Below, one piece after another: positions 1 to 64,000 of a DNA stretch of 64,000 nucleotides. The position numbers and the translations under genes were made by a program. Origin of the DNA: Pseudomonas sp. (GTDB lineage: Bacteria > Pseudomonadota > Gammaproteobacteria > Pseudomonadales > Pseudomonadaceae). Within the stretch, counting starts at the first letter, position 1. Each line of letters starts with the position of its first letter. A model generated the notes under the pieces. The model ran no database searches. It saw nothing but the letters and a program-made list of their open reading frames with translations, and was not told the DNA's origin. The DNA lies in assembly GCA_007713455.1 (NCBI GenBank), contig VMRT01000009.1, positions 310,001-374,000 of the forward strand, written 5' to 3'.

Positions 1-139
1 GCAATTGCTGACGCGCTACAGCGGCGAACTGGAGCTGCAACTGGCACAGGCCGCGGAAATGCTCCGCGCGCTGCGCCGACCGGCGCCGCTGCGGCGGCAG
101 GGCAAGGTGGTCAGCCTGACCAGCGCGCAGATCAGCTAA
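1..139 (+). CDS. C-terminal end of an unrecognised protein (partial)
   Basis: An open frame enters from the left edge (first full codon at base 2) and ends at TAA 137-139, giving 45 residues. The visible part has a leucine/alanine/glutamate-rich stretch that could be helical, then a basic, arginine-rich segment, and ends SAQIS. I do not recognise the family. In related genomes yggT/proC-type genes lie upstream of metX, but this tail does not look like either. The upstream portion is outside the window, so start and function cannot be given. Confidence 0.5.
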   Translation, partial: QLLTRYSGELELQLAQAAEMLRALRRPAPLRRQGKVVSLTSAQIS

Positions 140-145
140 AGCTGT

Positions 146-219
146 CGCCATTTCGTCGCAACCCGCGATGAAATGGCGAGAGCCCCGCTCGCCGTTGCAT
201 TTCAGGATGAATTGCAACG
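146..219 (+). promoter_or_regulatory. Three chained inverted repeats upstream of metX
   Basis: Arms 146-159 and 165-178 can form a 14-bp stem (one G-U pair) with a 5-base loop. Its 3' arm shares GGCG 175-178 with a second possible stem, GGCGAG 175-180 with CTCGCC 188-193. The base C193 also starts a third stem, CGTTGCA 193-199 with TGCAACG 213-219. Neighbouring stems therefore exclude each other. No U-run follows the first stem, so it is a poor intrinsic terminator. A TAGACT -10-like box at 230-235 would put a start site after these repeats, in which case they would act as DNA, not RNA. Function is unproven. Confidence 0.4.
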
Positions 220-267
220 CGCATACCTTTAGACTTTGCCGCCTTCTTCAAGCAAGAGCCAGGGTCG

Positions 268-1407
268 ATGCCCACTGCAATTCCCGCCGATTCCGTTGGC
301 CTGGTGAGTCCGCAGGTCGCGCATTTTGCCGAACCACTGACACTCGCCTGCGGCCGTACGCTGGCCGATTACCAGCTGATCTATGAAACCTATGGCGAGC
401 TGAATGCCGCGCGCAGCAATGCCGTGCTCATCTGCCATGCACTCTCTGGCCACCATCATGCCGCCGGCTACCACAGCATGGACGACCGCAAACCCGGCTG
501 GTGGGATTCCTGCATAGGCCCGGGCAAGGCCATCGATACCGATCATTTCTTCGTCGTCAGCCTTAACAACCTGGGCGGCTGCAACGGTTCGACCGGCCCG
601 AGCAGCACCAACCCGGCCAGCGGCAAGCCCTACGGTGCAGACTTCCCAGTGGTGACAGTGGAAGACTGGGTGCACAGTCAGGCACTTCTGGCCGACCGCC
701 TTGGCATCGCCCAATGGGCAGCGGTGATAGGCGGCAGTCTGGGCGGCATGCAGGCCTTGCAATGGACCATCAGCTACCCTGAGCGAGTCCGCCACTGCCT
801 GGCCATCGCCTCGGCGCCCAGGCTGTCGGCACAGAACATCGCCTTCAACGAAGTCGCGCGCCAGGCCATCCTGTCCGACCCGGAATTCCACGGCGGCCAT
901 TTCCAGGAGATGGGCGTGATTCCCAAGCGCGGCCTGATGCTGGCGCGCATGGTCGGCCACATCACCTACCTGTCCGATGACGCCATGGGCACCAAATTCG
1001 GTCGCGGACTCAAGAGCGAGAAGCTCAATTACGACTTCAACAGCGTGGAATTCCAGGTCGAGAGCTACCTGCGCTATCAGGGCGAGGAGTTTTCCGGGCG
1101 TTTCGACGCCAATACCTACCTGCTGATGACCAAGGCGCTGGACTACTTCGACCCGGCGGCAGCCCACAACGACGATCTGGCCAAGACCTTCGAGGGCGCC
1201 CAGGCGCGCTTCTGCGTGATGTCCTTCACCACCGACTGGCGCTTTTCGCCGGAGCGCTCGCGGGAAATCGTCGACGCCCTGCTCGCTGCGCGCAAGGATG
1301 TCTGCTACCTGGAGATCGATGCGCCGCAGGGCCACGACGCCTTCCTGATCCCCAATCCCCGCTACCTGCAAGCCTTCCGCGGTTACATGAACCGCATAGC
1401 CGTATAA
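268..1407 (+). CDS. metX: Homoserine O-acyltransferase MetX
   Basis: The 379-residue protein is an alpha/beta hydrolase-fold acyltransferase that activates homoserine for methionine synthesis in the cytoplasm. The nucleophile elbow GGSLGGMQ places the catalytic serine at 157. Asp323 (FTTDW) and His356 (QGHDAF) complete the triad in the usual C-terminal places. Length is normal for MetX. Whether it uses acetyl- or succinyl-CoA cannot be read from annotation alone; some Pseudomonas MetX enzymes are reported to use succinyl-CoA. ATG 268 is taken as start because conserved sequence begins shortly after; its ribosome-binding site is weak. metW follows after 9 bases, the standard metXW arrangement. 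Confidence 0.93.
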
Positions 1408-1416
1408 GGAACGAAG

Positions 1417-2016
1417 ATGCGTGCCGATCTGGACATCATCCAAGAGTGGATTCCGGCCGGCAGCCGAGTTCTCGACCTCGGCTGCGGCAATGGCGAGCTG
1501 CTGGCCTGGCTGCGCGATCACAAGCAGGTCAGCGGCTACGGCCTGGAAATCGACCCGGACAACATCGCCGCCTGCATCGACAAGGGCGTCAACGTCATCG
1601 AGCAGAACCTCGACCTGGGCCTGGGCAACTTCGCCAGCGACAGCTTCGACATGGTGGTGATGACCCAGGCGCTGCAGGCCGTGCATTACCCCGACCAGCT
1701 GATGAAGGAAATGCTGCGCGTCGGCCGCCAGTGCATCATCACCTTCCCCAACTTCGGCCATTGGCGCTGCCGTTGGTACCTTGCGAGCAAAGGCCGCATG
1801 CCGGTGTCGGAGTTCCTCCCCTACACTTGGTACAACACGCCGAACATTCACTTCTGCACGTTCGAGGATTTCGAGCGGCTGTGCCAGGAAAGCGGTGCCA
1901 GGGTGCTAGAACGCCTGGCAGTCGACCGCGATCATCGGCATGGCTGGGCCAGTCGCATATGGCCGAATCTGCTGGGTGAAATCGGCATCTACCGCGTCAC
2001 CGGGCCATCCCGCTGA
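1417..2016 (+). CDS. metW: MetW, methionine biosynthesis methyltransferase-like protein
   Basis: This is a 199-residue class I SAM-dependent methyltransferase-fold protein. Motif I, VLDLGCGNG, is at residues 18-26, followed by an acidic residue in GLEID and by FPNFGHW in the middle, a signature of MetW. MetW is paired with MetX in many proteobacteria and is needed for full homoserine acyltransferase function; its own chemistry is not firmly established. A purine-rich AAGGAACGAAG stretch precedes ATG 1417. It lies 9 bases after metX and is surely cotranscribed with it. Confidence 0.92.
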   Translation: MRADLDIIQEWIPAGSRVLDLGCGNGELLAWLRDHKQVSGYGLEIDPDNIAACIDKGVNVIEQNLDLGLGNFASDSFDMVVMTQALQAVHYPDQLMKEMLRVGRQCIITFPNFGHWRCRWYLASKGRMPVSEFLPYTWYNTPNIHFCTFEDFERLCQESGARVLERLAVDRDHRHGWASRIWPNLLGEIGIYRVTGPSR

Positions 2017-2042
2017 GCGGCTTCAACGCTGGAGGTAAGCAC

Positions 2043-2465
2043 ATGAAACGCATCCTGATCGGTCTGTTGGCCGCACTGCTCACATTGCCGGCGCTGGCCG
2101 AGCGCAAACACAGCGTCGGCGAATACGACGTCCACTACAGTGCCTTCAATTCGGGCTTCCTGCAGCCGGACATTGCCGCCGCCGCCGGACTCACGCGCAG
2201 CAAGACCCAGGGCGTAGTCAACGTCTCGGTGATCAAGGACGGCAAACCGGTCGCGGCACAGGTCAGCGGTGTAGTGAAGAACCTGCTCGGGCAGGATCGC
2301 CCGCTGGGCTTCAAGCAGCTCAAGGAAGGTGACGAGGCGATCTATTACCTCGCGCAGTTCCCCTTCGACTCGCAGGAAACCCTGCGTTTCGCCCTCACCG
2401 TTCAGCCGACCGGCGCCGAGCCGTTCAGCTTCGAGTTCAACCAGGAATTCTTCCCCGACCGATGA
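2043..2465 (+). CDS. Secreted DUF4426 family protein
   Basis: The 140-residue protein starts with a clear Sec signal peptide (basic MKR, leucine/alanine core, cut after ALA near residue 19). The mature part is about 120 residues, rich in beta-type sequence and without cysteines, matching the DUF4426 proteins that sit between metW and rdgB in Pseudomonas. The GGAGG before ATG 2043 is a good ribosome-binding site. Its stop overlaps the rdgB start (ATGA). The location is probably periplasmic. No function is known to me. Confidence 0.8.
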
Positions 2466-3055
2466 TGCCTTTTTCCGAACTGGTACTGGCCAGCCACAAC
2501 GCCGGCAAACTCAAGGAGCTCCAGGCCATGCTCGGTGACGCGGTACGCGTGCGCTCGGTGGCCGAGTTCAGCACCGTCGAGCCGGAGGAAACCGGTCTCT
2601 CCTTCGTCGAGAACGCCATTCTCAAGGCGCGCAACGCCGCGCGGTTATCCGGTCTACCGGCGCTCGCCGACGACTCCGGCCTGGCCGTCGACGCCCTCGG
2701 CGGCGCACCGGGCATCTACTCGGCGCGCTACGCCGATGGCCAGGGCGATGCCGCCAACAACGCCAAGCTGCTGGACGTCCTGCGTGAGGTTCCGGATGCC
2801 GAACGCGGCGCGCAGTTCGTCTGTGCCCTGGCGCTGGTGCGCCACGCCGACGATCCACTGCCGATCATCTGCGAAGGCCTCTGGCACGGCCGCATCCTGC
2901 ATGCAGCACGCGGCGAGCATGGCTTCGGCTACGACCCGCTGTTCTGGGTGCCGGAATGCGACTGCTCCAGCGCCGAGCTGCCTGCAGCGCAGAAGAACCA
3001 GCTCAGCCACCGTGCACGCGCCATGGCCCTGCTCAAGCAGCGGCTGGGGATATGA
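2462..3055 (+). CDS. rdgB: dITP/XTP pyrophosphatase RdgB
   Basis: The 197-residue protein belongs to the Ham1/RdgB family, which hydrolyses dITP, XTP and similar non-canonical purine nucleotides to monophosphates and so keeps them out of DNA. Visible signatures are [10 protein letters not shown] near the N-terminus, the acidic metal site DDSGL at 70-74, GIYSARYA, and GFGYDPLFW late in the protein. The start overlaps the stop of the preceding gene (ATGA), and a second ATG at 2465 is possible. Its own stop overlaps hemW in the same way, suggesting translational coupling. Confidence 0.93.
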
Positions 3056-4257
3056 AAGCGGCAGACTCAGTCCCGCTAAGCGCCAGCGAAGGCAACCACG
3101 GCGCGCCGACAGCGGCAGGTTTCGAATTGCCCCCGCTGGCGGCATACGTACATATTCCCTGGTGCGTGCGCAAATGCCCATACTGCGACTTCAATTCCCA
3201 CGCAGCCGGCCCCGAGCTGCCCGAAGACGCCTATGTCGCCGCGCTGCTGGCCGATCTTCGCGCGGATCTTGAGCACGTCGGGGACCGCCGGCTGAGTTCG
3301 ATCTTCTTCGGCGGCGGTACGCCAAGCCTGTTTTCTGCCAAGGCACTGGCGGCGATCGTAGACGGGCTGGAACGGCTGGTCGGCTTTTCCGAGGACATCG
3401 AGATCACCCTGGAAGCCAATCCGGGGACGTTCGAACAGGCCAAGTTCCGCGACTACCGCCAGCTAGGCATCAACCGGCTGTCCATTGGCGTGCAGAGCTT
3501 CCAGGCCGACAAGCTCAAGGCGCTCGGGCGCATTCACGACGGCGACGAAGCGATTCGCGCCGCCGACATGGCTCGCGCCGCCGGCTTCGACAATTTCAAC
3601 CTCGACCTCATGCACGGCCTGCCGGACCAGAGCTTGGAGGATGCGTTGAGCGACCTGCGCATCGCCATCGCGCAGCAACCGACGCACCTGTCCTGGTACC
3701 AGCTGACTTTGGAGCCAAACACGGTGTTCTGGAGCCAGCCGCCGCAGCTGCCCGAAGACGATATCCTCTGGGACATCCAGGAAACCGGCCAGACGCTGCT
3801 CGCCGAGCACGGCTATCGCCAGTACGAGACCTCCGCCTACGCCCAGCCCGGGCGGCAGGCGCGGCACAACCTGAACTACTGGACCTTCGGCGATTTCCTC
3901 GGCATCGGTGCCGGCGCCCATGCCAAGCTCAGCCGCACCGACGGACGCATTCTGCGCAGCTGGAAGACCCGCCTGCCGAAGGACTACCTCGATCCGGCCA
4001 AGGCCCTCCGCGCAGGCGAAAAGCTGCTGGCGGCGGATGAATTGCCCTTCGAATTCCTGATGAATGTGCTGCGCCTCACCGACGGCGTACCGGCCATGCT
4101 GTTCACTCAGCGCACCGGACTGCCGCTGGATGTGCTCGCCAAGCCACGGCGCGACGCCGAAACGCGCGGCCTGCTCTCGGCTGACCCAGCACGCCTGGTG
4201 GCGACGCCGAAGGGCCAGCTGTTTCTCAACGACCTGCTACAGAGCTTCCTGCCTTAA
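3052..4257 (+). CDS. hemW: HemW, radical SAM haem chaperone
   Basis: This 401-residue radical SAM protein carries the cluster motif C38-x3-C42-x2-C45 within [15 protein letters not shown], the HemW signature, followed by GGGTPSL and [10 protein letters not shown]. HemW was long annotated as an oxygen-independent coproporphyrinogen oxidase but lacks that enzyme's extra N-terminal motif; it is now regarded as a haem-binding chaperone for respiratory enzymes. An ATG further upstream (2956) lies inside rdgB; ATG 3052, overlapping the rdgB TGA, is preferred. The first 25 residues are a low-conservation leader. Confidence 0.9.
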
Positions 4258-4266
4258 GGACACCGC

Positions 4267-4590
4267 ATGGATTTGCTACTCGACCTGATCGTCACGCTGT
4301 CGCGCTGGAGCCGCAGCCACCTGTCCGATATCTCCCTGGCGCTGATGGCCACGCTCTTCGTACTGTTCGGCCCGGCAATCAATACCTGGGTAAAGGGCGC
4401 CGTCAGCAGCCTGAACTTCTTTTTCCGCACGCTGATCTTCGTACTGGTCTGCGCGGTGGGCTATGGCCTGGCGATCGTCTTCCTCACCCCGTGGATGACC
4501 CAGGGGCTGGCCCACCTGAACAACTACAGCCTGGCGCCGGTGCTGCTGCTGATCTTCTTCCTCATCGGCGTGATCGCCGACCGTAACTAG
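4267..4590 (+). CDS. DUF3392 inner-membrane protein
   Basis: This 107-residue, very hydrophobic protein has about three membrane segments (roughly residues 22-38, 50-72, 85-104) and a short N-terminal amphipathic stretch with SRWSRSHLSD. It matches DUF3392, found next to hemW in Pseudomonas. The gap to hemW is 9 bases with AAGGA before ATG 4267, so it is the last gene of the metX operon. The TAG stop forms part of the outer arm of the palindromic element that follows. Function is unknown. Confidence 0.8.
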   Translation: MDLLLDLIVTLSRWSRSHLSDISLALMATLFVLFGPAINTWVKGAVSSLNFFFRTLIFVLVCAVGYGLAIVFLTPWMTQGLAHLNNYSLAPVLLLIFFLIGVIADRN

Positions 4591-4748
4591 TGGCCTGGTT
4601 GGTAAGGTCAGTTGGTCGACTCCGGCGCCCATGGCCCCGATACTGTGTTGCTGCTCCTTGCCATAGCCCCGCTATGACGCGTCGCAGCGCCTTCTCGGGG
4701 CCATGTCCATCCGAACTTGCCTTGACCAACTGACCGCGCAAGCCACTA
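4588..4748. repeat. 161-bp concentric palindromic intergenic element (copy A)
   Basis: Nested inverted repeats share one centre near 4668: TAGTGGC 4588-4594 with GCCACTA 4742-4748; a perfect 12-bp pair 4606-4617 with 4724-4735; ATGGCCCCGA 4631-4640 with TCGGGGCCAT 4695-4704; and the core CATAGC 4662-4667 with GCTATG 4671-4676. It fills the gap between two convergent genes. Read on the minus strand it has GGCAAGGAG next to the core, and this recurs with the same plan in the element at 52337-52414. It may be a dispersed Pseudomonas repeat that also acts as a bidirectional terminator; there is no T-run. Confidence 0.65.
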
Positions 4749-4755
4749 ACGCCGC

Positions 4756-5118
4756 TCAGCCTTCGCGAAGAAATCGATCGAGATCGACGGCCTCGCCCGG
4801 CCGATAGCACAGCTGCCGGCGCAGATCCTCGAACAGCGGGTCGTAGATGCCGTGCAGACCGAAGAGGATATCGGCGTCCACCGGCACACCGTGGCGACGC
4901 AGGCACTGACGGACGCGCTGCAGGAAGTTGCAGGCAACATCGCGGTGCATTCGAAACTGCTCGTCCACCAGGGTTGCTCCGGCCTCGAAGCGCAGGTGAA
5001 AACACGCCCACTGCGGCGCCTCCGGCGTGCCCTCGACACGGTAGTCGAGCTGCAGGTGATAACCCGGTTTCCCGGAAGCGGAAAGGCTGTGGTACTCCAG
5101 TTGTCCCGGTCTGAACAC
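4756..5118 (-). CDS. Conserved hypothetical protein, about 120 residues
   Basis: I place the start at GTG 5118, because AAGGAGGG (complement of 5125-5132) sits six bases before it; a longer frame to 5205 has no such site and an arginine-rich, non-conserved-looking extension. The product begins FRPGQLEYHSLS and contains DYRVEG, WACFHLRFEAG and LCYRPGEAVDLDRFL. There is no signal peptide or membrane segment, so it is likely cytoplasmic. A similar small gene lies at this place, next to the DUF3392 gene, in P. aeruginosa. I do not know its function. Confidence 0.65.
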   Translation of the reverse strand: MFRPGQLEYHSLSASGKPGYHLQLDYRVEGTPEAPQWACFHLRFEAGATLVDEQFRMHRDVACNFLQRVRQCLRRHGVPVDADILFGLHGIYDPLFEDLRRQLCYRPGEAVDLDRFLREG

Positions 5119-5303
5119 GCGGCTCCCTCCTTTGCGAATGGCGCGGCTGCTTGCCCGGCTGCCGGGCCGCCCGCAGGCGATCATCCCACTGCCGCGCCAG
5201 CCCACTCTTGAGCGAAGTCACTACCCGTGCTCAGCCCCGCCGAACAGGGACAACCTTGTAGCCTCACACCGCCGCAGCGGCGCGCGACGGCAGTTCTGGT
5301 GGT

Positions 5304-5334
5304 ACGAAAAAGGGCGCCAGCGGCGCCCTTTCGT
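5304..5334 (-). terminator. Rho-independent terminator of the DUF1329 gene
   Basis: GGGCGCC 5312-5318 pairs with GGCGCCC 5322-5328 around a 3-base loop, extended by A/T pairs. On the minus strand the stem is followed by a five-T run (5307-5311). It lies just after the stop of the gene ending at 5358. Confidence 0.85.
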
Positions 5335-5357
5335 GCATCTTCTGTTTCTGTCCTTCG

Positions 5358-6695
5358 TCAGTTGCCGCGACGCAGCGCCTGTGGCGAGAAATCACGCGGG
5401 CCGAGCTTGACGTTGAAGTCGTACATCGGCTCGTTGTTGTCCAGCCCATCGACGAAGTAGTTGCCGTCCTTGAGGTGGTAGAGCGTTTCCAGCGTGCTGT
5501 TGAACATCGGCATGTCGTAATAGCTGATCGGATGGCTTTCCTGCAGGCCGATCAACTCGCCCTTCTCGTCGTATAGGTCGACGACAAGGATCGCCCAGCT
5601 GTCCTCGTCGATATAGAACCGACGCTTGTCGTAGAGGTGACTGAAGCCCTTGCGCAAAGTCGCCTCGACCACCCACACGCGATGCAGTTCATAGCGCAGC
5701 AGTTCCGGGTTCAGGGTGCGTGCCTGGACGATGCTGTCGTAGGGGAGGCCCTTCTGATGCACGGCATAGCTGTTGTAGGGCATCAGCATTTCACGCTTGC
5801 CGAGCAGCTCCCACTCGTAGCGATCCGGCGCGCCGTTGAACGAGTCGACCACATCGGCCGTGGCCAAGCCGCTGGTGTCGGGCTGCAAGGAGTCATAAGC
5901 CAGTGACGGCAGACGGCGCACGCGGCGATCGTCCGGGCTGTAGCGCCACGCCTTGCGAGTGGTCAGCACCTGATCGAGCGGGTCCTGCACCACCAGTGCC
6001 GTACCGGACAGCTTGGCCGGCGCGGTGACACGGTACTTGTAGTACAGCACGGTGTTGTCCAGGTCCGCGTGAGTCATGCCTTCGCGGTTGTAGACGTAAT
6101 AGATGTGCCGATCACGCTTGATGTAGTTGGCCCGGCCACCGATCACCACTGCCTGGTTATTGATCATGTGGCTCTGGTCACCCTTGTAATGCAGGATGTG
6201 ATTCCAGATCACCTCGATGCCGCTCTGCGGGATCGGGAAGGGAATGCCGGCTGCCGCGCCCTGGATACCGTTGCCGTTGGCGATGAGCTCGGCGCTGACG
6301 GCGTTGTAGCGAGTGGCATCATAGATCCGCTGCGGCACCGAGGCGCTGCGGCGGGTCGGAAATACGCGCAGGTGGTAGTCGGGATAACGCTCCAGCAGCG
6401 CCTTCATACCGTCGGACAGCTGGCCGCTGTACTCGTTGATATTGGTGTGATCGACGCGATAGAGCACTGAATCGGCCGCATACGGGTCGGGATGGTGCAT
6501 CCCGGGCTCGTAGCCGGCGGGTGCTGCAACGCCCCCGGTCCAGGGCGGGATCGTCCCCGCGGGATTGCCGCCGCGCTCCGCTCCCAGCGGAGTCAGGTCC
6601 TGCCCCAGTCGCGCGGCCTGCGCGCTGTCTACCTTCGCCTGTACCGATAACGCGGTACAGGCTGCCAACAACAGAATTCCGATCTTTCCGTACAT
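5358..6695 (-). CDS. Secreted DUF1329 family protein
   Basis: The 445-residue precursor has an N-terminal signal peptide (MYGKIGILLLAACTAL, cut near VQA-KVD). It then has the DUF1329 pattern: ARLGQDLTPLGAERGGN, a GTIPPWTGG block, and many Tyr/Trp-rich strands such as WRYSPDDRRVRRLP and the late segment with YDFNVKLGPRD. The family has been likened to outer-membrane lipoprotein-sorting proteins (LolA/B-like fold), and members often sit near RND exporters or fatty-acid and alkane genes; none is adjacent here. A strong GGGGGAG site precedes ATG 6695. It is monocistronic, with a terminator after it, and appears to be an insertion relative to the P. aeruginosa order as I recall it. Confidence 0.8.
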   Translation of the reverse strand: MYGKIGILLLAACTALSVQAKVDSAQAARLGQDLTPLGAERGGNPAGTIPPWTGGVAAPAGYEPGMHHPDPYAADSVLYRVDHTNINEYSGQLSDGMKALLERYPDYHLRVFPTRRSASVPQRIYDATRYNAVSAELIANGNGIQGAAAGIPFPIPQSGIEVIWNHILHYKGDQSHMINNQAVVIGGRANYIKRDRHIYYVYNREGMTHADLDNTVLYYKYRVTAPAKLSGTALVVQDPLDQVLTTRKAWRYSPDDRRVRRLPSLAYDSLQPDTSGLATADVVDSFNGAPDRYEWELLGKREMLMPYNSYAVHQKGLPYDSIVQARTLNPELLRYELHRVWVVEATLRKGFSHLYDKRRFYIDEDSWAILVVDLYDEKGELIGLQESHPISYYDMPMFNSTLETLYHLKDGNYFVDGLDNNEPMYDFNVKLGPRDFSPQALRRGN

Positions 6696-6918
6696 CGTCT
6701 ACTCCCCCAATTGCGCACGATGCTGGGCACCGCGTGGCGAGCCCGGCTATCGGCGTTGCATTGTTATATGGTGTGGGCAGGCATGCCGTCCTGGCAGCAC
6801 TCTTCCCTGGCCGCTGCTGCGGCTCTCGATCTGGGTGTGGCAAGCGACCTGGCTGCCTGGCGCCGCTGATAGGGCAGCCGGGACTAGGTCGCGGGCGTTT
6901 CGCTTTTACTGACCGCGC

Positions 6919-7635
6919 TCAGTCGATGCGCTGGAATTTCAGGTCCCAGACGCCATGACCGAGCCGTTCACCACGGCGCTCGAACTTGGTGATCGGTCGC
7001 TCCGCAGGCCGTGGCACGCAACGTCCATCCTCGGCCAGATTGCGGAAGCCCGGGGCGACGTTCATCACCTCGAGCATGTATTCGGCATAGGGCTCCCAGT
7101 CGGTAGCCATATGCAGTACGCCGCCGATCTTCAGCTTGCTGCGCACCAGCTCGGCGAAAGCCGGCTGCACGATACGTCGCTTGTGATGACGGCTCTTGTG
7201 CCAGGGGTCCGGAAAGAACAGCAATACGCGGTCCAGGCTGGCATCGGCCACGCAATCGCGCAGTACCTCCAAGGCGTCGCAACTGTAGACCCTGACGTTG
7301 TTCAATTTCTGTGACACAAGTCCGCTCAGCAACGCACCGACACCAGGTTTATGCACTTCCACGCCAATGAAGTCCTGATCCGGCGCCGCGGCGGCCATTT
7401 CCAGGGTGGAATGGCCCATGCCGAAGCCGATCTCGAAGGTGCGCGGCGCGCTACGGCCGAACACCTCGTCGAAATCGCGCAGCCCGTTCTCGATCTCCAG
7501 GCCGAACTTCGGCCAGCCCTGCTCCAGGCCACGCTGCTGGCCTTCGGTCATGCGCCCGGCACGCATCACGAAACTCTTGATGGTACGGCGGTGCTCGGTT
7601 TGCTGCGCTTCGGCCGCGGGGTTCTGCTCTGTCAT
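6919..7635 (-). CDS. trmB: tRNA (guanine-N7)-methyltransferase TrmB
   Basis: This 238-residue SAM enzyme makes m7G46 in tRNA variable loops. Motifs seen are [15 protein letters not shown] (SAM site), [10 protein letters not shown], and [16 protein letters not shown], the TrmB catalytic/tRNA-binding signature; the C-terminus has [19 protein letters not shown], typical of the family. The first 35 residues are a variable leader with basic and glutamine residues. It lies after thiG and is separated from it by a terminator at 7657-7693, so it may have its own promoter near 7640-7660 or depend on read-through. Confidence 0.93.
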
Positions 7636-7656
7636 GGTCTACCTGCGAGAAATAAA

Positions 7657-7693
7657 AAAGCCGGCCCCTGACACAAGGTCGGGGCCGGCCACG
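7657..7693 (-). terminator. Rho-independent terminator after thiG
   Basis: A GC-rich stem, GCCGGCCCC 7664-7672 with GGGGCCGGC 7685-7693, extended inward with one bulge, is followed on the minus strand by a T-run (7657-7663). It separates thiG from trmB. Confidence 0.85.
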
Positions 7694-7700
7694 AATCGGT

Positions 7701-8495
7701 TCAGCGAATCAGCCCGTCCAGCGGCGACGAGGCGCTGGCGTAGAGCTTCTTCGGCATGCGGCCGGCGAGATAGGCCAGGCGGCCGGCCTCGATGGCGTAC
7801 TTCATGGCCTCGGCCATCAGCACGGGATTCTGCGCATGGGCGATGGCGCTGTTCATCAGCACCGCTTCGCAGCCCAGCTCCATGGCGATAGTGGCGTCCG
7901 AAGCGGTTCCGACACCGGCATCCACCAGCACGGGCACGGTCGCTTCCTCGAGGATGATGCGCAGGTTGTACGGATTGCAGATACCCAGACCGGTGCCGAT
8001 CAGGCCGGCCAGCGGCATCACCGCGATGCAGCCCATCTCGGCCAGCTGGCGAGCGATGATCGGGTCGTCGCTGGTATAGACCATGACGTCGAAGCCGTCC
8101 CTGATCAGCACTTCGGCGGCCTTGAGGGTCTCGATCACATTGGGAAACAGCGTCTTCTGATCGGCCAGCACTTCCAGCTTGACCAGCTTGTGGCCGTCGA
8201 GGAGCTCACGGGCCAGGCGGCAGGTACGCACTGCGTCCTCGGCGGTGAAACAGCCGGCGGTGTTCGGCAGGATGGTGTAGCGCTCGGGGCTGATCACATC
8301 GAGTAGATTCGGCTCGCCCGGATTCTGGCCAATATTGGTGCGGCGCACCGCGACGGTGACGATCTCGGCACCCGAGGCCTCAATAGCCGCACGCGTCTCC
8401 TCAAGGTCCTTGTACTTGCCGGTGCCGACCAGCAGGCGCGATTGATAGGTGCGACCGGCCAGGGTGAAGGGCTTGTCGTGCGGAACTGGGCGCAT
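7701..8495 (-). CDS. thiG: Thiazole synthase ThiG
   Basis: This 264-residue TIM-barrel enzyme forms the thiazole phosphate of thiamine from deoxyxylulose phosphate, dehydroglycine and ThiS thiocarboxylate. Conserved blocks are [18 protein letters not shown] at the start, [35 protein letters not shown] (Schiff-base lysine region), [12 protein letters not shown] and [17 protein letters not shown] 8495 is chosen because GAGGAA precedes it and because a longer frame (to 8540) adds a non-conserved leader. It follows thiS by 74 bases and ends at a strong terminator. Confidence 0.94.
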
Positions 8496-8569
8496 GGGAA
8501 TTCCTCGTTCGGACGTGTTGCTGCGGGCTGGGCGCCGCAAGGCGGCGTACTTCGGATGAACGCGACCGG

Positions 8570-8770
8570 CTAGCCGCCACCGATGGCGTGCACCACCTCG
8601 ACGTGATCGCCTTCGCTGAGTTCGGTAGTCGCGTGCGCGCTGCGCGGCACGATGTCCCGGTTGAGCTCGACGGCCAGACGGCGTCCGGTCAGGTCCAGAC
8701 GCACCAGCAGGTCGGCCACCGACTCGCCGGCTGGCAGCTCATAGGGTTCGCCATTCAACTGGATCTGCAT
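8570..8770 (-). CDS. thiS: Sulfur carrier protein ThiS
   Basis: A 66-residue ubiquitin-fold protein ending in VVHAIGGG; the terminal Gly-Gly is adenylated and converted to the thiocarboxylate that donates sulfur to ThiG. The start [12 protein letters not shown] matches family length. An in-frame ATG five codons earlier (8785) is also possible and neither has a good Shine-Dalgarno. It is the first gene of thiS-thiG, with a promoter just upstream. No TPP-riboswitch-like leader fits in the roughly 25-base untranslated region. Confidence 0.88.
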
Positions 8771-8802
8771 GCTGTTCGCCGCCATTGCGAAAAGGGGACG
8801 GC

Positions 8803-8831
8803 ATTCTAGCCCGAATCACCCACGCCACCAA
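8803..8831 (-). promoter_or_regulatory. Sigma70-type promoter for thiS-thiG
   Basis: On the minus strand TTGGTG (8826-8831) and TAGAAT (8803-8808) are separated by 17 bases, a good housekeeping match. The predicted start near 8796 leaves a very short leader before thiS. Confidence 0.6.
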
Positions 8832-8858
8832 CGCGAAGCCCGCGGCCGTTCGTCCCGC

Positions 8859-9233
8859 TCAGCTGCGTATGCGCCATCCGGCCAGCGCCAGGCAGAGCCA
8901 GCCTGCGAGAAAGGACGTACCTCCTAGCGGCGTGATCATGCCCAGCTTGCCGATTCCGCTGAGAGTGAGCAGGTAGAGACTGCCGGAGAACAACAGGATA
9001 CCGACGACGAACAGGCCGCCTGCTACAGCCAGTAGGCGGCTGGGCCGATGCAGCGAAAGAAGCGCGACGCCGAGCAGCGCCAGCGCATGAAGCATCTGGT
9101 ACTGCACGCCTGTCTGAAACACCGCAAGATAGGCAGCGCTCAACTGGCTCTTGAGGGCATGGGAAGCGAAGGCGCCGAGCGCAACGCCGGTCAAGCCGAA
9201 CAGCGCGGCAAGGACGATATAAGCACGAATCAT
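8859..9233 (-). CDS. DUF423 membrane protein
   Basis: This 124-residue protein has four hydrophobic segments (about 5-22, 45-62, 69-87, 95-118). It carries the DUF423/YgdD pattern GVALGAFASHALK and FQTGVQYQMLHALALL, with LGMITPLGGTSFLAGWLCLA near the end. It is an integral inner-membrane protein of unknown function. ATG 9233 is preferred over ATG 9239 because a GGA lies seven bases upstream of it. It is divergent from mtgA, with about 70 bases between the starts. Confidence 0.82.
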   Translation of the reverse strand: MIRAYIVLAALFGLTGVALGAFASHALKSQLSAAYLAVFQTGVQYQMLHALALLGVALLSLHRPSRLLAVAGGLFVVGILLFSGSLYLLTLSGIGKLGMITPLGGTSFLAGWLCLALAGWRIRS

Positions 9234-9301
9234 TGCCATTTCCGGTCGATGGCCTTAGCGGCCGCTATAATGCCCGCTCTTTTCGCCCAGGACCAAGTGC
9301 C

Positions 9302-10030
9302 ATGTTGCGAAACCTACTGCTGCGCCTCTCCAAACTGCTGCTCTGGCTGATCGGCCTCTCGGCGCTGCTGGTACTGCTGTTTCGCTGGGTGCCACCGCCG
9401 TTCACCGCTTTGATGATCGAGCGCAAGATCGAGTCATGGCGCACAGGCGAAACTATCGACCTGACCCGCGACTGGCGGCCTTGGAAAGTGCTGCCGGACG
9501 ATCTGAAGATGGCAGTGATCGCCGCCGAGGATCAGAAGTTCGCCGACCACTGGGGCTTCGATGTCGCAGCAATCCGTGCGGCGCTCAGCCACAATGAGCG
9601 CGGTGGCTCACTGCGCGGTGCCAGCACGCTGAGTCAGCAGGTGGCGAAGAATCTGTTTCTCTGGTCCGGCCGCAGCTGGCCACGCAAGGGCCTGGAAGCC
9701 TGGTTCACTGCGCTGATCGAGCTTTTATGGCCCAAGCAGCGCATCCTTGAGGTTTATCTCAATAGCGTCGAGTGGGGCGATGGCGTCTTCGGTGCGCAGG
9801 CGGCGGCCCAGCATCACTTCGGCACCGGTGCACCGTACCTGTCGACTCGCCAGGCCAGCCTCCTCGCCGCAGTGCTGCCCAACCCGCGAGAGTGGAGCGC
9901 TGCCAAACCGAACGGCCATGTGAACAATCGCGCCGCCTGGATTCGGCAACAGATGCGCCAGCTGGGTGGCAGGCACTACCTGCAGCGGATCAAACCGGAC
10001 CACCCGGACTGGTGGCCGGGCTGGCTCTGA
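9302..10030 (+). CDS. mtgA: Monofunctional peptidoglycan glycosyltransferase MtgA
   Basis: This 242-residue glycosyltransferase family 51 enzyme polymerises glycan strands from lipid II in the periplasm. One N-terminal membrane anchor (about residues 10-32) is followed by the catalytic block with AAEDQKFADHWGFD (catalytic glutamate), then GASTLSQQVAKNLFLWSGRSW, and EVYLNSVEWGDGVFGAQAAA. There is no transpeptidase domain, hence monofunctional. ATG 9302 is used; an upstream in-frame ATG (9233) would add a leader overlapping the TATAAT box at 9266-9271, which is the probable -10 of this gene. Confidence 0.93.
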   Translation: MLRNLLLRLSKLLLWLIGLSALLVLLFRWVPPPFTALMIERKIESWRTGETIDLTRDWRPWKVLPDDLKMAVIAAEDQKFADHWGFDVAAIRAALSHNERGGSLRGASTLSQQVAKNLFLWSGRSWPRKGLEAWFTALIELLWPKQRILEVYLNSVEWGDGVFGAQAAAQHHFGTGAPYLSTRQASLLAAVLPNPREWSAAKPNGHVNNRAAWIRQQMRQLGGRHYLQRIKPDHPDWWPGWL

Positions 10031-10154
10031 ACCAGCATGCAGAACAACCGGCGCAGCAGGATGCAGCACCTCCGGTGCGAGATGACGTGCCTCCCGCTCA
10101 GCCAGTGCGATGGGGTTTGACTATGCAGTATCTGGATCGGACCCGAGAGCAACC

Positions 10155-12083
10155 ATGAACACCTACCTCGCCCGGCTAAGTCTGGGCTATTTCTGCCTGG
10201 CCATGCTGTGGATTCTCCTCGGCGACATGCTGGTCGGCTACCTCGCTGCAGGCGATAGCCAAACCTGGCAAACGGGCAAGGGAGCGCTGTTCGTGGGGCT
10301 TACCACCGTGCTGATATTCCTGCTCGGCCGCCAGCACTTTCGCCGCTTCGACGAACAGCAGCGCGCCCAGCACGTCCAGGAAACCAGCCTGAAGCAGGCC
10401 GCCGCAGTCTTCGACAGCACTCAGGAAGGCGTGCTGGTCACTGATCCAAGCCAACATATCGTGCACGTCAATCCGGCGTTCAGCCGCATCACCGGATACA
10501 GCACCGAGGAAGTCCTTGGACAGACCCCTAGACTCTTCGCGTCTGGCAAGCACGACGCAGCCTTCTACAACCAGATGTGGCTGGCGCTGAAAGAGCATGG
10601 CGAGTGGAGCGGCGAGATCTGGAACCGACGCAAGAATGGCGAGGTGTACCCGCAATGGCAGAACCTGCGCTGCATCCATGACAACCAGGGCCAGCTCAGC
10701 CATTACGTGGCGGTGTTCTCCGATCTCTCGGCACTCAAGCGCTCGCGCGAAGAGCTCGACCAGCTTGCTCATTACGACCCGTTGCTCAAGCTGCCGAATC
10801 GGTTGCTGTTCACCGAGCGCGCCAAGCAGGATCTCGAGCGCGCCAGGGCCAACAGACGCAGCGGTGCATTACTTCTGATCGACCTCGATCACTTCAAGGA
10901 CATCAATGAAAGCCTTGGCCACAGCCTGGGCGACGCGCTGTTGCAGGCTGTCAGCACGCGACTGGGCGAGTACCTGGAAGAAGGCATGACGCTTGGCCGA
11001 CTCGGCGGTGACGAGTTCGCCCTGCTCTGTGAAGGCTACGGCGCGGAGAAGGCCACCTCGCTGGCGTTGCGCATTCTCGACCGACTGAACGAACCCTTCC
11101 ATATCGCCGACCAGGAGCTGTTCAGCAGCGCCAGCATCGGCATCGTGCTGTACCCCTATCCGACCGACGTGCAGAACGTCGAACAGCTGATGCGCAACGC
11201 CGACTCGGCGCTGTTCAAGGCCAAGAACAGCGGCCGCTCAACCTATGCGTTCTATTCCGAGGAACTGACCAGCCAGGCCCGCCAGCGCGTCGAACTGGTC
11301 ACCGCATTGCGCCAGGCCCTCGAGCAAGGACAGCTGCGCCTGCACTTTCAGCCGATCTACGACCTGCGCGAGGGCACGATCACCGGTTTCGAGGCACTGG
11401 TACGCTGGCTACACCCGGAGAAAGGCCTCATCGCACCGGGCATCTTCATTCCCGTCGCCGAGGAAACCGGGCTGATCAGCGCGATCGATCACTGGGTGCT
11501 GGAGCAGGCCTGCAATCAGGCTCGAGAGTGGCTTGGCCAGGGTCGCCCGCTTGGCTTCATCGCGGTGAACATCTCCAGTCGCCTGTTCGGCAACGGCGAG
11601 CTCGACCTGCAGGTCGCCACCATTTTGGCCCGCTGCGGGCTAGAGGCGCGCCATCTGGAACTGGAGATCACCGAAAGCGCGGTGATGCAGGACCCGGACG
11701 CCGCCCTGGAGCTACTGCAGCGCCTGCGCGCACTCGGCGTTCAGCTGGCGATCGACGATTTCGGCACCGGCTACTCGTCGCTCCAGCGACTCAAGCGCAT
11801 GAACGTGCACAAACTGAAGATCGACCAAGGCTTCGTCCGCGGCCTGCCCGACGACCGCGAGGACGCCGCCATCACCCGCTCGGTCATCGGTCTGGCACAC
11901 AATCTGGGCCTCAAAGTCGTGGCGGAAGGCATCGAGACTGCAGACCAGGCGGCGTTTCTGCTGGCGCAGAATTGCGACTATGGCCAAGGCTACGGCTTTG
12001 CACGACCGCAGCCTGCCAGCGACATCGATTGGCGCGCGGCCGAACTCCGCTACGGGCAGAGTTGCCGCTCGTCCGGAGCCTGA
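10155..12083 (+). CDS. Membrane PAS-GGDEF-EAL cyclic-di-GMP protein
   Basis: This 642-residue protein has two N-terminal membrane helices (about 8-30 and 40-60). A PAS domain follows (about 75-195, with TQEGVLVTDPSQHIVHVN and the PAC-like GEWSGEIWNRRKNGEVY), then GGDEF (284-288, RLGGDEFALL) and EAL (413-415, GFEALVRW). Both catalytic signatures are intact; the EAL domain keeps NISSRLF, EITESAVM, IDDFGTGYSSL and VVAEGIET. No RxxD inhibitory site stands five residues before GGDEF. It could make and degrade c-di-GMP; the balance is unknown. ATG 10155 is chosen because the membrane segment starts right after it. It precedes a hybrid kinase. Confidence 0.85.
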   Translation: MNTYLARLSLGYFCLAMLWILLGDMLVGYLAAGDSQTWQTGKGALFVGLTTVLIFLLGRQHFRRFDEQQRAQHVQETSLKQAAAVFDSTQEGVLVTDPSQHIVHVNPAFSRITGYSTEEVLGQTPRLFASGKHDAAFYNQMWLALKEHGEWSGEIWNRRKNGEVYPQWQNLRCIHDNQGQLSHYVAVFSDLSALKRSREELDQLAHYDPLLKLPNRLLFTERAKQDLERARANRRSGALLLIDLDHFKDINESLGHSLGDALLQAVSTRLGEYLEEGMTLGRLGGDEFALLCEGYGAEKATSLALRILDRLNEPFHIADQELFSSASIGIVLYPYPTDVQNVEQLMRNADSALFKAKNSGRSTYAFYSEELTSQARQRVELVTALRQALEQGQLRLHFQPIYDLREGTITGFEALVRWLHPEKGLIAPGIFIPVAEETGLISAIDHWVLEQACNQAREWLGQGRPLGFIAVNISSRLFGNGELDLQVATILARCGLEARHLELEITESAVMQDPDAALELLQRLRALGVQLAIDDFGTGYSSLQRLKRMNVHKLKIDQGFVRGLPDDREDAAITRSVIGLAHNLGLKVVAEGIETADQAAFLLAQNCDYGQGYGFARPQPASDIDWRAAELRYGQSCRSSGA

Positions 12084-12109
12084 TCAGGCGCATATATCAA
12101 TAGGCCATT

Positions 12110-12258
12110 ACGGCAGGTAAGCTGACAGAACGGTCAACCTCGCCGTCATGGAAGGCCGGGCAACCGGCTTTGCGGCATACTGGCTCGAGTGCCGCAGACT
12201 GGCACCGATTCCAGGCCTCCGGCGTCCAATCGGTCAACCACCGCGTACCGCAACGAAG
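12110..12258 (+). promoter_or_regulatory. Leader with two hairpins before the hybrid kinase gene
   Basis: Between the GGDEF-EAL stop and ATG 12259 there are two small inverted repeats, GCCGG/CCGGC around a 4-base loop and TGCGGCA/TGCCGCA around 12 bases, and a direct repeat GGTCAACC at both ends of this part. I could not fit a known riboswitch consensus. Whether this is a transcribed leader is unknown. Confidence 0.25.
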
Positions 12259-14832
12259 ATGATGAGCGATCCAGCGATACACCACAATCAGCCTCACGGC
12301 CTGCGACAGCTGTTCAGCTGGAGAAACGGCGTTGCCTGGGGAATGCTGGCGTTCACCCTGCTGGTCCAACTGGTGGTCTGGCAGAGTCTGCGCACCAACG
12401 AGGCTAGCGCGGCCCAGCAGCAGTTCCAGCTGCTCGGCGAGAAGGTCACCGAAGCCATCCGCAAGCGGCTACGGGACCACGAGCAGATCCTGCTCGGCGG
12501 CGCCGGCCTGTTCGATGCCATGGAGAATGTCAGCCGCGAGCAGTGGCGCACGTACGTCGAGCGCTTGCTGTTGCCAGACCGTTATCCCGGCATCCAGGGC
12601 GTCGGTTTCAGCCAGGCGATCCCGCATGCCGAGCGCGATGCGCACGTCGCACGCATTCGTGCACAGGGCTACCCGGATTACGACATTCATCCGCCCGGTC
12701 AGCGGGAACTCTACACCTCGATCATTTTTCTCGAGCCATTCCTCAGCCGCAACCTGGCCGCTTTCGGCTACGACATGTATTCCGAGCCGACTCGCCGGCG
12801 CGCCATGCAACGCGCGGCTCAGTTGGGCGAAACGAGTATTACCGGCAAGGTAACGCTTCTGCAGGAAACCCACGGCAAGGTGCAGGCCGGAGTGCTGCTC
12901 TATGTCCCGGTGTATCGACCGAGCGCGCCGCTGACGACGCCGGAGCAGCGCATGCAGGCGCTGCGCGGCTTCGTCTATAGCCCTTATCGCGTCGAAGATC
13001 TGATGCGCGGCATTCTGCGAGCGGCCGATCTGCCGCTGGCGCTGCATATCTACGCCAGTCCCGGTGAAGAGCCGGAACACCTGCTGTACGCATCGAGCGA
13101 AGCCCTCGAGCCCGGCAGTGCCCGCTTCAGCCAGTTGCAGCAGCTGGAGCTGTACGGCCAGACCTGGACGCTGCGCATGGATAGCCGGCCCGAGTTCGAC
13201 GAGCGTTTTCATTCCAACGAGGCACTGGTGTTCGGCCTGGGGCTCGTTCTGAGCCTGCTGGTTTTTTTCCTGACCTCGTCATTGGCGCTGCGCCATAGCC
13301 GTGCCCAGGCGCTGGCGAACGAGATGACCCGACACATACGTCAGAGCAAACACGATCTGCGGTTGAGCGAGGAGCGTCTGTCGCTTGCCCTGAAAGGCAG
13401 CAACGATGGGCTGTGGGATCTCGATCTGGAAGCCGGCAGCATGTTCGCCTCGCCCCGCGCCTGGGAAATGCTCGGTTATCGTCCCAACGAGCTGACCTGC
13501 GACCTCAAACTGTGGGAGCGGCTGACGGTTGCCGAAGACCTAGCGCAGCAGAAGGCGCGCCTGGCCCAAACCATGCTGTCCAATGTCGACCACTTCACCA
13601 CCGAATTACGGTTGCAACACAAGCATGGTCATGTCGTCCCGGTACTGCTGCGCGGCCATATCCAGCGTGACCCGCAAGGCATGGCCCAGCGCATCAGCGG
13701 CACGCTGATGGACCTCACCGAACGCAAGCGCGTCGAGCAGATGAAGAACGACTTCGTTTCCACCGTCAGCCACGAGCTGCGCACGCCACTGACTTCCATC
13801 AGCGGTGCGCTCGGACTGATCGTCGGCGGCGCGCTCGGCTCTGCGCCGCCGACCATGCAGCAGATGCTCGAGATCGCCTACCGCAACAGCCTGCGCCTGG
13901 GTCATCTGATCAACGACCTGCTGGACATGGAAAAGATTGCCGCCGGCAAGATGTCGTTCGAACTGCGCGAACATTCGCTTGGCGACCTGCTCGAGGAATC
14001 GCGGGCGAGCAACCAGGCCCTCTGCGAGCAGCATGGCGTGCGCTGTACACTCGAGCATCCGACCGATGTGCTGGTCTGGGTGGACGGCCTGCGCCTGCAG
14101 CAGGTGCTTGGCAACTTCCTCTCAAACGCCGTCAAGTTCACCCCCGAGGGGGGAGAGATTCGCCTGCACAGCTCCCTGCGTGGGACCAAGGTTCGTATCA
14201 GCGTCACCGACCAGGGCCCCGGCATTCCCGAGGCGTTCCGCTCCCGCGTGTTCGAGAAGTTCGCCCAGGCCGATGCCTCCGACAGCCGGCAGAAGTCCGG
14301 TACCGGACTCGGACTTGCGATCACCAAGGAGCTGATCGAACGCATGGGCGGTACGGTCGGCTTCGACTGCGTACCCGGCCAGGGCACCACCTTCTGGTGC
14401 GAGCTGCCGATCCAGATACCGCCAGCCGAATCGGACTGCCGCGACGGCCAGCCGCGAATCCTGGTCGTCGAAGACGAGCCTGACACCGGCCGTCTGCTGC
14501 ATATGATGCTGCGCGAGGGCGGCTACGGCGTGGAGCGCGTGCAAAGCCTGCATCAGGCCCGTGAAAAGCTCGCTGCCAGCCATTACGAGGCCATGACACT
14601 GGACCTGCACCTGCCCGACGGCAGCGGCATGCAGCTGATCGACGAATTGCGCGATCAACCGGCGATGCAGGATCTGCCCATCGTCGTTATCTCCGCCGCG
14701 CACCAGTTCGAGCAGGCACAGTTCCCCGCAGGGATCGTCTGGCTGCACAAGCCGATCACCAACGCCCAGCTGCTGGTCGCGGTTGAACAGGCGCGAGACA
14801 ACATCCGCCAGGCCAGAAGCAAGCCTCGATAG
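12259..14832 (+). CDS. CHASE-domain hybrid sensor histidine kinase
   Basis: The 857-residue membrane protein has a TM helix near residues 20-40 and a large periplasmic CHASE-type sensor (about 55-310, with LFDAMENVSREQW, YPGIQGVGFSQAIP and LEPFLSRNLAAFGYDMYSEP). A second TM lies near 325-345, then a PAS domain with GSNDGLWDLDLEAG, HisKA (SHELRTPLTS, phospho-acceptor His505), HATPase (N-box near 623, then DQGPGIP and GTGLGLAI), and a C-terminal receiver with Asp782 (LDLHLPDG). There is no Hpt domain, so a separate phosphotransfer partner or direct signalling is implied. ATG 12259 follows AACGAAG; an upstream frame to 12148 looks non-coding. It likely works with the adjacent c-di-GMP protein. 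Confidence 0.85.
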   Translation: MMSDPAIHHNQPHGLRQLFSWRNGVAWGMLAFTLLVQLVVWQSLRTNEASAAQQQFQLLGEKVTEAIRKRLRDHEQILLGGAGLFDAMENVSREQWRTYVERLLLPDRYPGIQGVGFSQAIPHAERDAHVARIRAQGYPDYDIHPPGQRELYTSIIFLEPFLSRNLAAFGYDMYSEPTRRRAMQRAAQLGETSITGKVTLLQETHGKVQAGVLLYVPVYRPSAPLTTPEQRMQALRGFVYSPYRVEDLMRGILRAADLPLALHIYASPGEEPEHLLYASSEALEPGSARFSQLQQLELYGQTWTLRMDSRPEFDERFHSNEALVFGLGLVLSLLVFFLTSSLALRHSRAQALANEMTRHIRQSKHDLRLSEERLSLALKGSNDGLWDLDLEAGSMFASPRAWEMLGYRPNELTCDLKLWERLTVAEDLAQQKARLAQTMLSNVDHFTTELRLQHKHGHVVPVLLRGHIQRDPQGMAQRISGTLMDLTERKRVEQMKNDFVSTVSHELRTPLTSISGALGLIVGGALGSAPPTMQQMLEIAYRNSLRLGHLINDLLDMEKIAAGKMSFELREHSLGDLLEESRASNQALCEQHGVRCTLEHPTDVLVWVDGLRLQQVLGNFLSNAVKFTPEGGEIRLHSSLRGTKVRISVTDQGPGIPEAFRSRVFEKFAQADASDSRQKSGTGLGLAITKELIERMGGTVGFDCVPGQGTTFWCELPIQIPPAESDCRDGQPRILVVEDEPDTGRLLHMMLREGGYGVERVQSLHQAREKLAASHYEAMTLDLHLPDGSGMQLIDELRDQPAMQDLPIVVISAAHQFEQAQFPAGIVWLHKPITNAQLLVAVEQARDNIRQARSKPR

Positions 14833-14861
14833 CCGGGCGGCACCCCGAGCGAACGGCAGGC

Positions 14862-14897
14862 AAAAAAAATCGCGGGAGCCAATGGCATCCCGCGATT
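14862..14897 (-). terminator. Rho-independent terminator of rpoH
   Basis: AATCGCGGG 14868-14876 pairs with CCCGCGATT 14889-14897, with further pairing inside. On the minus strand an eight-T run follows (complement of 14862-14869). It also lies just after the convergent hybrid kinase gene and could stop both. Confidence 0.85.
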
Positions 14898-14916
14898 CGT
14901 TTTCAGCTGACGAGCA

Positions 14917-15771
14917 TCAGGCCTGAATCGAGCCCTTCAACTTGTTCATCGCATTCTTCTCCAGCTGACGAATGCGCTCGGCCGATACGTTGTACTTGGC
15001 AGCCAGGTCGTGCAGGGTCGCCTTGTCTTCGTTCAGCCAGCGTTGCTGGAGAATGTCCCGGCTGCGCTCGTCGAGCCCCTCGAGCGCCGTATGCAGGCTG
15101 GAAGTGGAACTGTCGCTCCAGTCGGCATCTTCCAGCTGGCGGGCCGGATCGTAGCGATGATCTTCCAGATAGTGCGCAGGCGACTGGTAGGCGCTGTCGT
15201 CGTCGGCATCGGCGGCCGGGTCGAAGGCCATGTCATGGCCGGTCAGGCGGCTTTCCATTTCGCGCACTTCGTGCGGCTCGACGCCCAGGCTATTGGCCAC
15301 GGCGGTGACTTCATCGTTGTTCAGCCAGGCCAGACGCTTCTTCTGGCTGCGCAGATTGAAGAACAGTTTGCGCTGCGCCTTAGTCGTCGCGACCTTGACG
15401 ATGCGCCAGTTACGCAGGATGAACTCGTGAATTTCGGCGCGAATCCAATGTACGGCGAAGGACACCAGCCGCACACCCATTTCCGGATTGAAACGCTTGA
15501 CCGCCTTCATCAGACCGACGTTGCCTTCCTGGATCAGGTCGGCCTGGGCCAGACCGTAGCCGGAATAGCTGCGGGCGATGTGAACGACGAAACGCAGGTG
15601 CGCCAGCACCATCTGCCGAGCCGCTTCGAGATCCTGATGATAGAAGAGGCGCCCGGCCAGCTCGCGCTCCTGCTCGACGGTGAGCAGCGGGAGGCTGTTC
15701 ACGGTCTGCACGTAGGCCTCGAGATTCGCTCCCGGGACTAGCGCTTGAACAGGTTGCAGAGTAGTTGTCAT
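14917..15771 (-). CDS. rpoH: Heat-shock sigma factor RpoH (sigma 32)
   Basis: This 284-residue sigma70-family protein directs RNA polymerase to heat-shock promoters. Region 1.2/2 is visible ([54 protein letters not shown]). The RpoH-box-like segment [18 protein letters not shown] between regions 2 and 3 identifies it as RpoH rather than RpoD or RpoS. Region 4.2 is the C-terminal helix-turn-helix, [27 protein letters not shown] precedes ATG 15771. It is 111 bases after ftsX, as in other gammaproteobacteria, and has its own promoter in that gap. Confidence 0.96.
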
Positions 15772-15797
15772 GCAGTACCTCCAATGACGAAGCTGCA
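15771..15797 (-). promoter_or_regulatory. Hairpin that could cover the rpoH ribosome-binding site
   Basis: On the minus strand TGCAG (15793-15797) can pair with CTGCA (15771-15775), which includes the A of the start codon. Inside, CTTC can pair with the Shine-Dalgarno GGAG across a 6-base loop, leaving a 3-base bulge. The arrangement resembles a simple RNA thermometer. The nearest promoter would start transcription at about 15793, which would remove part of the outer stem, so only longer transcripts would carry the complete structure. Confidence 0.3.
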
Positions 15798-15799
15798 GC

Positions 15800-15827
15800 A
15801 GTTTAGCATTGCCGCATGAGACTGCAA
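15800..15827 (-). promoter_or_regulatory. Sigma70-type promoter upstream of rpoH
   Basis: On the minus strand TTGCAG (15822-15827) and TAAACT (15800-15805) are 16 bases apart. Further upstream is an inverted repeat, TGACA-N4-TGTCA (15846-15859), overlapping a TTGACA that has no good -10 partner. Confidence 0.5.
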
Positions 15828-15882
15828 GCCTGTGGAAAAGTTCCCTGACACAACTGTCAAGTGATTGTTTTCAAATGAAATT

Positions 15883-16902
15883 TTATCGAGGAGCAAGCTC
15901 GCTCAGATGCCTTGCGACAGCCAGCCAGGCACCGATGTAGCCGAGCAGCACCGCACCGATCACCAGCGATAACGCATCGCCGGCCGGAACGCCTCCCAGG
16001 CCGAAATCGCTGCCGTAGAGGCCCGCCAGATTCACCACGGCCTCGTTCAGCCAGCCCAGTCCATAGACCAGCAGCAGCCAGGCGATCAGGCCGGCGCCCA
16101 GACCGTAGAGGGCACCCATGTAGAGGAACGGACGGCGGACGTAACCATCGGTGCCGCCCACCAGCTTGACCACCTCGATCTCGGTGCGGCGGTTCTCGAT
16201 GTGCAGGCGGATGGTGTTGCCAATCACCAGCAGCAACGTCGCCACCAGCAACAATGTCAGGCCGAAGACGAAGCGGTCGCCAAGCTTGAGAATAGCGGTC
16301 AGCCGCTCGACCCAGAGCAGATCCAGCTGAGCCAACTGCACGCCGGGCAGTTCGGCCAGCCGCTGACGCAGCGCTTCGAGCTTGTCCTTGTCCACCACTT
16401 CGGGTGTCACGATGACCACGCCGGGCAGCGGATTCTCCGGCAACTCCTTGAGCGCTTCGCCAAGCCCGGACAGCTGCTGGAACTCGTCCAGCGCCTGCTC
16501 GCGGCTGACCCAGTCCGCCGCTGCCACGTCGGGCATGGCGGCAACCTCGTCACGCAGGCGCTCGCCAGCGTCGCCATCCACCTCAAGCTGCATGAACAGC
16601 GATATCTGCGCGGCACGCTGCCACGAGCCACCGAGCCGTTCGACGTTGTCCAGCAGCAGCGCCAGGCCCATGGGCAGACTCAACGCCACGGCCATCACCA
16701 GGCAGGTGAAGAAGCTGCCGATCGGCTGCTTGATCAGACGCCCGACGCTGTCGACCAAACTGGCGCGATGACTTTCCAGCCAGGCGTGGAACAGCGTCTT
16801 GAAGTCCGGCTCGTCGCCGCGCGGCTGCTCAGGCTTCTTCACCGAACCGCCGACGCGCTCTGCCGTGCTCGGGTTGGTCTTGGGATTGCGTTCGCTGCTC
16901 AT
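15883..16902 (-). CDS. ftsX: Cell-division protein FtsX
   Basis: This 339-residue inner-membrane subunit of the FtsEX complex links ATP hydrolysis by FtsE to control of septal peptidoglycan hydrolases. A hydrophilic N-terminal tail (about 1-55, charged) is followed by one TM helix near 60-85. A periplasmic domain follows (about 95-205, with QISLFMQLEVDGDAGERL and DWVSREQALDEF), then three C-terminal TM segments with NTIRLHIENRRTEIEVVKLVGGTDGYVRRPFLY between them, the usual FtsX signature. It overlaps ftsE by four bases. Confidence 0.94.
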   Translation of the reverse strand: MSSERNPKTNPSTAERVGGSVKKPEQPRGDEPDFKTLFHAWLESHRASLVDSVGRLIKQPIGSFFTCLVMAVALSLPMGLALLLDNVERLGGSWQRAAQISLFMQLEVDGDAGERLRDEVAAMPDVAAADWVSREQALDEFQQLSGLGEALKELPENPLPGVVIVTPEVVDKDKLEALRQRLAELPGVQLAQLDLLWVERLTAILKLGDRFVFGLTLLLVATLLLVIGNTIRLHIENRRTEIEVVKLVGGTDGYVRRPFLYMGALYGLGAGLIAWLLLVYGLGWLNEAVVNLAGLYGSDFGLGGVPAGDALSLVIGAVLLGYIGAWLAVARHLSELAPR

Positions 16903-17566
16903 CGGCTGGCCTCCCCGTCGCCGATCAGGCGACCACGTTGCAGGGTCAGCATGCGATGACGCATCCGCGCGATCAGCGCCAGATCGTGGCTGGCGATCAG
17001 CACGGTGGTACCCAGGCGATTGATGTCTTCGAACACGCCCATGATCTCCGCAGCGAGTCGCGGGTCGAGGTTGCCGGTCGGTTCATCGGCCAGAAGCAGA
17101 GCCGGCCGGTGCACCACGGCGCGGGCGATGCCGACACGCTGCTGCTGGCCGGTGGACAGGTCCGCCGGATACTGCAGCGCCTTGTCCTTGAGGCTGACGC
17201 GCTCCAGCGCAGTCATCACCCGCTGGCCGATCTCGCGCTTGTTGAGCCCGAGGATCTGCAGCGGCAGGGCGACGTTGTCGAATACGGTGCGATCGAACAG
17301 CAGCTGGTGGTTCTGGAACACCACGCCGATCTGCCGGCGCAGGAAAGGAATCTGCGCATTGGTGATGCGCGACAGGTCCTGCCCGGCCAGCAGCAGCTTG
17401 CCGCTGGTGGGACGCTCCATTGCCAGCAACAGGCGCAGCAGCGTGCTCTTGCCGGCACCGGAATGGCCGGTGACGAAGAGGAATTCGCCACGGCGCACCT
17501 GGAAGGAAAGCTCATGCAACCCGATGTGGCCGTTGGGGTAGCGTTTGCCGACCTGTTCGAAACGAA

Positions 17567-17570
<4 letters not shown>
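16899..17570 (-). CDS. ftsE: Cell-division ATP-binding protein FtsE
   Basis: This 223-residue ABC ATPase partners FtsX at the division site. Walker A is GHSGAGKSTLL (about residues 35-45), the Q-loop lies in VVFQNHQLL, the signature is LSTGQQQRVGIARA, and Walker B is LLLADEPTGNLD, with the switch histidine in ASHD. MIRFEQVGKRYPNG is the typical FtsE N-terminus. It overlaps ftsY upstream and ftsX downstream by four bases each, so ftsY-ftsE-ftsX form one translationally coupled operon. Confidence 0.95.
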
Positions 17571-18823
<1,253 letters not shown>

Positions 18824-19052
18824 GGAGAAGGTATTCTCAAGGATGCGATACGCCGGCAGCCACGCTGCCGGCCAAACGGGCTCTATCCTAGCACCTCGCA
18901 AAGCGGGTGCGCTAAGCACGGGTTCCGGCATCAGGGCCGGTTCGGCTGCGGATATCCCGGCTTTGCCTGATTCTCACGCGCCATTACCATGGCTGCCGTG
19001 TCGCCGCCCTGCCATCTGCCGTGGCGGGCACCAACCTGGACGAGTCCCGACT

Positions 19053-20405
19053 ATGCCTCTGATGTTACGCCGCGCCGCCGCCCTGCTGCTCGGAGCCTTC
19101 TATCTGCCCCTGCTGGCAGCAGCAGACAGCCAGCCCACCCACGAGTTCTTCCTCGACAACGGCCTGAAGGTGATCGTGCGCGAGGATCATCGTGCGCCGG
19201 TGGTGGTATCCCAGCTCTGGTACAAGGTTGGTTCCAGCTACGAGACGGCTGGCCAGACCGGCCTCTCCCACGCGCTCGAACACATGATGTTCAAGGGCAG
19301 CCGCAAGCTCGATGCCGGCGAAGCCTCGCGCATCCTGCGTGAGCTGGGCGCCGAGGAAAACGCCTTCACCAGCGACGACTACACCGCCTATTACCAGGTC
19401 CTGGCGCGTGACCGCCTGGCCGTCGCGTTCGAGCTCGAAGCCGATCGCCTGGCCAGCCTCAAGCTGCCGCCAGACGAGTTCGCCCGCGAGATCGAGGTGA
19501 TCAAGGAAGAACGCCGCCTGCGCACCGACGACAAGCCCAGCTCGCTGGCCTACGAGCGCTTCAAGACCATCGCCTATCCCGCCAGCGGCTACCGCAACCC
19601 GACCATCGGCTGGATGGCCGACCTCAACCGCATGCAGGCCAACGAGCTGCGCGCCTGGTACGAGCAGTGGTACGCACCGAACAACGCCACCCTGGTGGTG
19701 GTCGGCGACGTGACCGCCGATGAGGTCCGCGGACTGGCCGAGCGCTTCTTCGGCGACATCGAGAAACGCGAAGTGCCAGCAGCCAAGCGGCCACTGGAAC
19801 TGGCCGAACCGGGCGAACGGCGCCTCAAGCTGCACGTGAAGACCCAGCTGCCGACGCTGCTCATGGCCTTCAACGCACCGAGCCTGGCGACCGAGGAGAA
19901 CGCCCGCCAGGTGCACGCGCTGCGGTTGATTTCCGCCCTGCTCGACGGCGGCTACAGCGCGCGCCTGCCGGAGCGGCTGGAGCGCGGTGAGGAACTGGTG
20001 ACCAGCGCCTCGGCCTGGTACGACGCCTATGCCCGTGGCGACAGCCTGTTCGTCTTGAGCGCCGCGCCGAACATGCAGAAGGGCCGCACGCTGGAAGAAG
20101 TCGAAGCCGGCCTGTGGCAGGAGCTCGATGCGCTCAAGCAGACGCCCCCCTCTGCGGACGAACTCGAGCGCGTGCGTGCCCAGGTCATCGCCGGCCTGGT
20201 CTACGAGCGCGACTCCATCACCCAGCAGGCCACCACCATCGGCAAGCTGGAAACCGTCGGCCTGTCCTGGCGCCTGATGGACGAGGAGCTGAGCGCTCTG
20301 GAAGCGGTCACGCCCGAGGACATCCAGCAGGCCGCCCGCACCTACTTCACCCGCTCCCGCCTGAGCGTCGCCCATGTTCTGCCCGAGGAAGCCCGTGATG
20401 AGTGA
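19053..20405 (+). CDS. Periplasmic M16 zinc peptidase (catalytic partner)
   Basis: This 450-residue protein has a signal peptide (MPLMLRRAAALLLGAFYLPLLAAA) and the inverted zinc motif HxxEH in SHALEHMMFKGS, with the downstream glutamate in the EIEVIKEERR region. It is an insulinase/pitrilysin-type metallopeptidase. ATG 19053 or 19062 are both possible starts. An open frame runs much further upstream, but it overlaps ftsY in antisense and is a GC artefact. The gene overlaps the next M16 gene by eight bases, and the two products probably form a heterodimer in the periplasm. Confidence 0.88.
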   Translation: MPLMLRRAAALLLGAFYLPLLAAADSQPTHEFFLDNGLKVIVREDHRAPVVVSQLWYKVGSSYETAGQTGLSHALEHMMFKGSRKLDAGEASRILRELGAEENAFTSDDYTAYYQVLARDRLAVAFELEADRLASLKLPPDEFAREIEVIKEERRLRTDDKPSSLAYERFKTIAYPASGYRNPTIGWMADLNRMQANELRAWYEQWYAPNNATLVVVGDVTADEVRGLAERFFGDIEKREVPAAKRPLELAEPGERRLKLHVKTQLPTLLMAFNAPSLATEENARQVHALRLISALLDGGYSARLPERLERGEELVTSASAWYDAYARGDSLFVLSAAPNMQKGRTLEEVEAGLWQELDALKQTPPSADELERVRAQVIAGLVYERDSITQQATTIGKLETVGLSWRLMDEELSALEAVTPEDIQQAARTYFTRSRLSVAHVLPEEARDE

Positions 20406-21927
20406 ATCCAAAGCCCTGCGCCGTGGCCTGTTCGGCCTGCTGCTGGCGGCCGGCCTCGGCCTCGCGGGCTGCGATGACGGTTCCAGCGCCCTGCCGCAGC
20501 CCGGCCAGCCGGTCGAGCAGGACGTGGCCCGCGAAGCCAGCCAGCCCGCCGTGACGACCGAGAACGAGAAGCCCCGCCTGGAGTCGCTCGCCGAGCTGGG
20601 CGATCAACCACTGGCCCGGCGCAAACTGGACATCCAGAGCTGGCAGACCGCCGAAGGCGCCAAGGTACTGTTCGTCGAAGCCCGTGAGCTGCCGATGTTC
20701 GACCTGCGCCTGACCTTCTCCGCCGGCAGCAGCCAGGACGGCGACGTACCCGGCCTGGCACTGCTGACCAACGCCATGCTCAACGAGGGCGTGGCGGGCA
20801 AGGACGTCGGCGCCATCGCCCGTGGCTTCGAAGGCCTCGGTGCGGACTTCGGCAACGGTTCCTACCGCGACATGGCCGTGGCCAGCCTGCGCAGCCTCAG
20901 TGCGCCGGACAAGCGCGAGCCAGCGCTGGCGCTATTCAATCAGGTCATCGGCCAGCCGAGCTTCCCTGAGGACTCGCTGCAACGGATCAAGAACCAGCTG
21001 CTGGCCGGCTTCGAATTCCAGAAGCAGAACCCCGGCAAGCTGGCCAGCCTGGAGCTGTTCGAGCAGCTGTATGGCGATCACCCCTACGCCCACCCCAGCG
21101 AAGGTACCCCCCAGTCGGTACCGGCGATCAGCGTCGAGCAGCTGCGCGACTTCCACGCCCGCGCCTATGCGGCAGGCAATGCGGTGATCGCGCTGGTCGG
21201 CGACCTTTCCCGCGAAGAGGCCGAAGCCCTGGCCGCCGACGTCTCCGCCGCCCTGCCGCAAGGCCCGGCGCTGCCAACGACGCCGACGCCCGAGGCTCCG
21301 GTTGCCGGCAAGCACCATATCGATTTTCCCTCCAACCAGAGCCATCTGATGCTGGCCCAACTCGGCATCCCGCGTGGCCATCCGGACTATGCGGCGCTCT
21401 ATCTGGGCAACCAGATCCTCGGCGGTGGCGGCTTCGGCACGCGGCTGATGGAAGAGGTGCGCGAAAAGCGCGGCCTGACCTACGGCATCTATTCCGGCTT
21501 CAGCCCAATGCGCGCCGAAGGACCGTTCATGATCAGCATGCAGACCCGCGCCGAACTCACCGACGGCGCGCTGGAACTGGTGCAGCAGCTGGTCCGCGAC
21601 TACCTCGCCGAGGGTCCGACCGAGGCCGAGCTGGAGCGCAGCAAGCGCGAGATCGCCGGCAGCTTCCCGCTGTCTACCGCAAGCAATGCCGACATCGTCG
21701 GTCAGCTGGGTAGCATCGGCTTCTACGACCTGCCGCTGACCTACCTGGAGGATTTCATGGGCGAGGTGCAGGCGCTGACCGCCGAACAGGTCAAGACCGC
21801 GATGAACAAGCATCTGCAGGACGATGCCTTCGTCATCGTCACCGCCGGCCCCAGCGTCGAGCAGCAAGCGCTGCCGCCGCCCACCGATAAACCAGTCGAA
21901 CAGCCCAGCGGCGTTCCGGAGCACTGA
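20398..21927 (+). CDS. Secreted M16 family protein without zinc site (non-catalytic partner)
   Basis: The 509-residue product has a lipoprotein-like N-terminus (GLLLAAGLGLAGC, Cys at about 25), a proline/glutamine-rich linker, then an M16 fold. Where the peptidase has HxxEH, this one reads LALLTNAMLNEG, so zinc cannot be bound in the usual way. It retains the substrate-holding segment VREKRGLTYGIYSGFSP (Arg/Tyr pair), as in two-subunit M16B enzymes. ATG 20398 overlaps the stop region of the catalytic partner. Its stop shares a base with the rsmD start. Confidence 0.87.
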   Translation: MSESKALRRGLFGLLLAAGLGLAGCDDGSSALPQPGQPVEQDVAREASQPAVTTENEKPRLESLAELGDQPLARRKLDIQSWQTAEGAKVLFVEARELPMFDLRLTFSAGSSQDGDVPGLALLTNAMLNEGVAGKDVGAIARGFEGLGADFGNGSYRDMAVASLRSLSAPDKREPALALFNQVIGQPSFPEDSLQRIKNQLLAGFEFQKQNPGKLASLELFEQLYGDHPYAHPSEGTPQSVPAISVEQLRDFHARAYAAGNAVIALVGDLSREEAEALAADVSAALPQGPALPTTPTPEAPVAGKHHIDFPSNQSHLMLAQLGIPRGHPDYAALYLGNQILGGGGFGTRLMEEVREKRGLTYGIYSGFSPMRAEGPFMISMQTRAELTDGALELVQQLVRDYLAEGPTEAELERSKREIAGSFPLSTASNADIVGQLGSIGFYDLPLTYLEDFMGEVQALTAEQVKTAMNKHLQDDAFVIVTAGPSVEQQALPPPTDKPVEQPSGVPEH

Positions 21928-22529
21928 TGGCCAACCCACCCATTCGCCCCAGCGCCCACGGCGGCCAGGGCCAGTTGCGCATCATCGGCGGCGAATGGCG
22001 CTCGCGCCGCTTCAGCTTCCCCGATGCCGAAGGCCTGCGCCCCACGCCGGACCGGGTGCGCGAAACCCTGTTCAACTGGCTGGCACCCTACCTGTCCGGC
22101 GCGCGGGTGCTCGACCCGTTCACCGGCAGCGGCGCGATCTATCTCGAAGCGCTGTCGCGCGGCGCCAGCATGGCCCTGGCGCTGGACGTGAACGCCAACG
22201 CCATCGCCAGCCTGCGCAAGCACCTGGACACGCTCAACTGCGGCCACGGCCAACTGCTGCAGAGCGATGCCCTGCGCTATCTGGACACCCAGACGCCGAC
22301 CGCCTTCGACCTGGTATTCCTCGACCCGCCGTTCAACAAGAACCTGTTGCAACCAGCCTGCGAGCTGCTGGAGAACAAGGGTTGGCTGGCCGAACACGCC
22401 TGGGTCTACACCGAAAGCGAGGCACTGCCGTCCAGCCTCGGCCTGCCGGGGAACTGGCGACTGCATCGGGAGAAGCAGGCCGGCAAGGTGCACTACGCGC
22501 TCTGGGAGCGCCACGCACCCGCTGCTTGA
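21927..22529 (+). CDS. rsmD: 16S rRNA (guanine966-N2)-methyltransferase RsmD
   Basis: This 200-residue enzyme has the RsmD pattern: GGQGQLRIIGGEWRSRRF near the start, PTPDRVRETLFNWL, VLDPFTGSGAIYLEALSRGA for SAM binding, and the catalytic VFLDPPFNKN (DPPF type, N2-guanine methylation). It acts on the assembling 30S subunit. The start overlaps the preceding stop (TGATG). In E. coli rsmD is near ftsYEX too, so the position is conventional. Confidence 0.94.
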   Translation: MANPPIRPSAHGGQGQLRIIGGEWRSRRFSFPDAEGLRPTPDRVRETLFNWLAPYLSGARVLDPFTGSGAIYLEALSRGASMALALDVNANAIASLRKHLDTLNCGHGQLLQSDALRYLDTQTPTAFDLVFLDPPFNKNLLQPACELLENKGWLAEHAWVYTESEALPSSLGLPGNWRLHREKQAGKVHYALWERHAPAA

Positions 22530-22540
22530 AGCCGGCGACT

Positions 22541-22945
22541 TCAGTAGAAGTCGACGGTCTGACCGTGGCGATCGAAGGCCAGGAAGCGGCCGACGTTGCC
22601 GGTCTCGATGGCGCTGACCATCATCTTCAGTGGCTGCTCGGCCTCGTCGGCGTTCGGCGTGATGCCGGCCTGGCCGGGCAGCGCCGCGGCGAACAGCAGA
22701 TCCCAGGCCACACCGGTGCGCTCGGATTCTTCACGCAGCGCGGCGAAGTCGTTCAGTTCCTCGGGCAGCTTGTCGACGCAGAGCACCGGTTTCAGCGAAC
22801 CGCCGGCGTTTTCCTCGAAACGCTGGCGCTCGGCCTCGGTGGCGTCCTCGGGCAGTTCGGCACTGACGAAAACGAACAGCAGGCGCTGGGGCTCGCGTTC
22901 CTGGCGTGCGGCGCCGAGCAGTTGATCGAAGGGGGTAGGCGTCAT
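22541..22945 (-). CDS. Conserved hypothetical protein, 134 residues
   Basis: Placed from ATG 22945 (MTPTPFDQLLGAARQE); an upward extension to 23056 looks non-coding. The protein is acidic and has no signal or membrane segment. Notable blocks are PQRLLFVFVSAELPEDATEAERQRFE, CVDKLPEEL, and a C-terminus with RFLAFDRHGQTVDFY. A gene of this kind sits at this position in other Pseudomonas. It is convergent with rsmD, 11 bases apart. Function unknown to me. Confidence 0.68.
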   Translation of the reverse strand: MTPTPFDQLLGAARQEREPQRLLFVFVSAELPEDATEAERQRFEENAGGSLKPVLCVDKLPEELNDFAALREESERTGVAWDLLFAAALPGQAGITPNADEAEQPLKMMVSAIETGNVGRFLAFDRHGQTVDFY

Positions 22946-23118
22946 GGGCAGGGTTCCGGATAAGACTATCGCGTCACTCTCCCCCCCTTGGGCGGCGCTG
23001 ACCATATCCCCAAAGGCATAAGTCGCCGGGCGGCCAGCATCATTCAAAGACTGCATCGTGCTTTTCTTCCCGCCGCCGAGGCTCTAACGTCGAAGCAAAC
23101 CGAGAAACCCGAGCGACC

Positions 23119-24102
23119 GTGTCCGAAACCTTCCAACCCGCCTGGTGGCTTCCCGGGCCGCATCTGCAGACCCTGTGGAACCCATTCTTTCGCAAGGCGC
23201 CGCGCCTCGAGCGCCGGCGTGAGCGACTGTGGCTGGCCGATGGCGATTTCATCGACCTGGACTGGCACGGCCCGCATGAGGCCACGGCGCCGCTGGTCCT
23301 GGTGCTGCACGGGCTGACCGGCTCGTCGAATTCGCTTTACGTGGTCGGCCTGCAGCAACAGCTGAACGCACAGGGCTGGGCCAGCGTCGCGATCAACTGG
23401 CGCGGCTGCTCGGGCGAACCCAACCTGCTGCCACGCGCCTATCATTCCGGCGCCAGCGACGATCTCGCCGAAGTGATTGGGCATCTGCAGGCCAGCCGAC
23501 CCATGGCGCCGCTGTATGCGGTGGGTTACTCGCTGGGCGGCAACGTGCTGCTCAAGTACCTCGGCGAAACGGCAGCCAGTTGCCCGCTGCGCAAGGCGGT
23601 GGCGGTGTCCGTGCCATTCCGCCTGGACCAGTGCGCCGATCGCATCGGCCTCGGCTTCTCCCGCGTCTATCAGGCGCATTTCATGAAGGCGATGGCCGCC
23701 TACGTGAGGGACAAACAGCAGCGCTTCCAACGCGAGGGGTTGCTGAACCACCTCGGCGCCTTGCAGAGCCTCGGCCCACTGCACGGCATGCGCACCTTCT
23801 GGGATTTCGACGGTCGCTTCACCGCGCCACTGCATGGCTACAGCGACGCCCAGGACTATTACCGCCGTGCCTCCAGCCGCTACTACCTGCCGACGATCAC
23901 GACCCCAACCCTGCTGATCCAGGCCGAGGACGATCCCTTCGTGTTCCGCCACAGCGTGCCGGAAGCGGCCGAGCTGTCAGCGACCACCACCCTCGAGCTG
24001 CATGCCGATGGCGGCCACGTCGGCTTTATCGAAGGCACGCCGCGCAGGCCGCGCTACTACCTGGAGCGGCGAATACCGCAGTGGCTGGCGCAAACACCGT
24101 GA
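23119..24102 (+). CDS. YheT-like alpha/beta hydrolase
   Basis: This 327-residue hydrolase begins with GTG 23119 in FQPAWWLPGPHLQTLWNPFFRK, the YheT family opening. The oxyanion strand is LVLVLHGLTGSSNS, and the nucleophile elbow is GYSLGGNVLLKYLGE. The acid is probably in AEDDPFV and the histidine in DGGHVGFIEG. The family is annotated as putative esterases; the natural substrate is not known. There is no signal peptide. It is convergent with the TetR gene downstream. Confidence 0.85.
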   Translation: MSETFQPAWWLPGPHLQTLWNPFFRKAPRLERRRERLWLADGDFIDLDWHGPHEATAPLVLVLHGLTGSSNSLYVVGLQQQLNAQGWASVAINWRGCSGEPNLLPRAYHSGASDDLAEVIGHLQASRPMAPLYAVGYSLGGNVLLKYLGETAASCPLRKAVAVSVPFRLDQCADRIGLGFSRVYQAHFMKAMAAYVRDKQQRFQREGLLNHLGALQSLGPLHGMRTFWDFDGRFTAPLHGYSDAQDYYRRASSRYYLPTITTPTLLIQAEDDPFVFRHSVPEAAELSATTTLELHADGGHVGFIEGTPRRPRYYLERRIPQWLAQTP

Positions 24103-24115
24103 GCTCTCGCCTGCT

Positions 24116-24790
24116 CTAGACGCCGGGCGCGTCCGGCAGGGGGTCCAGCTCGACGAAATATTGCTGCTGCAGCGCCGCCACGGCTTCGCGGGCACCCGGC
24201 GCAACGAAGCCGCTTTCCAGTGCCAGCACCTGATAGATGCCCCGGCGCAGCTGCAGTTGATCCAGGTTTTCGGTTCCTGCGCCAACCGTGCCGAGGAAAC
24301 GCACCCAGGAGGTGAGCACGATCCAGGCATTCAGCGCCAAGGCCTCGGCCTGAAGCGGATCCATCAGCAGAATGCCGGCATCGACGAAACCCTGATAGAT
24401 CGCCCGGGCATGCCGCAGGCAACGACCGGCGAAGGCCTGGTAGCGCTGGGCGAGCTGCGGATTGGCATCCAGCAGACCTTCCAGATCACGGTGCAGAAAG
24501 CGGTAATCCCACATCGCGCCCAGCAGCGCCTCAAGGTAAAGCGCCTTGTCCTGTACCTGCATTTCCCGCTCCGGCGGCAGGCGCAGGAACTGATCGACAC
24601 ACGATTCATACTGCCCGAAGAGCTCCGCGACGATCGCCTGCTTGTTGGGGAAGTGGTAGTACAGATTGCCCGGCGAAATGCCCAGATGGGCGGCGATGTG
24701 GTTGGTCGTGACGTTGCGCTCGCCCTGGGCGTTGAACAGCGCCAGGCTGGTTTCGAGGATACGGTCGCGGGTCTTTGCTCGGGGGGCCAT
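24116..24790 (-). CDS. laoR: TetR-family repressor, LaoR-like
   Basis: This 224-residue regulator has an N-terminal helix-turn-helix (RDRILETSLALFNAQGERNVTTNHIAAHLGISPGNLYYHFPNKQAIVAELF), a TetR hallmark, and a C-terminal ligand-binding half rich in leucine and tryptophan. ATG 24790 (MAPRAKTRD) is preferred to 24826, which adds a poorly conserved leader. It is divergent from the aldehyde dehydrogenase gene; the shared 128-bp gap contains a perfect palindrome inside a promoter. By position it corresponds to the TetR regulator of the long-chain alcohol oxidation genes (laoABCR) of P. aeruginosa; the name rests on synteny and my memory of that system. Confidence 0.8.
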   Translation of the reverse strand: MAPRAKTRDRILETSLALFNAQGERNVTTNHIAAHLGISPGNLYYHFPNKQAIVAELFGQYESCVDQFLRLPPEREMQVQDKALYLEALLGAMWDYRFLHRDLEGLLDANPQLAQRYQAFAGRCLRHARAIYQGFVDAGILLMDPLQAEALALNAWIVLTSWVRFLGTVGAGTENLDQLQLRRGIYQVLALESGFVAPGAREAVAALQQQYFVELDPLPDAPGV

Positions 24791-24860
24791 GGGTGATTGG
24801 GTCTCGGCGCTGAAGCGAAGGGGCAACGGTACACGCCGGCAGGCGGGCAGGCACGTTTCA

Positions 24861-24889
24861 TTGACAGATTAGAGCAATTACTCTAAAAA
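24861..24889 (+). promoter_or_regulatory. laoB promoter with palindromic operator
   Basis: TTGACA (24861-24866) and TAAAAA (24884-24889) are 17 bases apart. Between and overlapping them is the perfect inverted repeat TTAGAG-N6-CTCTAA (24869-24886). A repressor bound there would block polymerase, and the adjacent divergent TetR gene is the obvious candidate. Confidence 0.65.
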
Positions 24890-24918
24890 CTTTCCAGCAC
24901 ATCGCATCAGGAGCCCGT

Positions 24919-26331
24919 ATGTCAGTCGAAATCCCGCAAGCGCTGATCGCCCTGGAGGTCTTGTTCGCCCGCCAGCGCTCGGCTTTCACCGCCACACCGA
25001 TGCCTTCGAAAGGGGATCGCCTGCGTTGGCTGGACGCCCTGCGCGATGTGCTGGTCAGTCATCAACCGGCGCTGATCGAGGCGATCGCCGCGGATTTCGG
25101 GCATCGTTCGGCCGACGAGACCCTGCTGGCGGAAATCATGCCCAGCCTGCACGGTATCCGGTACGCCAGCCGTCATTTGCGGCGCTGGATGAAACCCTCA
25201 CGCCGGCATGTCGGCCTGGCCTTCCAACCGGCCAGCGCACGGGTGATCTACCAGCCGCTGGGCGTGGTCGGCATCATCGTGCCGTGGAACTACCCACTCT
25301 ATCTGGCCATCGGGCCGCTGATCGGCGCGCTCGCCGCCGGCAATCGCGTGATGCTGAAGATGAGCGAATCGACGCCTGCCACCGGGCAGCTACTCAAGCA
25401 GCTGCTGGCGCAGATATTCCCTGAAGATCAGGTAGCGGTGGTGCTCGGCGATGTAGAGGTCGGGCAGGCCTTCGCCCGGCTGCCGTTCGATCACCTGCTG
25501 TTCACCGGTTCGACGCACATCGGCCGCGAGGTGATGCGCGCGGCAGCGGAGAACCTGACGCCGGTGACGCTGGAACTCGGCGGCAAGTCGCCGGCGATCG
25601 TTTCGGCCAGCGTCCCCCTGGGCGATGCCGCCGAGCGCATCGCCTTCGGCAAGTGCATGAACGCCGGGCAGACCTGCGTCGCGCCGGACTATGTGCTGGT
25701 GCCGCGCGAGCGTGTCGAGGACTTCGTCGGCGCCTACCGTGAGGCGGTACAGCGTCTGTATCCGAGCCTTGCGGACAACCCTGATTACACCTCGATCATC
25801 AATGCGCGTCAGCTGGCACGACTGCAGGACTACCTCGACGACGCGCGGACCAAGGGCGCACATGTCGTGCCGCTGTTTGCCGAAGCGCAGCAGCGGCGTA
25901 TGCCGCACTGCCTGCTGCTGAACACGACCGACGACATGCGCGTGATGCAGGAGGAAATCTTCGGCCCGCTGTTGCCGATCGTGCCCTACGCCGATCTGGA
26001 CGAAGCGCTGGCCTACATCAACGCGCGCCCGCGACCGTTGGCGCTGTACTACTTCGGCTACGACCGCGGCGAGCAGCAGCGCGTACTGCAAACCACCCAC
26101 TCCGGTGGCGTGTGCCTGAACGACAGCCTGTTGCACGTCGCCCAGGACGACCTCCCCTTCGGCGGCATCGGCCCCTCCGGCATGGGGCACTACCACGGCC
26201 ACGAGGGCTTCCTCACCTTCAGCAAGGCCAAGGGTGTATTCATCAAGCAGCGCTTCAATGCCGCCCGGCTGATCTACCCGCCCTACGGCAAGTGGTGGCA
26301 GAAGCTGATCTATACGCTGTTTATCCGCTGA
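24919..26331 (+). CDS. laoB: Aldehyde dehydrogenase, LaoB-like
   Basis: This 470-residue NAD(P)-dependent aldehyde dehydrogenase is of the coniferyl/fatty-aldehyde type. Landmarks are PWNYP (Asn124), GSTHIGREV, LELGGKSP (general base Glu219), AGQTC with the nucleophile Cys253, and EEIFGPLLPI. The C-terminus ends in a hydrophobic, basic stretch (YGKWWQKLIYTLFIR) that could touch the membrane, as in enzymes acting on long-chain aldehydes. AGGAG precedes ATG 24919. It is the first gene of an operon with a Tat protein and a GMC oxidoreductase. The likely role is oxidation of long-chain aldehydes to acids. Confidence 0.86.
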   Translation: MSVEIPQALIALEVLFARQRSAFTATPMPSKGDRLRWLDALRDVLVSHQPALIEAIAADFGHRSADETLLAEIMPSLHGIRYASRHLRRWMKPSRRHVGLAFQPASARVIYQPLGVVGIIVPWNYPLYLAIGPLIGALAAGNRVMLKMSESTPATGQLLKQLLAQIFPEDQVAVVLGDVEVGQAFARLPFDHLLFTGSTHIGREVMRAAAENLTPVTLELGGKSPAIVSASVPLGDAAERIAFGKCMNAGQTCVAPDYVLVPRERVEDFVGAYREAVQRLYPSLADNPDYTSIINARQLARLQDYLDDARTKGAHVVPLFAEAQQRRMPHCLLLNTTDDMRVMQEEIFGPLLPIVPYADLDEALAYINARPRPLALYYFGYDRGEQQRVLQTTHSGGVCLNDSLLHVAQDDLPFGGIGPSGMGHYHGHEGFLTFSKAKGVFIKQRFNAARLIYPPYGKWWQKLIYTLFIR

Positions 26332-26346
26332 TGCGTGGCTGAGTCG

Positions 26347-26877
26347 ATGCACGAGCCTTCCCTCAATCGCCGCGGCCTGCTCAAGGTCGGACTGCTCGGC
26401 GGCGCGCTCCTGGCCGGCGGCGGCTTGCTCAGCCGGACCCTCAGCGCCTCGGCGGACGGCGCGGCGAGCCGCTTCTTCGTGCTGCGTGACAGCGATCTGC
26501 CCATGCTGCGCCGACTAACGCCGTTGCTGCTGGAAGGCTCGACGGCGCCCAGTGACATGCCGCAGGTCGTGCAGACCACCCTCGTCAGCCTTGACCTGGG
26601 CCTGCACCACTTGTCGCCCGCGCTGCTAAGCCAGGTACGCCAGCTGTTCGACGTACTCAGCCTGCCACTGACCCGCGGGCCGCTGAGCGGAATCTGGAGC
26701 GGCTGGGAGGTCGCCTCCGATGATCAAATACGCGCGTTCCTGCAGCGCTGGCAAAACAGCTCGCTCGCCCTGCTGCGCCAGGGTCATGCCTCGCTGCTGC
26801 AGATGATCCTCATGGCCTGGTACGCCAGCCCCGCCGCCTGGGCGCACTGCGGTTATCCCGGACCGCCGAAGGTCTGA
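26347..26877 (+). CDS. laoC: Tat-exported small protein, LaoC-like
   Basis: This 176-residue protein has a twin-arginine signal (LNRRGLLKVGLLGGALLAGGG), so it is expected to be folded before export. The remainder is helical with LPMLRRLTPLLLEG and a tryptophan-rich end, WYASPAAWAHCGYPGPPKV. The layout resembles the small Tat subunits that accompany FAD-dependent GMC dehydrogenases (gluconate/sorbitol type). GTG 26335 is an alternative start; neither has a clear ribosome-binding site. It is 15 bases after laoB and 16 bases before the GMC gene, suggesting a subunit or export partner of that enzyme. Confidence 0.75.
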   Translation: MHEPSLNRRGLLKVGLLGGALLAGGGLLSRTLSASADGAASRFFVLRDSDLPMLRRLTPLLLEGSTAPSDMPQVVQTTLVSLDLGLHHLSPALLSQVRQLFDVLSLPLTRGPLSGIWSGWEVASDDQIRAFLQRWQNSSLALLRQGHASLLQMILMAWYASPAAWAHCGYPGPPKV

Positions 26878-26893
26878 CTGATAGGAGGCATCC

Positions 26894-28489
26894 GTGCCCG
26901 TTCCCGACTTGTTTGCTGCAGGCCTTGCCCGTGGCTGGACCACATACGACGGCTCGCGGCTGGAGGACGATCTGACCCTGGAGGCCGACGTCGCCATCGT
27001 CGGCAGTGGCGCAGGCGGCGCCACCAGCGCAGAAGTGCTGAGCGCAGCCGGCTACAAGGTGCTGCTGATCGAAGAAGGCCCGCTGCGCACCAGCAGCGAC
27101 TTCGACATGCAGGAGGCCCGCGCCTATCGCTCGCTCTATCAGGAAGCCATCGGCCGCACGAGCAAGGACGGCGCCATCACCATCCTGCAGGGCCGCGCGG
27201 TCGGCGGCACCACGCTGGTGAACTGGACCTCGAGCTTTCGCACACCGCCGCAAACATTGCAGCACTGGGCCAGCGAGCATGGCGTCAGCGGGCTGTCGGT
27301 CGAGGCGCTGCAACCCTGGTTCGAACGCATCGAACAGCGCCTCGGCATCGCGCCCTGGGCCGTGCCGCCGAATGCCAACAACGCGGTGTTGCAGCGCGGC
27401 TGCGAAAGCCTCGGCCAGCACTGGGCGGTGATCCCGCGCAACGTGCGTGGCTGCTGGAACCTAGGCTATTGCGGCATGGGCTGCCCGACCAACGCCAAGC
27501 AGTCGATGCTGGTCACCAGCATTCCGGCGCTGCTGGACAAGGGCGGCGCACTGCTCTACCTCGCGCGCGCCGAACGCCTGTTGATGCAGGGCGAGCAGGT
27601 CGTCGGCCTGGACTGCCTGGGCATGGACGACCGCTGCGTGGAACCGAACGGGCAGCGCATCCGCGTCGTCGCCAGGCACTACATACTCGCCGGCGGCGGC
27701 ATCAACACGCCGGCGCTGCTGCTGCGCTCGCAGGCGCCCGACCCGCATCAGCGCGTCGGCAAGCGCACCTTCCTGCATCTGACCAACTTCTCCGCGGCGC
27801 AATTCGACGAGCGCATCGACGCCTTCAGCGGCGCGCCACAGTCGATCTATTCCGACCACTTCCAGTGGCGCGACGGGATTGCCGGGCCGGCGGGCTACAA
27901 GCTCGAAGTACCGCCCATCCATCCCGCGCTCGCGGCCACCCTGCTCGGCGACTTCGGCCCGGAGAATGCGCAGCGCATGGCCGAGCTGCCGCATACCCAC
28001 GCGATGATCGCCCTGCAGCGCGACGGCTTTCATCCGGACAGCGCCGAGGGCACGGTCGAGCTGCGCAGCGACGGCAGCCCGGTGCTCGACTACCGCATGA
28101 CCGACTATGCCTGGAACGGTGTCCGCCGTGCCTTTCTGAGCATGGCCGAGATCCAGTTCGCCGCCGGTGCGCGCGCCGTGCTGCCCCTGCATGCCGACGC
28201 CCATTACGTGCGCACGCCCCGCGCCGCCCGGGAGCTGATCGAGGGTCTAGACCTTGCGCTGTACCGCACCCGTCTTGGCAGCGCCCACGTCATGGGCGGT
28301 TGCGCCATGGGTGATGACCCACGCCAGGCCGTGACAGACAGCCTCGGTCGGCACCATCAGCTGGCCAACCTGTCGATACACGACGGCTCACTGTTCCCCA
28401 CCAGCATCGGCGCCAATCCCCAGCTGTCGATCTATGCGCTGTGCGCCAAACTCGCCACGGAACTGGGTGATCGCCTGCAGAAGTCCTGA
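26894..28489 (+). CDS. laoA: GMC-type FAD alcohol dehydrogenase, LaoA-like
   Basis: This 531-residue flavoprotein has the ADP-binding fold VAIVGSGAGGATSAEVLSAAG (Gly37, 39, 42), the GMC block ILQGRAVGGTTLVNWTSSFRTP, a cysteine-containing GCWNLGYCGMGCPTNAKQSM, and the C-terminal catalytic region SAHVMGGCAMGDDP and SIHDGSLFPTSIGANPQLSIYAL. It probably oxidises long-chain primary alcohols to aldehydes for the neighbouring aldehyde dehydrogenase. The start is GTG with AGGAGG at 26884-26889. It has no signal of its own, so if exported it would ride with the Tat partner. It is the last gene of the lao operon. Confidence 0.83.
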   Translation: MPVPDLFAAGLARGWTTYDGSRLEDDLTLEADVAIVGSGAGGATSAEVLSAAGYKVLLIEEGPLRTSSDFDMQEARAYRSLYQEAIGRTSKDGAITILQGRAVGGTTLVNWTSSFRTPPQTLQHWASEHGVSGLSVEALQPWFERIEQRLGIAPWAVPPNANNAVLQRGCESLGQHWAVIPRNVRGCWNLGYCGMGCPTNAKQSMLVTSIPALLDKGGALLYLARAERLLMQGEQVVGLDCLGMDDRCVEPNGQRIRVVARHYILAGGGINTPALLLRSQAPDPHQRVGKRTFLHLTNFSAAQFDERIDAFSGAPQSIYSDHFQWRDGIAGPAGYKLEVPPIHPALAATLLGDFGPENAQRMAELPHTHAMIALQRDGFHPDSAEGTVELRSDGSPVLDYRMTDYAWNGVRRAFLSMAEIQFAAGARAVLPLHADAHYVRTPRAARELIEGLDLALYRTRLGSAHVMGGCAMGDDPRQAVTDSLGRHHQLANLSIHDGSLFPTSIGANPQLSIYALCAKLATELGDRLQKS

Positions 28490-28495
28490 GATTGA

Positions 28496-29077
<582 letters not shown>

Positions 29078-29142
29078 CGATGCCCGCCGGGCCGCGTCGC
29101 GTGCACGCTGGCCGGCGATGCGGCACAATTGCCCGGTCGTAA

Positions 29143-29435
<293 letters not shown>

Positions 29436-29436
<1 letters not shown>

Positions 29437-31169
29437 TGCTCTCGCGGCGACCGACCCGAAGGACCCGCCTGCTCAGGGGCCTCCAGGGTTGTCTCGCCGC
29501 CCTCCTGCTGCTGGCCTGCGCGGCCCAGGGCAACCCTCTTGCAAACGGCGCCGTCGCCACGGCCCATCCGCTGGCCAGTGAAGTTGGCCGGCGCATTCTC
29601 GAAGCCGGCGGCAACGCCTTCGATGCCACCGTTGCAGTCAGCGCCGCCCTGGCGGTGGTCGAGCCATACGGCTCCGGACTTGGCGGCGGCGGCTTCTTTC
29701 TGCTGCGCAAAGCCGGCGATCCTGCTCGCCACATTTTTCTCGATGCCCGCGAGCGCGCACCCGCCGCTGCCACGCCGGACCTGTACCTGCGCGACGGCAA
29801 GATCTGGCGCGAGCTTTCGCTGAATGGCCCGCTGGCCGCGGCGATACCCGGCACGCCGGCGGCACTGGTCGAGCTCGCGGAGAAGCGCGGCCGCCTGCCC
29901 CTGAAGACCACCCTGGCGCCGGCCATCGCCCTGGCCCGCGACGGATTTGCGGTGGATGCCGTCTATCGCCAGCGCGCCGGCTGGCGCCTCGCGGCGTTGC
30001 GTGACGATCCGGAGAGCGCGCGGCTGTTTCTCCACGACGGCGACCTGCCAGCCGAAGGCCATCTGCTGCGCCAGCCGGAGCTGGCGCAAACCCTGGAGCG
30101 CCTGGCCAGGCACGGTCACGACGGCTTCTACCGCGGCGAGTTCGCGAAGAAATTGGTGCAAGGCGTTCGCGCCGCCGGCGGCATCTGGTCGCTAGAGGAT
30201 CTGGCCGACTACCACACCGTCGAGCGCGAGCCACTACGCTTCACCCTCGCCAATGGTCGTGAGCTGATCGGCGCGCCACCGCCGTCAGCCGGCGGCATGA
30301 TCCTCGCGCAGAGCCTGGGCATTCTCGAACGCCTGGCCTGGCGCGACGCCGAACCGCTGCAACGCAGTCACCTGGTGGTCGAGGCGTTGCGCCGGGCCTA
30401 TCGCGACCGAGGTCTGCTGGGCGATCCGGATTTCGTCGCGTCACCACTGCGACATCTACTTTCAGACCAGTATCTGGACCAGCTCGCCAGCTCCATCGAC
30501 TCCGATCGGGCCACGCCGAGCAGCGCATTGCCGCCAGCGGCACGCTGGCGCGAGGGCGAGCACACCACCCACTTCGCGGTGATCGATGCCGAAGGCAATG
30601 CGGTGGCGGCGACGCTATCGCTGAACATGATGTTCGGTGCCGCCTTCAGCGTGCCCGGCACCGGTGTGCTGCTCAATGACGAGATGGACGACTTCGCCGC
30701 CGACATCGACGGCAGCAATGCCTATGGCCTGAAGGGCAGCAGCGCCAACGCCATCTCCGGCGGCAAGCGTCCGCTGTCGAGCATGAGCCCGACTTTCATC
30801 GAAAGCGCCGAGGAGTTCGCCGCCTTCGGCACGCCCGGCGGCAGCCGCATCCCGAGCATGGTGCTGCTTTCGGCACTGTCTTACCTGAATGGCGAACCGG
30901 TGCAGGCCTGGCCGGCAGTGCCGCGCTATCACCATCAGTACCTGCCGGACGTGCTGCAGTACGAAGCCGATGCCTTCACCCCGGCGCAGCTGGACGCCCT
31001 GCGCGCGCGCGGCCACCGTCCCAGGCTGATCGAACGCGACTACGGCAACCAGCAGGTGCTCTATTGGCACAAGCCGAGCGGCACGGTCGAGGCGGCCAGC
31101 GACCCGCGCGGCATCGGCCAGGCACTGTTGGTGCCGGCACGCCGCGAGCCGGTTACAGCTGCAGAATGA
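29436..31169 (+). CDS. ggt: Gamma-glutamyltransferase (gamma-glutamyl transpeptidase)
   Basis: This 577-residue Ntn-hydrolase precursor has a basic leader, a hydrophobic signal segment and a possible lipobox (LLLAC). ANGAVATAHPLASEVGRRILEAGGNAFDATVA is the usual start of the large subunit. Autocleavage should occur before the threonine of THFAVID (EHTTHFAVIDAEGNAVA), which becomes the N-terminal nucleophile of the small subunit; NDEMDDF and PLSSMSPT follow as expected. The product acts on glutathione and other gamma-glutamyl compounds in the periplasm. The start overlaps the ferredoxin stop by one base. The gene runs 17 bases into the convergent Na/Pi carrier gene. Confidence 0.9.
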
Positions 31170-33021
31170 CCGGGCCTTCGTCCTCAGCGAGCTGACGCAG
31201 CTGCCGCGTCAGCTCATGGCCCTCGCCGAGCAACAAGGCGTTGCGCAGACTCTGGATGATGCGGCTGGCGTAGCCCAGGTCGTTCATCAGCGAACTGCTC
31301 TGCAAACCGTCCAGCTTCTGGTTGCGGATCGATTCGAACAGGCGCCGGCGAAACTCCGCATCGAACTTCGCAGCGCGCTCGTCCAGCCAGTTCAAGCGCT
31401 CGCGCCATAGCTCATCGGGCAGCTCCGAGTGATTCAGCGCGCGGATCTCGCGCAACGACTCCAGCAAATGCCGACGCAGCTCGACATACGCCTGGCGCGC
31501 CGCGGATTCGTCGGTGCGCAGGTAGTGTCCGAGGTTCTTCTGCAGGTGCTTGGCATCCTTGACCGCGTCCACCAGCTGCAGCGCCGCAACCTGGCAGCTC
31601 AGCCAGAACGCATGGTGGCTCTCGTCCAGCGGCAGCTCCAGACGCCCCATGAAGGTCAGCAGATCGGAATACACGCCCTTTATGTGCCGCTGATACAGCC
31701 GCTCGGCATCCAGGGCCTGGGCGTCGGGCTTCGCGTTGATCAGCGCCTCGTCAATCCGTCCCTGCTGACGCAGCTGGTCCACCGGCAGATAGGTGGCATG
31801 GCAAATCACCTCGAGACTCAGGCGCGCCAGATGCTGCAGCTCCTGCGCCACGGCGCTGGCGGCAGCATCCGCGGAGTCCAGCGCACGGTCATTCAGGTAG
31901 CGCGCGCGGGTCGGCTCCTCCGGTCGAGCAGGCGCAAGCTCGGTGATCAGCACCGTCGGTTCGACTCGCTCAGGCAACACGCGCAACAGCAGGTTTGCCA
32001 GCTGCGCCTGCCACGGCCAGAACAGCAGCACACCCATGGCGTTGAACAGCGTATGAAACAGCGCCAGCTGAATCAGACGGTTTTCAGCCAGGCCCAGCGG
32101 CGCGACCAGCCACTGGACCAGCCAGGTCAACGGCGGCAGCAGCGCGATGGCCAGCACGGCGGTAGTCACGTTGAACAGTACATGGGCCAGCGCCAGGCGC
32201 TGACCACTGCGGTTGCCGCCGAGCGAGCCGACGAACGCAGTGGTGACGCTTGTGCCGACATTGGCGCCGATCGCCGTCGCCAGCGCCTGGCCGAGATCCA
32301 GCTGGCCGGTAGCCAAAGCGGTCAGCGTCAGCATCAATGTGGCATGGCTGGACTGCAGCACCACCGTGGCAAACAGGCCGATCGCGACGAACATCAGCTG
32401 CCCGGCCAGACCGCCAGCGTGGTACTGCGACAGGTCCATGCCACCGAAGCTGGAGAAACCGGTCTTGATCTGATCGATGCCGAGAAAGATGAAGGCGATG
32501 CCGAGCACGATACGCCCGGCCGCCTTGCCCTTGTCGCCGGTGAAGCTGGCCAGCACCCCGAAAACCAGCAGCGGCAAGGCCAGCGGACTCAGGCTGACGT
32601 TCTGCCCGGCCAGTGCCAGCAGCCAGATACCCGTGGTGGAGCCGAGATTGGCGCCGAACAGAATGGCGATACCGCCGGCAAGCTTGATCAGCCCGGTGCT
32701 GATGAAGGCGATGGTGAGCAACGAGACCAGCGTGCTGGACTGCAGCAGCATGGTGCCGCTCATGCCGAACATCAGGCCCTTGAGCGGCGTCGCCGTACTG
32801 CGCGTCAGCAGCTGTTCGAGCTTGCTACCGGCCAGTTGGCGCAGCCCCTCTTCGAGGCATTGCATGCCGAACAGGAACAGGGCGAGTCCCGCGCACAGCT
32901 CGAGCCATCCGTCACTGGCCCAGAACGACCAGGACAACATCAGCAGGCCCACGATGGGCAGAAATGTCTTGAAGAAGCGGCTGTTCAAGGAGGGGGCTTC
33001 GCGGCGCGGGATGGGAGGCAA
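31153..33021 (-). CDS. Na/Pi cotransporter family protein with PhoU-like tail
   Basis: This 622-residue protein has about eight to ten membrane segments in residues 15-350 with two inverted QSS repeats (MLLQSSTLVSLL and VVLQSSHATLML), the signature of the NptA/PNaS sodium-phosphate family. A soluble helical C-terminal half (about 380-622) resembles PhoU. The first codon appears to be TTG 33021: an in-frame TAG lies two codons upstream and no ATG occurs until residue 28. A TTG at 32988 is the other option. It is likely a phosphate transporter or exporter in the inner membrane. Phosphate handling recurs in this window (pst, glpQ). Confidence 0.84.
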   Translation of the reverse strand: MPPIPRREAPSLNSRFFKTFLPIVGLLMLSWSFWASDGWLELCAGLALFLFGMQCLEEGLRQLAGSKLEQLLTRSTATPLKGLMFGMSGTMLLQSSTLVSLLTIAFISTGLIKLAGGIAILFGANLGSTTGIWLLALAGQNVSLSPLALPLLVFGVLASFTGDKGKAAGRIVLGIAFIFLGIDQIKTGFSSFGGMDLSQYHAGGLAGQLMFVAIGLFATVVLQSSHATLMLTLTALATGQLDLGQALATAIGANVGTSVTTAFVGSLGGNRSGQRLALAHVLFNVTTAVLAIALLPPLTWLVQWLVAPLGLAENRLIQLALFHTLFNAMGVLLFWPWQAQLANLLLRVLPERVEPTVLITELAPARPEEPTRARYLNDRALDSADAAASAVAQELQHLARLSLEVICHATYLPVDQLRQQGRIDEALINAKPDAQALDAERLYQRHIKGVYSDLLTFMGRLELPLDESHHAFWLSCQVAALQLVDAVKDAKHLQKNLGHYLRTDESAARQAYVELRRHLLESLREIRALNHSELPDELWRERLNWLDERAAKFDAEFRRRLFESIRNQKLDGLQSSSLMNDLGYASRIIQSLRNALLLGEGHELTRQLRQLAEDEGPVILQL

Positions 33022-33088
33022 AGCCTACTGCAGCAACACCGCGACCGGAAGGCTCAGGCCCTGCCAGTCGCGATGCGGATGACGCCGA

Positions 33089-33430
33089 TCAACGCTGGGC
33101 GTTGTAACCGCTGGTGGTGCAGCCCAGGCAGCGTACGAACGCCGCTTTGCCCGGCTCGACCACCAGAGCTTTGCCAGCCTCGCCGACGTTGCCGCCCAAG
33201 GCGGTGAACGGCAGGCTGACAACGAAAACACCGGCGCCGATGGCAGTCGCGGCGATCAGCAGCGGGCGGGCGATGATCAGGTCACCGACCATGGAGTAGG
33301 CCTTGGGCGCTTCTACGGAGTACATCGGATCACCACTGGCGTTCTGCGGGACCGACTCCGCATGTGCCGGCAGCGCCAGCAGGCCAGTGGTCAGTGCCAA
33401 GACAGCAGCGGTAGAGCGGAACAGATTCAT
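33089..33430 (-). CDS. Small secreted or membrane-anchored hypothetical protein
   Basis: The 113-residue product starts at ATG 33430 (GAAGGA seven bases before), with a signal peptide cut after AHA near residue 24. The mature part has [20 protein letters not shown], one hydrophobic segment ([19 protein letters not shown]), a glycine-rich turn, then [19 protein letters not shown]. The Cys-x2-Cys near the C-terminus is the only pair of cysteines. Similar small proteins occur beside mutM in other Pseudomonas. No known function; sometimes loosely labelled as a transporter, for which I see no support. Confidence 0.72.
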
Positions 33431-33548
33431 GGTGTGGTCCTTCAGATGTGCGAAACGCGGCAATTTTTAGTTGTGGCGGCCACTATAGCAGTGGCCGGGG
33501 CACGCTGAGCGTGAACGCCGTCAACGCATGCACAGTTCCGCCAGCCGC

Positions 33549-34361
33549 TCAACGCTGGCAGCGAGCGCAATACACGCTGGCGCGCTGACCGAGGCGAATC
33601 TCACGCAGCGTGCCGCCACAGTTCTTGCAGAATTCGCCGGCCCGCCCGTAGACGAACAGCTCCTGTTGAAAATAGCCGGGCTTGCCATCGCCGCCGACGA
33701 AATCGCGCAAGGTCGTGCCGCCACGCTCGATGGCCATCGCCAGTATCCGCCGGATTTCCTCGCCGAGCTTCAGATAACGCGCTCGCGAGATGCTCCCGGC
33801 CGGCCGCCGCGGATCGATCCCGGCGGCGAACAGTGCCTCGCTCGCATAGATGTTGCCGACGCCCACCACTACCGCGTTGTCCATGATGAACGGCTTGACC
33901 GCCATGCTGCGCCCACGCGACAGCCTATACAGGCGGTCGCCGTCGAAATCCTCGCCGAGCGGCTCGGGCCCGAGACTGGCGAGCAACACATGGGCGAGCG
34001 GCTCGTGGCTCCAGAGCATCGCGCCGAAGCGCCGCGGATCGGTGTAGCGCAGCGCCTGGCCGGACTCCAGCAGGATATCGACGTGCTCGTGCTTGGCCGC
34101 CGGCAATGCCGCGTCAACCAGACGCAGGCTTCCGGACATGCCCAGATGAACGATCAGCGTGCCGCTCTCGGCCTTGATCAGCAGGTATTTGGCACGACGC
34201 TCGACGGCTTGGATGCGTTGGCCGGACAGACGCACATCGAGGTCTTCCGGGATCGGCCAGCGCAACCGCCGGTCACGCACCAGCACGCGGCTGACACGCT
34301 GACCAACAAGGTATGGCTCGATACCACGGCGGGTAGTTTCGACTTCGGGAAGTTCGGGCAT
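33549..34361 (-). CDS. mutM: Formamidopyrimidine-DNA glycosylase MutM (Fpg)
   Basis: This 270-residue base-excision repair glycosylase/AP lyase removes 8-oxoguanine. The N-terminus [13 protein letters not shown] provides the catalytic Pro2 (after Met removal), Glu3 and Glu6. The helix-two-turn-helix region has [13 protein letters not shown], and the C-terminal zinc finger is [26 protein letters not shown] with four cysteines. Length is normal for the family. All functional residues are present. Confidence 0.96.
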
Positions 34362-34418
34362 GGCGGGACGTTGGATACAGCGAAGGGATGCCGACCTTAG
34401 CAGGCCGACGCCGGGCCG

Positions 34419-35285
34419 TCAGCCCACGCCAAGCTCGCGGATGCTTTCCTTGAGGCAGACGAAATCGTATTCCGACAGCCCGACGTATTCGAGCACCAGC
34501 TGCGACACGCTGTCCCACTCGTGATCGTCCGGCTGCGCCCCGAGCACCCGATGACAGGCGCAGATGTGCTCGGCCATCTTGAGGATCGCCAGCAGCGTCT
34601 TGATCGGCGCGTCGCGCCCCGAGTCGTCGGCGAACAGCGACAGCGCGTTATGGTGATTGGCGATGGCATCGCACAGGTGCAGCGGCAGGTTCCACGATTT
34701 GGCGGTGAAGTAGCCGACCACCGCATGGTTGGTGCTGAGCACGCGATTCTCGATATCGACGATGCGCTGGCCGTCTCCGGTGCTGGCGTAGGCCTCTTCC
34801 AGCACACTCATGTAGCCGGGGAAGCGCTTGAGCATCAGCGGGATGCCGCAATTGTGGAACAGCCCGAGGGTGTAGGCCTCGTCCGGCGACTGGTAGCCGA
34901 TGCGCTTGGCCAGGGTCAGGCAGGCCATGGCCACGTCCTGCGCGCTGTCCCAGAAGCGGCTGAGCGTGACGATGGTCTCGTCGCTCATCTCGCCCTTGAT
35001 CGACTGCGCATTGATCAGGTTGATCACCGAATTGCAGCCCAGCAGGTTCACCGCCTGCTGGATGGAAGCGATGCGGTTGGCCAGACCGAAATGCGGCGAG
35101 TTGACCAGTTTGAGCAGCGCCCCCGAAAGCCCCGGGTCCTGACTGATCAGCCGGGCGATGGCTTTCAGATCGGGCACCGGCATGACCTGCTCCATCTGCA
35201 GGTCGACCATGATCTGCGGTTGCGGCGGCACGCTGATGCCTTGCAGCACCCGGCGGATCTGTTCGGCGGAGAGTTCAACGGCCAT
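34419..35285 (-). CDS. HDOD domain signalling protein
   Basis: This 288-residue protein has one HDOD domain (about 20-215): LMQLEQVMPVPDL-like opening, ISQDPGLSGALLKLVNSPHFGL, IASIQQAVNLLGCNSVINLI, and a degenerate HD-type site (GLFHNCGIPLML, NHAVVGYF). HDOD proteins usually lack phosphohydrolase metals and act as regulators, often with c-di-GMP or chemotaxis. A divergent start region is shared with the PfpI gene. No membrane segment or other output domain is visible. Confidence 0.84.
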   Translation of the reverse strand: MAVELSAEQIRRVLQGISVPPQPQIMVDLQMEQVMPVPDLKAIARLISQDPGLSGALLKLVNSPHFGLANRIASIQQAVNLLGCNSVINLINAQSIKGEMSDETIVTLSRFWDSAQDVAMACLTLAKRIGYQSPDEAYTLGLFHNCGIPLMLKRFPGYMSVLEEAYASTGDGQRIVDIENRVLSTNHAVVGYFTAKSWNLPLHLCDAIANHHNALSLFADDSGRDAPIKTLLAILKMAEHICACHRVLGAQPDDHEWDSVSQLVLEYVGLSEYDFVCLKESIRELGVG

Positions 35286-35414
35286 GAGGGGGACGCTCGA
35301 CTAGAAGGCAAAGTGCCATCGGCACGAAAGGGCGAACTTTGGCTGAGATGCGGGTCCCATTTCAAGTGACTCGCATTCGGCGAGCGTTACCGACAGACAG
35401 ACGGAGGCATGCTC

Positions 35415-35954
35415 ATGACCCAATCCCTCAACGGCAAGCGCGTGGCAATCCTGGTGACCGAAGGCTTCGAGCAGGTCGAGCTGACCGGCCCGCAGGAGGC
35501 GCTGGAGAAGGCCGGTGCGACAGCGCAGATCGTCTCCGCCAAGAATGGCGAAGTGACCGGCTGGAACCACACCACGCCGGCCAGCAAGTTTCACGTGGAC
35601 AAGACCTTCGACGACCTCGATATGAATGACTATGACGCCGTGCTGCTACCCGGCGGGGTGGTCAACTCCGACACCATTCGCACCGACGAAAGCGCACAAA
35701 AACTGGTACGCGACGCCGCCGCGGCGAACAAGCCGATCGCGGTGATCTGTCACGGCGGCTGGCTGCTGATCTCGGCCGGACTGGTCAAGGGCAAGCGCAT
35801 GACCAGCTGGCCGTCGCTTACCGACGACCTGAAGAACGCCGGCGCCGATTGGGTGGACCAGGAGGTGGTGGTTGACGGTCAACTGATCAGCAGCCGCAAG
35901 CCAGATGACATCCCAGCGTTCAGCCGGGCGCTGATTCAAGCCCTGTCCGCCTGA
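35415..35954 (+). CDS. pfpI: DJ-1/PfpI family protein
   Basis: This 179-residue cytoplasmic protein of the PfpI type has Glu16 in LVTEGFEQVE, the nucleophile elbow ICHGGWLL with Cys112 and His113, and LPGGVVNSD. The family includes proteases, deglycase-like and chaperone-like proteins; in P. aeruginosa PfpI is linked to stress tolerance. ATG 35415 is preferred over ATG 35409 because GGAGG (35403-35407) is seven bases before the former and only one base before the latter. Confidence 0.87.
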   Translation: MTQSLNGKRVAILVTEGFEQVELTGPQEALEKAGATAQIVSAKNGEVTGWNHTTPASKFHVDKTFDDLDMNDYDAVLLPGGVVNSDTIRTDESAQKLVRDAAAANKPIAVICHGGWLLISAGLVKGKRMTSWPSLTDDLKNAGADWVDQEVVVDGQLISSRKPDDIPAFSRALIQALSA

Positions 35955-36055
35955 CCGGTGATGCGTGGCGGGCGCTACGAGGAATTTCCGGCAGCGCCGG
36001 CGCGCGTGGCCTGCCGCTCGTTTAGAATGCCCGTCTTTTTCCCGGAGCCCCGCCG

Positions 36056-37252
36056 ATGACCCTGCCCAGCCTGCGCCTCAAAGCCAATGCCGATCGCCGC
36101 CTGCGCGCCGGCCATCTGTGGGTCTACAGCAACGAGGTGGACACCGCGGCCACGCCGCTGGCGGGCTTCGCCGCCGGGGATCAGGCCGTGCTCGAAGCCG
36201 CCGGCGGCAAGCCGCTGGGCATCGTCGGGGTATCGCCGAACAACCTGATCTGCGCACGCCTGCTATCGCGCGATCTCAAGCACAGCCTGGATAAGTCATT
36301 GCTGGTGCATCGCATCCAGGTCGCGCTGTCGTTGCGTGATCGCCTGTTCGATCAGCCGTGCTACCGCCTGATCTATGGCGATTCCGATCTTCTGCCGGGT
36401 CTGGTGGTGGACCGCTTCCACGATCATCTGGTGGTGCAGCTGGCCTCCGCCACCATGGAGCGCAACAAGGATGCCGTGCTGGAGGCGTTGGTCCAGGTGC
36501 TCAAGCCCCGCGGCGTGCTGTGGAAGAACGACTCCAGCGCCCGCGATGCCGAAGGCCTGGAGCGTTACGTCGATACGGCGTTCGGCGTATTGCCGGAGTG
36601 GGTCGCGCTGGAAGAGAACGGCGTGAAGTTCGAGGCGCCGGTGCTGCAGGGCCAGAAGACCGGCTGGTTCTACGACCACCGCATGAATCGCGCGCGCCTG
36701 GCGCCCTACGTGAAGGGCAAGCGCGTACTCGACCTGTTCAGCTACATCGGCGGCTGGGGCGTGCAGGCGGCGGCCTTCGGAGCCAGCGAAGTGTTCTGCG
36801 TCGACGCATCGGCCTTCGCCCTGGACGGTGTCGAGCGCAATGCCGCGCTCAATGGAGTGGCCGAGAAGATGACCTGCGTCGAGGGTGATGCCTTCGAGGC
36901 GATGAAGGAACTGAAGAACGCCGAGGAGCGCTTCGACGTGGTCATCACCGACCCGCCGGCCTTCATCAAGCGCAAGAAGGACATCAAGAACGGCGAGGCC
37001 GCCTACCGTCGCCTCAACGAAGCCGCGATGCGCCTGCTCAACAAGGACGGCATCCTGGTCAGCGCCAGCTGCTCCATGCACCTGGAAGAAGATCACCTGC
37101 AGAACATCCTGCTCGGCAGCGCACGCCATCTGGACCGCAATATCCAGCTGCTCGAACGCGGCGCCCAGGGCCCGGATCATCCGGTGCACCCGGCGATCCC
37201 GGAAACCCGCTACATCAAGAGCCTGACCTGCCGCATCCTGCCCAACAGCTGA
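36056..37252 (+). CDS. RlmI-like 23S rRNA cytosine-C5 methyltransferase
   Basis: The 398-residue protein has an N-terminal PUA-like domain (about 1-75, LRLKANADRRLRAGHLWVYSNEV), an EEHEE-type middle and a class I methyltransferase domain: GKRVLDLFSYIGGWGVQAAAFGA, VFCVDASAFALDGVERNAALNG, and VITDPPAFIKRKKD. A conserved SASCSMH lies near 345, with the catalytic cysteine. This is the RlmI/YccW pattern (m5C1962 of 23S rRNA). A TAGAAT -10-like box at 36021-36026 and CGGAG before ATG support a gene-specific promoter. Confidence 0.87.
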   Translation: MTLPSLRLKANADRRLRAGHLWVYSNEVDTAATPLAGFAAGDQAVLEAAGGKPLGIVGVSPNNLICARLLSRDLKHSLDKSLLVHRIQVALSLRDRLFDQPCYRLIYGDSDLLPGLVVDRFHDHLVVQLASATMERNKDAVLEALVQVLKPRGVLWKNDSSARDAEGLERYVDTAFGVLPEWVALEENGVKFEAPVLQGQKTGWFYDHRMNRARLAPYVKGKRVLDLFSYIGGWGVQAAAFGASEVFCVDASAFALDGVERNAALNGVAEKMTCVEGDAFEAMKELKNAEERFDVVITDPPAFIKRKKDIKNGEAAYRRLNEAAMRLLNKDGILVSASCSMHLEEDHLQNILLGSARHLDRNIQLLERGAQGPDHPVHPAIPETRYIKSLTCRILPNS

Positions 37253-37283
37253 GGGGCGGCACACGCGCCTACCGTATCGCCAT

Positions 37284-37317
37284 GAAACCTCCGCCCGGCA
37301 GTGCGGGCGAAGGTTTC
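37284..37317. terminator. Stem-loop between the rlmI-like and cutinase genes
   Basis: GAAACCT 37284-37290 and CGCCCG 37292-37297 pair with CGGGCG 37304-37309 and AGGTTTC 37311-37317 around a 6-base loop with one mismatch. It sits between two convergent genes; there is no long T-run, so it may be a weak bidirectional terminator. Confidence 0.6.
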
Positions 37318-37328
37318 AACGTGCGGTG

Positions 37329-38177
37329 CTACTCGATGCCCTTGCGCTGATCGCTCCACAGCAGGCTGGTGCACAACCCGCAGAAACGTCCGTAGAAGGT
37401 GCCACGCGCACTCTCGTCGTCCATCAGGTGATAACGGAACCAGGCCGTCGTCGGTCCGCGATAGGCCCCGCCATCACCCACCGGCTCGAAGTGGCTGACA
37501 TAGCGCCTTTCCCCCCAGAAGATCGGCACATTGGCGCGGGTATAGACCGGCTGCGCATTCAGATAGGGGATGGCGATCGTGTCGGCACCGCCGGACATCA
37601 GGAACATCGGCCCGCGCTGGTTGCGCTGCGACGATGAGTCATGGCCAAGACCGATGGTGTACGGCTGGATCGGCGCGGTGACCTTCACGCGATCATCCTG
37701 CCCGGCCATGATCGAGCCACCGCCGCCCTGGGAATGGCCCGATGTGGCGACCCGTCCGGTGTTCAGCACGCCGACGTAGGTGCCGTAGGTGCGATTGCTT
37801 TCCTGCACCAGGTAGTCGAGGCAGGCAAGCATGTCTCGCCCGGTGCCGGCGTTGGAGGTTTCCGCCGCGGCCACCACGAAGCCATGGCTGGCCCAGTGGG
37901 TCAGCAGCCCGGAATAGGTCGTCGGCCCGGTGCCGGTGCCATTACCCCACAGAATGATCGGGTGCCTGACACCGTTCTGGCCCAGCGTGCGTGGCCGGAA
38001 CACGCGGCAGCTCGGCCCCTCGCTCTGGCTGGTGACGGCGTAGGGGCCGGAACTGTCGAAGCTCGAAACCGAGGGAAATGGTGTCCCGGGCGTATCCGGT
38101 AGGGGGGCAGCGACGGCGGTTGCGGATAGGGCCACCAGAGCAGCGGCGCTCAGGTATCGGCGTGTGAACTTGTGCAT
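37329..38177 (-). CDS. Secreted cutinase (polyester hydrolase), P. mendocina type
   Basis: The 282-residue precursor has a signal peptide cut before APLPDTPG. The mature chain closely resembles the P. mendocina cutinase, known for cutin and polyester (PET) hydrolysis: GPYAVTSQSEGPSCR, HPIILWGNGTGTGPTTY, HWASHGFVVAAAETSNAGTG, the elbow GHSQGGGGS, and ERRYVSHFEPVG. Ser149, Asp199 and His229 of the precursor become 126, 176 and 206 after cleavage at residue 23, the triad numbers I recall for that enzyme. Cys266/Cys269 near the C-terminus (FCGLC) may form a disulfide. ATG 38177 fits the AGGA six bases upstream; ATG 38183 is too close. It appears inserted between the rlmI-like gene and ilvD. Confidence 0.88.
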   Translation of the reverse strand: MHKFTRRYLSAAALVALSATAVAAPLPDTPGTPFPSVSSFDSSGPYAVTSQSEGPSCRVFRPRTLGQNGVRHPIILWGNGTGTGPTTYSGLLTHWASHGFVVAAAETSNAGTGRDMLACLDYLVQESNRTYGTYVGVLNTGRVATSGHSQGGGGSIMAGQDDRVKVTAPIQPYTIGLGHDSSSQRNQRGPMFLMSGGADTIAIPYLNAQPVYTRANVPIFWGERRYVSHFEPVGDGGAYRGPTTAWFRYHLMDDESARGTFYGRFCGLCTSLLWSDQRKGIE

Positions 38178-38675
38178 CTGCATTCCTCATTCTTATCGTT
38201 GGTATAAGGACGCCTCACTCATCACCAGCTGCCCGCTACTCCGCAAAACGGGCACTCATGGCGAGGCGACCGCTCGCTGGTCAGCGGCACGACAAGGTGC
38301 AATCACCAGCGAAACGGTCGGGAATGGACTGTAGCGAGCGATCCTTGACCCGCCAGCCAAGTGGACGGGCGGTCACGCCCGGAAAACACCTGCCAATTCG
38401 CTGGCAAAACCTCCTGCCCAGCGGCGCCGGCCGGCTGGCATGCGGTATAGCGCAGCACCGGCAATCGTCCTGCCTGGCCCGAGCACAGGAACGTGCGTAG
38501 AATCGGTGATATCTCGCCATTCACCACACGGCGACCACTGAGCCCAGGCCCTACGAGCGTCTACCCGCCTCGACCCGGCCCCTTCCGAACGCACGGTCAC
38601 CCTCCGTTGCATCCGGCACAGGCGTTGCTCACCATATGCATACCTCCGATTACCTGATTAGCCGCAGGAACCGTC
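38178..38675. other. 498-bp gap without a gene, between cutinase and ilvD
   Basis: No credible reading frame was found. It holds the upstream region of the cutinase (a TTATAC-like -10 at 38202-38207, minus strand, with no good -35). Small inverted repeats are GCCCG-N13-CGGGC from 38231, CGGGCG-N4-CGCCCG 38366-38381 and TGCCA-N6-TGGCA 38391-38406. A TAGAAT -10-like box on the plus strand lies at 38498-38503. No branched-chain-rich leader peptide or T-box pattern was recognised before ilvD. Confidence 0.5.
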
Positions 38676-40514
38676 ATGCCCGATTACCGTTCGAAAACCT
38701 CCACGCACGGCCGCAACATGGCCGGCGCCCGCGCGTTGTGGCGCGCCACCGGCATGAAGGATGAAGACTTCAAGAAGCCGATCATCGCCATCGCCAACTC
38801 CTTCACCCAGTTCGTGCCCGGCCACGTGCACCTGAAAGACCTGGGCCAGCTGGTCGCCCGCGAGATCGAAAAAGCCGGCGGCGTGGCCAAGGAATTCAAC
38901 ACCATCGCGGTCGACGACGGCATCGCCATGGGCCACGACGGCATGCTCTATTCGCTGCCTTCGCGCGAGATCATCGCCGATTCGGTGGAGTACATGGTCA
39001 ACGCGCATTGCGCCGATGCCATCGTCTGCATCTCCAACTGCGACAAGATCACCCCCGGCATGCTGATGGCCGCCCTGCGCCTGAACATCCCGGTGGTGTT
39101 CGTCTCCGGCGGTCCGATGGAAGCCGGCAAGACCAAGCTGGCCAGCCACGGCCTGGACCTGGTCGACGCCATGGTCATCGCTGCTGATGAAAGCGCCTCG
39201 GACGAAAAGGTCGCCGAATACGAACGCAGCGCCTGCCCGACCTGTGGCAGCTGCTCCGGCATGTTCACTGCCAACTCGATGAACTGCCTGGCCGAAGCCT
39301 TAGGGCTAGCCCTGCCCGGCAACGGCTCGACCCTCGCTACGCACAGCGACCGCGAACAGCTGTTCCTGCGCGCCGGCCGCACCATCGTAGAGCTGTGCCA
39401 GCGCTATTACGGCGAGGGCGACGAATCAGTCCTGCCGTGCAACATCGCCAGCCGCCGCGCGTTCGAAAACGCCATGACGCTCGATATCGCCATGGGTGGC
39501 TCGACTAACACCATCCTGCATCTGCTGGCCGCCGCTCAGGAAGCCGAGGTCGACTTCGACCTGCGCGCCATCGATGCCCTGTCACGCAAGGTTCCGCAGC
39601 TGTGCAAGGTCGCGCCGAACATCCAGAAGTACCACATGGAAGACGTGCACCGCGCCGGCGGCATTTTCTCCATTCTTGGTGAGCTCGCCCGTGGCGGCCT
39701 GCTGCACACCGACGTCCCCACCGTGCACAGCCGGACGCTTGCTGAAGGCATCGCGCAGTGGGACATCACCCAGACCCAAGACGAAGCGGTGCACACCTTC
39801 TTCAAGGCCGGCCCGGCCGGTATTCCGACGCAGACGGCATTCAGCCAGTCGACCCGCTGGGACACCCTGGACCTCGACCGCGCCGAAGGCTGCATTCGCA
39901 GCGTCGAGCATGCCTATTCCCAGGAAGGCGGCCTTGCCGTGCTTTACGGCAACATCGCCCTTGACGGCTGCGTGGTGAAGACCGCCGGCGTGGACGAATC
40001 CATCCATGTGTTCGAAGGCACGGCCAAGATCTTTGAAAGCCAGGACAGCGCCGTCAAAGGCATCCTCAATGACGAGGTGAAGGCTGGCGACATCGTCATC
40101 ATTCGCTACGAAGGCCCGAAAGGCGGCCCGGGCATGCAGGAAATGCTCTATCCGACCTCGTACCTGAAGTCCAAAGGCCTGGGCAAGGAGTGCGCCCTGC
40201 TCACCGACGGCCGTTTCTCCGGCGGCACCTCGGGCCTGTCCATCGGCCACGCCTCGCCGGAAGCGGCTGCGGGCGGCGCCATCGGGCTGGTGCAGGACGG
40301 CGACAAGGTGCTGATCGACATCCCCAACCGCAGCATCCAGCTGCAGGTCAGCGATGAAGAACTGTCCCACCGCCGCATCGAGCAGGACAAGAAAGGCTGG
40401 AAACCCGCCCAGCCGCGCACCCGCAAGGTGACCACGGCACTCAAGGCCTACGCCCTGCTCGCCACCAGCGCTGACAAGGGCGCGGTACGCAACAAGGCGA
40501 TGCTGGACGGCTGA
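38676..40514 (+). CDS. ilvD: Dihydroxy-acid dehydratase IlvD
   Basis: This 612-residue iron-sulfur enzyme makes the 2-oxo acids in valine and isoleucine synthesis. Signatures are [29 protein letters not shown] (cluster cysteines) and the late [42 protein letters not shown] is the usual N-terminus. AGGAACC precedes ATG 38676. It is a single gene ending at a strong terminator. Confidence 0.97.
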
Positions 40515-40537
40515 TCAGCTGGTTTACCGCTGAAAAA

Positions 40538-40571
40538 TGAAAAAGCCCGACCTTCGCGTCGGGCTTTTTCA
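40538..40571. terminator. Bidirectional Rho-independent terminator after ilvD
   Basis: GCCCGAC 40545-40551 pairs with GTCGGGC 40558-40564 around a 6-base loop, flanked by A-runs and T-runs on both sides (A-run 40540-40544, T-run 40565-40569). It serves ilvD and the convergent DUF4153 gene. Confidence 0.92.
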
Positions 40572-40582
40572 TGCTGAGCAGA

Positions 40583-42316
40583 CTATTCGGTGATTGCCGG
40601 CTCCAGCCGAATGCCGTCGATCTCCAGCGCCTTGAAGCGCGGCGCTACCACCTGCAAAGCGCCACGCTCGATCTGCTGCTTGAGGGTCTCGCCGTCGAGG
40701 GTTTGCTGATCGGTCGTGCGAAGGTGCCCGATCCATCGCCAGCCACCGGTCGCGTCATGCCCCAGTACCGTCACGATCCGCGGCCGCGCACCGCGTAGCA
40801 GCAGCACCTCGGGCTGGCTGTCGTCATCCAGATCGACGGCAAACAGGGCGCAGTCCCCGTCACAGCCCTGAGTCGCGATGGCCTGTGCCAACGCGCCACC
40901 GGCATCCTCGAGAGGCTCGCCGATCCAGGGCACAGGTGCGGTGTTGGCCATGTCGTGCTCGTGTCGCCAGTTCCAGTAGCTGTCGGCCTTGTCCAGTCGC
41001 TGCAGGTCTGCCTGCAGTTGCTCCCGTCGCGCGTCTGCGAGACCAGGCTCGACCACGCGCTGACGCAGCTTTTCGAGCTGGTCGCGACCGGGTTGCCCCA
41101 GCTGAAAGCGCAGTGCGCCGAGATCGGTGCGTTCTGCCGGCACCTGCTCGTCGAGCAGGCGCTGGTACTGGTTGGCTGCGCTGAGCTGCAACGGGCTCAA
41201 CGGCGGCAGATGCATGAGCAGCAACAGTGCCACCGAAACCAGCGCCAGCAGCGGATTGCTCTGGCGCAGGCCGGCCAGCCATCCATCCCGCCGTTGCAGC
41301 ACCGCTGCCATCAGCGCCAGCGCATGCAGCAGGGCAACCAGCGTCGCACCGACCGCCACCACCCGATCAGGCGTGAGCCCGTACTGGCCGATCCGCAGCC
41401 AGAGCGCGTAAATCGCAAGCCCTGCCAGAAGCGGCAGGCACAAGGAGCTGGCGTCGACCAGCAGGCGCAGCGCTCGCGGGTAATGCACCGCTTGCCGGCC
41501 ATCCTGAATGACGCCGTTGAGCAGCGCGACATGGGCGAACACCATGGCCAGCAGGATCGGCGTCGCGTGGCGGGTCTCCCACAACGGCTGCAGCCCGGTA
41601 AAAGGCAGGCAGACCACGAACAGCAGCAGGATCAGCACCGTCAGCGGCAGCAGGAAGCGACACATGGCCTGCAGCACATTGCGCAGCGCATCGACCAGCT
41701 GGCCGCGCTCCAGCCCGATCCAAAGCCCGATGGCGACAACCGTCGCGCTGGCGATCCAGATAAAGCCGGAGGACTCGAACAGCGTTGCGAAGATCCTGAT
41801 GCCGACCAGCTTGAACAAGCCGGCCCAGAGCCAGATCAGCAACCAGAACGCCGCCAGCATCAGCAGCGCCATGAACAGCAACAGCGCGTTGTTGATGGCA
41901 TGCCGGTACAGCGCGGCGTAGTCGACACGCCAGCGATGATCGACATCCCGCGCCTGGATGAAGGGTGTCAGCACATAAGCCAGGATCAGGTTGCTCCAGA
42001 GCAGCAGGGTGCCGACGGATTCACCCAGGTAATACCAGCGCGGCTGGTCGAACTGCAGCGCGAGGCCGCCCGCCAGCACGGCCGGCAACACGGCAGCGGC
42101 AAGCACCAGGCGCCAGCGCCCGGCCGCGCGCAGATCACCCCAGAGCAGCTGCACCTGCCAGCCGCCAATCACCGTGAAGGCCAGCAGTGCCGAGCACAGC
42201 ACGCGCCAGCCAGCAGCGTGCGGCCACGCCTCGCTGGCCGCCCAGAGCGTCAACCCCTGCAGCAATCCGACCGCCAGATAGACTTTCAGCGGTCGAGCTT
42301 CGCCTGTCTGTTCCAT
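40583..42316 (-). CDS. DUF4153 multi-pass membrane protein
   Basis: The 577-residue protein has about ten to twelve membrane segments in residues 10-390 (for instance WRVLCSALLAFTVIGGWQVQLL and LLPLTVLILLLFVVCLPF). A soluble C-terminal part (about 395-577) has LGALRFQLGQPGRDQLEKL and a DLDDDSQPEVLLLRG-type FG-GAP-like stretch. It matches DUF4153 proteins found after ilvD in Pseudomonas. ATG 42316 fits AAGGA six bases upstream; ATG 42322 overlaps that site. Function is unknown. Confidence 0.78.
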   Translation of the reverse strand: MEQTGEARPLKVYLAVGLLQGLTLWAASEAWPHAAGWRVLCSALLAFTVIGGWQVQLLWGDLRAAGRWRLVLAAAVLPAVLAGGLALQFDQPRWYYLGESVGTLLLWSNLILAYVLTPFIQARDVDHRWRVDYAALYRHAINNALLLFMALLMLAAFWLLIWLWAGLFKLVGIRIFATLFESSGFIWIASATVVAIGLWIGLERGQLVDALRNVLQAMCRFLLPLTVLILLLFVVCLPFTGLQPLWETRHATPILLAMVFAHVALLNGVIQDGRQAVHYPRALRLLVDASSLCLPLLAGLAIYALWLRIGQYGLTPDRVVAVGATLVALLHALALMAAVLQRRDGWLAGLRQSNPLLALVSVALLLLMHLPPLSPLQLSAANQYQRLLDEQVPAERTDLGALRFQLGQPGRDQLEKLRQRVVEPGLADARREQLQADLQRLDKADSYWNWRHEHDMANTAPVPWIGEPLEDAGGALAQAIATQGCDGDCALFAVDLDDDSQPEVLLLRGARPRIVTVLGHDATGGWRWIGHLRTTDQQTLDGETLKQQIERGALQVVAPRFKALEIDGIRLEPAITE

Positions 42317-42414
42317 GCACATTCCTTTTGCCGGTGATTGCGCCGTCTGATCGCGGCGGGTTGCAGCGTGCTACCCGCCCGGACGGGCCGCAACGCAGGT
42401 GCGACAGCACTTGA

Positions 42415-43533
42415 TCAGGTCGCCAATGGCTCAGGGTCGAGCAGCCCGCAGACGTGTCCGGCAATCGCGAGACAGGCGGTCAGTCCCGGCGATTCGATGC
42501 CGAACAGATTCACCAGGCCGGCAATGCCGTGCTGCGCCGGGCCATCGATGCGAAAGTCCGCGGCCGCCTCGCCGGGCCCGCTGATCTTCGGGCGGATGCC
42601 GGTGTAGGCCGGTTGCAGCGAATCGTCCGGCAGCCCCGGCCAGTAACGGCGGATCGCCGCGTAGAAGCCATTGGCCCGTTCCGGCTCGATGCGGTAGTCC
42701 AGGTCCTCGACCCACTGCACATCCGGGCCGAAACGCGCCTGACCCGCCAGGTCCAGGGTCAGGTGCACGCCAAGCCCGCCGGGTTCCGGAAGCGGATAGA
42801 CCAGATGGCGAAACGGTGTGCGCCCGGCCAGGTTGAAATAACTGCCCTTGGCGAAGTACTGCCGCGGCCGCGCCACCGGGCCCAACCCCAAGGTGTGCGC
42901 GGCGAGGATGGGCGCGCCATGCCCGGCGCAGTTCACCACGGTGCGGGCCAGCAGCTGCAGCGGATCGGCGCCGCCAATCCAAACATGCAGCCAGTCGTCA
43001 CTGGCGGCGATAGCCGTTACCGGCGCGTTCAGCGCCAGCACCGCGCCGTGGCGCTCGGCATCGCCCAGCAGTGCCAGCATCAGCGCGTGGCTGTCGATGA
43101 TGCCGGTGCTTGGCGAAAGCAGCCCAGCCACCGCATGTAGCTGCTGTTCCAGCGCCAGCACCTCGTGGCCATCCAGACGTTGCAGATCGTCGACCCCATT
43201 GGCCTGCGCGTGCCGCTGCAATTGCTCCAGCGCAGCGATCTGGGCCTCGTCGGTGGCGACGATCAGCTTGCCGCAGCGGCGATAGGCCACGCCGTGGCTG
43301 TCGCAGAAATCGTAGAGCTGACGGCGCCCGGCGACGCATAGCCGGCCTTTGAGCGAGCCCTGCGGGTAGTAGATGCCGGCGTGGATGACTTCGCTGTTGC
43401 GCGCGCTGGTAGCGGTGCCGAAAGCCGCCTCGGCTTCCAGTATCAGCACCTCGCGCCCAGCCAGCGCCAGCTCGCGTGCTACCGCCAGCCCGACCACTCC
43501 CGCACCCACCACCACGCAATCCACTCGATCCAT
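42415..43533 (-). CDS. FAD-dependent oxidoreductase, L-2-hydroxyglutarate oxidase-like
   Basis: This 372-residue DAO-family flavoprotein starts [32 protein letters not shown] (Rossmann GxGxxG and the ribose-binding glutamate), followed by [28 protein letters not shown], a block typical of LhgO/L2HGDH-like proteins. A C-terminal [23 protein letters not shown] closes the FAD site. The likely reaction is oxidation of a 2-hydroxy acid with electrons to the quinone pool; the substrate is not certain. ATG 43533 is used; the extension to 43608 looks non-coding. Confidence 0.82.
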
Positions 43534-43631
43534 GCCAGACTCCTCGACCCGAGGGTCCCAAGCCTGCCGCAACCACAGCGGCCGGCCAAGGGTCGGATGC
43601 CCTAACAATGTCTTTTCAAGGGAAAACCGGC

Positions 43632-44087
43632 ATGCGCATCGGCCTGATCTCCGACACTCACGGTCTGCTCCGCCCGGAGGCGTTGGCGGCGCTGCAGGGT
43701 TGCGCGCAAATCATTCACGCCGGCGATATCGGCAAACCGCAGGTGCTCGACGGGCTGTGTGCCATCGCGCCGCTGGAGGCGATTCGCGGCAATATCGATA
43801 CGGCCGAATGGGCACGGGAGCTACCCGAGCGACTGGATCTGCGCATCGGCGGTCTCAGCCTGCACGTGCTGCACGACCTCAGGCAGCTGGATATCGACCC
43901 GCTCGCCGCCGGCATCGACGTGGTGATCGCCGGCCACTCGCACAAACCGAAGGTCGAGCGGCGCGACAGCGTGCTCTACATCAACCCTGGCAGCGCCGGT
44001 CCGCGACGCTTCAGCCTGCCGATCAGCCTGGCGCTGCTGGAGTTGAACGACGGTGATGCACAGGTCGAGCTGATCAGCCTCAGCTGA
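43632..44087 (+). CDS. YfcE/MJ0936-type metallophosphoesterase
   Basis: This 151-residue calcineurin-like phosphodiesterase has the five metal blocks: SDTHG (Asp8, His10), HAGDIG, RGNID, and VIAGHSHKP, with [12 protein letters not shown] following. The small size and single domain match YfcE-like phosphodiesterases. ATG 43632 is chosen with AGGGA eight bases upstream; ATG 43608 in the same frame would add eight residues. The gene ends with an eight-base overlap with the convergent YitT gene. Confidence 0.86.
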
Positions 44088-44727
44088 CGCCCATGTAGCG
44101 ATCGGCGCGGTGATTGATCGCCAGCACCAGATTCAAAGCCACGGCGCCGAGTACCGACAGCAGCACCTTGTCCGCCGGCACGACGAACACCGCGGCCATG
44201 ACGATCAGCGCGTCGATACCCATCTGGAAGGTGCCGGCGCGCAGGCCGAAACGCTCCTGCAGGAACAGCGCGAGGATGTTCACCCCACCAAGACTGGCGC
44301 GATGGCGGAACAGGATCAGCAGGCCGATGCCGATGGCGAACCCGCCAAACACCGCGGCGTAGACCACATTCAGCTCGGCGAAGCGCACCCATTGCGGGGT
44401 CAGTTCGGCGAACAGCGAGACCAGCCCCACCGCGCAGACGGTGCGCAGGGTGAACTGCCAGCCCATGCGCCAGATCGCCAGCGCGTAGAACGGCAGGTTG
44501 AGCAGGAAGAACACTGGGCCGAAGGACCAGCCGGCCAGGTACTTGAGCAGGAACGCCAGCCCAACGGTGCCGCCGGTGAGCAGCCCGGCATGGCTGTAGA
44601 AGGCAATGCCAAGGGCGACCAGCGCGGTGCCGGTGAGCAGCGCCAGACCATCCTCCCACAGCGGGTGGCGGACGAAGATCGCGGCAACGCGCTCGGCTTC
44701 CGGGGCGTCGGATTTGTCAGGTTGCAT
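44080..44727 (-). CDS. YitT family membrane protein
   Basis: This 215-residue inner-membrane protein has five or six hydrophobic segments and the YitT pattern: GTALVALGIAFYSHAGLLTGGTVGLAFLLKY, FFLLNLPFYALAIWRMG, AVFGGFAIGIGLLILFRHRASLGGVNILALFL. The N-terminal 20 residues are acidic and cytoplasmic. Bacterial YitT-like proteins are probably transporters of unknown substrate. It is convergent with the phosphoesterase gene. Confidence 0.82.
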   Translation of the reverse strand: MQPDKSDAPEAERVAAIFVRHPLWEDGLALLTGTALVALGIAFYSHAGLLTGGTVGLAFLLKYLAGWSFGPVFFLLNLPFYALAIWRMGWQFTLRTVCAVGLVSLFAELTPQWVRFAELNVVYAAVFGGFAIGIGLLILFRHRASLGGVNILALFLQERFGLRAGTFQMGIDALIVMAAVFVVPADKVLLSVLGAVALNLVLAINHRADRYMGVS

Positions 44728-44814
44728 GAGATTTCTCGTTACGACAGCGACGGGCCAGCATAGAAGCTGCGGCCCGCGAAAGATTTGGCGCCGATCAAGC
44801 GAAGAGGGTGCCGG

Positions 44815-45333
44815 TCAGCTCTGTTTTTGCCAGGTTTCGAAACGGTAGGCTGGTGCCTCGCCCTCAGCCGGATGTGGCTGGCTTTCGACGCACTGCCACT
44901 CAGCCTCGTCGAAGACCGGAAAGAACGCATCGCCTTCAGGAGCCGCATCGATACGCGTGAGGTAGAGCCGCTGCGCCTGCCCCAGCGCCTGGGCGTACAG
45001 CTGCGCACCGCCGATCAACATCAGCTCGTCGACGCCCTGCTCACGCGCCCACTGCTCGGCACGCACCAGCGCGGCATCCAGGTCGGTGAAGGTTTCCGCG
45101 CCGTCGAGCTGCAGATCCGCCTGGCGACTGACCACCAGGTTGAGCCGCCCCGGCAGCGGACGGCCGAGCGAATCCCAGGTCTTGCGGCCCATGATGATCG
45201 GTTTGCCGAGGGTCATGGCCTTGAAATGCTTGAGATCGGCGGGCAGGTGCCAGGGCATGCGGTTGTCGAGGCCGATCACGCGGTTCTGCGCGAGGGCGGC
45301 AATCATGGCGAGGGGAAGGCGGGTCTGATTCAT
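44815..45333 (-). CDS. folA: Dihydrofolate reductase FolA
   Basis: This 172-residue DHFR has PLAMIAALAQNRVIGLDNRMPWHLPADLKHFKAMT (active-site Trp and Asp of the helix B region), PIIMGRKTWDSLGRPLPGRLNLVVSR (NADPH binding) and LMLIGGAQLYAQAL. ATG 45333 (MNQTRLPLAM) is preferred to 45360. No acquired-resistance features (dfr cassette, attC) surround it; it is the chromosomal housekeeping gene. Confidence 0.95.
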   Translation of the reverse strand: MNQTRLPLAMIAALAQNRVIGLDNRMPWHLPADLKHFKAMTLGKPIIMGRKTWDSLGRPLPGRLNLVVSRQADLQLDGAETFTDLDAALVRAEQWAREQGVDELMLIGGAQLYAQALGQAQRLYLTRIDAAPEGDAFFPVFDEAEWQCVESQPHPAEGEAPAYRFETWQKQS

Positions 45334-45420
45334 GGCGGCGAGAATAGCAGAGCGATGCAACTTGCCGAAGCTGCCAGCCGTTCGTCGGCTTCATCGCCTT
45401 GCAATACAAGCGGCACCGCA

Positions 45421-45438
45421 GCGTCAAAGTCCGGTCAT
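45421..45438 (+). promoter_or_regulatory. Possible Pho box upstream of glpQ
   Basis: Two GTCAA/GTCAT-type half sites spaced 11 bases (GCGTCAA-N4-CGGTCAT) match the CTGTCAT-N4-CTGTCAT consensus at 10 of 14 positions. The sequence ten bases downstream is a poor -10 (CAGGCT), so this is tentative. Confidence 0.3.
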
Positions 45439-45482
45439 GCAAGTGCCTCAGGCTGTGACATCCAAACCGAGGAGATGCCGAA

Positions 45483-46598
45483 ATGGCCCGCAAGACCACC
45501 GCTCCCCTTCGCCGCTGGCTCACCGCCTGCACCCTGCTGCTTCCACTGGCCGGCTTCGCTGCGGCGGATGAACACACCGCGAAACACCAGGCCGCGCGCG
45601 GCGAGCCGACCCCGCTGGTGATCGCCCACCGCGGCGCCAGCGGCTACCTGCCTGAGCACACCCTGGCCGCCTATGCGCTGGCCGTTTTCCAGGGCGCCGA
45701 CTATATCGAGCCGGACCTGGTGATGACCCGCGACGGCCAGATCGTCGCCCGACACGACAACGAACTGGGCCTGACCACCGACGTCTCGCAGCGCCCCGAG
45801 TTTGCCGATCGCAAGCGCACCCAGCAGGTCGATGGCGTCACCCTTACCGGCTGGTTCAGCGAAGATTTCACCCTCGCCGAACTGAAGACCCTGCGCGCCA
45901 TCGAGCGCATCCCGGATATCCGCCCGGGCAACGCGCGCCTCGACGGCAGCCTGGAAATCCCGACCCTGCAGGAGATCATCGACCTGGTGAAAACCCTGCA
46001 GCTCAGTCAGGGCCGGCGCATCGGTCTGTACCCGGAAACCAAGCATCCGACGCACTTCCAGCAGCTCGGCCTGGCCATGGAAAAGCCGCTGGTGCGCATC
46101 CTCACCCGCAACGGCTACGTCGGGCGGCAGGCGCCGGTGTATATCCAGTCGTTCGAAGTGGACAACCTCAAGACCCTCAGCCGCCTGACCCAGCTGCGCC
46201 TGGTGCAGCTGTTCAGCTCCGGCCAGCCGTATGATCAGCAGGTACGCGGTAGCAAGCTGACCTATGCGCAGATGGCCACGCCCGCGGGGCTCAAGGACAT
46301 CTCCCGCTACGCCGCCGGCGTCGGTCCGGAGAAGAGCTACATCATCCCGCGTGATGCCAACGGCAACCTCGGCACGCCGACCGGCTTCGTCGCCGCCGCC
46401 CACGCCGCCGGCCTCAAGGTCCACCCGTACACCTTCCGCGCGGAGAACGCCTTCCTCCCGGCCAACCTGCGCAGCAGCGACAAGCGCCATGAGCGCGGCG
46501 ACAGTGAAACGGAGATTCGCGCCTTCCTCGACGCCGGTATCGATGGCCTATTCATCGACCAGCCGAACATCGCCGTGCGCCTGCGCAACGCCGACTGA
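45483..46598 (+). CDS. glpQ: Periplasmic glycerophosphodiester phosphodiesterase GlpQ
   Basis: The 371-residue precursor has a signal peptide (RRWLTACTLLLPLAGFAAA). The GDPD active site is IAHRGASGYLPEHT (catalytic His), IEPDLVMTRDGQIVARHD (metal Glu/Asp and second His), and YPETKHPTHF. The GlpQ-specific insertion is present, including VTLTGWFSEDFTLAELKTL. It releases glycerol 3-phosphate from glycerophosphodiesters, supplying carbon and phosphate. GAGGAG is eight bases before ATG 45483. A weak Pho box lies upstream, and a strong terminator follows. Confidence 0.93.
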   Translation: MARKTTAPLRRWLTACTLLLPLAGFAAADEHTAKHQAARGEPTPLVIAHRGASGYLPEHTLAAYALAVFQGADYIEPDLVMTRDGQIVARHDNELGLTTDVSQRPEFADRKRTQQVDGVTLTGWFSEDFTLAELKTLRAIERIPDIRPGNARLDGSLEIPTLQEIIDLVKTLQLSQGRRIGLYPETKHPTHFQQLGLAMEKPLVRILTRNGYVGRQAPVYIQSFEVDNLKTLSRLTQLRLVQLFSSGQPYDQQVRGSKLTYAQMATPAGLKDISRYAAGVGPEKSYIIPRDANGNLGTPTGFVAAAHAAGLKVHPYTFRAENAFLPANLRSSDKRHERGDSETEIRAFLDAGIDGLFIDQPNIAVRLRNAD

Positions 46599-46607
46599 GG
46601 GCCCCAG

Positions 46608-46634
46608 CGGGGAGCCGAAACGGCTCCCCGTTTT
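46608..46634 (+). terminator. Rho-independent terminator of glpQ
   Basis: A perfect 10-bp stem, CGGGGAGCCG 46608-46617 with CGGCTCCCCG 46621-46630, has a 3-base loop and is followed by TTTT. Confidence 0.9.
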
Positions 46635-46690
46635 CCCGTTCCCCACGGCAGCGGTTATCCTCAAGGCACGACCCGCCAGCGAGATGCCGT

Positions 46691-48085
46691 GTGATAGCCC
46701 GCCCCGCCCCTGATCTCGATACGCTCGACCGTCTCTGGCTTACCGAAGCCGTGCGCCTGCGCGAAGAACATGCCGGGCCGCTGGAGGATGACGAAGCCAA
46801 CCGCCAGGCCCGTGCCCAAGGCGGTGATCTCCCCGTGCTGATCGAGCAGCGTGCACTCTGGCTGGCGCGCCGTGACGGGCTGGTCGAAGCGCTCCTGCAC
46901 TGGCGCCAGGGCGCACGGCTGGGTGGGTTCGCGCTGGCGCTGCTCGCGGTCTTCACCGGCGCCGGCCTGGCCTTCGCTGCACTGGGCGACGGGCAGCGAC
47001 CGGTCAATGTGTTCTGGGCGCTGGGCAGCCTGCTCGGGCTGAACCTGCTGACCCTGCTCGGCTGGCTGCTCGGCCTGCTCTTCGCTGGCGACAGCGGTGG
47101 TGCGCTGGGACGGCTGTGGCTCTGGCTGAGCGAAAAGCTCGCCCGCGACGCCCGCGCCGCGCAACTGGCACCAGCGCTGCTGAGCGTATTGCACCAGCGC
47201 CGGCTCGGTCGCTGGCTGCTGGGTGTCGGCGTACACGGCCTCTGGCTGCTGGCCATGGCCAGCGCCCTGCTTACCTTGCTCGCGCTGCTGGCAACGCGGC
47301 GCTACGGCTTCGTCTGGGAGACCACCATTCTCGGTGAAAGCGCCTTCGTCGGCCTGACCCAGGCCCTCGGCGCGCTGCCGGCGCTGCTCGGCTTCAGCGT
47401 GCCGGATGTCGAGCAGATCCGCGCCAGTGGCGCACTTGGCGGCGATCTGGAAGGCGCCCGGCAACGCTGGGCCGGCTGGCTGGTTGGCGTGCTGCTGATC
47501 TACGGGCTGCTGCCGCGGCTACTGCTCGCGGGGTTCAGTCTGTGGCGCTGGCGCCGCGGCCGTGCCGCGTTGAAGCTCGACCTGAGCCTGCCGGCCTATC
47601 GCCTGCTCCGCGAACGCCTGCAGCCGCCCAGCGAGCGACTCGGTATCAGTGATGCAGCACCCGCCCAACTGCACGCTCCCAGCGCCGGCGCTCAGCTCGA
47701 GGGCAGCGCTGGCGCCGTACTGGTGGCCATCGAGCTGGACGGCAGCCGCCCCTGGCCACCGGCTCTGTCCAAGGGCATCGCCGATGCCGGCATCCTCGAC
47801 GATCGCGAGGGGCGCCGACGCCTGCTCGATCAGCTCACCCGTTTTCCGCCGGCGCGCCTGGCCATCGCCTGTGATCCCCGGCGCTCGCCGGATCGCGGCA
47901 CCCTGGCGCTGATCGGCGAGCTGTCGCGCTGCGCCGCTGCGACCCGCATCTGGCTGCTGCAGGCGCCGCCGGGCGAGGCGCTGGACAGCGCGCGCCTGGA
48001 TGACTGGCACCAGGCGCTGGACAGCCTGGGCCTGCCCCATTCCACCACGACGCCGCTGGGCTGGCTGGAGAGCGGACATGACTGA
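46691..48085 (+). CDS. DUF2868 membrane protein
   Basis: This 464-residue protein starts with GTG 46691. The N-terminal part is hydrophilic (LTEAVRLREEHAGPLEDDEANRQAR is the DUF2868 opening), followed by four or five membrane segments (about 76-98, 107-130, 175-200, 265-285). The C-terminal half is soluble (about 300-464) with VLVAIELDGSRPWPP and RLAIACDPRRSPDRGTLALIGEL. It overlaps the next GTPase gene by eight bases, and the pair is normally found together, so the two products probably act as one complex at the inner membrane. Biochemical role unknown. Confidence 0.8.
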   Translation: MIARPAPDLDTLDRLWLTEAVRLREEHAGPLEDDEANRQARAQGGDLPVLIEQRALWLARRDGLVEALLHWRQGARLGGFALALLAVFTGAGLAFAALGDGQRPVNVFWALGSLLGLNLLTLLGWLLGLLFAGDSGGALGRLWLWLSEKLARDARAAQLAPALLSVLHQRRLGRWLLGVGVHGLWLLAMASALLTLLALLATRRYGFVWETTILGESAFVGLTQALGALPALLGFSVPDVEQIRASGALGGDLEGARQRWAGWLVGVLLIYGLLPRLLLAGFSLWRWRRGRAALKLDLSLPAYRLLRERLQPPSERLGISDAAPAQLHAPSAGAQLEGSAGAVLVAIELDGSRPWPPALSKGIADAGILDDREGRRRLLDQLTRFPPARLAIACDPRRSPDRGTLALIGELSRCAAATRIWLLQAPPGEALDSARLDDWHQALDSLGLPHSTTTPLGWLESGHD

Positions 48086-49451
48086 AGCCCTGAAGCTCGC
48101 CGTGGTCGGCCATACCAATGTCGGCAAGACCTCGCTGCTGCGCACCCTGACCCGTGATGCAGGCTTCGGCGAGGTTTCGCACCGTCCCAGCACCACCCGC
48201 CATGTCGAAGGCGCACGGCTGTCGGTGGACGGCGAGGCGCTGCTGGAGTTGTACGACACCCCCGGCCTGGAAGATGCCATCGCCCTGCTCGATTACCTGG
48301 AACGCGTGGAGCGCCCCGGCGAACGCCTCGACGGCCCGGCGCGAACCGCGCGCTTTCTCGACGGCAGCGAGGCGCGCCAGCGCTTCGAGCAGGAAGCCAA
48401 GGTGCTGCGCCAGCTGCTCGCCAGCGATGCCGGGCTCTACGTGATCGATGCCCGCGAGCCGGTACTGGCCAAGTACAAGGACGAGCTGGCGGTACTCGCC
48501 GGCTGCGGCAAGCCACTGCTGCCGGTGCTCAACTTCGTCGCCCAGCCCGGCCATCGCGAGGAGGAATGGCGTCAGGCGCTGGCCCGCCTCGGCCTGCATG
48601 CGCTGGTGCGCTTCGACAGCGTGGCGCCGCCCGTGGACGGCGAGCGCCGGCTGTACGAAAGCCTGGCGCTGCTGCTGGAACAGGCGCGGCCCAAGCTGCA
48701 GCGGCTGATCGAGGACCATGAAGCACAGGCCGCGGCGCGCCTGGTCAGCGGCCAGCGGCTGATCGCCGAGCTGCTGGTGGACGTCGCCGCCTGCCGACGC
48801 AGCGTGGCCGCACAGCCGGAGCTGGAGCGCGGCGCCATACGTGAATTGCACGACGCCGTGCGTGGCCGCGAACAGCGCTGCGTCGAATCCCTGCTGCGCC
48901 TGTATGCCTTCCGCAAGGAGCAGGCGGCAGCCAGCGACCTGCCACTGCTCGACGGCCGCTGGGGCGACGACCTGTTCAATCCGGAAACACTCAAGCAGCT
49001 GGGCGTGAAGATCGGCAGTGGTATGGCCGCAGGCGCGGCCGCCGGTGCCGGAGTCGATCTGATGGTCGGTGGCATCACCCTCGGCGCGGCGGCGCTGCTC
49101 GGCGCCATCGCCGGCGGCGGCGCGCAGACCGCGCGGCACTATGGCAATCGCCTGCTGGGCAAACTAAAGGGCCAGCGTGAACTGAGCGTCGATGACGCCG
49201 TGCTGCGCCTGCTCGCCCTGCGACAGCGCCAGCTGCTCGCCGTGCTCGCCACCCGAGGGCACGCTGCCACGGAAGCGATCCGCCTGGCCACTCCGCAGGA
49301 TCAGGGCTGGCGCGAGGGCAAGCTGCCCGAAGCCCTACAACGCTGTCGCGCGCATCCGGAGTGGTCTTCGCTCAACCCCGGCGCCCGCCTGCAGGACGGC
49401 GAGCGCCAGGCGGCGCTGGATGAGCTGCAGGCCGAACTGCGGCAGAGCTGA
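48078..49451 (+). CDS. Era-like GTPase with DUF3482 domain
   Basis: This 457-residue protein has a GTPase domain (about 1-200): P-loop GHTNVGKTSLLRTL, switch-region STTRHVEG, G3 YDTPGLED. The usual NKxD G4 motif is not evident (VLNFVAQPG stands near the place). The C-terminal DUF3482 part (about 260-457) contains a glycine/alanine-rich hydrophobic stretch (IGSGMAAGAAAGAGVDLMVGG to GAIAGGG), reminiscent of membrane-inserting segments. ATG 48078 lies inside the end of the DUF2868 gene (eight-base overlap), implying coupled translation. Confidence 0.82.
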   Translation: MTEALKLAVVGHTNVGKTSLLRTLTRDAGFGEVSHRPSTTRHVEGARLSVDGEALLELYDTPGLEDAIALLDYLERVERPGERLDGPARTARFLDGSEARQRFEQEAKVLRQLLASDAGLYVIDAREPVLAKYKDELAVLAGCGKPLLPVLNFVAQPGHREEEWRQALARLGLHALVRFDSVAPPVDGERRLYESLALLLEQARPKLQRLIEDHEAQAAARLVSGQRLIAELLVDVAACRRSVAAQPELERGAIRELHDAVRGREQRCVESLLRLYAFRKEQAAASDLPLLDGRWGDDLFNPETLKQLGVKIGSGMAAGAAAGAGVDLMVGGITLGAAALLGAIAGGGAQTARHYGNRLLGKLKGQRELSVDDAVLRLLALRQRQLLAVLATRGHAATEAIRLATPQDQGWREGKLPEALQRCRAHPEWSSLNPGARLQDGERQAALDELQAELRQS

Positions 49452-49481
49452 CCGGTCTGCAAGCCCCGCCGTGCGTACGCG

Positions 49482-50387
49482 CTAGGCACGGGCACGGATC
49501 GGTGCACCATCGCCGGCCGTGCTCGGCGCCGGCTGGCGGCCGATGCCCAGGGTGCACAGCGTTGCCAGCATGATCAGCAACCCGCCCGCCCAGCCCATCG
49601 GCCCCAGCCGCTCACCCAGCCAGACACCGGCGATGATCGCGCCGAAGAGCGGTTCGGAGCCCATCAGCAGCGACACCCGCGTTGCGCTGCTGCGCCCCAG
49701 CGCGCGGTTCTGCGCGAACATGGCGAACAGCGTCGCGAACAGCACCAGATACAGCGTGCCGAACCAGAAGCCCGGCTCCACCGGCAGCGCCGGCAACGAC
49801 ACGCCGAGCAGGATGCAGCCCGCCGCAACGACTCCGCTCTGCACCGCGGTCAGCGCCAGTGCCGGGATTTCCCGGCCGGCCGTCAATCGCCGGGTCAGGC
49901 AGACCAGCACCGCGCGCAGCAACGCGGCGGCCAGCATCAGCGCATCGCCGAGATTGAGCGACAGCTGCGGGCCGCCGGTCAGCAGCCAGACGCCCGCCAG
50001 CGACATCGCGCAGGCTAGGAACAGCGTGTTGTGCGGCCGCTGGCGCAGCAGCAGCCACTCCATGAACGGCGTGATCACCACGCATAGGCTGATCAGAAAC
50101 GCCGCATTGCTGGCGCTGGTCAGCATCACGCCCCAGGTCTCGCAGAGAAAGATCGCCAGCATCACCAGCCCCAGCGGCAGACCGGGGCGCAGCGCCCGGC
50201 GACCGGCGCCGCGCAGTTGCGGCAGCAGCAGGACGAAGGTCAGGCCGAAGCGGATCGCCAGGAAACCCAGCACCGGATAGAACAGCAGCGCCTGCTTGGC
50301 CACTGCATAGCTGCTGCCCCAGATCAGCGCCACCATCAGCAGCATGCCATCGGCCAGCCACAGCCCCTGTCTCAACGTGCCTTTCAT
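49482..50387 (-). CDS. EamA/DMT family transporter
   Basis: The 301-residue protein has ten membrane segments arranged as two EamA repeats (MLLMVALIWGSSYAVAKQALLF and ALMLAAALLRAVLVCLTRRL; WGSSY is typical of the first, and LLMGSEPLFGAIIAGVWLGERLG of the second). It is likely a metabolite or amino-acid exporter in the inner membrane. ATG 50387 (MKGTLRQG) is chosen; the longer frame to 50477 looks non-coding. It is divergent from a LysR gene that may regulate it. Confidence 0.86.
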   Translation of the reverse strand: MKGTLRQGLWLADGMLLMVALIWGSSYAVAKQALLFYPVLGFLAIRFGLTFVLLLPQLRGAGRRALRPGLPLGLVMLAIFLCETWGVMLTSASNAAFLISLCVVITPFMEWLLLRQRPHNTLFLACAMSLAGVWLLTGGPQLSLNLGDALMLAAALLRAVLVCLTRRLTAGREIPALALTAVQSGVVAAGCILLGVSLPALPVEPGFWFGTLYLVLFATLFAMFAQNRALGRSSATRVSLLMGSEPLFGAIIAGVWLGERLGPMGWAGGLLIMLATLCTLGIGRQPAPSTAGDGAPIRARA

Positions 50388-50451
50388 GTTCGAATCCCCA
50401 CACCAGTCAGGCGCTGATTGTCGGGCCTGCCGCCGCGGTCGATAATCCAGC

Positions 50452-50473
50452 GAAACAGCACAGGACCTGTTCC
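50452..50473. promoter_or_regulatory. Imperfect inverted repeat before the LysR gene
   Basis: GAAACAG 50452-50458 and CTGTTCC 50467-50473 form an inverted repeat (six of seven) directly before ATG 50476, in the divergent EamA/LysR gap of 88 bases. It could be an autoregulatory site. Confidence 0.25.
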
Positions 50474-50475
50474 GC

Positions 50476-51390
50476 ATGGGAACGAATGACAGCGCAGCCC
50501 TGCTGCCTTATATGGCCGTGTTCGTGCGGGTGGTCGAGGCCGGCAGCTTCTCCGGCGCCGCGCGGCAGCTGGGCAGCACACCGTCGGCGGTAAGCCGCCA
50601 GGTGGCCCGGCTGGAGCAGGCTCTGGCACTGCGCCTGCTGGAACGCACGACGCGCCAGCTGCGGCTGAACGAGGCCGGGGCGGAGTTCTACCAGCATTGC
50701 CGGGATATGCTCGATGCGGCCGACGCGGCCGTCGTCATCGGCGAACGGCTGATGCGCAGCCCACGCGGGCTGGTGCGCCTGAGCGTACCCAAGGCCTATG
50801 GCAAGTTCGTCGTCGGGCCGTTGATGCCGGCCTTTCTGCAGCGCTACCCCGAGGTCGATGTGCAGCTGCGGATCAGCGACCAGAGCCCGGACCTGATCGA
50901 GGACGGCTTCGACCTGCTGGTACTGGTCACCAACAACCCACCCGAAGGCCTGGCCGGCAAACCGCTCGGACCGGTACGCCAGCTGCTCTGCGCCAGCCCC
51001 GACTACCTGCAACGCCACGGCGAGCCGCAGCATCCGCAGGACCTGCTGCGCCACAGCTGTCTGTATCTGGGGGAAACGGCCGGGGACAATCGCTGGCACC
51101 TGCGCCGCGGCGAGCAGCAGGAAACGGTGACGGTGCGTGGCCGCTACATCAGCAACCACAGCGAAGCGCGGCTGCAGGTAGCGCTGGCGGGTCTTGGCAT
51201 CACCTGCCTGCCGCACTTCACCGCAGCCCAGGCACTGGCCGAGGGACGCTTGCGCGAAGTGCTGCCGCAGTGGCGCTACACCGGTTCATACCAGGGCGCG
51301 GCCTGGCTGCTGTGGCGGCAGAATCATCATCTGCCACCGAAGACGCGGGCACTGATCGACTATCTGAGCGAGGCGCTGATCCGCACCTGA
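50476..51390 (+). CDS. LysR-family transcriptional regulator
   Basis: This 304-residue regulator has an N-terminal winged HTH (PYMAVFVRVVEAGSFSGAARQLGSTPSAVSRQVARLEQALALRLLERTTRQLRLNEAG) and a periplasmic-binding-protein-like effector domain (about 95-300, LVRLSVPKAYGKFVVGPLMPAFLQRYPEVDVQLRIS). The N-terminus is close to the AaeR/CrgA type. It is transcribed away from the EamA transporter and probably controls it; the ligand is not known. Confidence 0.9.
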   Translation: MGTNDSAALLPYMAVFVRVVEAGSFSGAARQLGSTPSAVSRQVARLEQALALRLLERTTRQLRLNEAGAEFYQHCRDMLDAADAAVVIGERLMRSPRGLVRLSVPKAYGKFVVGPLMPAFLQRYPEVDVQLRISDQSPDLIEDGFDLLVLVTNNPPEGLAGKPLGPVRQLLCASPDYLQRHGEPQHPQDLLRHSCLYLGETAGDNRWHLRRGEQQETVTVRGRYISNHSEARLQVALAGLGITCLPHFTAAQALAEGRLREVLPQWRYTGSYQGAAWLLWRQNHHLPPKTRALIDYLSEALIRT

Positions 51391-51508
51391 GCGGCATCCG
51401 TGCGGGCGAACCGATGCAGGTGGATGGGTCGAGCCTCAACGCCAGCGGCGGCTCTGTCCGCAGATTTTGGCGCCGGGCGGACATCGCTGCCCGCCCCGCG
51501 ACCGCGAA

Positions 51509-52237
51509 TCAGCGCTCCTTCGAGCCTTCCACTTCCTCGGCCATGCGCGCCAGGCCCAGGTGGCGCACGTCGGTACCGCGCACCAGGTAGATCACCAGTT
51601 CGGCGATGTTGCGCGCGTGGTCGCCGATGCGTTCCAGCGAGCGCAGCGCCCAGATCACGCTGAGCACGCGGGAGATCGAGCGCGGGTCTTCCATCATGTA
51701 GGTGACCAGTTCGCGCAGGGCGGTCTTGTATTCGCGGTCGACGGTCTTGTCGTACTGCGCCACCGACAGCGCGAGGTCGGCATCGAAGCGGGCAAAGGCG
51801 TCGAGCGCTTCCTGCACCATCTTGCGTACCTGGTCGCCGATGTGGCGCACCTCGACATAGCCCTTGGGCGACTCGCCTTCCTCGCACAGCTGGATGGCGC
51901 GGCGGGCGATCTTGGTCGCCTCGTCACCGATGCGCTCGAGGTCGATCACCGACTTGGAAATGCTGATGATCAGACGCAGGTCGGAGGCCGCCGGCTGACG
52001 GCGGGCGAGGATGCGCACGCACTCCTCGTCGATGTTGCGCTCCATCTGGTTGATCTGGTCATCGACGTCGCGCACCTGCTGAGCGAGGCCCGAATCGGCC
52101 TGGATCAGGGCGGTCACCGCGTCATTGACTTGCTTCTCCACCAGCCCGCCCATGGCCAGCAGGTGGCTGCGCACCTCCTCGAGCTCGGCGTTGAACTGCT
52201 GGGAAATGTGTTGGGTGTGGCTGTCTTTACTGATCAT
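51509..52237 (-). CDS. phoU: Phosphate regulatory protein PhoU
   Basis: The 242-residue, all-helical protein is made of two PhoU repeats: HTQHISQQFNAELEEVRSHLLAMGGLVEKQV, LVISISKSVIDLERIGDEATKIARRA-type, and a second SLERIGDHARNIAELVIYL. These ER(I)GD metal-binding motifs occur in both halves. PhoU links the Pst transporter to the PhoR kinase, keeping the Pho regulon off when phosphate is plentiful. ATG 52237 follows GGAGCGAG. It is the last gene of the pst cluster, separated from pstB by a gap holding a palindromic element. Confidence 0.95.
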   Translation of the reverse strand: MISKDSHTQHISQQFNAELEEVRSHLLAMGGLVEKQVNDAVTALIQADSGLAQQVRDVDDQINQMERNIDEECVRILARRQPAASDLRLIISISKSVIDLERIGDEATKIARRAIQLCEEGESPKGYVEVRHIGDQVRKMVQEALDAFARFDADLALSVAQYDKTVDREYKTALRELVTYMMEDPRSISRVLSVIWALRSLERIGDHARNIAELVIYLVRGTDVRHLGLARMAEEVEGSKER

Positions 52238-52336
52238 TGTTCTCGCTCCGAGGAGACTGCCGCTAGGCGGATCTGGTGCGCAGCGCACCTGGAAAAAATG
52301 AGTACCACGCAAACCCGTCCGGGCTTTGGCAGAGTG

Positions 52337-52414
52337 TGTCAGGCAAGGAGGCGGAACGCAGACAGTACGATTTGTACGGCAAGTTCCGCCGACGCCGCCT
52401 GGCGCCCTCTGACA
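52337..52414. repeat. Concentric palindromic intergenic element (copy B), pstB-phoU gap
   Basis: Nested inverted repeats around about 52371: TGTCAG 52337-52342 with CTGACA 52409-52414, GGCGGAAC 52350-52357 with GTTCCGCC 52383-52390, and the core GTAC 52365-52368 with GTAC 52374-52377. The left arm contains GGCAAGGAG at the same relation to the core as in the element at 4588-4748 read on the minus strand. It lies within the pst operon and could reduce phoU expression or protect the upstream mRNA end. Confidence 0.6.
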
Positions 52415-52422
52415 TGGCCAGA

Positions 52423-53250
52423 CTAGCCGTAGCGGCCCGTGATGTAGTCTTCCGTCTGCTTCTTGGCCGGGTTGGTGAACAGCGTATCGGTATCGCCGTA
52501 CTCGATCAGTTTGCCCATGTACATGAACGCCGTGTAGTCGGAAACCCGCGCGGCCTGCTGCATGTTGTGGGTGACGATGACGATGGTGTACTTGGCCTTC
52601 AGTTCGTAGATCAGTTCTTCGACCTTCAGCGAGGAAATCGGGTCGAGCGCCGAGCTCGGCTCGTCGAGCAGCAGCACTTCCGGCTGCACGGCGATGGTGC
52701 GGGCGATGACCAGACGCTGCTGCTGACCGCCGGAGAGGCCGAGCGCCGATTCGTGCAGACGGTCCTTCACCTCGTCCCACAGCGCAGCGCCCTTGAGCGC
52801 CCACTCGACGGTCTCGTCGAGCACGCGCTTCTGCTTGATGCCCTGGATGCGCAGGCCGTAGACGACGTTTTCGTAGATGCTCTTGGGGAACGGGTTGGGC
52901 TTCTGGAACACCATGCCTACGCGGCGACGCAGGTCGGCCACGTCTTCGCCCTTGCGGTAGATGTTGGTGCCGTCGAGGTTGATCGCACCCTCGATGCGGC
53001 AGCCGTCGACCAGGTCGTTCATGCGGTTGAAGCAACGCAGCAGGGTCGACTTGCCACAGCCGGACGGGCCGATGAAGGCAGTCACGCGCTGCTTGGGGAT
53101 GTTCATCGCGACGTTGAACAGCGCCTGTTTCTGGCCGTAGTACAGGCTCAGATCGGGCACTTCGATGGCGACCTGCTCGTTGGCCAGGCTCAGGCTGCGC
53201 TTGTCGCGGCCGAGGGCCGAGATATCGATGGAATGCGTGTTGGTTTGCAT
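52423..53250 (-). CDS. pstB: Phosphate ABC transporter ATP-binding protein PstB
   Basis: This 275-residue ABC ATPase has Walker [23 protein letters not shown], the PstB-typical [19 protein letters not shown] (Q-loop), signature [19 protein letters not shown], Walker [15 protein letters not shown], and [27 protein letters not shown]. It energises phosphate uptake with PstC and PstA. The N-terminal 25 residues are a Pseudomonas-type leader. Confidence 0.96.
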
Positions 53251-53278
53251 GTGCTCGCTCCGTTCGCAGCTGCCAGCT

Positions 53279-53344
53279 GCAAGCTACAGGCTGCAAGCCC
53301 AAGTCAGCGCCTCGTTTCTCCCGAGGCTGGTGGCTTGAGCTTGC
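53279..53344. repeat. REP-like inverted repeat between pstB and pstA
   Basis: GCAAGCT 53279-53285 pairs with AGCTTGC 53338-53344 and, inside, CCTCG 53310-53314 with CGAGG 53322-53326. Flanking short AGCTGC/GCAAGC units repeat on the left. This resembles repeated GCTTGCAGCTTG-type intergenic sequence that I associate with Pseudomonas genomes. It may act as a stem-loop in the operon mRNA. Confidence 0.4.
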
Positions 53345-53352
53345 CGCTTCAA

Positions 53353-55023
53353 TTAATGATCCAGCGCCTTGTACTTCTCGCGCAGGTGGTTGCGGATGTA
53401 GATCGCTGTGAAGTTGAGCGCGGCGATCACCAGCACCAGCAGCAGCGCAGTCGCATACACCAGCGGTCGTGCCGCCTCGACGTTGGGGCTCTGGAAGCCG
53501 ACGTCGTAGATATGGAAGCCCAGGTGCATGATCTTCTGGTCCAGATGCAGGTAGGGGTAGTTGCCATTGAGCGGCAGGTTCGGTGCCAGCTTGACAACAC
53601 CGACCAGCATCAGCGGCGCCACTTCACCGGCGGCGCGGGCCACGGCAAGGATCAGGCCGGTCATCATTGCCGGGCTGGCCATTGGCAAAACCACCTTCCA
53701 CAGCGTCTCCGACTTGGTCGCACCAAGGGCCAGCGAGCCTTCGCGGATCATCCGCGGGATGCGCGCCAGGCCTTCCTCGGTGGCTACGATCACCACCGGC
53801 AAGGTGAGGATTGCCAGAGTCAGCGAAGCCCACATCAGGCCCGGCGTGCCAAACACCGGTGCCGGTGCGGCTTCCGGGTAGAACAAGCGGTCCAGCGAAC
53901 CGCCCAGCACGTAGACGAAGAAGCCCAGACCGAACACGCCGTATACGATCGACGGCACCCCGGCCAGGTTGTTCACCGCGATGCGGATGATCCGGGTCAG
54001 CAGGCCCTGCTTGGCGTATTCACGCAGGTAGACCGCTGCGATCACGCCGAACGGGGTGACGATCACCGCCATGATCAGGGTCATCAGCACGGTACCGAAG
54101 ATCGCCGGAAACACGCCGCCCTCGGTGTTCGCCTCGCGCGGCTCGTCGCTGACGAATTCCCACAGCTTGGCGAAGTAGAACATCAGCTTCTGCGGCGTCG
54201 ACATGGCATTGGGCTGGAATGCACGCACCACCTTGCCCAGGGTGATCTCCTGCTCGCGGCCGTCGGCCGTGCGCACGGTGATGCTGTCGCGGTTGAACTG
54301 CTGCTGCAGGGCGACCAGCTTTTCTTCCAGCACCCGGTACTCGGCATCCCACTGGGCGCGCTCGGCATCCAGATCGGCCTGCGCAGCCGCGTCCAGGCGA
54401 TCGTTCAGCTCCAGCTGACGGGTCTTCAGGCGCAGACGCTCGAGGCCGTGGTTGATGCGGCCGATCTCCACCTTTTCGATACGTGAGATCTGCGTGTGCA
54501 GCTGGTCGACGCGGTCGATGCGTGCCTGCAACTCGTTCCAGGCGCCTTCTCCCTCGGCGACCAGTTGGCCGGCTTCCTTCACGTTGAGCAGGTAGCCATA
54601 GAAATTGCCCCACTCACGGCGCTCCAGCACCATCAGCTCGACGGGCGTGCGCTGGTTGCTCAGCCACTCACCGACCACCCAAGAGAAATCCGCGCCGTAC
54701 ACCTCACGGTTGCCGACCTTGAGCAGCTCGCGAGTCATGAACTCGCCGCCTTCGACGTTCACCGGCAGGCCGCTGGCCGCCAGACGCGCGCGCGGCACCT
54801 CTTCAGCCTGGACCACCTCACCGGCCAGCACGCGCATCTCGGCGCCCGGCATGCTGTAGTCGGCGACGATCACATCGGCCGGCCAGAAGTGCGCCAGACC
54901 GCGCACGGCGATGATCGCCAGCAGCCCCAGGGTCATGATCACGGCGATGGACACCGCGCCGGCGTTCATCCAGATCCAGGGTGTGCCGCTCTTGACCCAG
55001 GTGTTCAACGAATCCTTTTTCAC
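53353..55023 (-). CDS. pstA: Phosphate ABC transporter permease PstA (long form)
   Basis: This 556-residue permease is much longer than the roughly 300 residues of E. coli PstA. A first TM helix (about 18-40) is followed by an extended hydrophilic region (about 45-290), predicted periplasmic, with coiled-coil-like sequence (NELQARIDRVDQLHTQISRIE, LNDRLDAAAQADLDAERAQ). Then comes the typical permease core with GVIAAVYLREYAKQGLLTRIIRIAVNNLAGVPSIVYGVFGL and the EAA-like loop EGLARIPRMIREGSLALGATKSETLWKVVLPMA. The start codon is GTG. It is 27 bases after pstC. Confidence 0.93.
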   Translation of the reverse strand: MKKDSLNTWVKSGTPWIWMNAGAVSIAVIMTLGLLAIIAVRGLAHFWPADVIVADYSMPGAEMRVLAGEVVQAEEVPRARLAASGLPVNVEGGEFMTRELLKVGNREVYGADFSWVVGEWLSNQRTPVELMVLERREWGNFYGYLLNVKEAGQLVAEGEGAWNELQARIDRVDQLHTQISRIEKVEIGRINHGLERLRLKTRQLELNDRLDAAAQADLDAERAQWDAEYRVLEEKLVALQQQFNRDSITVRTADGREQEITLGKVVRAFQPNAMSTPQKLMFYFAKLWEFVSDEPREANTEGGVFPAIFGTVLMTLIMAVIVTPFGVIAAVYLREYAKQGLLTRIIRIAVNNLAGVPSIVYGVFGLGFFVYVLGGSLDRLFYPEAAPAPVFGTPGLMWASLTLAILTLPVVIVATEEGLARIPRMIREGSLALGATKSETLWKVVLPMASPAMMTGLILAVARAAGEVAPLMLVGVVKLAPNLPLNGNYPYLHLDQKIMHLGFHIYDVGFQSPNVEAARPLVYATALLLVLVIAALNFTAIYIRNHLREKYKALDH

Positions 55024-55050
55024 GGATCGATACCTTCTGCGAAATCTGGT

Positions 55051-57327
55051 TTACAGGCTGGCGTACTTGCCACGCAGACGCTGACGAATCAGCTCGGCGA
55101 GGGTGTTCATCACGAAGGTGAACATCAGCAGTACCAGCGCGGCGAGGAAGAGCACGCGGTAATGGGTGCCGCCGACCTCGGACTCGGGCATCTCCACGGC
55201 GACGTTGGCGGCCAGAGTGCGCATGCCTTCGAAGATGTTGGCTTCCATGATCGGCGTGTTGCCGGTGGCCATCAGCACGATCATGGTTTCGCCCACGGCG
55301 CGGCCCATGCCGATCATCAGCGCGGAGAAAATGCCCGGGCTGGCGGTCAGCAGCACCACGCGGGTGAGGGTCTGCCAGGGCGTGGCGCCCAAAGCCAGCG
55401 AGCCCAGCGTCAGGCTGCGCGGCACGCTGAACACGGCGTCTTCAGCGATCGAGTAGATGGTCGGGATCACCGCGAAGCCCATCGCCAGGCCGATCACCAG
55501 CGCGTTGCGCTGATCGAACGAAATACCCATGTCGTTGGACAGCCACAGGCGCATGTCACCGCCGAAGAACCAGTTTTCCAGGTGACCACTGATTTCCAGC
55601 GAGCCGAAGCCGATCAGCAGGATCACCGGGATCAGCAGCACGGCTTCCCAGCCATCCGGCACCGCGAGACGCACGGCCTGCGGCAGGCGGCTCCAGGTCC
55701 AGGCGGCGAAGAGAATGCCGACCGGCATCAGCAACAGCAGGCTGAAGATGCCCGGCAGGTGGTTCTCCAGAAATGGCGCGAGGAACAGGCCGGCGAAGAA
55801 GCCAAGGATCACCGTCGGCAACGCTTCCATCAGTTCGATGATCGGCTTGACCTTGCTGCGCAGCCTGGGCGCCATGAAGTACGCGGTATAGAACGCCGCA
55901 CAGATCGCCAGCGGGGCCGCCAGCAGCATCGCGTAGAACGCCGCCTTGAGCGTACCGAAGGCCAGCGGCGCAAGGCTCAGCTTGGGTTCGAAGTCGCCAT
56001 TGGCCGAGGTCGACTGCCAGACATAGTCCGGTTCCGGATAGCTCTCGTACCAGACCTTGCCCCACAGCGCGCTCCAGGAGATTTCCGGGTGCGGGTTGTC
56101 GATCACGAAGCGCTGCAGACCCTGCTCCGACTCCACCAGCAGGCGCGTGGCACGCGGCGACATGGCAGCCAAAGCGGCGCCATCAGCGACCTGTTCCTTG
56201 AGCAAGGTGCGATGCGCGGTGCTGTGGAAAATGCCGATGCTGCCGCTGGCATCCAGCGCGAGGAAGCCCTTGCGGCGCTCCTCCGGCAGGATCTGGCGGA
56301 TCGGGCTGCTGCCCAGCTTGAAGTTGCGTACGTTCTTCAACTCCGCATGGCCGTCGGCGGAGCGCACCATGAACCACTGGCCGATGCCACCCTTGGAGTC
56401 GCCGATCATCAGCGATATGCCCGCCAGCAGCGGGCTGATCGTGGTGATCTCGCTGCCGTCGCCAACCAGCTTGTAGCGACCATTGAGCTGCTTGCGGCGC
56501 AGATCGAAGACATCCGCGCTGGCCTTGCCGCTGATTGCGTAGAGCCACATATGCCGCGGGTCGAGCAGCAGCTGGCGAATCGGCTCGGCCAGTTGCGGCA
56601 GATTGAGGCGTTCCTGCTCCAGCGTCACCTCGCCAGTCATCAGGTTTTCGCTACTGGCGATGCGCTGAGCGTGCAATGCCGTGCCGGTAGCGCCGGCAAC
56701 GAGCAACGTCTTGCCGTTCAGGCTGATGGCGGCCTGATCGATCGGCCGACCCTCGGGGTCGAGCTGCAGCGGCTCCTCACCGAAGGGATAAGCGAGTTCG
56801 GGGGTGATGGTCTTCTTATTGTTTGGGTAGGTGACCTTGTAGTTGTGCTCGAGCACCAGCGCCTGGCCGTTATCCAGGCCCAGCACCAGCCGGCGTGTGC
56901 TTGGCGTGTCCTGCCCCACCGAGACGACACGGCTACCGGCTGGCAGCGGCAACGTCTTGCTCGACAGCAGTGCACCGTCGCTCAGCCCGAAGAAGCGCAC
57001 CTGCCCGTCGGAACCAAGGCGCATTGCGACCTGGTTCTGCTCCTCCACCGCCAGCAGCAGCGGCTCGCCGGCATCGGCCAGCCAGGCCGGTTGCTGCGCC
57101 GCGCGGCTTTCCAGCTCGGCGCCCTGGAACATTGGCAGTACGACCTGCGCCAGGTAGAAGAAGATCAGGGTAATGGCGACCAGCACCGCCAGACCGCCGA
57201 TGGACACGTACCAGCGTGCCAGGTGATCTTTCAGCGCGCGGATGCGGCGCTTGCGTTGCAGCGCCGGCGTGTTGAAGTCCAGCCGTTGCACATCGGAATT
57301 CGCGGTCATGTTTTCCATGTCGTTCAT
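55051..57327 (-). CDS. pstC: Phosphate ABC transporter permease PstC (long form)
   Basis: This 758-residue permease carries a large insertion: one TM helix at about 42-65, then about 400 residues of hydrophilic, beta-propeller-like sequence (repeated short strands such as VRFFGLSDGALLSSKTLPL). The conserved PstC core is in the last 290 residues (AAPLAICAAFYTAYFM, PTVILGFFAGLFLAPFLENHLPGIF, EDAVFSVPRSLTLGSLALGATPWQTLTRVVLLTASPGIFSALMIGMGRAVGETMIVLMATGN). A GGAG precedes ATG 57327. It has its own Pho-box promoter. Long PstC/PstA pairs are known in Pseudomonas. Confidence 0.93.
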   Translation of the reverse strand: MNDMENMTANSDVQRLDFNTPALQRKRRIRALKDHLARWYVSIGGLAVLVAITLIFFYLAQVVLPMFQGAELESRAAQQPAWLADAGEPLLLAVEEQNQVAMRLGSDGQVRFFGLSDGALLSSKTLPLPAGSRVVSVGQDTPSTRRLVLGLDNGQALVLEHNYKVTYPNNKKTITPELAYPFGEEPLQLDPEGRPIDQAAISLNGKTLLVAGATGTALHAQRIASSENLMTGEVTLEQERLNLPQLAEPIRQLLLDPRHMWLYAISGKASADVFDLRRKQLNGRYKLVGDGSEITTISPLLAGISLMIGDSKGGIGQWFMVRSADGHAELKNVRNFKLGSSPIRQILPEERRKGFLALDASGSIGIFHSTAHRTLLKEQVADGAALAAMSPRATRLLVESEQGLQRFVIDNPHPEISWSALWGKVWYESYPEPDYVWQSTSANGDFEPKLSLAPLAFGTLKAAFYAMLLAAPLAICAAFYTAYFMAPRLRSKVKPIIELMEALPTVILGFFAGLFLAPFLENHLPGIFSLLLLMPVGILFAAWTWSRLPQAVRLAVPDGWEAVLLIPVILLIGFGSLEISGHLENWFFGGDMRLWLSNDMGISFDQRNALVIGLAMGFAVIPTIYSIAEDAVFSVPRSLTLGSLALGATPWQTLTRVVLLTASPGIFSALMIGMGRAVGETMIVLMATGNTPIMEANIFEGMRTLAANVAVEMPESEVGGTHYRVLFLAALVLLMFTFVMNTLAELIRQRLRGKYASL

Positions 57328-57366
57328 GCCAGGGCTCCTGGGCCTGAGCGGCCCTTCGGGGCGCCT

Positions 57367-57400
57367 AATCTAATGAAGCTGTGTGACAGAAAAATTACAG
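57367..57400 (-). promoter_or_regulatory. Pho box and -10 for pstC
   Basis: On the minus strand CTGTAAT-N4-CTGTCAC (57383-57400) matches the PhoB consensus CTGTCAT-N4-CTGTCAT at 12 of 14 positions. Ten bases after it is TAGATT (57367-57372), a plausible -10. The same spacing occurs before pstS. Confidence 0.75.
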
Positions 57401-57418
57401 CCAGGTGACGCGACGAAG

Positions 57419-57444
57419 CCCGCCAGCGCGTTTCGCGTGGCGGG
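57419..57444 (-). terminator. Stem-loop after pstS
   Basis: CCCGCCA 57419-57425 pairs with TGGCGGG 57438-57444, with an inner CGCG/CGCG pair and a 3-base loop. There is no T-run, so it may be an mRNA 3' end stabiliser or an attenuator that lets pstS be made in excess of pstCAB. Confidence 0.55.
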
Positions 57445-57491
57445 CATCTGCGCATGACCGGCGCGCTACGTCGCCGGCCGTCACGCGGGTC

Positions 57492-58457
57492 TTACAGACC
57501 CAGGTCCTGCATGGTCTTGTCGACCACCTTCTTCGGCAGCGGGATGTAGCCATCCTTGACCACGACTTCCTGGCCCTGCTTGGAGAGCACCAGCTTGAGG
57601 AACTCGGCGTCGATCGGGCTCAGCGGCTTGTTCGGCGCCTTGTTGACGTAGACGTAGAAGAAGCGCGCCAGCGGGAACTTGCCAGCCAGAGCGTTCTCTT
57701 CGTTGGCCGCGAAAGCCTCGCCACCCTTGGACAGCGGTACGGCGCGGACGCTGGAGGTCTTGTAGCCGATACCCGAGTAACCAATGGCGTTCAGGGTGCT
57801 GGAGATCGACTGCACTACGGAAGCCGAGCCCGGCTGCTCGTTGACGTTCGACTTGAAGTCACCTTTACACAGGGCTTCTTCCTTGAAGTAGCCGTAGGTG
57901 CCGGATACCGAGTTGCGACCGAACAGCTGGATCGGCTTGGCCGCCCACTCGCCGGTCATACCCAGGTCGCCCCAGGTCTTGATGTCCTTCTCGCCACCGC
58001 ACAGGCGAGTGCTGGAGAAGATCGCGTCGACTTGCTCGATGTCCAGCGACTTGATCGGGTTGTCCTTGTGCACGAACACCGCCAGGGCGTCGATGGCCAC
58101 CGGAACGGCAGTTGGCTTGTAGCCATACTTCTCTTCGAAGGCCTGAATCTCGTTGTCCTTCATCGGGCGGCTCATCGGGCCCATGTTGGAGGTGCCTTCG
58201 GTCAGAGCGGGCGGCGCGGTGGAAGAACCGGCAGCCTGGATCTGAATGTTGACGTTCGGATAGCTGCGCTTGAACTCTTCGGCCCACAGGGTCATCAGGT
58301 TGGCCAGGGAGTCGGAACCAACGCTGGACAGGTTGCCGGAAACACCGGAGGTCTTCTGGTAGCTCGGCAGGGCCGGGTCTACAGCAGCGACCGCGCTCGC
58401 GGCGCCAACGCCAGCGGCTACAAAGGTCAGGGCCGCCATCAAACGATTCAGTTTCAT
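57492..58457 (-). CDS. pstS: Phosphate-binding periplasmic protein PstS
   Basis: The 321-residue precursor has a signal peptide ([25 protein letters not shown]). The mature protein is a type II phosphate-binding protein: [57 protein letters not shown] (phosphate contacts), [14 protein letters not shown], and [14 protein letters not shown]. It delivers phosphate to PstC-PstA. Two cysteines (in RLCGGEKD and EALCKGDF) could form a disulfide. It heads the pst cluster, with its own Pho box, and a stem-loop follows it. Confidence 0.95.
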
Positions 58458-58526
58458 ACCTTGCTCCTAGCAGGTGTGTGCTCGAGTGTGTTGGAACGGG
58501 GGCCAGTATCTGCAGGCCGTGTGAAC

Positions 58527-58560
58527 ACTCTATGAAGCAAGTGTGACAATCTGATTACCA
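58527..58560 (-). promoter_or_regulatory. Pho box and -10 for pstS
   Basis: On the minus strand TGGTAAT-N4-TTGTCAC (58543-58560) is followed after ten bases by TAGAGT (58527-58532), the same layout as the pstC Pho promoter. The first half site is weak (4 of 7), the second better (5 of 7). Confidence 0.6.
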
Positions 58561-58680
58561 AGCGCACCGTTGACCTGGTTCGGTCGCTGTAGCGCAACAC
58601 AGCCGCTATACTCGGCGCCGTCGCCCGTGCCAGAGCGGGCATTTCGCGCCAGAACAACAACGCGCCGCGAGTCCGACCGA

Positions 58681-59082
58681 ATGAAAGAATACGAACAGGA
58701 AGATCCGATCCCGCAGGGCGACCTGGCCCTGCAGCTCACCGCATTGCCGCGGGAAACCAATGGTTTTGGCGATATCTATGGCGGTTGGCTGGTGTCGCAG
58801 ATGGATCTGGCCGGCACCGCGATGGCAAGCCGCGTGGCCGCCGGCCGTGTCGCCACGGTCTCCATCGATCGCATGGCGTTCATGGTTCCGGTAGCGGTTG
58901 GCGCGCAGCTGTCCTTCTATACCCAGACGCTGGAGGTCGGGCGCAGCTCGATCCGCATGCTGGTGGAAGTCTGGAGCGACGATCCGCTGTCCAGCGAGTG
59001 GCGCAAGGTCACCGAAGCCGTCTTCGTATTCGTCGCCATCGACGGCAGCGGCCGCACCCGCTCGGTGCCACCGCGCCGCTAA
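58681..59082 (+). CDS. YciA-type acyl-CoA thioesterase
   Basis: This 133-residue hotdog-fold enzyme has the family block PRETNGFGDIYGGWLVSQMDLAGTAMASRVA (catalytic Asp in QMDLAG), followed by VATVSIDRMAFMVPVAVGAQLSFYTQ. YciA-like thioesterases hydrolyse acyl-CoAs in the cytoplasm. ATG 58681 is used; an upstream in-frame start at 58570 adds residues with no similarity. It is divergent from pstS. Confidence 0.86.
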   Translation: MKEYEQEDPIPQGDLALQLTALPRETNGFGDIYGGWLVSQMDLAGTAMASRVAAGRVATVSIDRMAFMVPVAVGAQLSFYTQTLEVGRSSIRMLVEVWSDDPLSSEWRKVTEAVFVFVAIDGSGRTRSVPPRR

Positions 59083-59090
59083 GCCATCCG

Positions 59091-60305
59091 CTAGTGAAGC
59101 TGTGGCTCGGGTCGCAGTAGCCCGGCCGCGACCGCAAAGCGATTCTTGCCACCACTCTTGGCCTGATACAGCGCGGTATCGGCGCAGTGATAGAGCTGCT
59201 CGGCCTGCTGGCCGTCCTGCAACGTGGCGATCCCGATACTGACCCCCACCCGCGCCGCCGAATCATGCGGATGCCTGATATCCAGCGCAGCCAGTGCGGT
59301 GATCACCTGACGGGCGATGCGCTGCGCGGCGGCGTTGTCGCAGTTGTACAGCAGCAGTGCGAACTCCTCACCGCCAACCCGTGCCGCCTCGTCCAGCGGT
59401 CGCCGCGCGAAGCCGGCGAGCAGCTCGCCGAAGGCGCGGATCAGTGTATCGCCGGCCGGATGGCCGAAGGTGTCGTTATAGGCCTTGAAATCATCCAGAT
59501 CGAGCAGCAGAAGGCTCAGCGGGCGCCGGTCTCGACGGGCCTGGGCGATCCGCTGGGGCAGCGCGCGATCATGACTGCGCCGGTTGGCCAGACCGCTGAG
59601 CGCGTCGTGCTCGGCGACCCAGCCCAGCAGTTGGCGGGTGAGGAACTGGTCGCGCTGCGAGTACTCATGAACATAGCGACTGATCGCGCCGATGATCAGT
59701 AACAGCAGGTAGTAGCTGACGGCGATCCAGTGTTCCGGCATCTGCTCGGCCGACAGGATCAGGCTGGCCATGCACACGTCGGCCAGCACGATCAGCACCG
59801 CGCACAGCAGCGCCCACCAGAAGGTCACGCCGAGAAAGAAGAACGACGCGACGATCAGCAGCCCGGCGCCGTAACGGAAATTCAGCTCCGCATCGAGCGT
59901 TTCGAAGCGGATGTCGATCAGCGCGGCCAGCATGCCGACCATCACCAGCAGCACCGGAAATATGCGGTTGGCCTGCGCGCGAAACCTGCGGCTGTAGAAG
60001 GTCAGCACCAGCACGACGACGCCCGGCAGAATCTGCAGGAGGCGCAACAGCGTCAGCGTTGTCAGCCAGCCGGTATCGGCAAGATCGAACAACCGGTGTT
60101 CGCAATACAGATAACCGCTGACCGCGAAGATCAACAGCAGGGCGGCGAGGCGTTGCGATAGCCGCGCATGACGATCCAGATAGCGCCGAAACTCCCTCTC
60201 CAGCTCCGGCGCAAAGCGCAGCAGACGGAACCCGCCATGCAACTGCCGGCCATAAGGCGTATCGCGGAAATCCTCGGTAGAGGCCTGGGGGGGTATGTGG
60301 CGCAT
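59091..60305 (-). CDS. Membrane diguanylate cyclase
   Basis: The 404-residue protein has an N-terminal cytoplasmic stretch (1-45), about six membrane segments (45-225) and a GGDEF domain in the form GGEEF at 311-315, which is catalytically acceptable. The I-site RxxD (RPLD 302-305) stands exactly five residues before it, so product inhibition is expected. DLDDFKAYNDTFGHPAGDTLI is the substrate-binding region. There is no EAL or PAS domain. It should make c-di-GMP in response to a membrane or envelope cue. It converges with the thioesterase gene, with nine bases between the stops. Confidence 0.88.
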   Translation of the reverse strand: MRHIPPQASTEDFRDTPYGRQLHGGFRLLRFAPELEREFRRYLDRHARLSQRLAALLLIFAVSGYLYCEHRLFDLADTGWLTTLTLLRLLQILPGVVVLVLTFYSRRFRAQANRIFPVLLVMVGMLAALIDIRFETLDAELNFRYGAGLLIVASFFFLGVTFWWALLCAVLIVLADVCMASLILSAEQMPEHWIAVSYYLLLLIIGAISRYVHEYSQRDQFLTRQLLGWVAEHDALSGLANRRSHDRALPQRIAQARRDRRPLSLLLLDLDDFKAYNDTFGHPAGDTLIRAFGELLAGFARRPLDEAARVGGEEFALLLYNCDNAAAQRIARQVITALAALDIRHPHDSAARVGVSIGIATLQDGQQAEQLYHCADTALYQAKSGGKNRFAVAAGLLRPEPQLH

Positions 60306-60470
60306 CGGAAGCTCGCAGGTTCGACGCGCGATGATATCACCAAGCCACTACGCAACAGACAACCGTCCGACCGACGTAGCACCGCTGCCGCCACGCCAGC
60401 TCGAAGATGAAGGTTGCACTGAACGTTGGCAGCATCGAAGATCACGCTACATGCACTGTTGGATGTATCC

Positions 60471-61379
60471 GTGACCGCCCTGCTACTCGCCCTCTGGCCC
60501 CTGTTCGCCCTGATCGTCGCCGGCTATTTCCTGCGCCTGCGCGCCTTTCCCAGCGCCGAATTCTGGCCCGGCGCCGAGCGCATCAACTACTTCATCCTCT
60601 TCCCCTCTCTGCTGTTCAGCAGCCTGGCCACCGCGCCGCTGGATAACCCAGCACTGCCGCGCCTGGCCGGTGCCGTGATGCTCGCCCTGGGCCTGGCCTG
60701 GATCGGGCTGCTGATCGCCAAGCGGGTGCGCGGCTGGTCTGCCGGCCGCTTCGGCGCCATCACCCAGGGCGTGCTGCGTTTCAACACCTACCTCGGCCTG
60801 GCCGCGGTGGGCAGCCTGTTCGGCAAGGAAGGTCTGGCGTTGGCTGCGCTGATGCTGGCGCTGATGGTGCCGACGGTGAACGTGATGTCGGTTTGGGCGC
60901 TGACCGCCGAGCGCGGCGTCAGCGTGCGCGGTCTGCTGCTGCCCATCGCAAAGAACCCGCTGATTCTCGCCTGTGTCGCCGGCGCGCTGGTCAACCTGTC
61001 GGGCCTGGGTCTGCCCGGCGGCACCGACCGCCTGCTGAGTCTGCTCGCCGCCGCCAGCCTGCCGTTGGGCCTGCTCTGCGTCGGCGCGGCGCTCAAACCC
61101 CAGGAGCTGGGCGGGGAAATCCCGGCGCTGGGCTGGAACAGCGCGGTGCGCCTGCTGGCCGTTCCGCTGCTCGCCTACGGCGTGGCGATGGTGCTCGGCC
61201 TGCCCGATATGGAAACCACGATCCTGGTGCTGTTCTTCGCCCTGCCCACCGCCCCCACTGCCTACGTGCTCACCCGCCAGCTCGGCGGCGACAGCCATCT
61301 GATGGCGGGCATCATCACCTTGCAGACCCTGCTCGCGGCGGCCAGCCTGCCGCTGGTGCTGACGCTGCTCAACGGCTGA
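60471..61379 (+). CDS. AEC family (auxin efflux carrier-type) permease
   Basis: The 302-residue protein has ten membrane segments with the AEC features: LWPLFALIVAGYFLRLRAF at the start, a polar NYFILFPSLLFSSLA, RFNTYLGLAAVGSLFGKEG, and ALPTAPTAYVLTRQLGGDSHLMAGIITLQTLLA near the end (the double-helix crossing motif). The start is taken at GTG 60471; TTG 60426 is possible. It probably transports a small organic acid. Confidence 0.85.
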   Translation: MTALLLALWPLFALIVAGYFLRLRAFPSAEFWPGAERINYFILFPSLLFSSLATAPLDNPALPRLAGAVMLALGLAWIGLLIAKRVRGWSAGRFGAITQGVLRFNTYLGLAAVGSLFGKEGLALAALMLALMVPTVNVMSVWALTAERGVSVRGLLLPIAKNPLILACVAGALVNLSGLGLPGGTDRLLSLLAAASLPLGLLCVGAALKPQELGGEIPALGWNSAVRLLAVPLLAYGVAMVLGLPDMETTILVLFFALPTAPTAYVLTRQLGGDSHLMAGIITLQTLLAAASLPLVLTLLNG

Positions 61380-61823
61380 TCAGCGCGCGACCTGCCCGCG
61401 TAGCAGACGCAGCAACATCAGCGCCATGCCGACACCCAGCGCGCCGAGCACCAGCAACGGGCCGAGATAACCGAGGGCGTCCTGCAGCCAACCGAGCAGC
61501 AGGTGCAGCCATTCGGTGTGCAACGAGGCTTCGACTGCAACGTAACCGCCCTGCTCCCAGATCTGGTAGGCGGCGTGCAGCGGGATCAGCGTCAGCGGCA
61601 GCAGGATCAGGCACAGCCAGTAGCCGCTGCGCCGGTACGCACCCAGCAGCCCCCATGGCAGGTAAGCGGCACGAATCAGCTGGAAGAAGCAGACGATGTA
61701 ATAGACCACCAGCAGCAGGGCGAAACCGCTGGCCACGGAGGGCGCGAGCCAGAGTTCACGCAGCGCCGCGGTGCTGATGAACAGGCTGAGCGCGCCCCAT
61801 AGCAGAAGAAAGAAGGTTCTCAT
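61380..61823 (-). CDS. Small multi-pass membrane protein
   Basis: This 147-residue protein has four hydrophobic segments (about 5-22, 30-50, 65-85, 115-137) and conserved-looking VVYYIVCFFQLIRAAYLPWGLLGAYRRSGYW. I do not recognise a named family with confidence. The start at ATG 61823 (MRTFFLLL) is preferred to 61859. It is directly adjacent to, and convergent with, the AEC gene (0 bases between stop codons). Confidence 0.68.
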   Translation of the reverse strand: MRTFFLLLWGALSLFISTAALRELWLAPSVASGFALLLVVYYIVCFFQLIRAAYLPWGLLGAYRRSGYWLCLILLPLTLIPLHAAYQIWEQGGYVAVEASLHTEWLHLLLGWLQDALGYLGPLLVLGALGVGMALMLLRLLRGQVAR

Positions 61824-61953
61824 CGCAAGTCCCGGTGTCGGCTTTTGGCGAAAGCGCATCGGAACAGAATTCCGAGCGCCATACGCACAACCGCTTCACG
61901 AAACAGGCGGCGATGAGCAGCGATCATGCCGGCTTCGAGCAGGCGCGCACGGT

Positions 61954-63801
61954 TTAGAACAGGCTGAGCTGATCGCTTTTTGGCTCATCTGGCTTGGCCG
62001 CCGGCACTGCCTCTGTGGCTCTGGTCTGAGCGCTGGGGAGGGCCAACCGTTCGGCCAATCCCGCGGCGCGCTCGGCGCGGGTATTGACCGCTTCGGCCAG
62101 CCGAGTCGGCAGCGCCCAGATCTCCACCTTGCGCTTGGCACGGGTGATGCCTGTGTAGAACAGCGAGCGTGTCAGCAGCGGGCTGGGCTGCTCGGGCAGC
62201 GCCAGCAGCACTTCGGCGAATTCCGAGCCCTGGCTCTTGTGCACGGTCATGGCGAAGGCGCTGTCATGGCTCGGCAGCCGCGCCGGGGCGAAGCCGCGAT
62301 AACCCTCGTCACCTTCGAAGAACACCCGCAGCCCCTGTTCGGTCTTCAGACATAGGCCGATATCGCCGTTGAACAGCCCCAGCGCGTAATCGTTCTGCCG
62401 CACCATCACCGCGCGACCGGGATACCAGCGTTCGCGCGCCGGCACACTGAGGCGGCGCTTGAAGCGCGCCTCCAGAGCATCGTTGATACCCGTGACGCCA
62501 AAGGCGCCTTCGCGCTGGGCAGTCAGCGCGCGAAAGCCGTTGAAGGTCTCGAAGGCCGCCTCTGGGTCTCCGTGCCGTGCCGCCTGTAGATAGGGCGCAT
62601 AGCCCTGTTCCAGTCGCTCGATCAGCGAGGTGGGGCTGGGCGCTGCATTCCAGGCGAGGTCCGCACGCCCTTCCTGCAGCAACGCGACGGTGCCCTTGGC
62701 ATCGCCGCCGTTGATCCGCCGCGCCAGCTCGCCGATGCCGCTGTCACCGGCGAAGCGATGACTGTGGATGAGCAGAACCACCGCATCGCCCAGTTGCGAT
62801 CGCGGCGTCTCGACGGGTACGTTCTGGCCGGTAATGCGTTGCAGATCGGCCGCAGCTTGGGCATCAAAACCGCGCCCTTCGCAGAGTTCGGCGAACACCG
62901 CGCCGGCTTCCACCGCGGCTAATTGGTCCTTGTCGCCGAGCAGGATCAGGCGCGCCTTGGGCGGCAGCGCGGCGACCAGCTTGGCCATCAGCGCCAGGTC
63001 GACCATCGATGCCTCGTCCACCACCAGCACATCCAGCGCCAGCGGGTTGGCCGCATCATGCCGTACCTTCGGGCTGTCGCCGCGGCTGCCGAGCAGCCGG
63101 TGCAGCGTGCGCGCCTCGTCCGGCAGAGCGTCCTTGACGGCATCACTGACCGGCAGATCGGCCTTGGCGTTGCGGATCGCTTCGGCCATGCGCGCAGCAG
63201 CCTTGCCGGTAGGTGCCGCGAGGCCGATGGCCAGGCGTTCGCCGCCGGGCTGCTCGAGCAGCGCCGCCAGCAGGCGTACCACGGTGGTGGTCTTGCCGGT
63301 GCCGGGACCGCCGGAGATCACTGCCAGTCGCCGGCGTACCGCCTGAGCCGCGGCGAGGCGCTGCCAATCGGGGCTTTGCTGATTGAAGGCGAACAAGCGC
63401 GCCAGGCTATCGCTCAGCTGAGCCTCGTCGACATCGGGTGCGTCCGCTGCACGAGCCAGCAGCTGTTCCGCCAACTGCTGTTCATAGGCCTGGTAACGAG
63501 CGAGGTAGAGCCGTTCCCCGACCAGAATCAGCGGTGCGTAATCCCCCGGCGCACCGATCAGCGATGAGGCGTCCAGCTGCGCTCGCCAGGTCGCAAGCGG
63601 CGGCAGGCTGAAATCCTGATCCGGCCATGGCCGCTTACCGGCTAACCGACCCAGCGGCAGGCAGACGTCGCCGGAGGACAGGGCTTCACAGCACAGCGCG
63701 GCGGCGAGCAGCACCGGCTCGGACGCATGCGGGTCGAGGCGCTGCAGGCTGGCGACGAAGGCGCGCTCCAGTGGGCCGAGGGGCAGATCGGCAAGGGTCA
63801 T
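61954..63801 (-). CDS. recD: Exodeoxyribonuclease V alpha subunit RecD
   Basis: The 615-residue SF1B helicase subunit of RecBCD has Walker A SGGPGTGKTTT (163-173), LAAPTGKAAARMAEA (motif Ia), TLHRLLGS, VLVVDEASMVDLALMAKLV (motif II), LGDKDQLAAVEAGAVF (III), and late MTVHKSQGSEFAEVLLALP and RSLFYTGITRAKRKVEIW (V/VI). All helicase motifs look intact. It works with RecB and RecC in double-strand break repair and 5'-3' unwinding. AGGAG precedes ATG 63801. It is downstream of recB across a 70-base interval that contains a mini reading frame. Confidence 0.95.
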   Translation of the reverse strand: MTLADLPLGPLERAFVASLQRLDPHASEPVLLAAALCCEALSSGDVCLPLGRLAGKRPWPDQDFSLPPLATWRAQLDASSLIGAPGDYAPLILVGERLYLARYQAYEQQLAEQLLARAADAPDVDEAQLSDSLARLFAFNQQSPDWQRLAAAQAVRRRLAVISGGPGTGKTTTVVRLLAALLEQPGGERLAIGLAAPTGKAAARMAEAIRNAKADLPVSDAVKDALPDEARTLHRLLGSRGDSPKVRHDAANPLALDVLVVDEASMVDLALMAKLVAALPPKARLILLGDKDQLAAVEAGAVFAELCEGRGFDAQAAADLQRITGQNVPVETPRSQLGDAVVLLIHSHRFAGDSGIGELARRINGGDAKGTVALLQEGRADLAWNAAPSPTSLIERLEQGYAPYLQAARHGDPEAAFETFNGFRALTAQREGAFGVTGINDALEARFKRRLSVPARERWYPGRAVMVRQNDYALGLFNGDIGLCLKTEQGLRVFFEGDEGYRGFAPARLPSHDSAFAMTVHKSQGSEFAEVLLALPEQPSPLLTRSLFYTGITRAKRKVEIWALPTRLAEAVNTRAERAAGLAERLALPSAQTRATEAVPAAKPDEPKSDQLSLF

Positions 63802-63872
63802 ATGTCGCTCCTGAAATGCATGAAGGCGCCGCTAAGCCCACATTCGCGGTCAAGACCGCTAAACCGCGTCAT
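63798..63872 (-). CDS. 24-codon reading frame bridging recB and recD
   Basis: ATG 63872-63870 overlaps the recB stop (TGATG) and has GAGGAGGGG five bases upstream. The frame, starting MTRFSGLDRE and ending MHFRSDI, ends at TGA 63800-63798, which overlaps the recD start codon (ATGA). Such exact end-to-end placement is typical of translational coupling. The product may be irrelevant, and coding by chance is possible in a 70-base gap. Confidence 0.35.
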   Translation of the reverse strand: MTRFSGLDRECGLSGAFMHFRSDI

Positions 63873-64000
63873 CAATGCCCCTCCTCGAACAATCGATCCA
63901 GCGCATCGAGCAGCGCATCGTCCGGCCGCGCGAAATAGACGCCGGCTTCCGGCATGCCGCGCAGGAACAGGTAGAAGGCGCCGCCCAGCTGCTCGTCTTG
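63872..64000 (-). CDS. recB: RecB C-terminal end (partial)
   Basis: The frame open at the right edge gives 42 residues ending at TGA 63874-63872: the segment GGAFYLFLRGMPEAGVYF followed by ARPDDALLDALDRLFEEG matches the end of the RecB nuclease domain (E. coli RecB has GGVYYLFLRGM at the same place). The rest of the gene lies outside the window. It is followed by recD in the usual recB-recD order. Confidence 0.88.
   Translation of the reverse strand, partial: QDEQLGGAFYLFLRGMPEAGVYFARPDDALLDALDRLFEEGH

Follow-up and report, generated by a model that had tools for sequence, protein, structure and literature searches.

A 64,000-nucleotide stretch of Pseudomonas sp. DNA (here called the window) carries, between a gene for an rlmI-like RNA methyltransferase and ilvD, an open reading frame whose product resembles the polyester-hydrolysing cutinase of P. 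mendocina. This raises two questions, namely what kind of enzyme the gene encodes and for which natural substrate, and whether the gene has interrupted an otherwise conserved gene order. The features on which the analysis relies are the following.

36056..37252, plus strand: rlmI-like RNA methyltransferase, convergent neighbour (NCBIfam RSP_2647_MTase 334 bits, cut-off 600; RlmI 234 bits, cut-off 712)
37329..38177, minus strand: cutinase / type III PETase-class alpha/beta hydrolase gene, 282 aa (208/258 identical to PDB 2FX5; Pfam PETase 48.2 bits)
37491..37493, minus strand: codon of catalytic His206 (alignment to 2FX5)
37581..37583, minus strand: codon of catalytic Asp176 (alignment to 2FX5)
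37725..37739, minus strand: GHSQG nucleophile elbow with Ser126 (Ser invariant in 53/53 aligned copies, the window's included)
38109..38177, minus strand: signal peptide, codons 1-23, cleavage before APLP (2FX5 chain from ORF residue 24; AVA at -3 to -1)
38178..38675, no strand: region between cutinase start and ilvD, 498 bp (no sigma-70-type site by consensus scan)
38183..38188, minus strand: GAGGAA, likely ribosome-binding site with a 5-nt spacer to the ATG, kept in relatives
38676..40514, plus strand: ilvD, dihydroxy-acid dehydratase, divergent neighbour (NCBIfam PRK12448 1180 bits, cut-off 710)

The gene and its product

The coordinates first given for the gene proved exact; they came without a strand, and the frame is on the minus strand, running from an ATG at 38177 to a stop that ends at 37329 (282 codons plus stop). 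A second in-frame ATG lies two codons upstream, at 38183. Because two relatives (L011 and L012) lack this upstream ATG, yet both retain GAGGAA and the ATG at 38177, translation likely starts at 38177 rather than at 38183. The bases immediately 5' of this ATG, TCCTTATACCAA...AAGAA.GAGGAA, are well conserved among close relatives (L003, L005-L013). In the 498-bp region that separates the cutinase gene from ilvD, a consensus scan returned no sigma-70 promoter and a hand-written pattern no sigma-54 match on either strand, and a search for RNA elements between 37200 and 38800 gave no Rfam match at E <= 0.1. The ~150-190 bp directly 5' of ilvD (window ~38492-38675) are conserved also in genomes without the cutinase, 12 of 28 rlmI-ilvD stretches from such genomes giving blastn matches 154-190 bp long; this segment looks like ilvD's own leader or promoter.

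A phmmer search of PDB sequences placed 2FX5, the P. mendocina cutinase (PmC), first (E = 7.5e-149, 498 bits), and ORF residues 24-281 align with its residues 1-258 without a gap, 208 of the 258 positions being identical (80.6%) and 50 different. The HaloPETase-like entries 9hl5, 9k0h and 9w68 rank next (392-393 bits), and below them come LCC and other PET hydrolases with at most 55 bits (LCC 4EB0, 44 bits). Three Pfam families match at E <= 0.001: PETase (PF12740) with 48.2 bits against a cut-off of 28, PAF-AH_p_II (PAF acetylhydrolase, PF03403) with 28.4 bits, above its cut-off of 20, and Chlorophyllase with 22.4 bits, below its cut-off of 26; no NCBIfam model reached its cut-off. Neither a dienelactone hydrolase or lipase family nor the fungal-type cutinase family is among the three Pfam matches. 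In the dienelactone hydrolase family the nucleophile is a Cys, unlike the Ser found here. The concern that the best match might turn out to be a dienelactone hydrolase or lipase of low identity was not realised, as 2FX5 came top with PF12740 above its cut-off; that the product is such an enzyme, with a merely superficial resemblance to a cutinase, can be dismissed for practical purposes, both by the order of the PDB matches and by the absence of either family from the Pfam matches.

Since the 2FX5 chain starts at ORF residue 24, this residue is number 1 of the mature protein, and the triad is therefore S126, D176 and H206; 2FX5 carries identical residues at these positions, and the numbering 126/176/206 of the original prediction is correct. 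Measured against the features of type III PETases (Turak 2025; accessible parts of PMC12442448 and PMC13396203) and of PmC cutinases, the elbow and triad are present as H125-S126-Q127, D176 and H206. Subsite I has the Thr/Gln/Tyr set without an aromatic clamp, as T58, Q127 and Y150, and F207 is also present, as in type III PETases. The five-residue insertion of loop 3 reads G153-L-G-H-D157, as in PmC and R75estA, and cysteines 34, 96, 243 and 246, the only ones in the mature chain, fit the expected two disulfides, the bonds themselves being predicted. Triad, cysteines and subsite I residues are the same in PmC and HaloPETase1. The marks of type I/II PETases, a Met after the nucleophile and a Trp in subsite I, are absent, with Gln127 and Tyr150 in their place. 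When 53 copies from the fetched loci (the window's own included) were aligned together with 2FX5 and 9HL5, positions 58, 96, 125, 126, 127, 150, 176, 206, 207, 243 and 246 were invariant, while 59, 60, 64 and 157 varied; Cys34 differs in one aligned copy only, the one with a stop there. These results support the view that the predicted product is a P. mendocina (PmC/2FX5)-type cutinase with intact triad, disulfide cysteines and signal peptide.

The protein is probably secreted. Tat export was considered and rejected, as close relatives do not all keep the twin arginine of the signal peptide (RL replaces RR in L116-L118); since the pair varies in this way, we infer export by Sec. Both GspD (the type II secretin) and GspE are found above NCBIfam cut-offs in the window's genome, on different contigs. 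Release by type II secretion is possible, the route being a guess on account of these separate contigs.

Proposed function and natural substrate

We propose that the gene encodes an exported serine cutinase (polyesterase), and as regards enzyme class and chemistry we estimate the probability of this reading at about 0.93. The Sec signal peptide would direct export, with type II secretion possibly taking the protein out of the cell; two disulfides would form, Cys34-Cys96 and Cys243-Cys246, with the pairing taken from papers on relatives. Esters would be cleaved by the Ser126-His206-Asp176 triad, with an oxyanion hole made by the backbone amides of T58 and Q127 (likewise taken from papers on relatives), in a substrate cleft that is predicted to be open and to lack an aromatic clamp. 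The natural role would most likely be to break down natural polyesters and lipids, for instance cutin, judged by analogy, and action on PCL and PET would then be a side activity.

Activity of the protein on cutin, PCL or PET is expected from its relatives, for which it is described in the accessible parts of three papers (PMC8971842, PMC12442448, PMC13396203). PCLase I of P. hydrolytica was able to degrade crude cutin, PCL, PBS, tributyrin and olive oil but left PLA and PHB intact (PMC8971842, text available in part); R75estA acted on pNP esters, olive oil, PCL, BHET and PET microparticles (according to the available portion of PMC13396203). Together with 2FX5 as best match and PF12740 above its cut-off, these activities favour the gene as a real candidate for the breakdown of cutin or synthetic polyesters, as was originally suggested. 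For cutin as the main natural substrate, a claim made by analogy, we consider the chances about even.

The alternative that survives best keeps the enzyme class and changes the job: a general secreted lipase or esterase for triglycerides and lipid esters, for which cutin and polyesters are incidental in nature. It overlaps our preferred explanation, the sole difference being the natural substrate, and we regard it as a tentative but serious possibility. Relatives cleave olive oil and tributyrin too (PMC8971842, PMC13396203, both in part), and the family occurs in many records whose title names Halopseudomonas, a lineage called marine in the accessible text of PMC12442448, for which land-plant cutin should therefore be scarce. 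The PAF acetylhydrolase family, moreover, scores above its cut-off (28.4 vs 20), so that the enzyme could act mainly on smaller lipid esters. Against this, PCLase I is active on cutin and lacks interfacial activation, as far as the accessible text of PMC8971842 goes, and tomato cutin induced the cutinase activity of Stutzerimonas sp. G.K.5.1, although the 49-kDa band seen in its supernatant is unlike our cutinase protein (PMC13407619, in the part available). Because this band compares with a calculated 27.8 kDa here, and because no gene is named in the accessible text, the activity in G.K.5.1 may belong to another enzyme.

A cutinase of this type also raises the question of whether the strain could use PET. 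The window's genome has one tannase-family match (L113, G000:C44:1415-2869; 372 bits vs a cut-off of 29.8), a protein of 609 aa from the first ATG, for which the top-ranking PDB entries are MHETases (E 1.2e-50 to 3.5e-50), followed by a feruloyl esterase at 2.1e-29. A PETase/MHETase pair is conceivable in the light of these matches, and a comparable set of PsP1 and the putative MHETase PsM1 has been proposed for P. stutzeri PS13 (PMC10947123, accessible in part). That the strain breaks PET down to monomers with its own enzymes, the exported type III PETase freeing MHET and L113 finishing the job, nevertheless strikes us as unlikely.

The rlmI-ilvD slot and its history

The cutinase gene sits alone, as described in the original prediction, being a single gene convergent with rlmI and divergent from ilvD. 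Among 56 congeneric genomes, rlmI was found in 54 and ilvD likewise in 54, the two others, G018 (73% complete) and G021 (71%), giving no match to either gene. Both flanks lie on one contig and in one orientation in 53 of these 54 congeners; in the exception, G010, they are on different contigs. A cutinase or a remnant of one is present in 27 of the 54, in every case (27/27) between rlmI and ilvD and on the opposite strand. This count consists of 26 genomes with a match over at least 253 residues and the remnant in G047; 30 of the 56 matched at E <= 0.001, and G036, G038 and G046 were left out, as they hold only a 32-33% relative. The rlmI-ilvD interval spans 1347-1486 bp in the 26, and 668 bp in G047, which has fragments; in the 27 congeners without cutinase it is 131-631 bp in 13, 2.2-17.6 kb in another 13, and split between contigs in one.

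It had been proposed that the gene interrupts a conserved rlmI-ilvD order. The conserved order was confirmed (53/54), but a local interruption was not, as half of the congeners (27/54) have the cutinase or its remnant at this place and 13 more have other DNA; comparison of the interval across congeners thus shows a common slot and not one disrupted in the window's genome alone. As all 27 congeneric holders and, on the ilvD side, all 10 holders from a second genus share this slot, the cutinase gene is a positional ortholog rather than an insertion peculiar to the window's genome.

Three of the 27 congeneric holders have broken copies: codon 57 of the G019 copy is an internal TGA; the match in G032 is split between two frames, with residues 30-282 in the first and 1-55 (48%) in the second; and in G047 two matching fragments are all that is left. 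A tblastn search of 28 stretches from the 27 cutinase-less genomes found no remnants at E <= 0.1; three weak matches (E 0.16-0.32) were taken as chance. Intervals without a cutinase can carry other genes (L048, L050, L051, L053, L101). When 10 ORFs from such intervals were scanned, 5 had a Pfam match at E <= 1e-5 (an MCP with PAS domains, an ABC transporter ATPase, two sensor kinases and a two-partner-secretion exoprotein), and the other 5 gave no match. Gene content at the slot apparently changes readily.

A family search at E <= 1e-60 found matches in 71 of 398 genomes and 3 of 19 genera: 26 genomes of the window's genus, 10 of a second, broadly drawn genus (g15, to which the P. mendocina group belongs) and 35 of a Halopseudomonas-like genus (g5). 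For the flank comparison the 10 g15 genomes were picked as holders, and 7 of the 35 g5 holders were sampled. In all 10 of the former the cutinase gene adjoins ilvD in the same divergent arrangement. Seven also have rlmI as the opposite neighbour; the remaining three, in which the retrieved 10 kb contain no rlmI, carry the copies most closely related to PmC. None of the 7 Halopseudomonas-like loci has an rlmI or ilvD flank. A general presence of the cutinase in the genus of the P. mendocina group is ruled out by a separate draw, in which 6 of 199 g15 genomes hold the gene (E <= 1e-60), so that it is rare there. Both flanks are found at 28 of 58 loci from named organisms, comprising 18 of the type of the window's genus (16 titled Stutzerimonas, 2 Pseudomonas) and 10 other Pseudomonas; at the other 30 (Halopseudomonas and others) neither flank is in the available DNA, with some loci ending at contig ends.

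Several further arrangements were observed. Three tandem copies of the cutinase occur at 4 of the 7 Halopseudomonas-like loci (L066, L068, L069, L070), at the rlmI-ilvD slot itself in one g15 genome (L065), and at the named loci L152, L153, L156, L160 and L162, of which L156 is the same contig as L068. Copies with 47-68% identity are found in records titled outside Pseudomonadaceae, such as Colwellia maritima, Polyangia, Caulobacteraceae MAGs and others (L163, L166-L170), where either wide transfer or mis-binned contigs are possible. A distant second relative, 31-33% identical over ~200 residues, is present in five congeners (G036, G038, G046 (L028-L030), G048, G055), and gave no match at E <= 0.001 in the window's genome.

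When 55 protein sequences were placed in a tree, the 26 copies from the window's genus grouped in a single clade with modest support (88/74), and the PmC clade stood next to it, joined by a fork that is also modestly supported (86/88). On a tree of rlmI, presence and absence of the cutinase require at least 11 changes, with the bootstrap not settled. G030 and G033 are outside the main clade of the rlmI tree, and are within the clade of G035, G032, G029 and G016 in the cutinase tree; this difference in placement speaks for some exchange by homologous recombination, which may have used the conserved flanks, while the broken copies point to some loss. One old placement would be the simplest source of the cutinase copies in both genera, because the slot is common to the two. 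Common inheritance with losses and spread by recombination both stand as readings, given that the gene is rare in g15, and on the same count we do not regard an ancestral presence followed by repeated losses as demonstrated.

A scenario in which the gene arrived recently and broke up a conserved rlmI-ilvD junction, perhaps in response to plastic, would be in keeping with the absence of the gene from 27 of the 54 congeners with both flanks, with the changes of presence on the rlmI tree and with its rarity in the second genus. We nonetheless hold it to be very improbable, considering the one slot and orientation in all congeneric holders, the ilvD flank common to all second-genus holders examined, the two flanks at 28 of 58 named loci, the single if modestly supported genus clade, and a GC content of 0.657 for the gene vs 0.652 for the window. 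Its third-position GC is 0.81, and four neighbour genes range from 0.79 to 0.86.

A fixed slot on the ilvD side in two genera, with half of the congeners lacking a copy and three copies broken, suggests that the genes for type III PETases may have belonged to the chromosome for a long time, retained for their action on natural polyesters or lipids, their use on plastics being a matter of chance.

Comparison with known relatives

The cutinase is a further sequence in a known, recently described group, and its genus is already represented by PsP1 and R75estA; it thereby adds a clean extra sequence to the type III PETases, a small set so far. The shared slot with its patchy occupancy is the sole part that we did not meet in the accessible portions of the prior literature: this history was not found in what was available of the Stutzerimonas papers on these enzymes, and the accessible text of the R75estA paper (PMC13396203) does not mention 'genomic context'.

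The protein is close to PmC (2FX5) in its gap-free identity over 258 residues, triad numbering and cysteines, and the closest kin of PmC share the ilvD flank. It differs by the 50 substitutions and in calculated pI, which is 9.0 for PmC vs 7.9 for the window's protein; for the three closest kin of PmC, the 10 kb retrieved around each contained no rlmI. The authors of PCLase I describe it as 100% similar to WP_004373894.1 of P. mendocina ymp and equate it with PDB 2fx5 (PMC8971842, accessible part).

R75estA and PsP1 were compared by their published descriptions (residues, length and percentage to PmC, from the accessible parts of the papers). R75estA, from Stutzerimonas sp. R75, was published in 2026 with 80.4% to PmC and a predicted Sec export (PMC13396203); it belongs to the same genus, and shares the triad 126/176/206, Cys 34/96/243/246, the loop-3 GLGHD and T58/G59/T60/H125/Q127/Y150/F207 with the window's protein, while having Ala64 where Thr64 is found here, a position that the same paper assigns to subsite II. 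PsP1 of P. stutzeri PS13, published in 2023 together with PsM1, is a predicted protein that likewise has 282 aa and a conserved triad, with 82% to PmC (PMC10947123).

HaloPETase1 (PDB 9HL5) and dsPETase05 have the same Thr/Gln/Tyr subsite I and two disulfides at equivalent positions. HaloPETase1 is more distant in sequence (175/254 identical to 9HL5), and the matched part of 9HL5 has a calculated pI of 5.5; the Halopseudomonas-like loci differ also in their missing rlmI/ilvD flanks (0/7) and frequent tandem triples (4/7). Type I/II PETases (LCC, IsPETase, PE-H) share the alpha/beta hydrolase fold and Pfam PF12740, but differ by the conserved Met after the nucleophile, where the window's protein has Gln, by an aromatic clamp and by disulfides located elsewhere, and the distance is reflected in 44 bits to LCC 4EB0 vs 498 to 2FX5.
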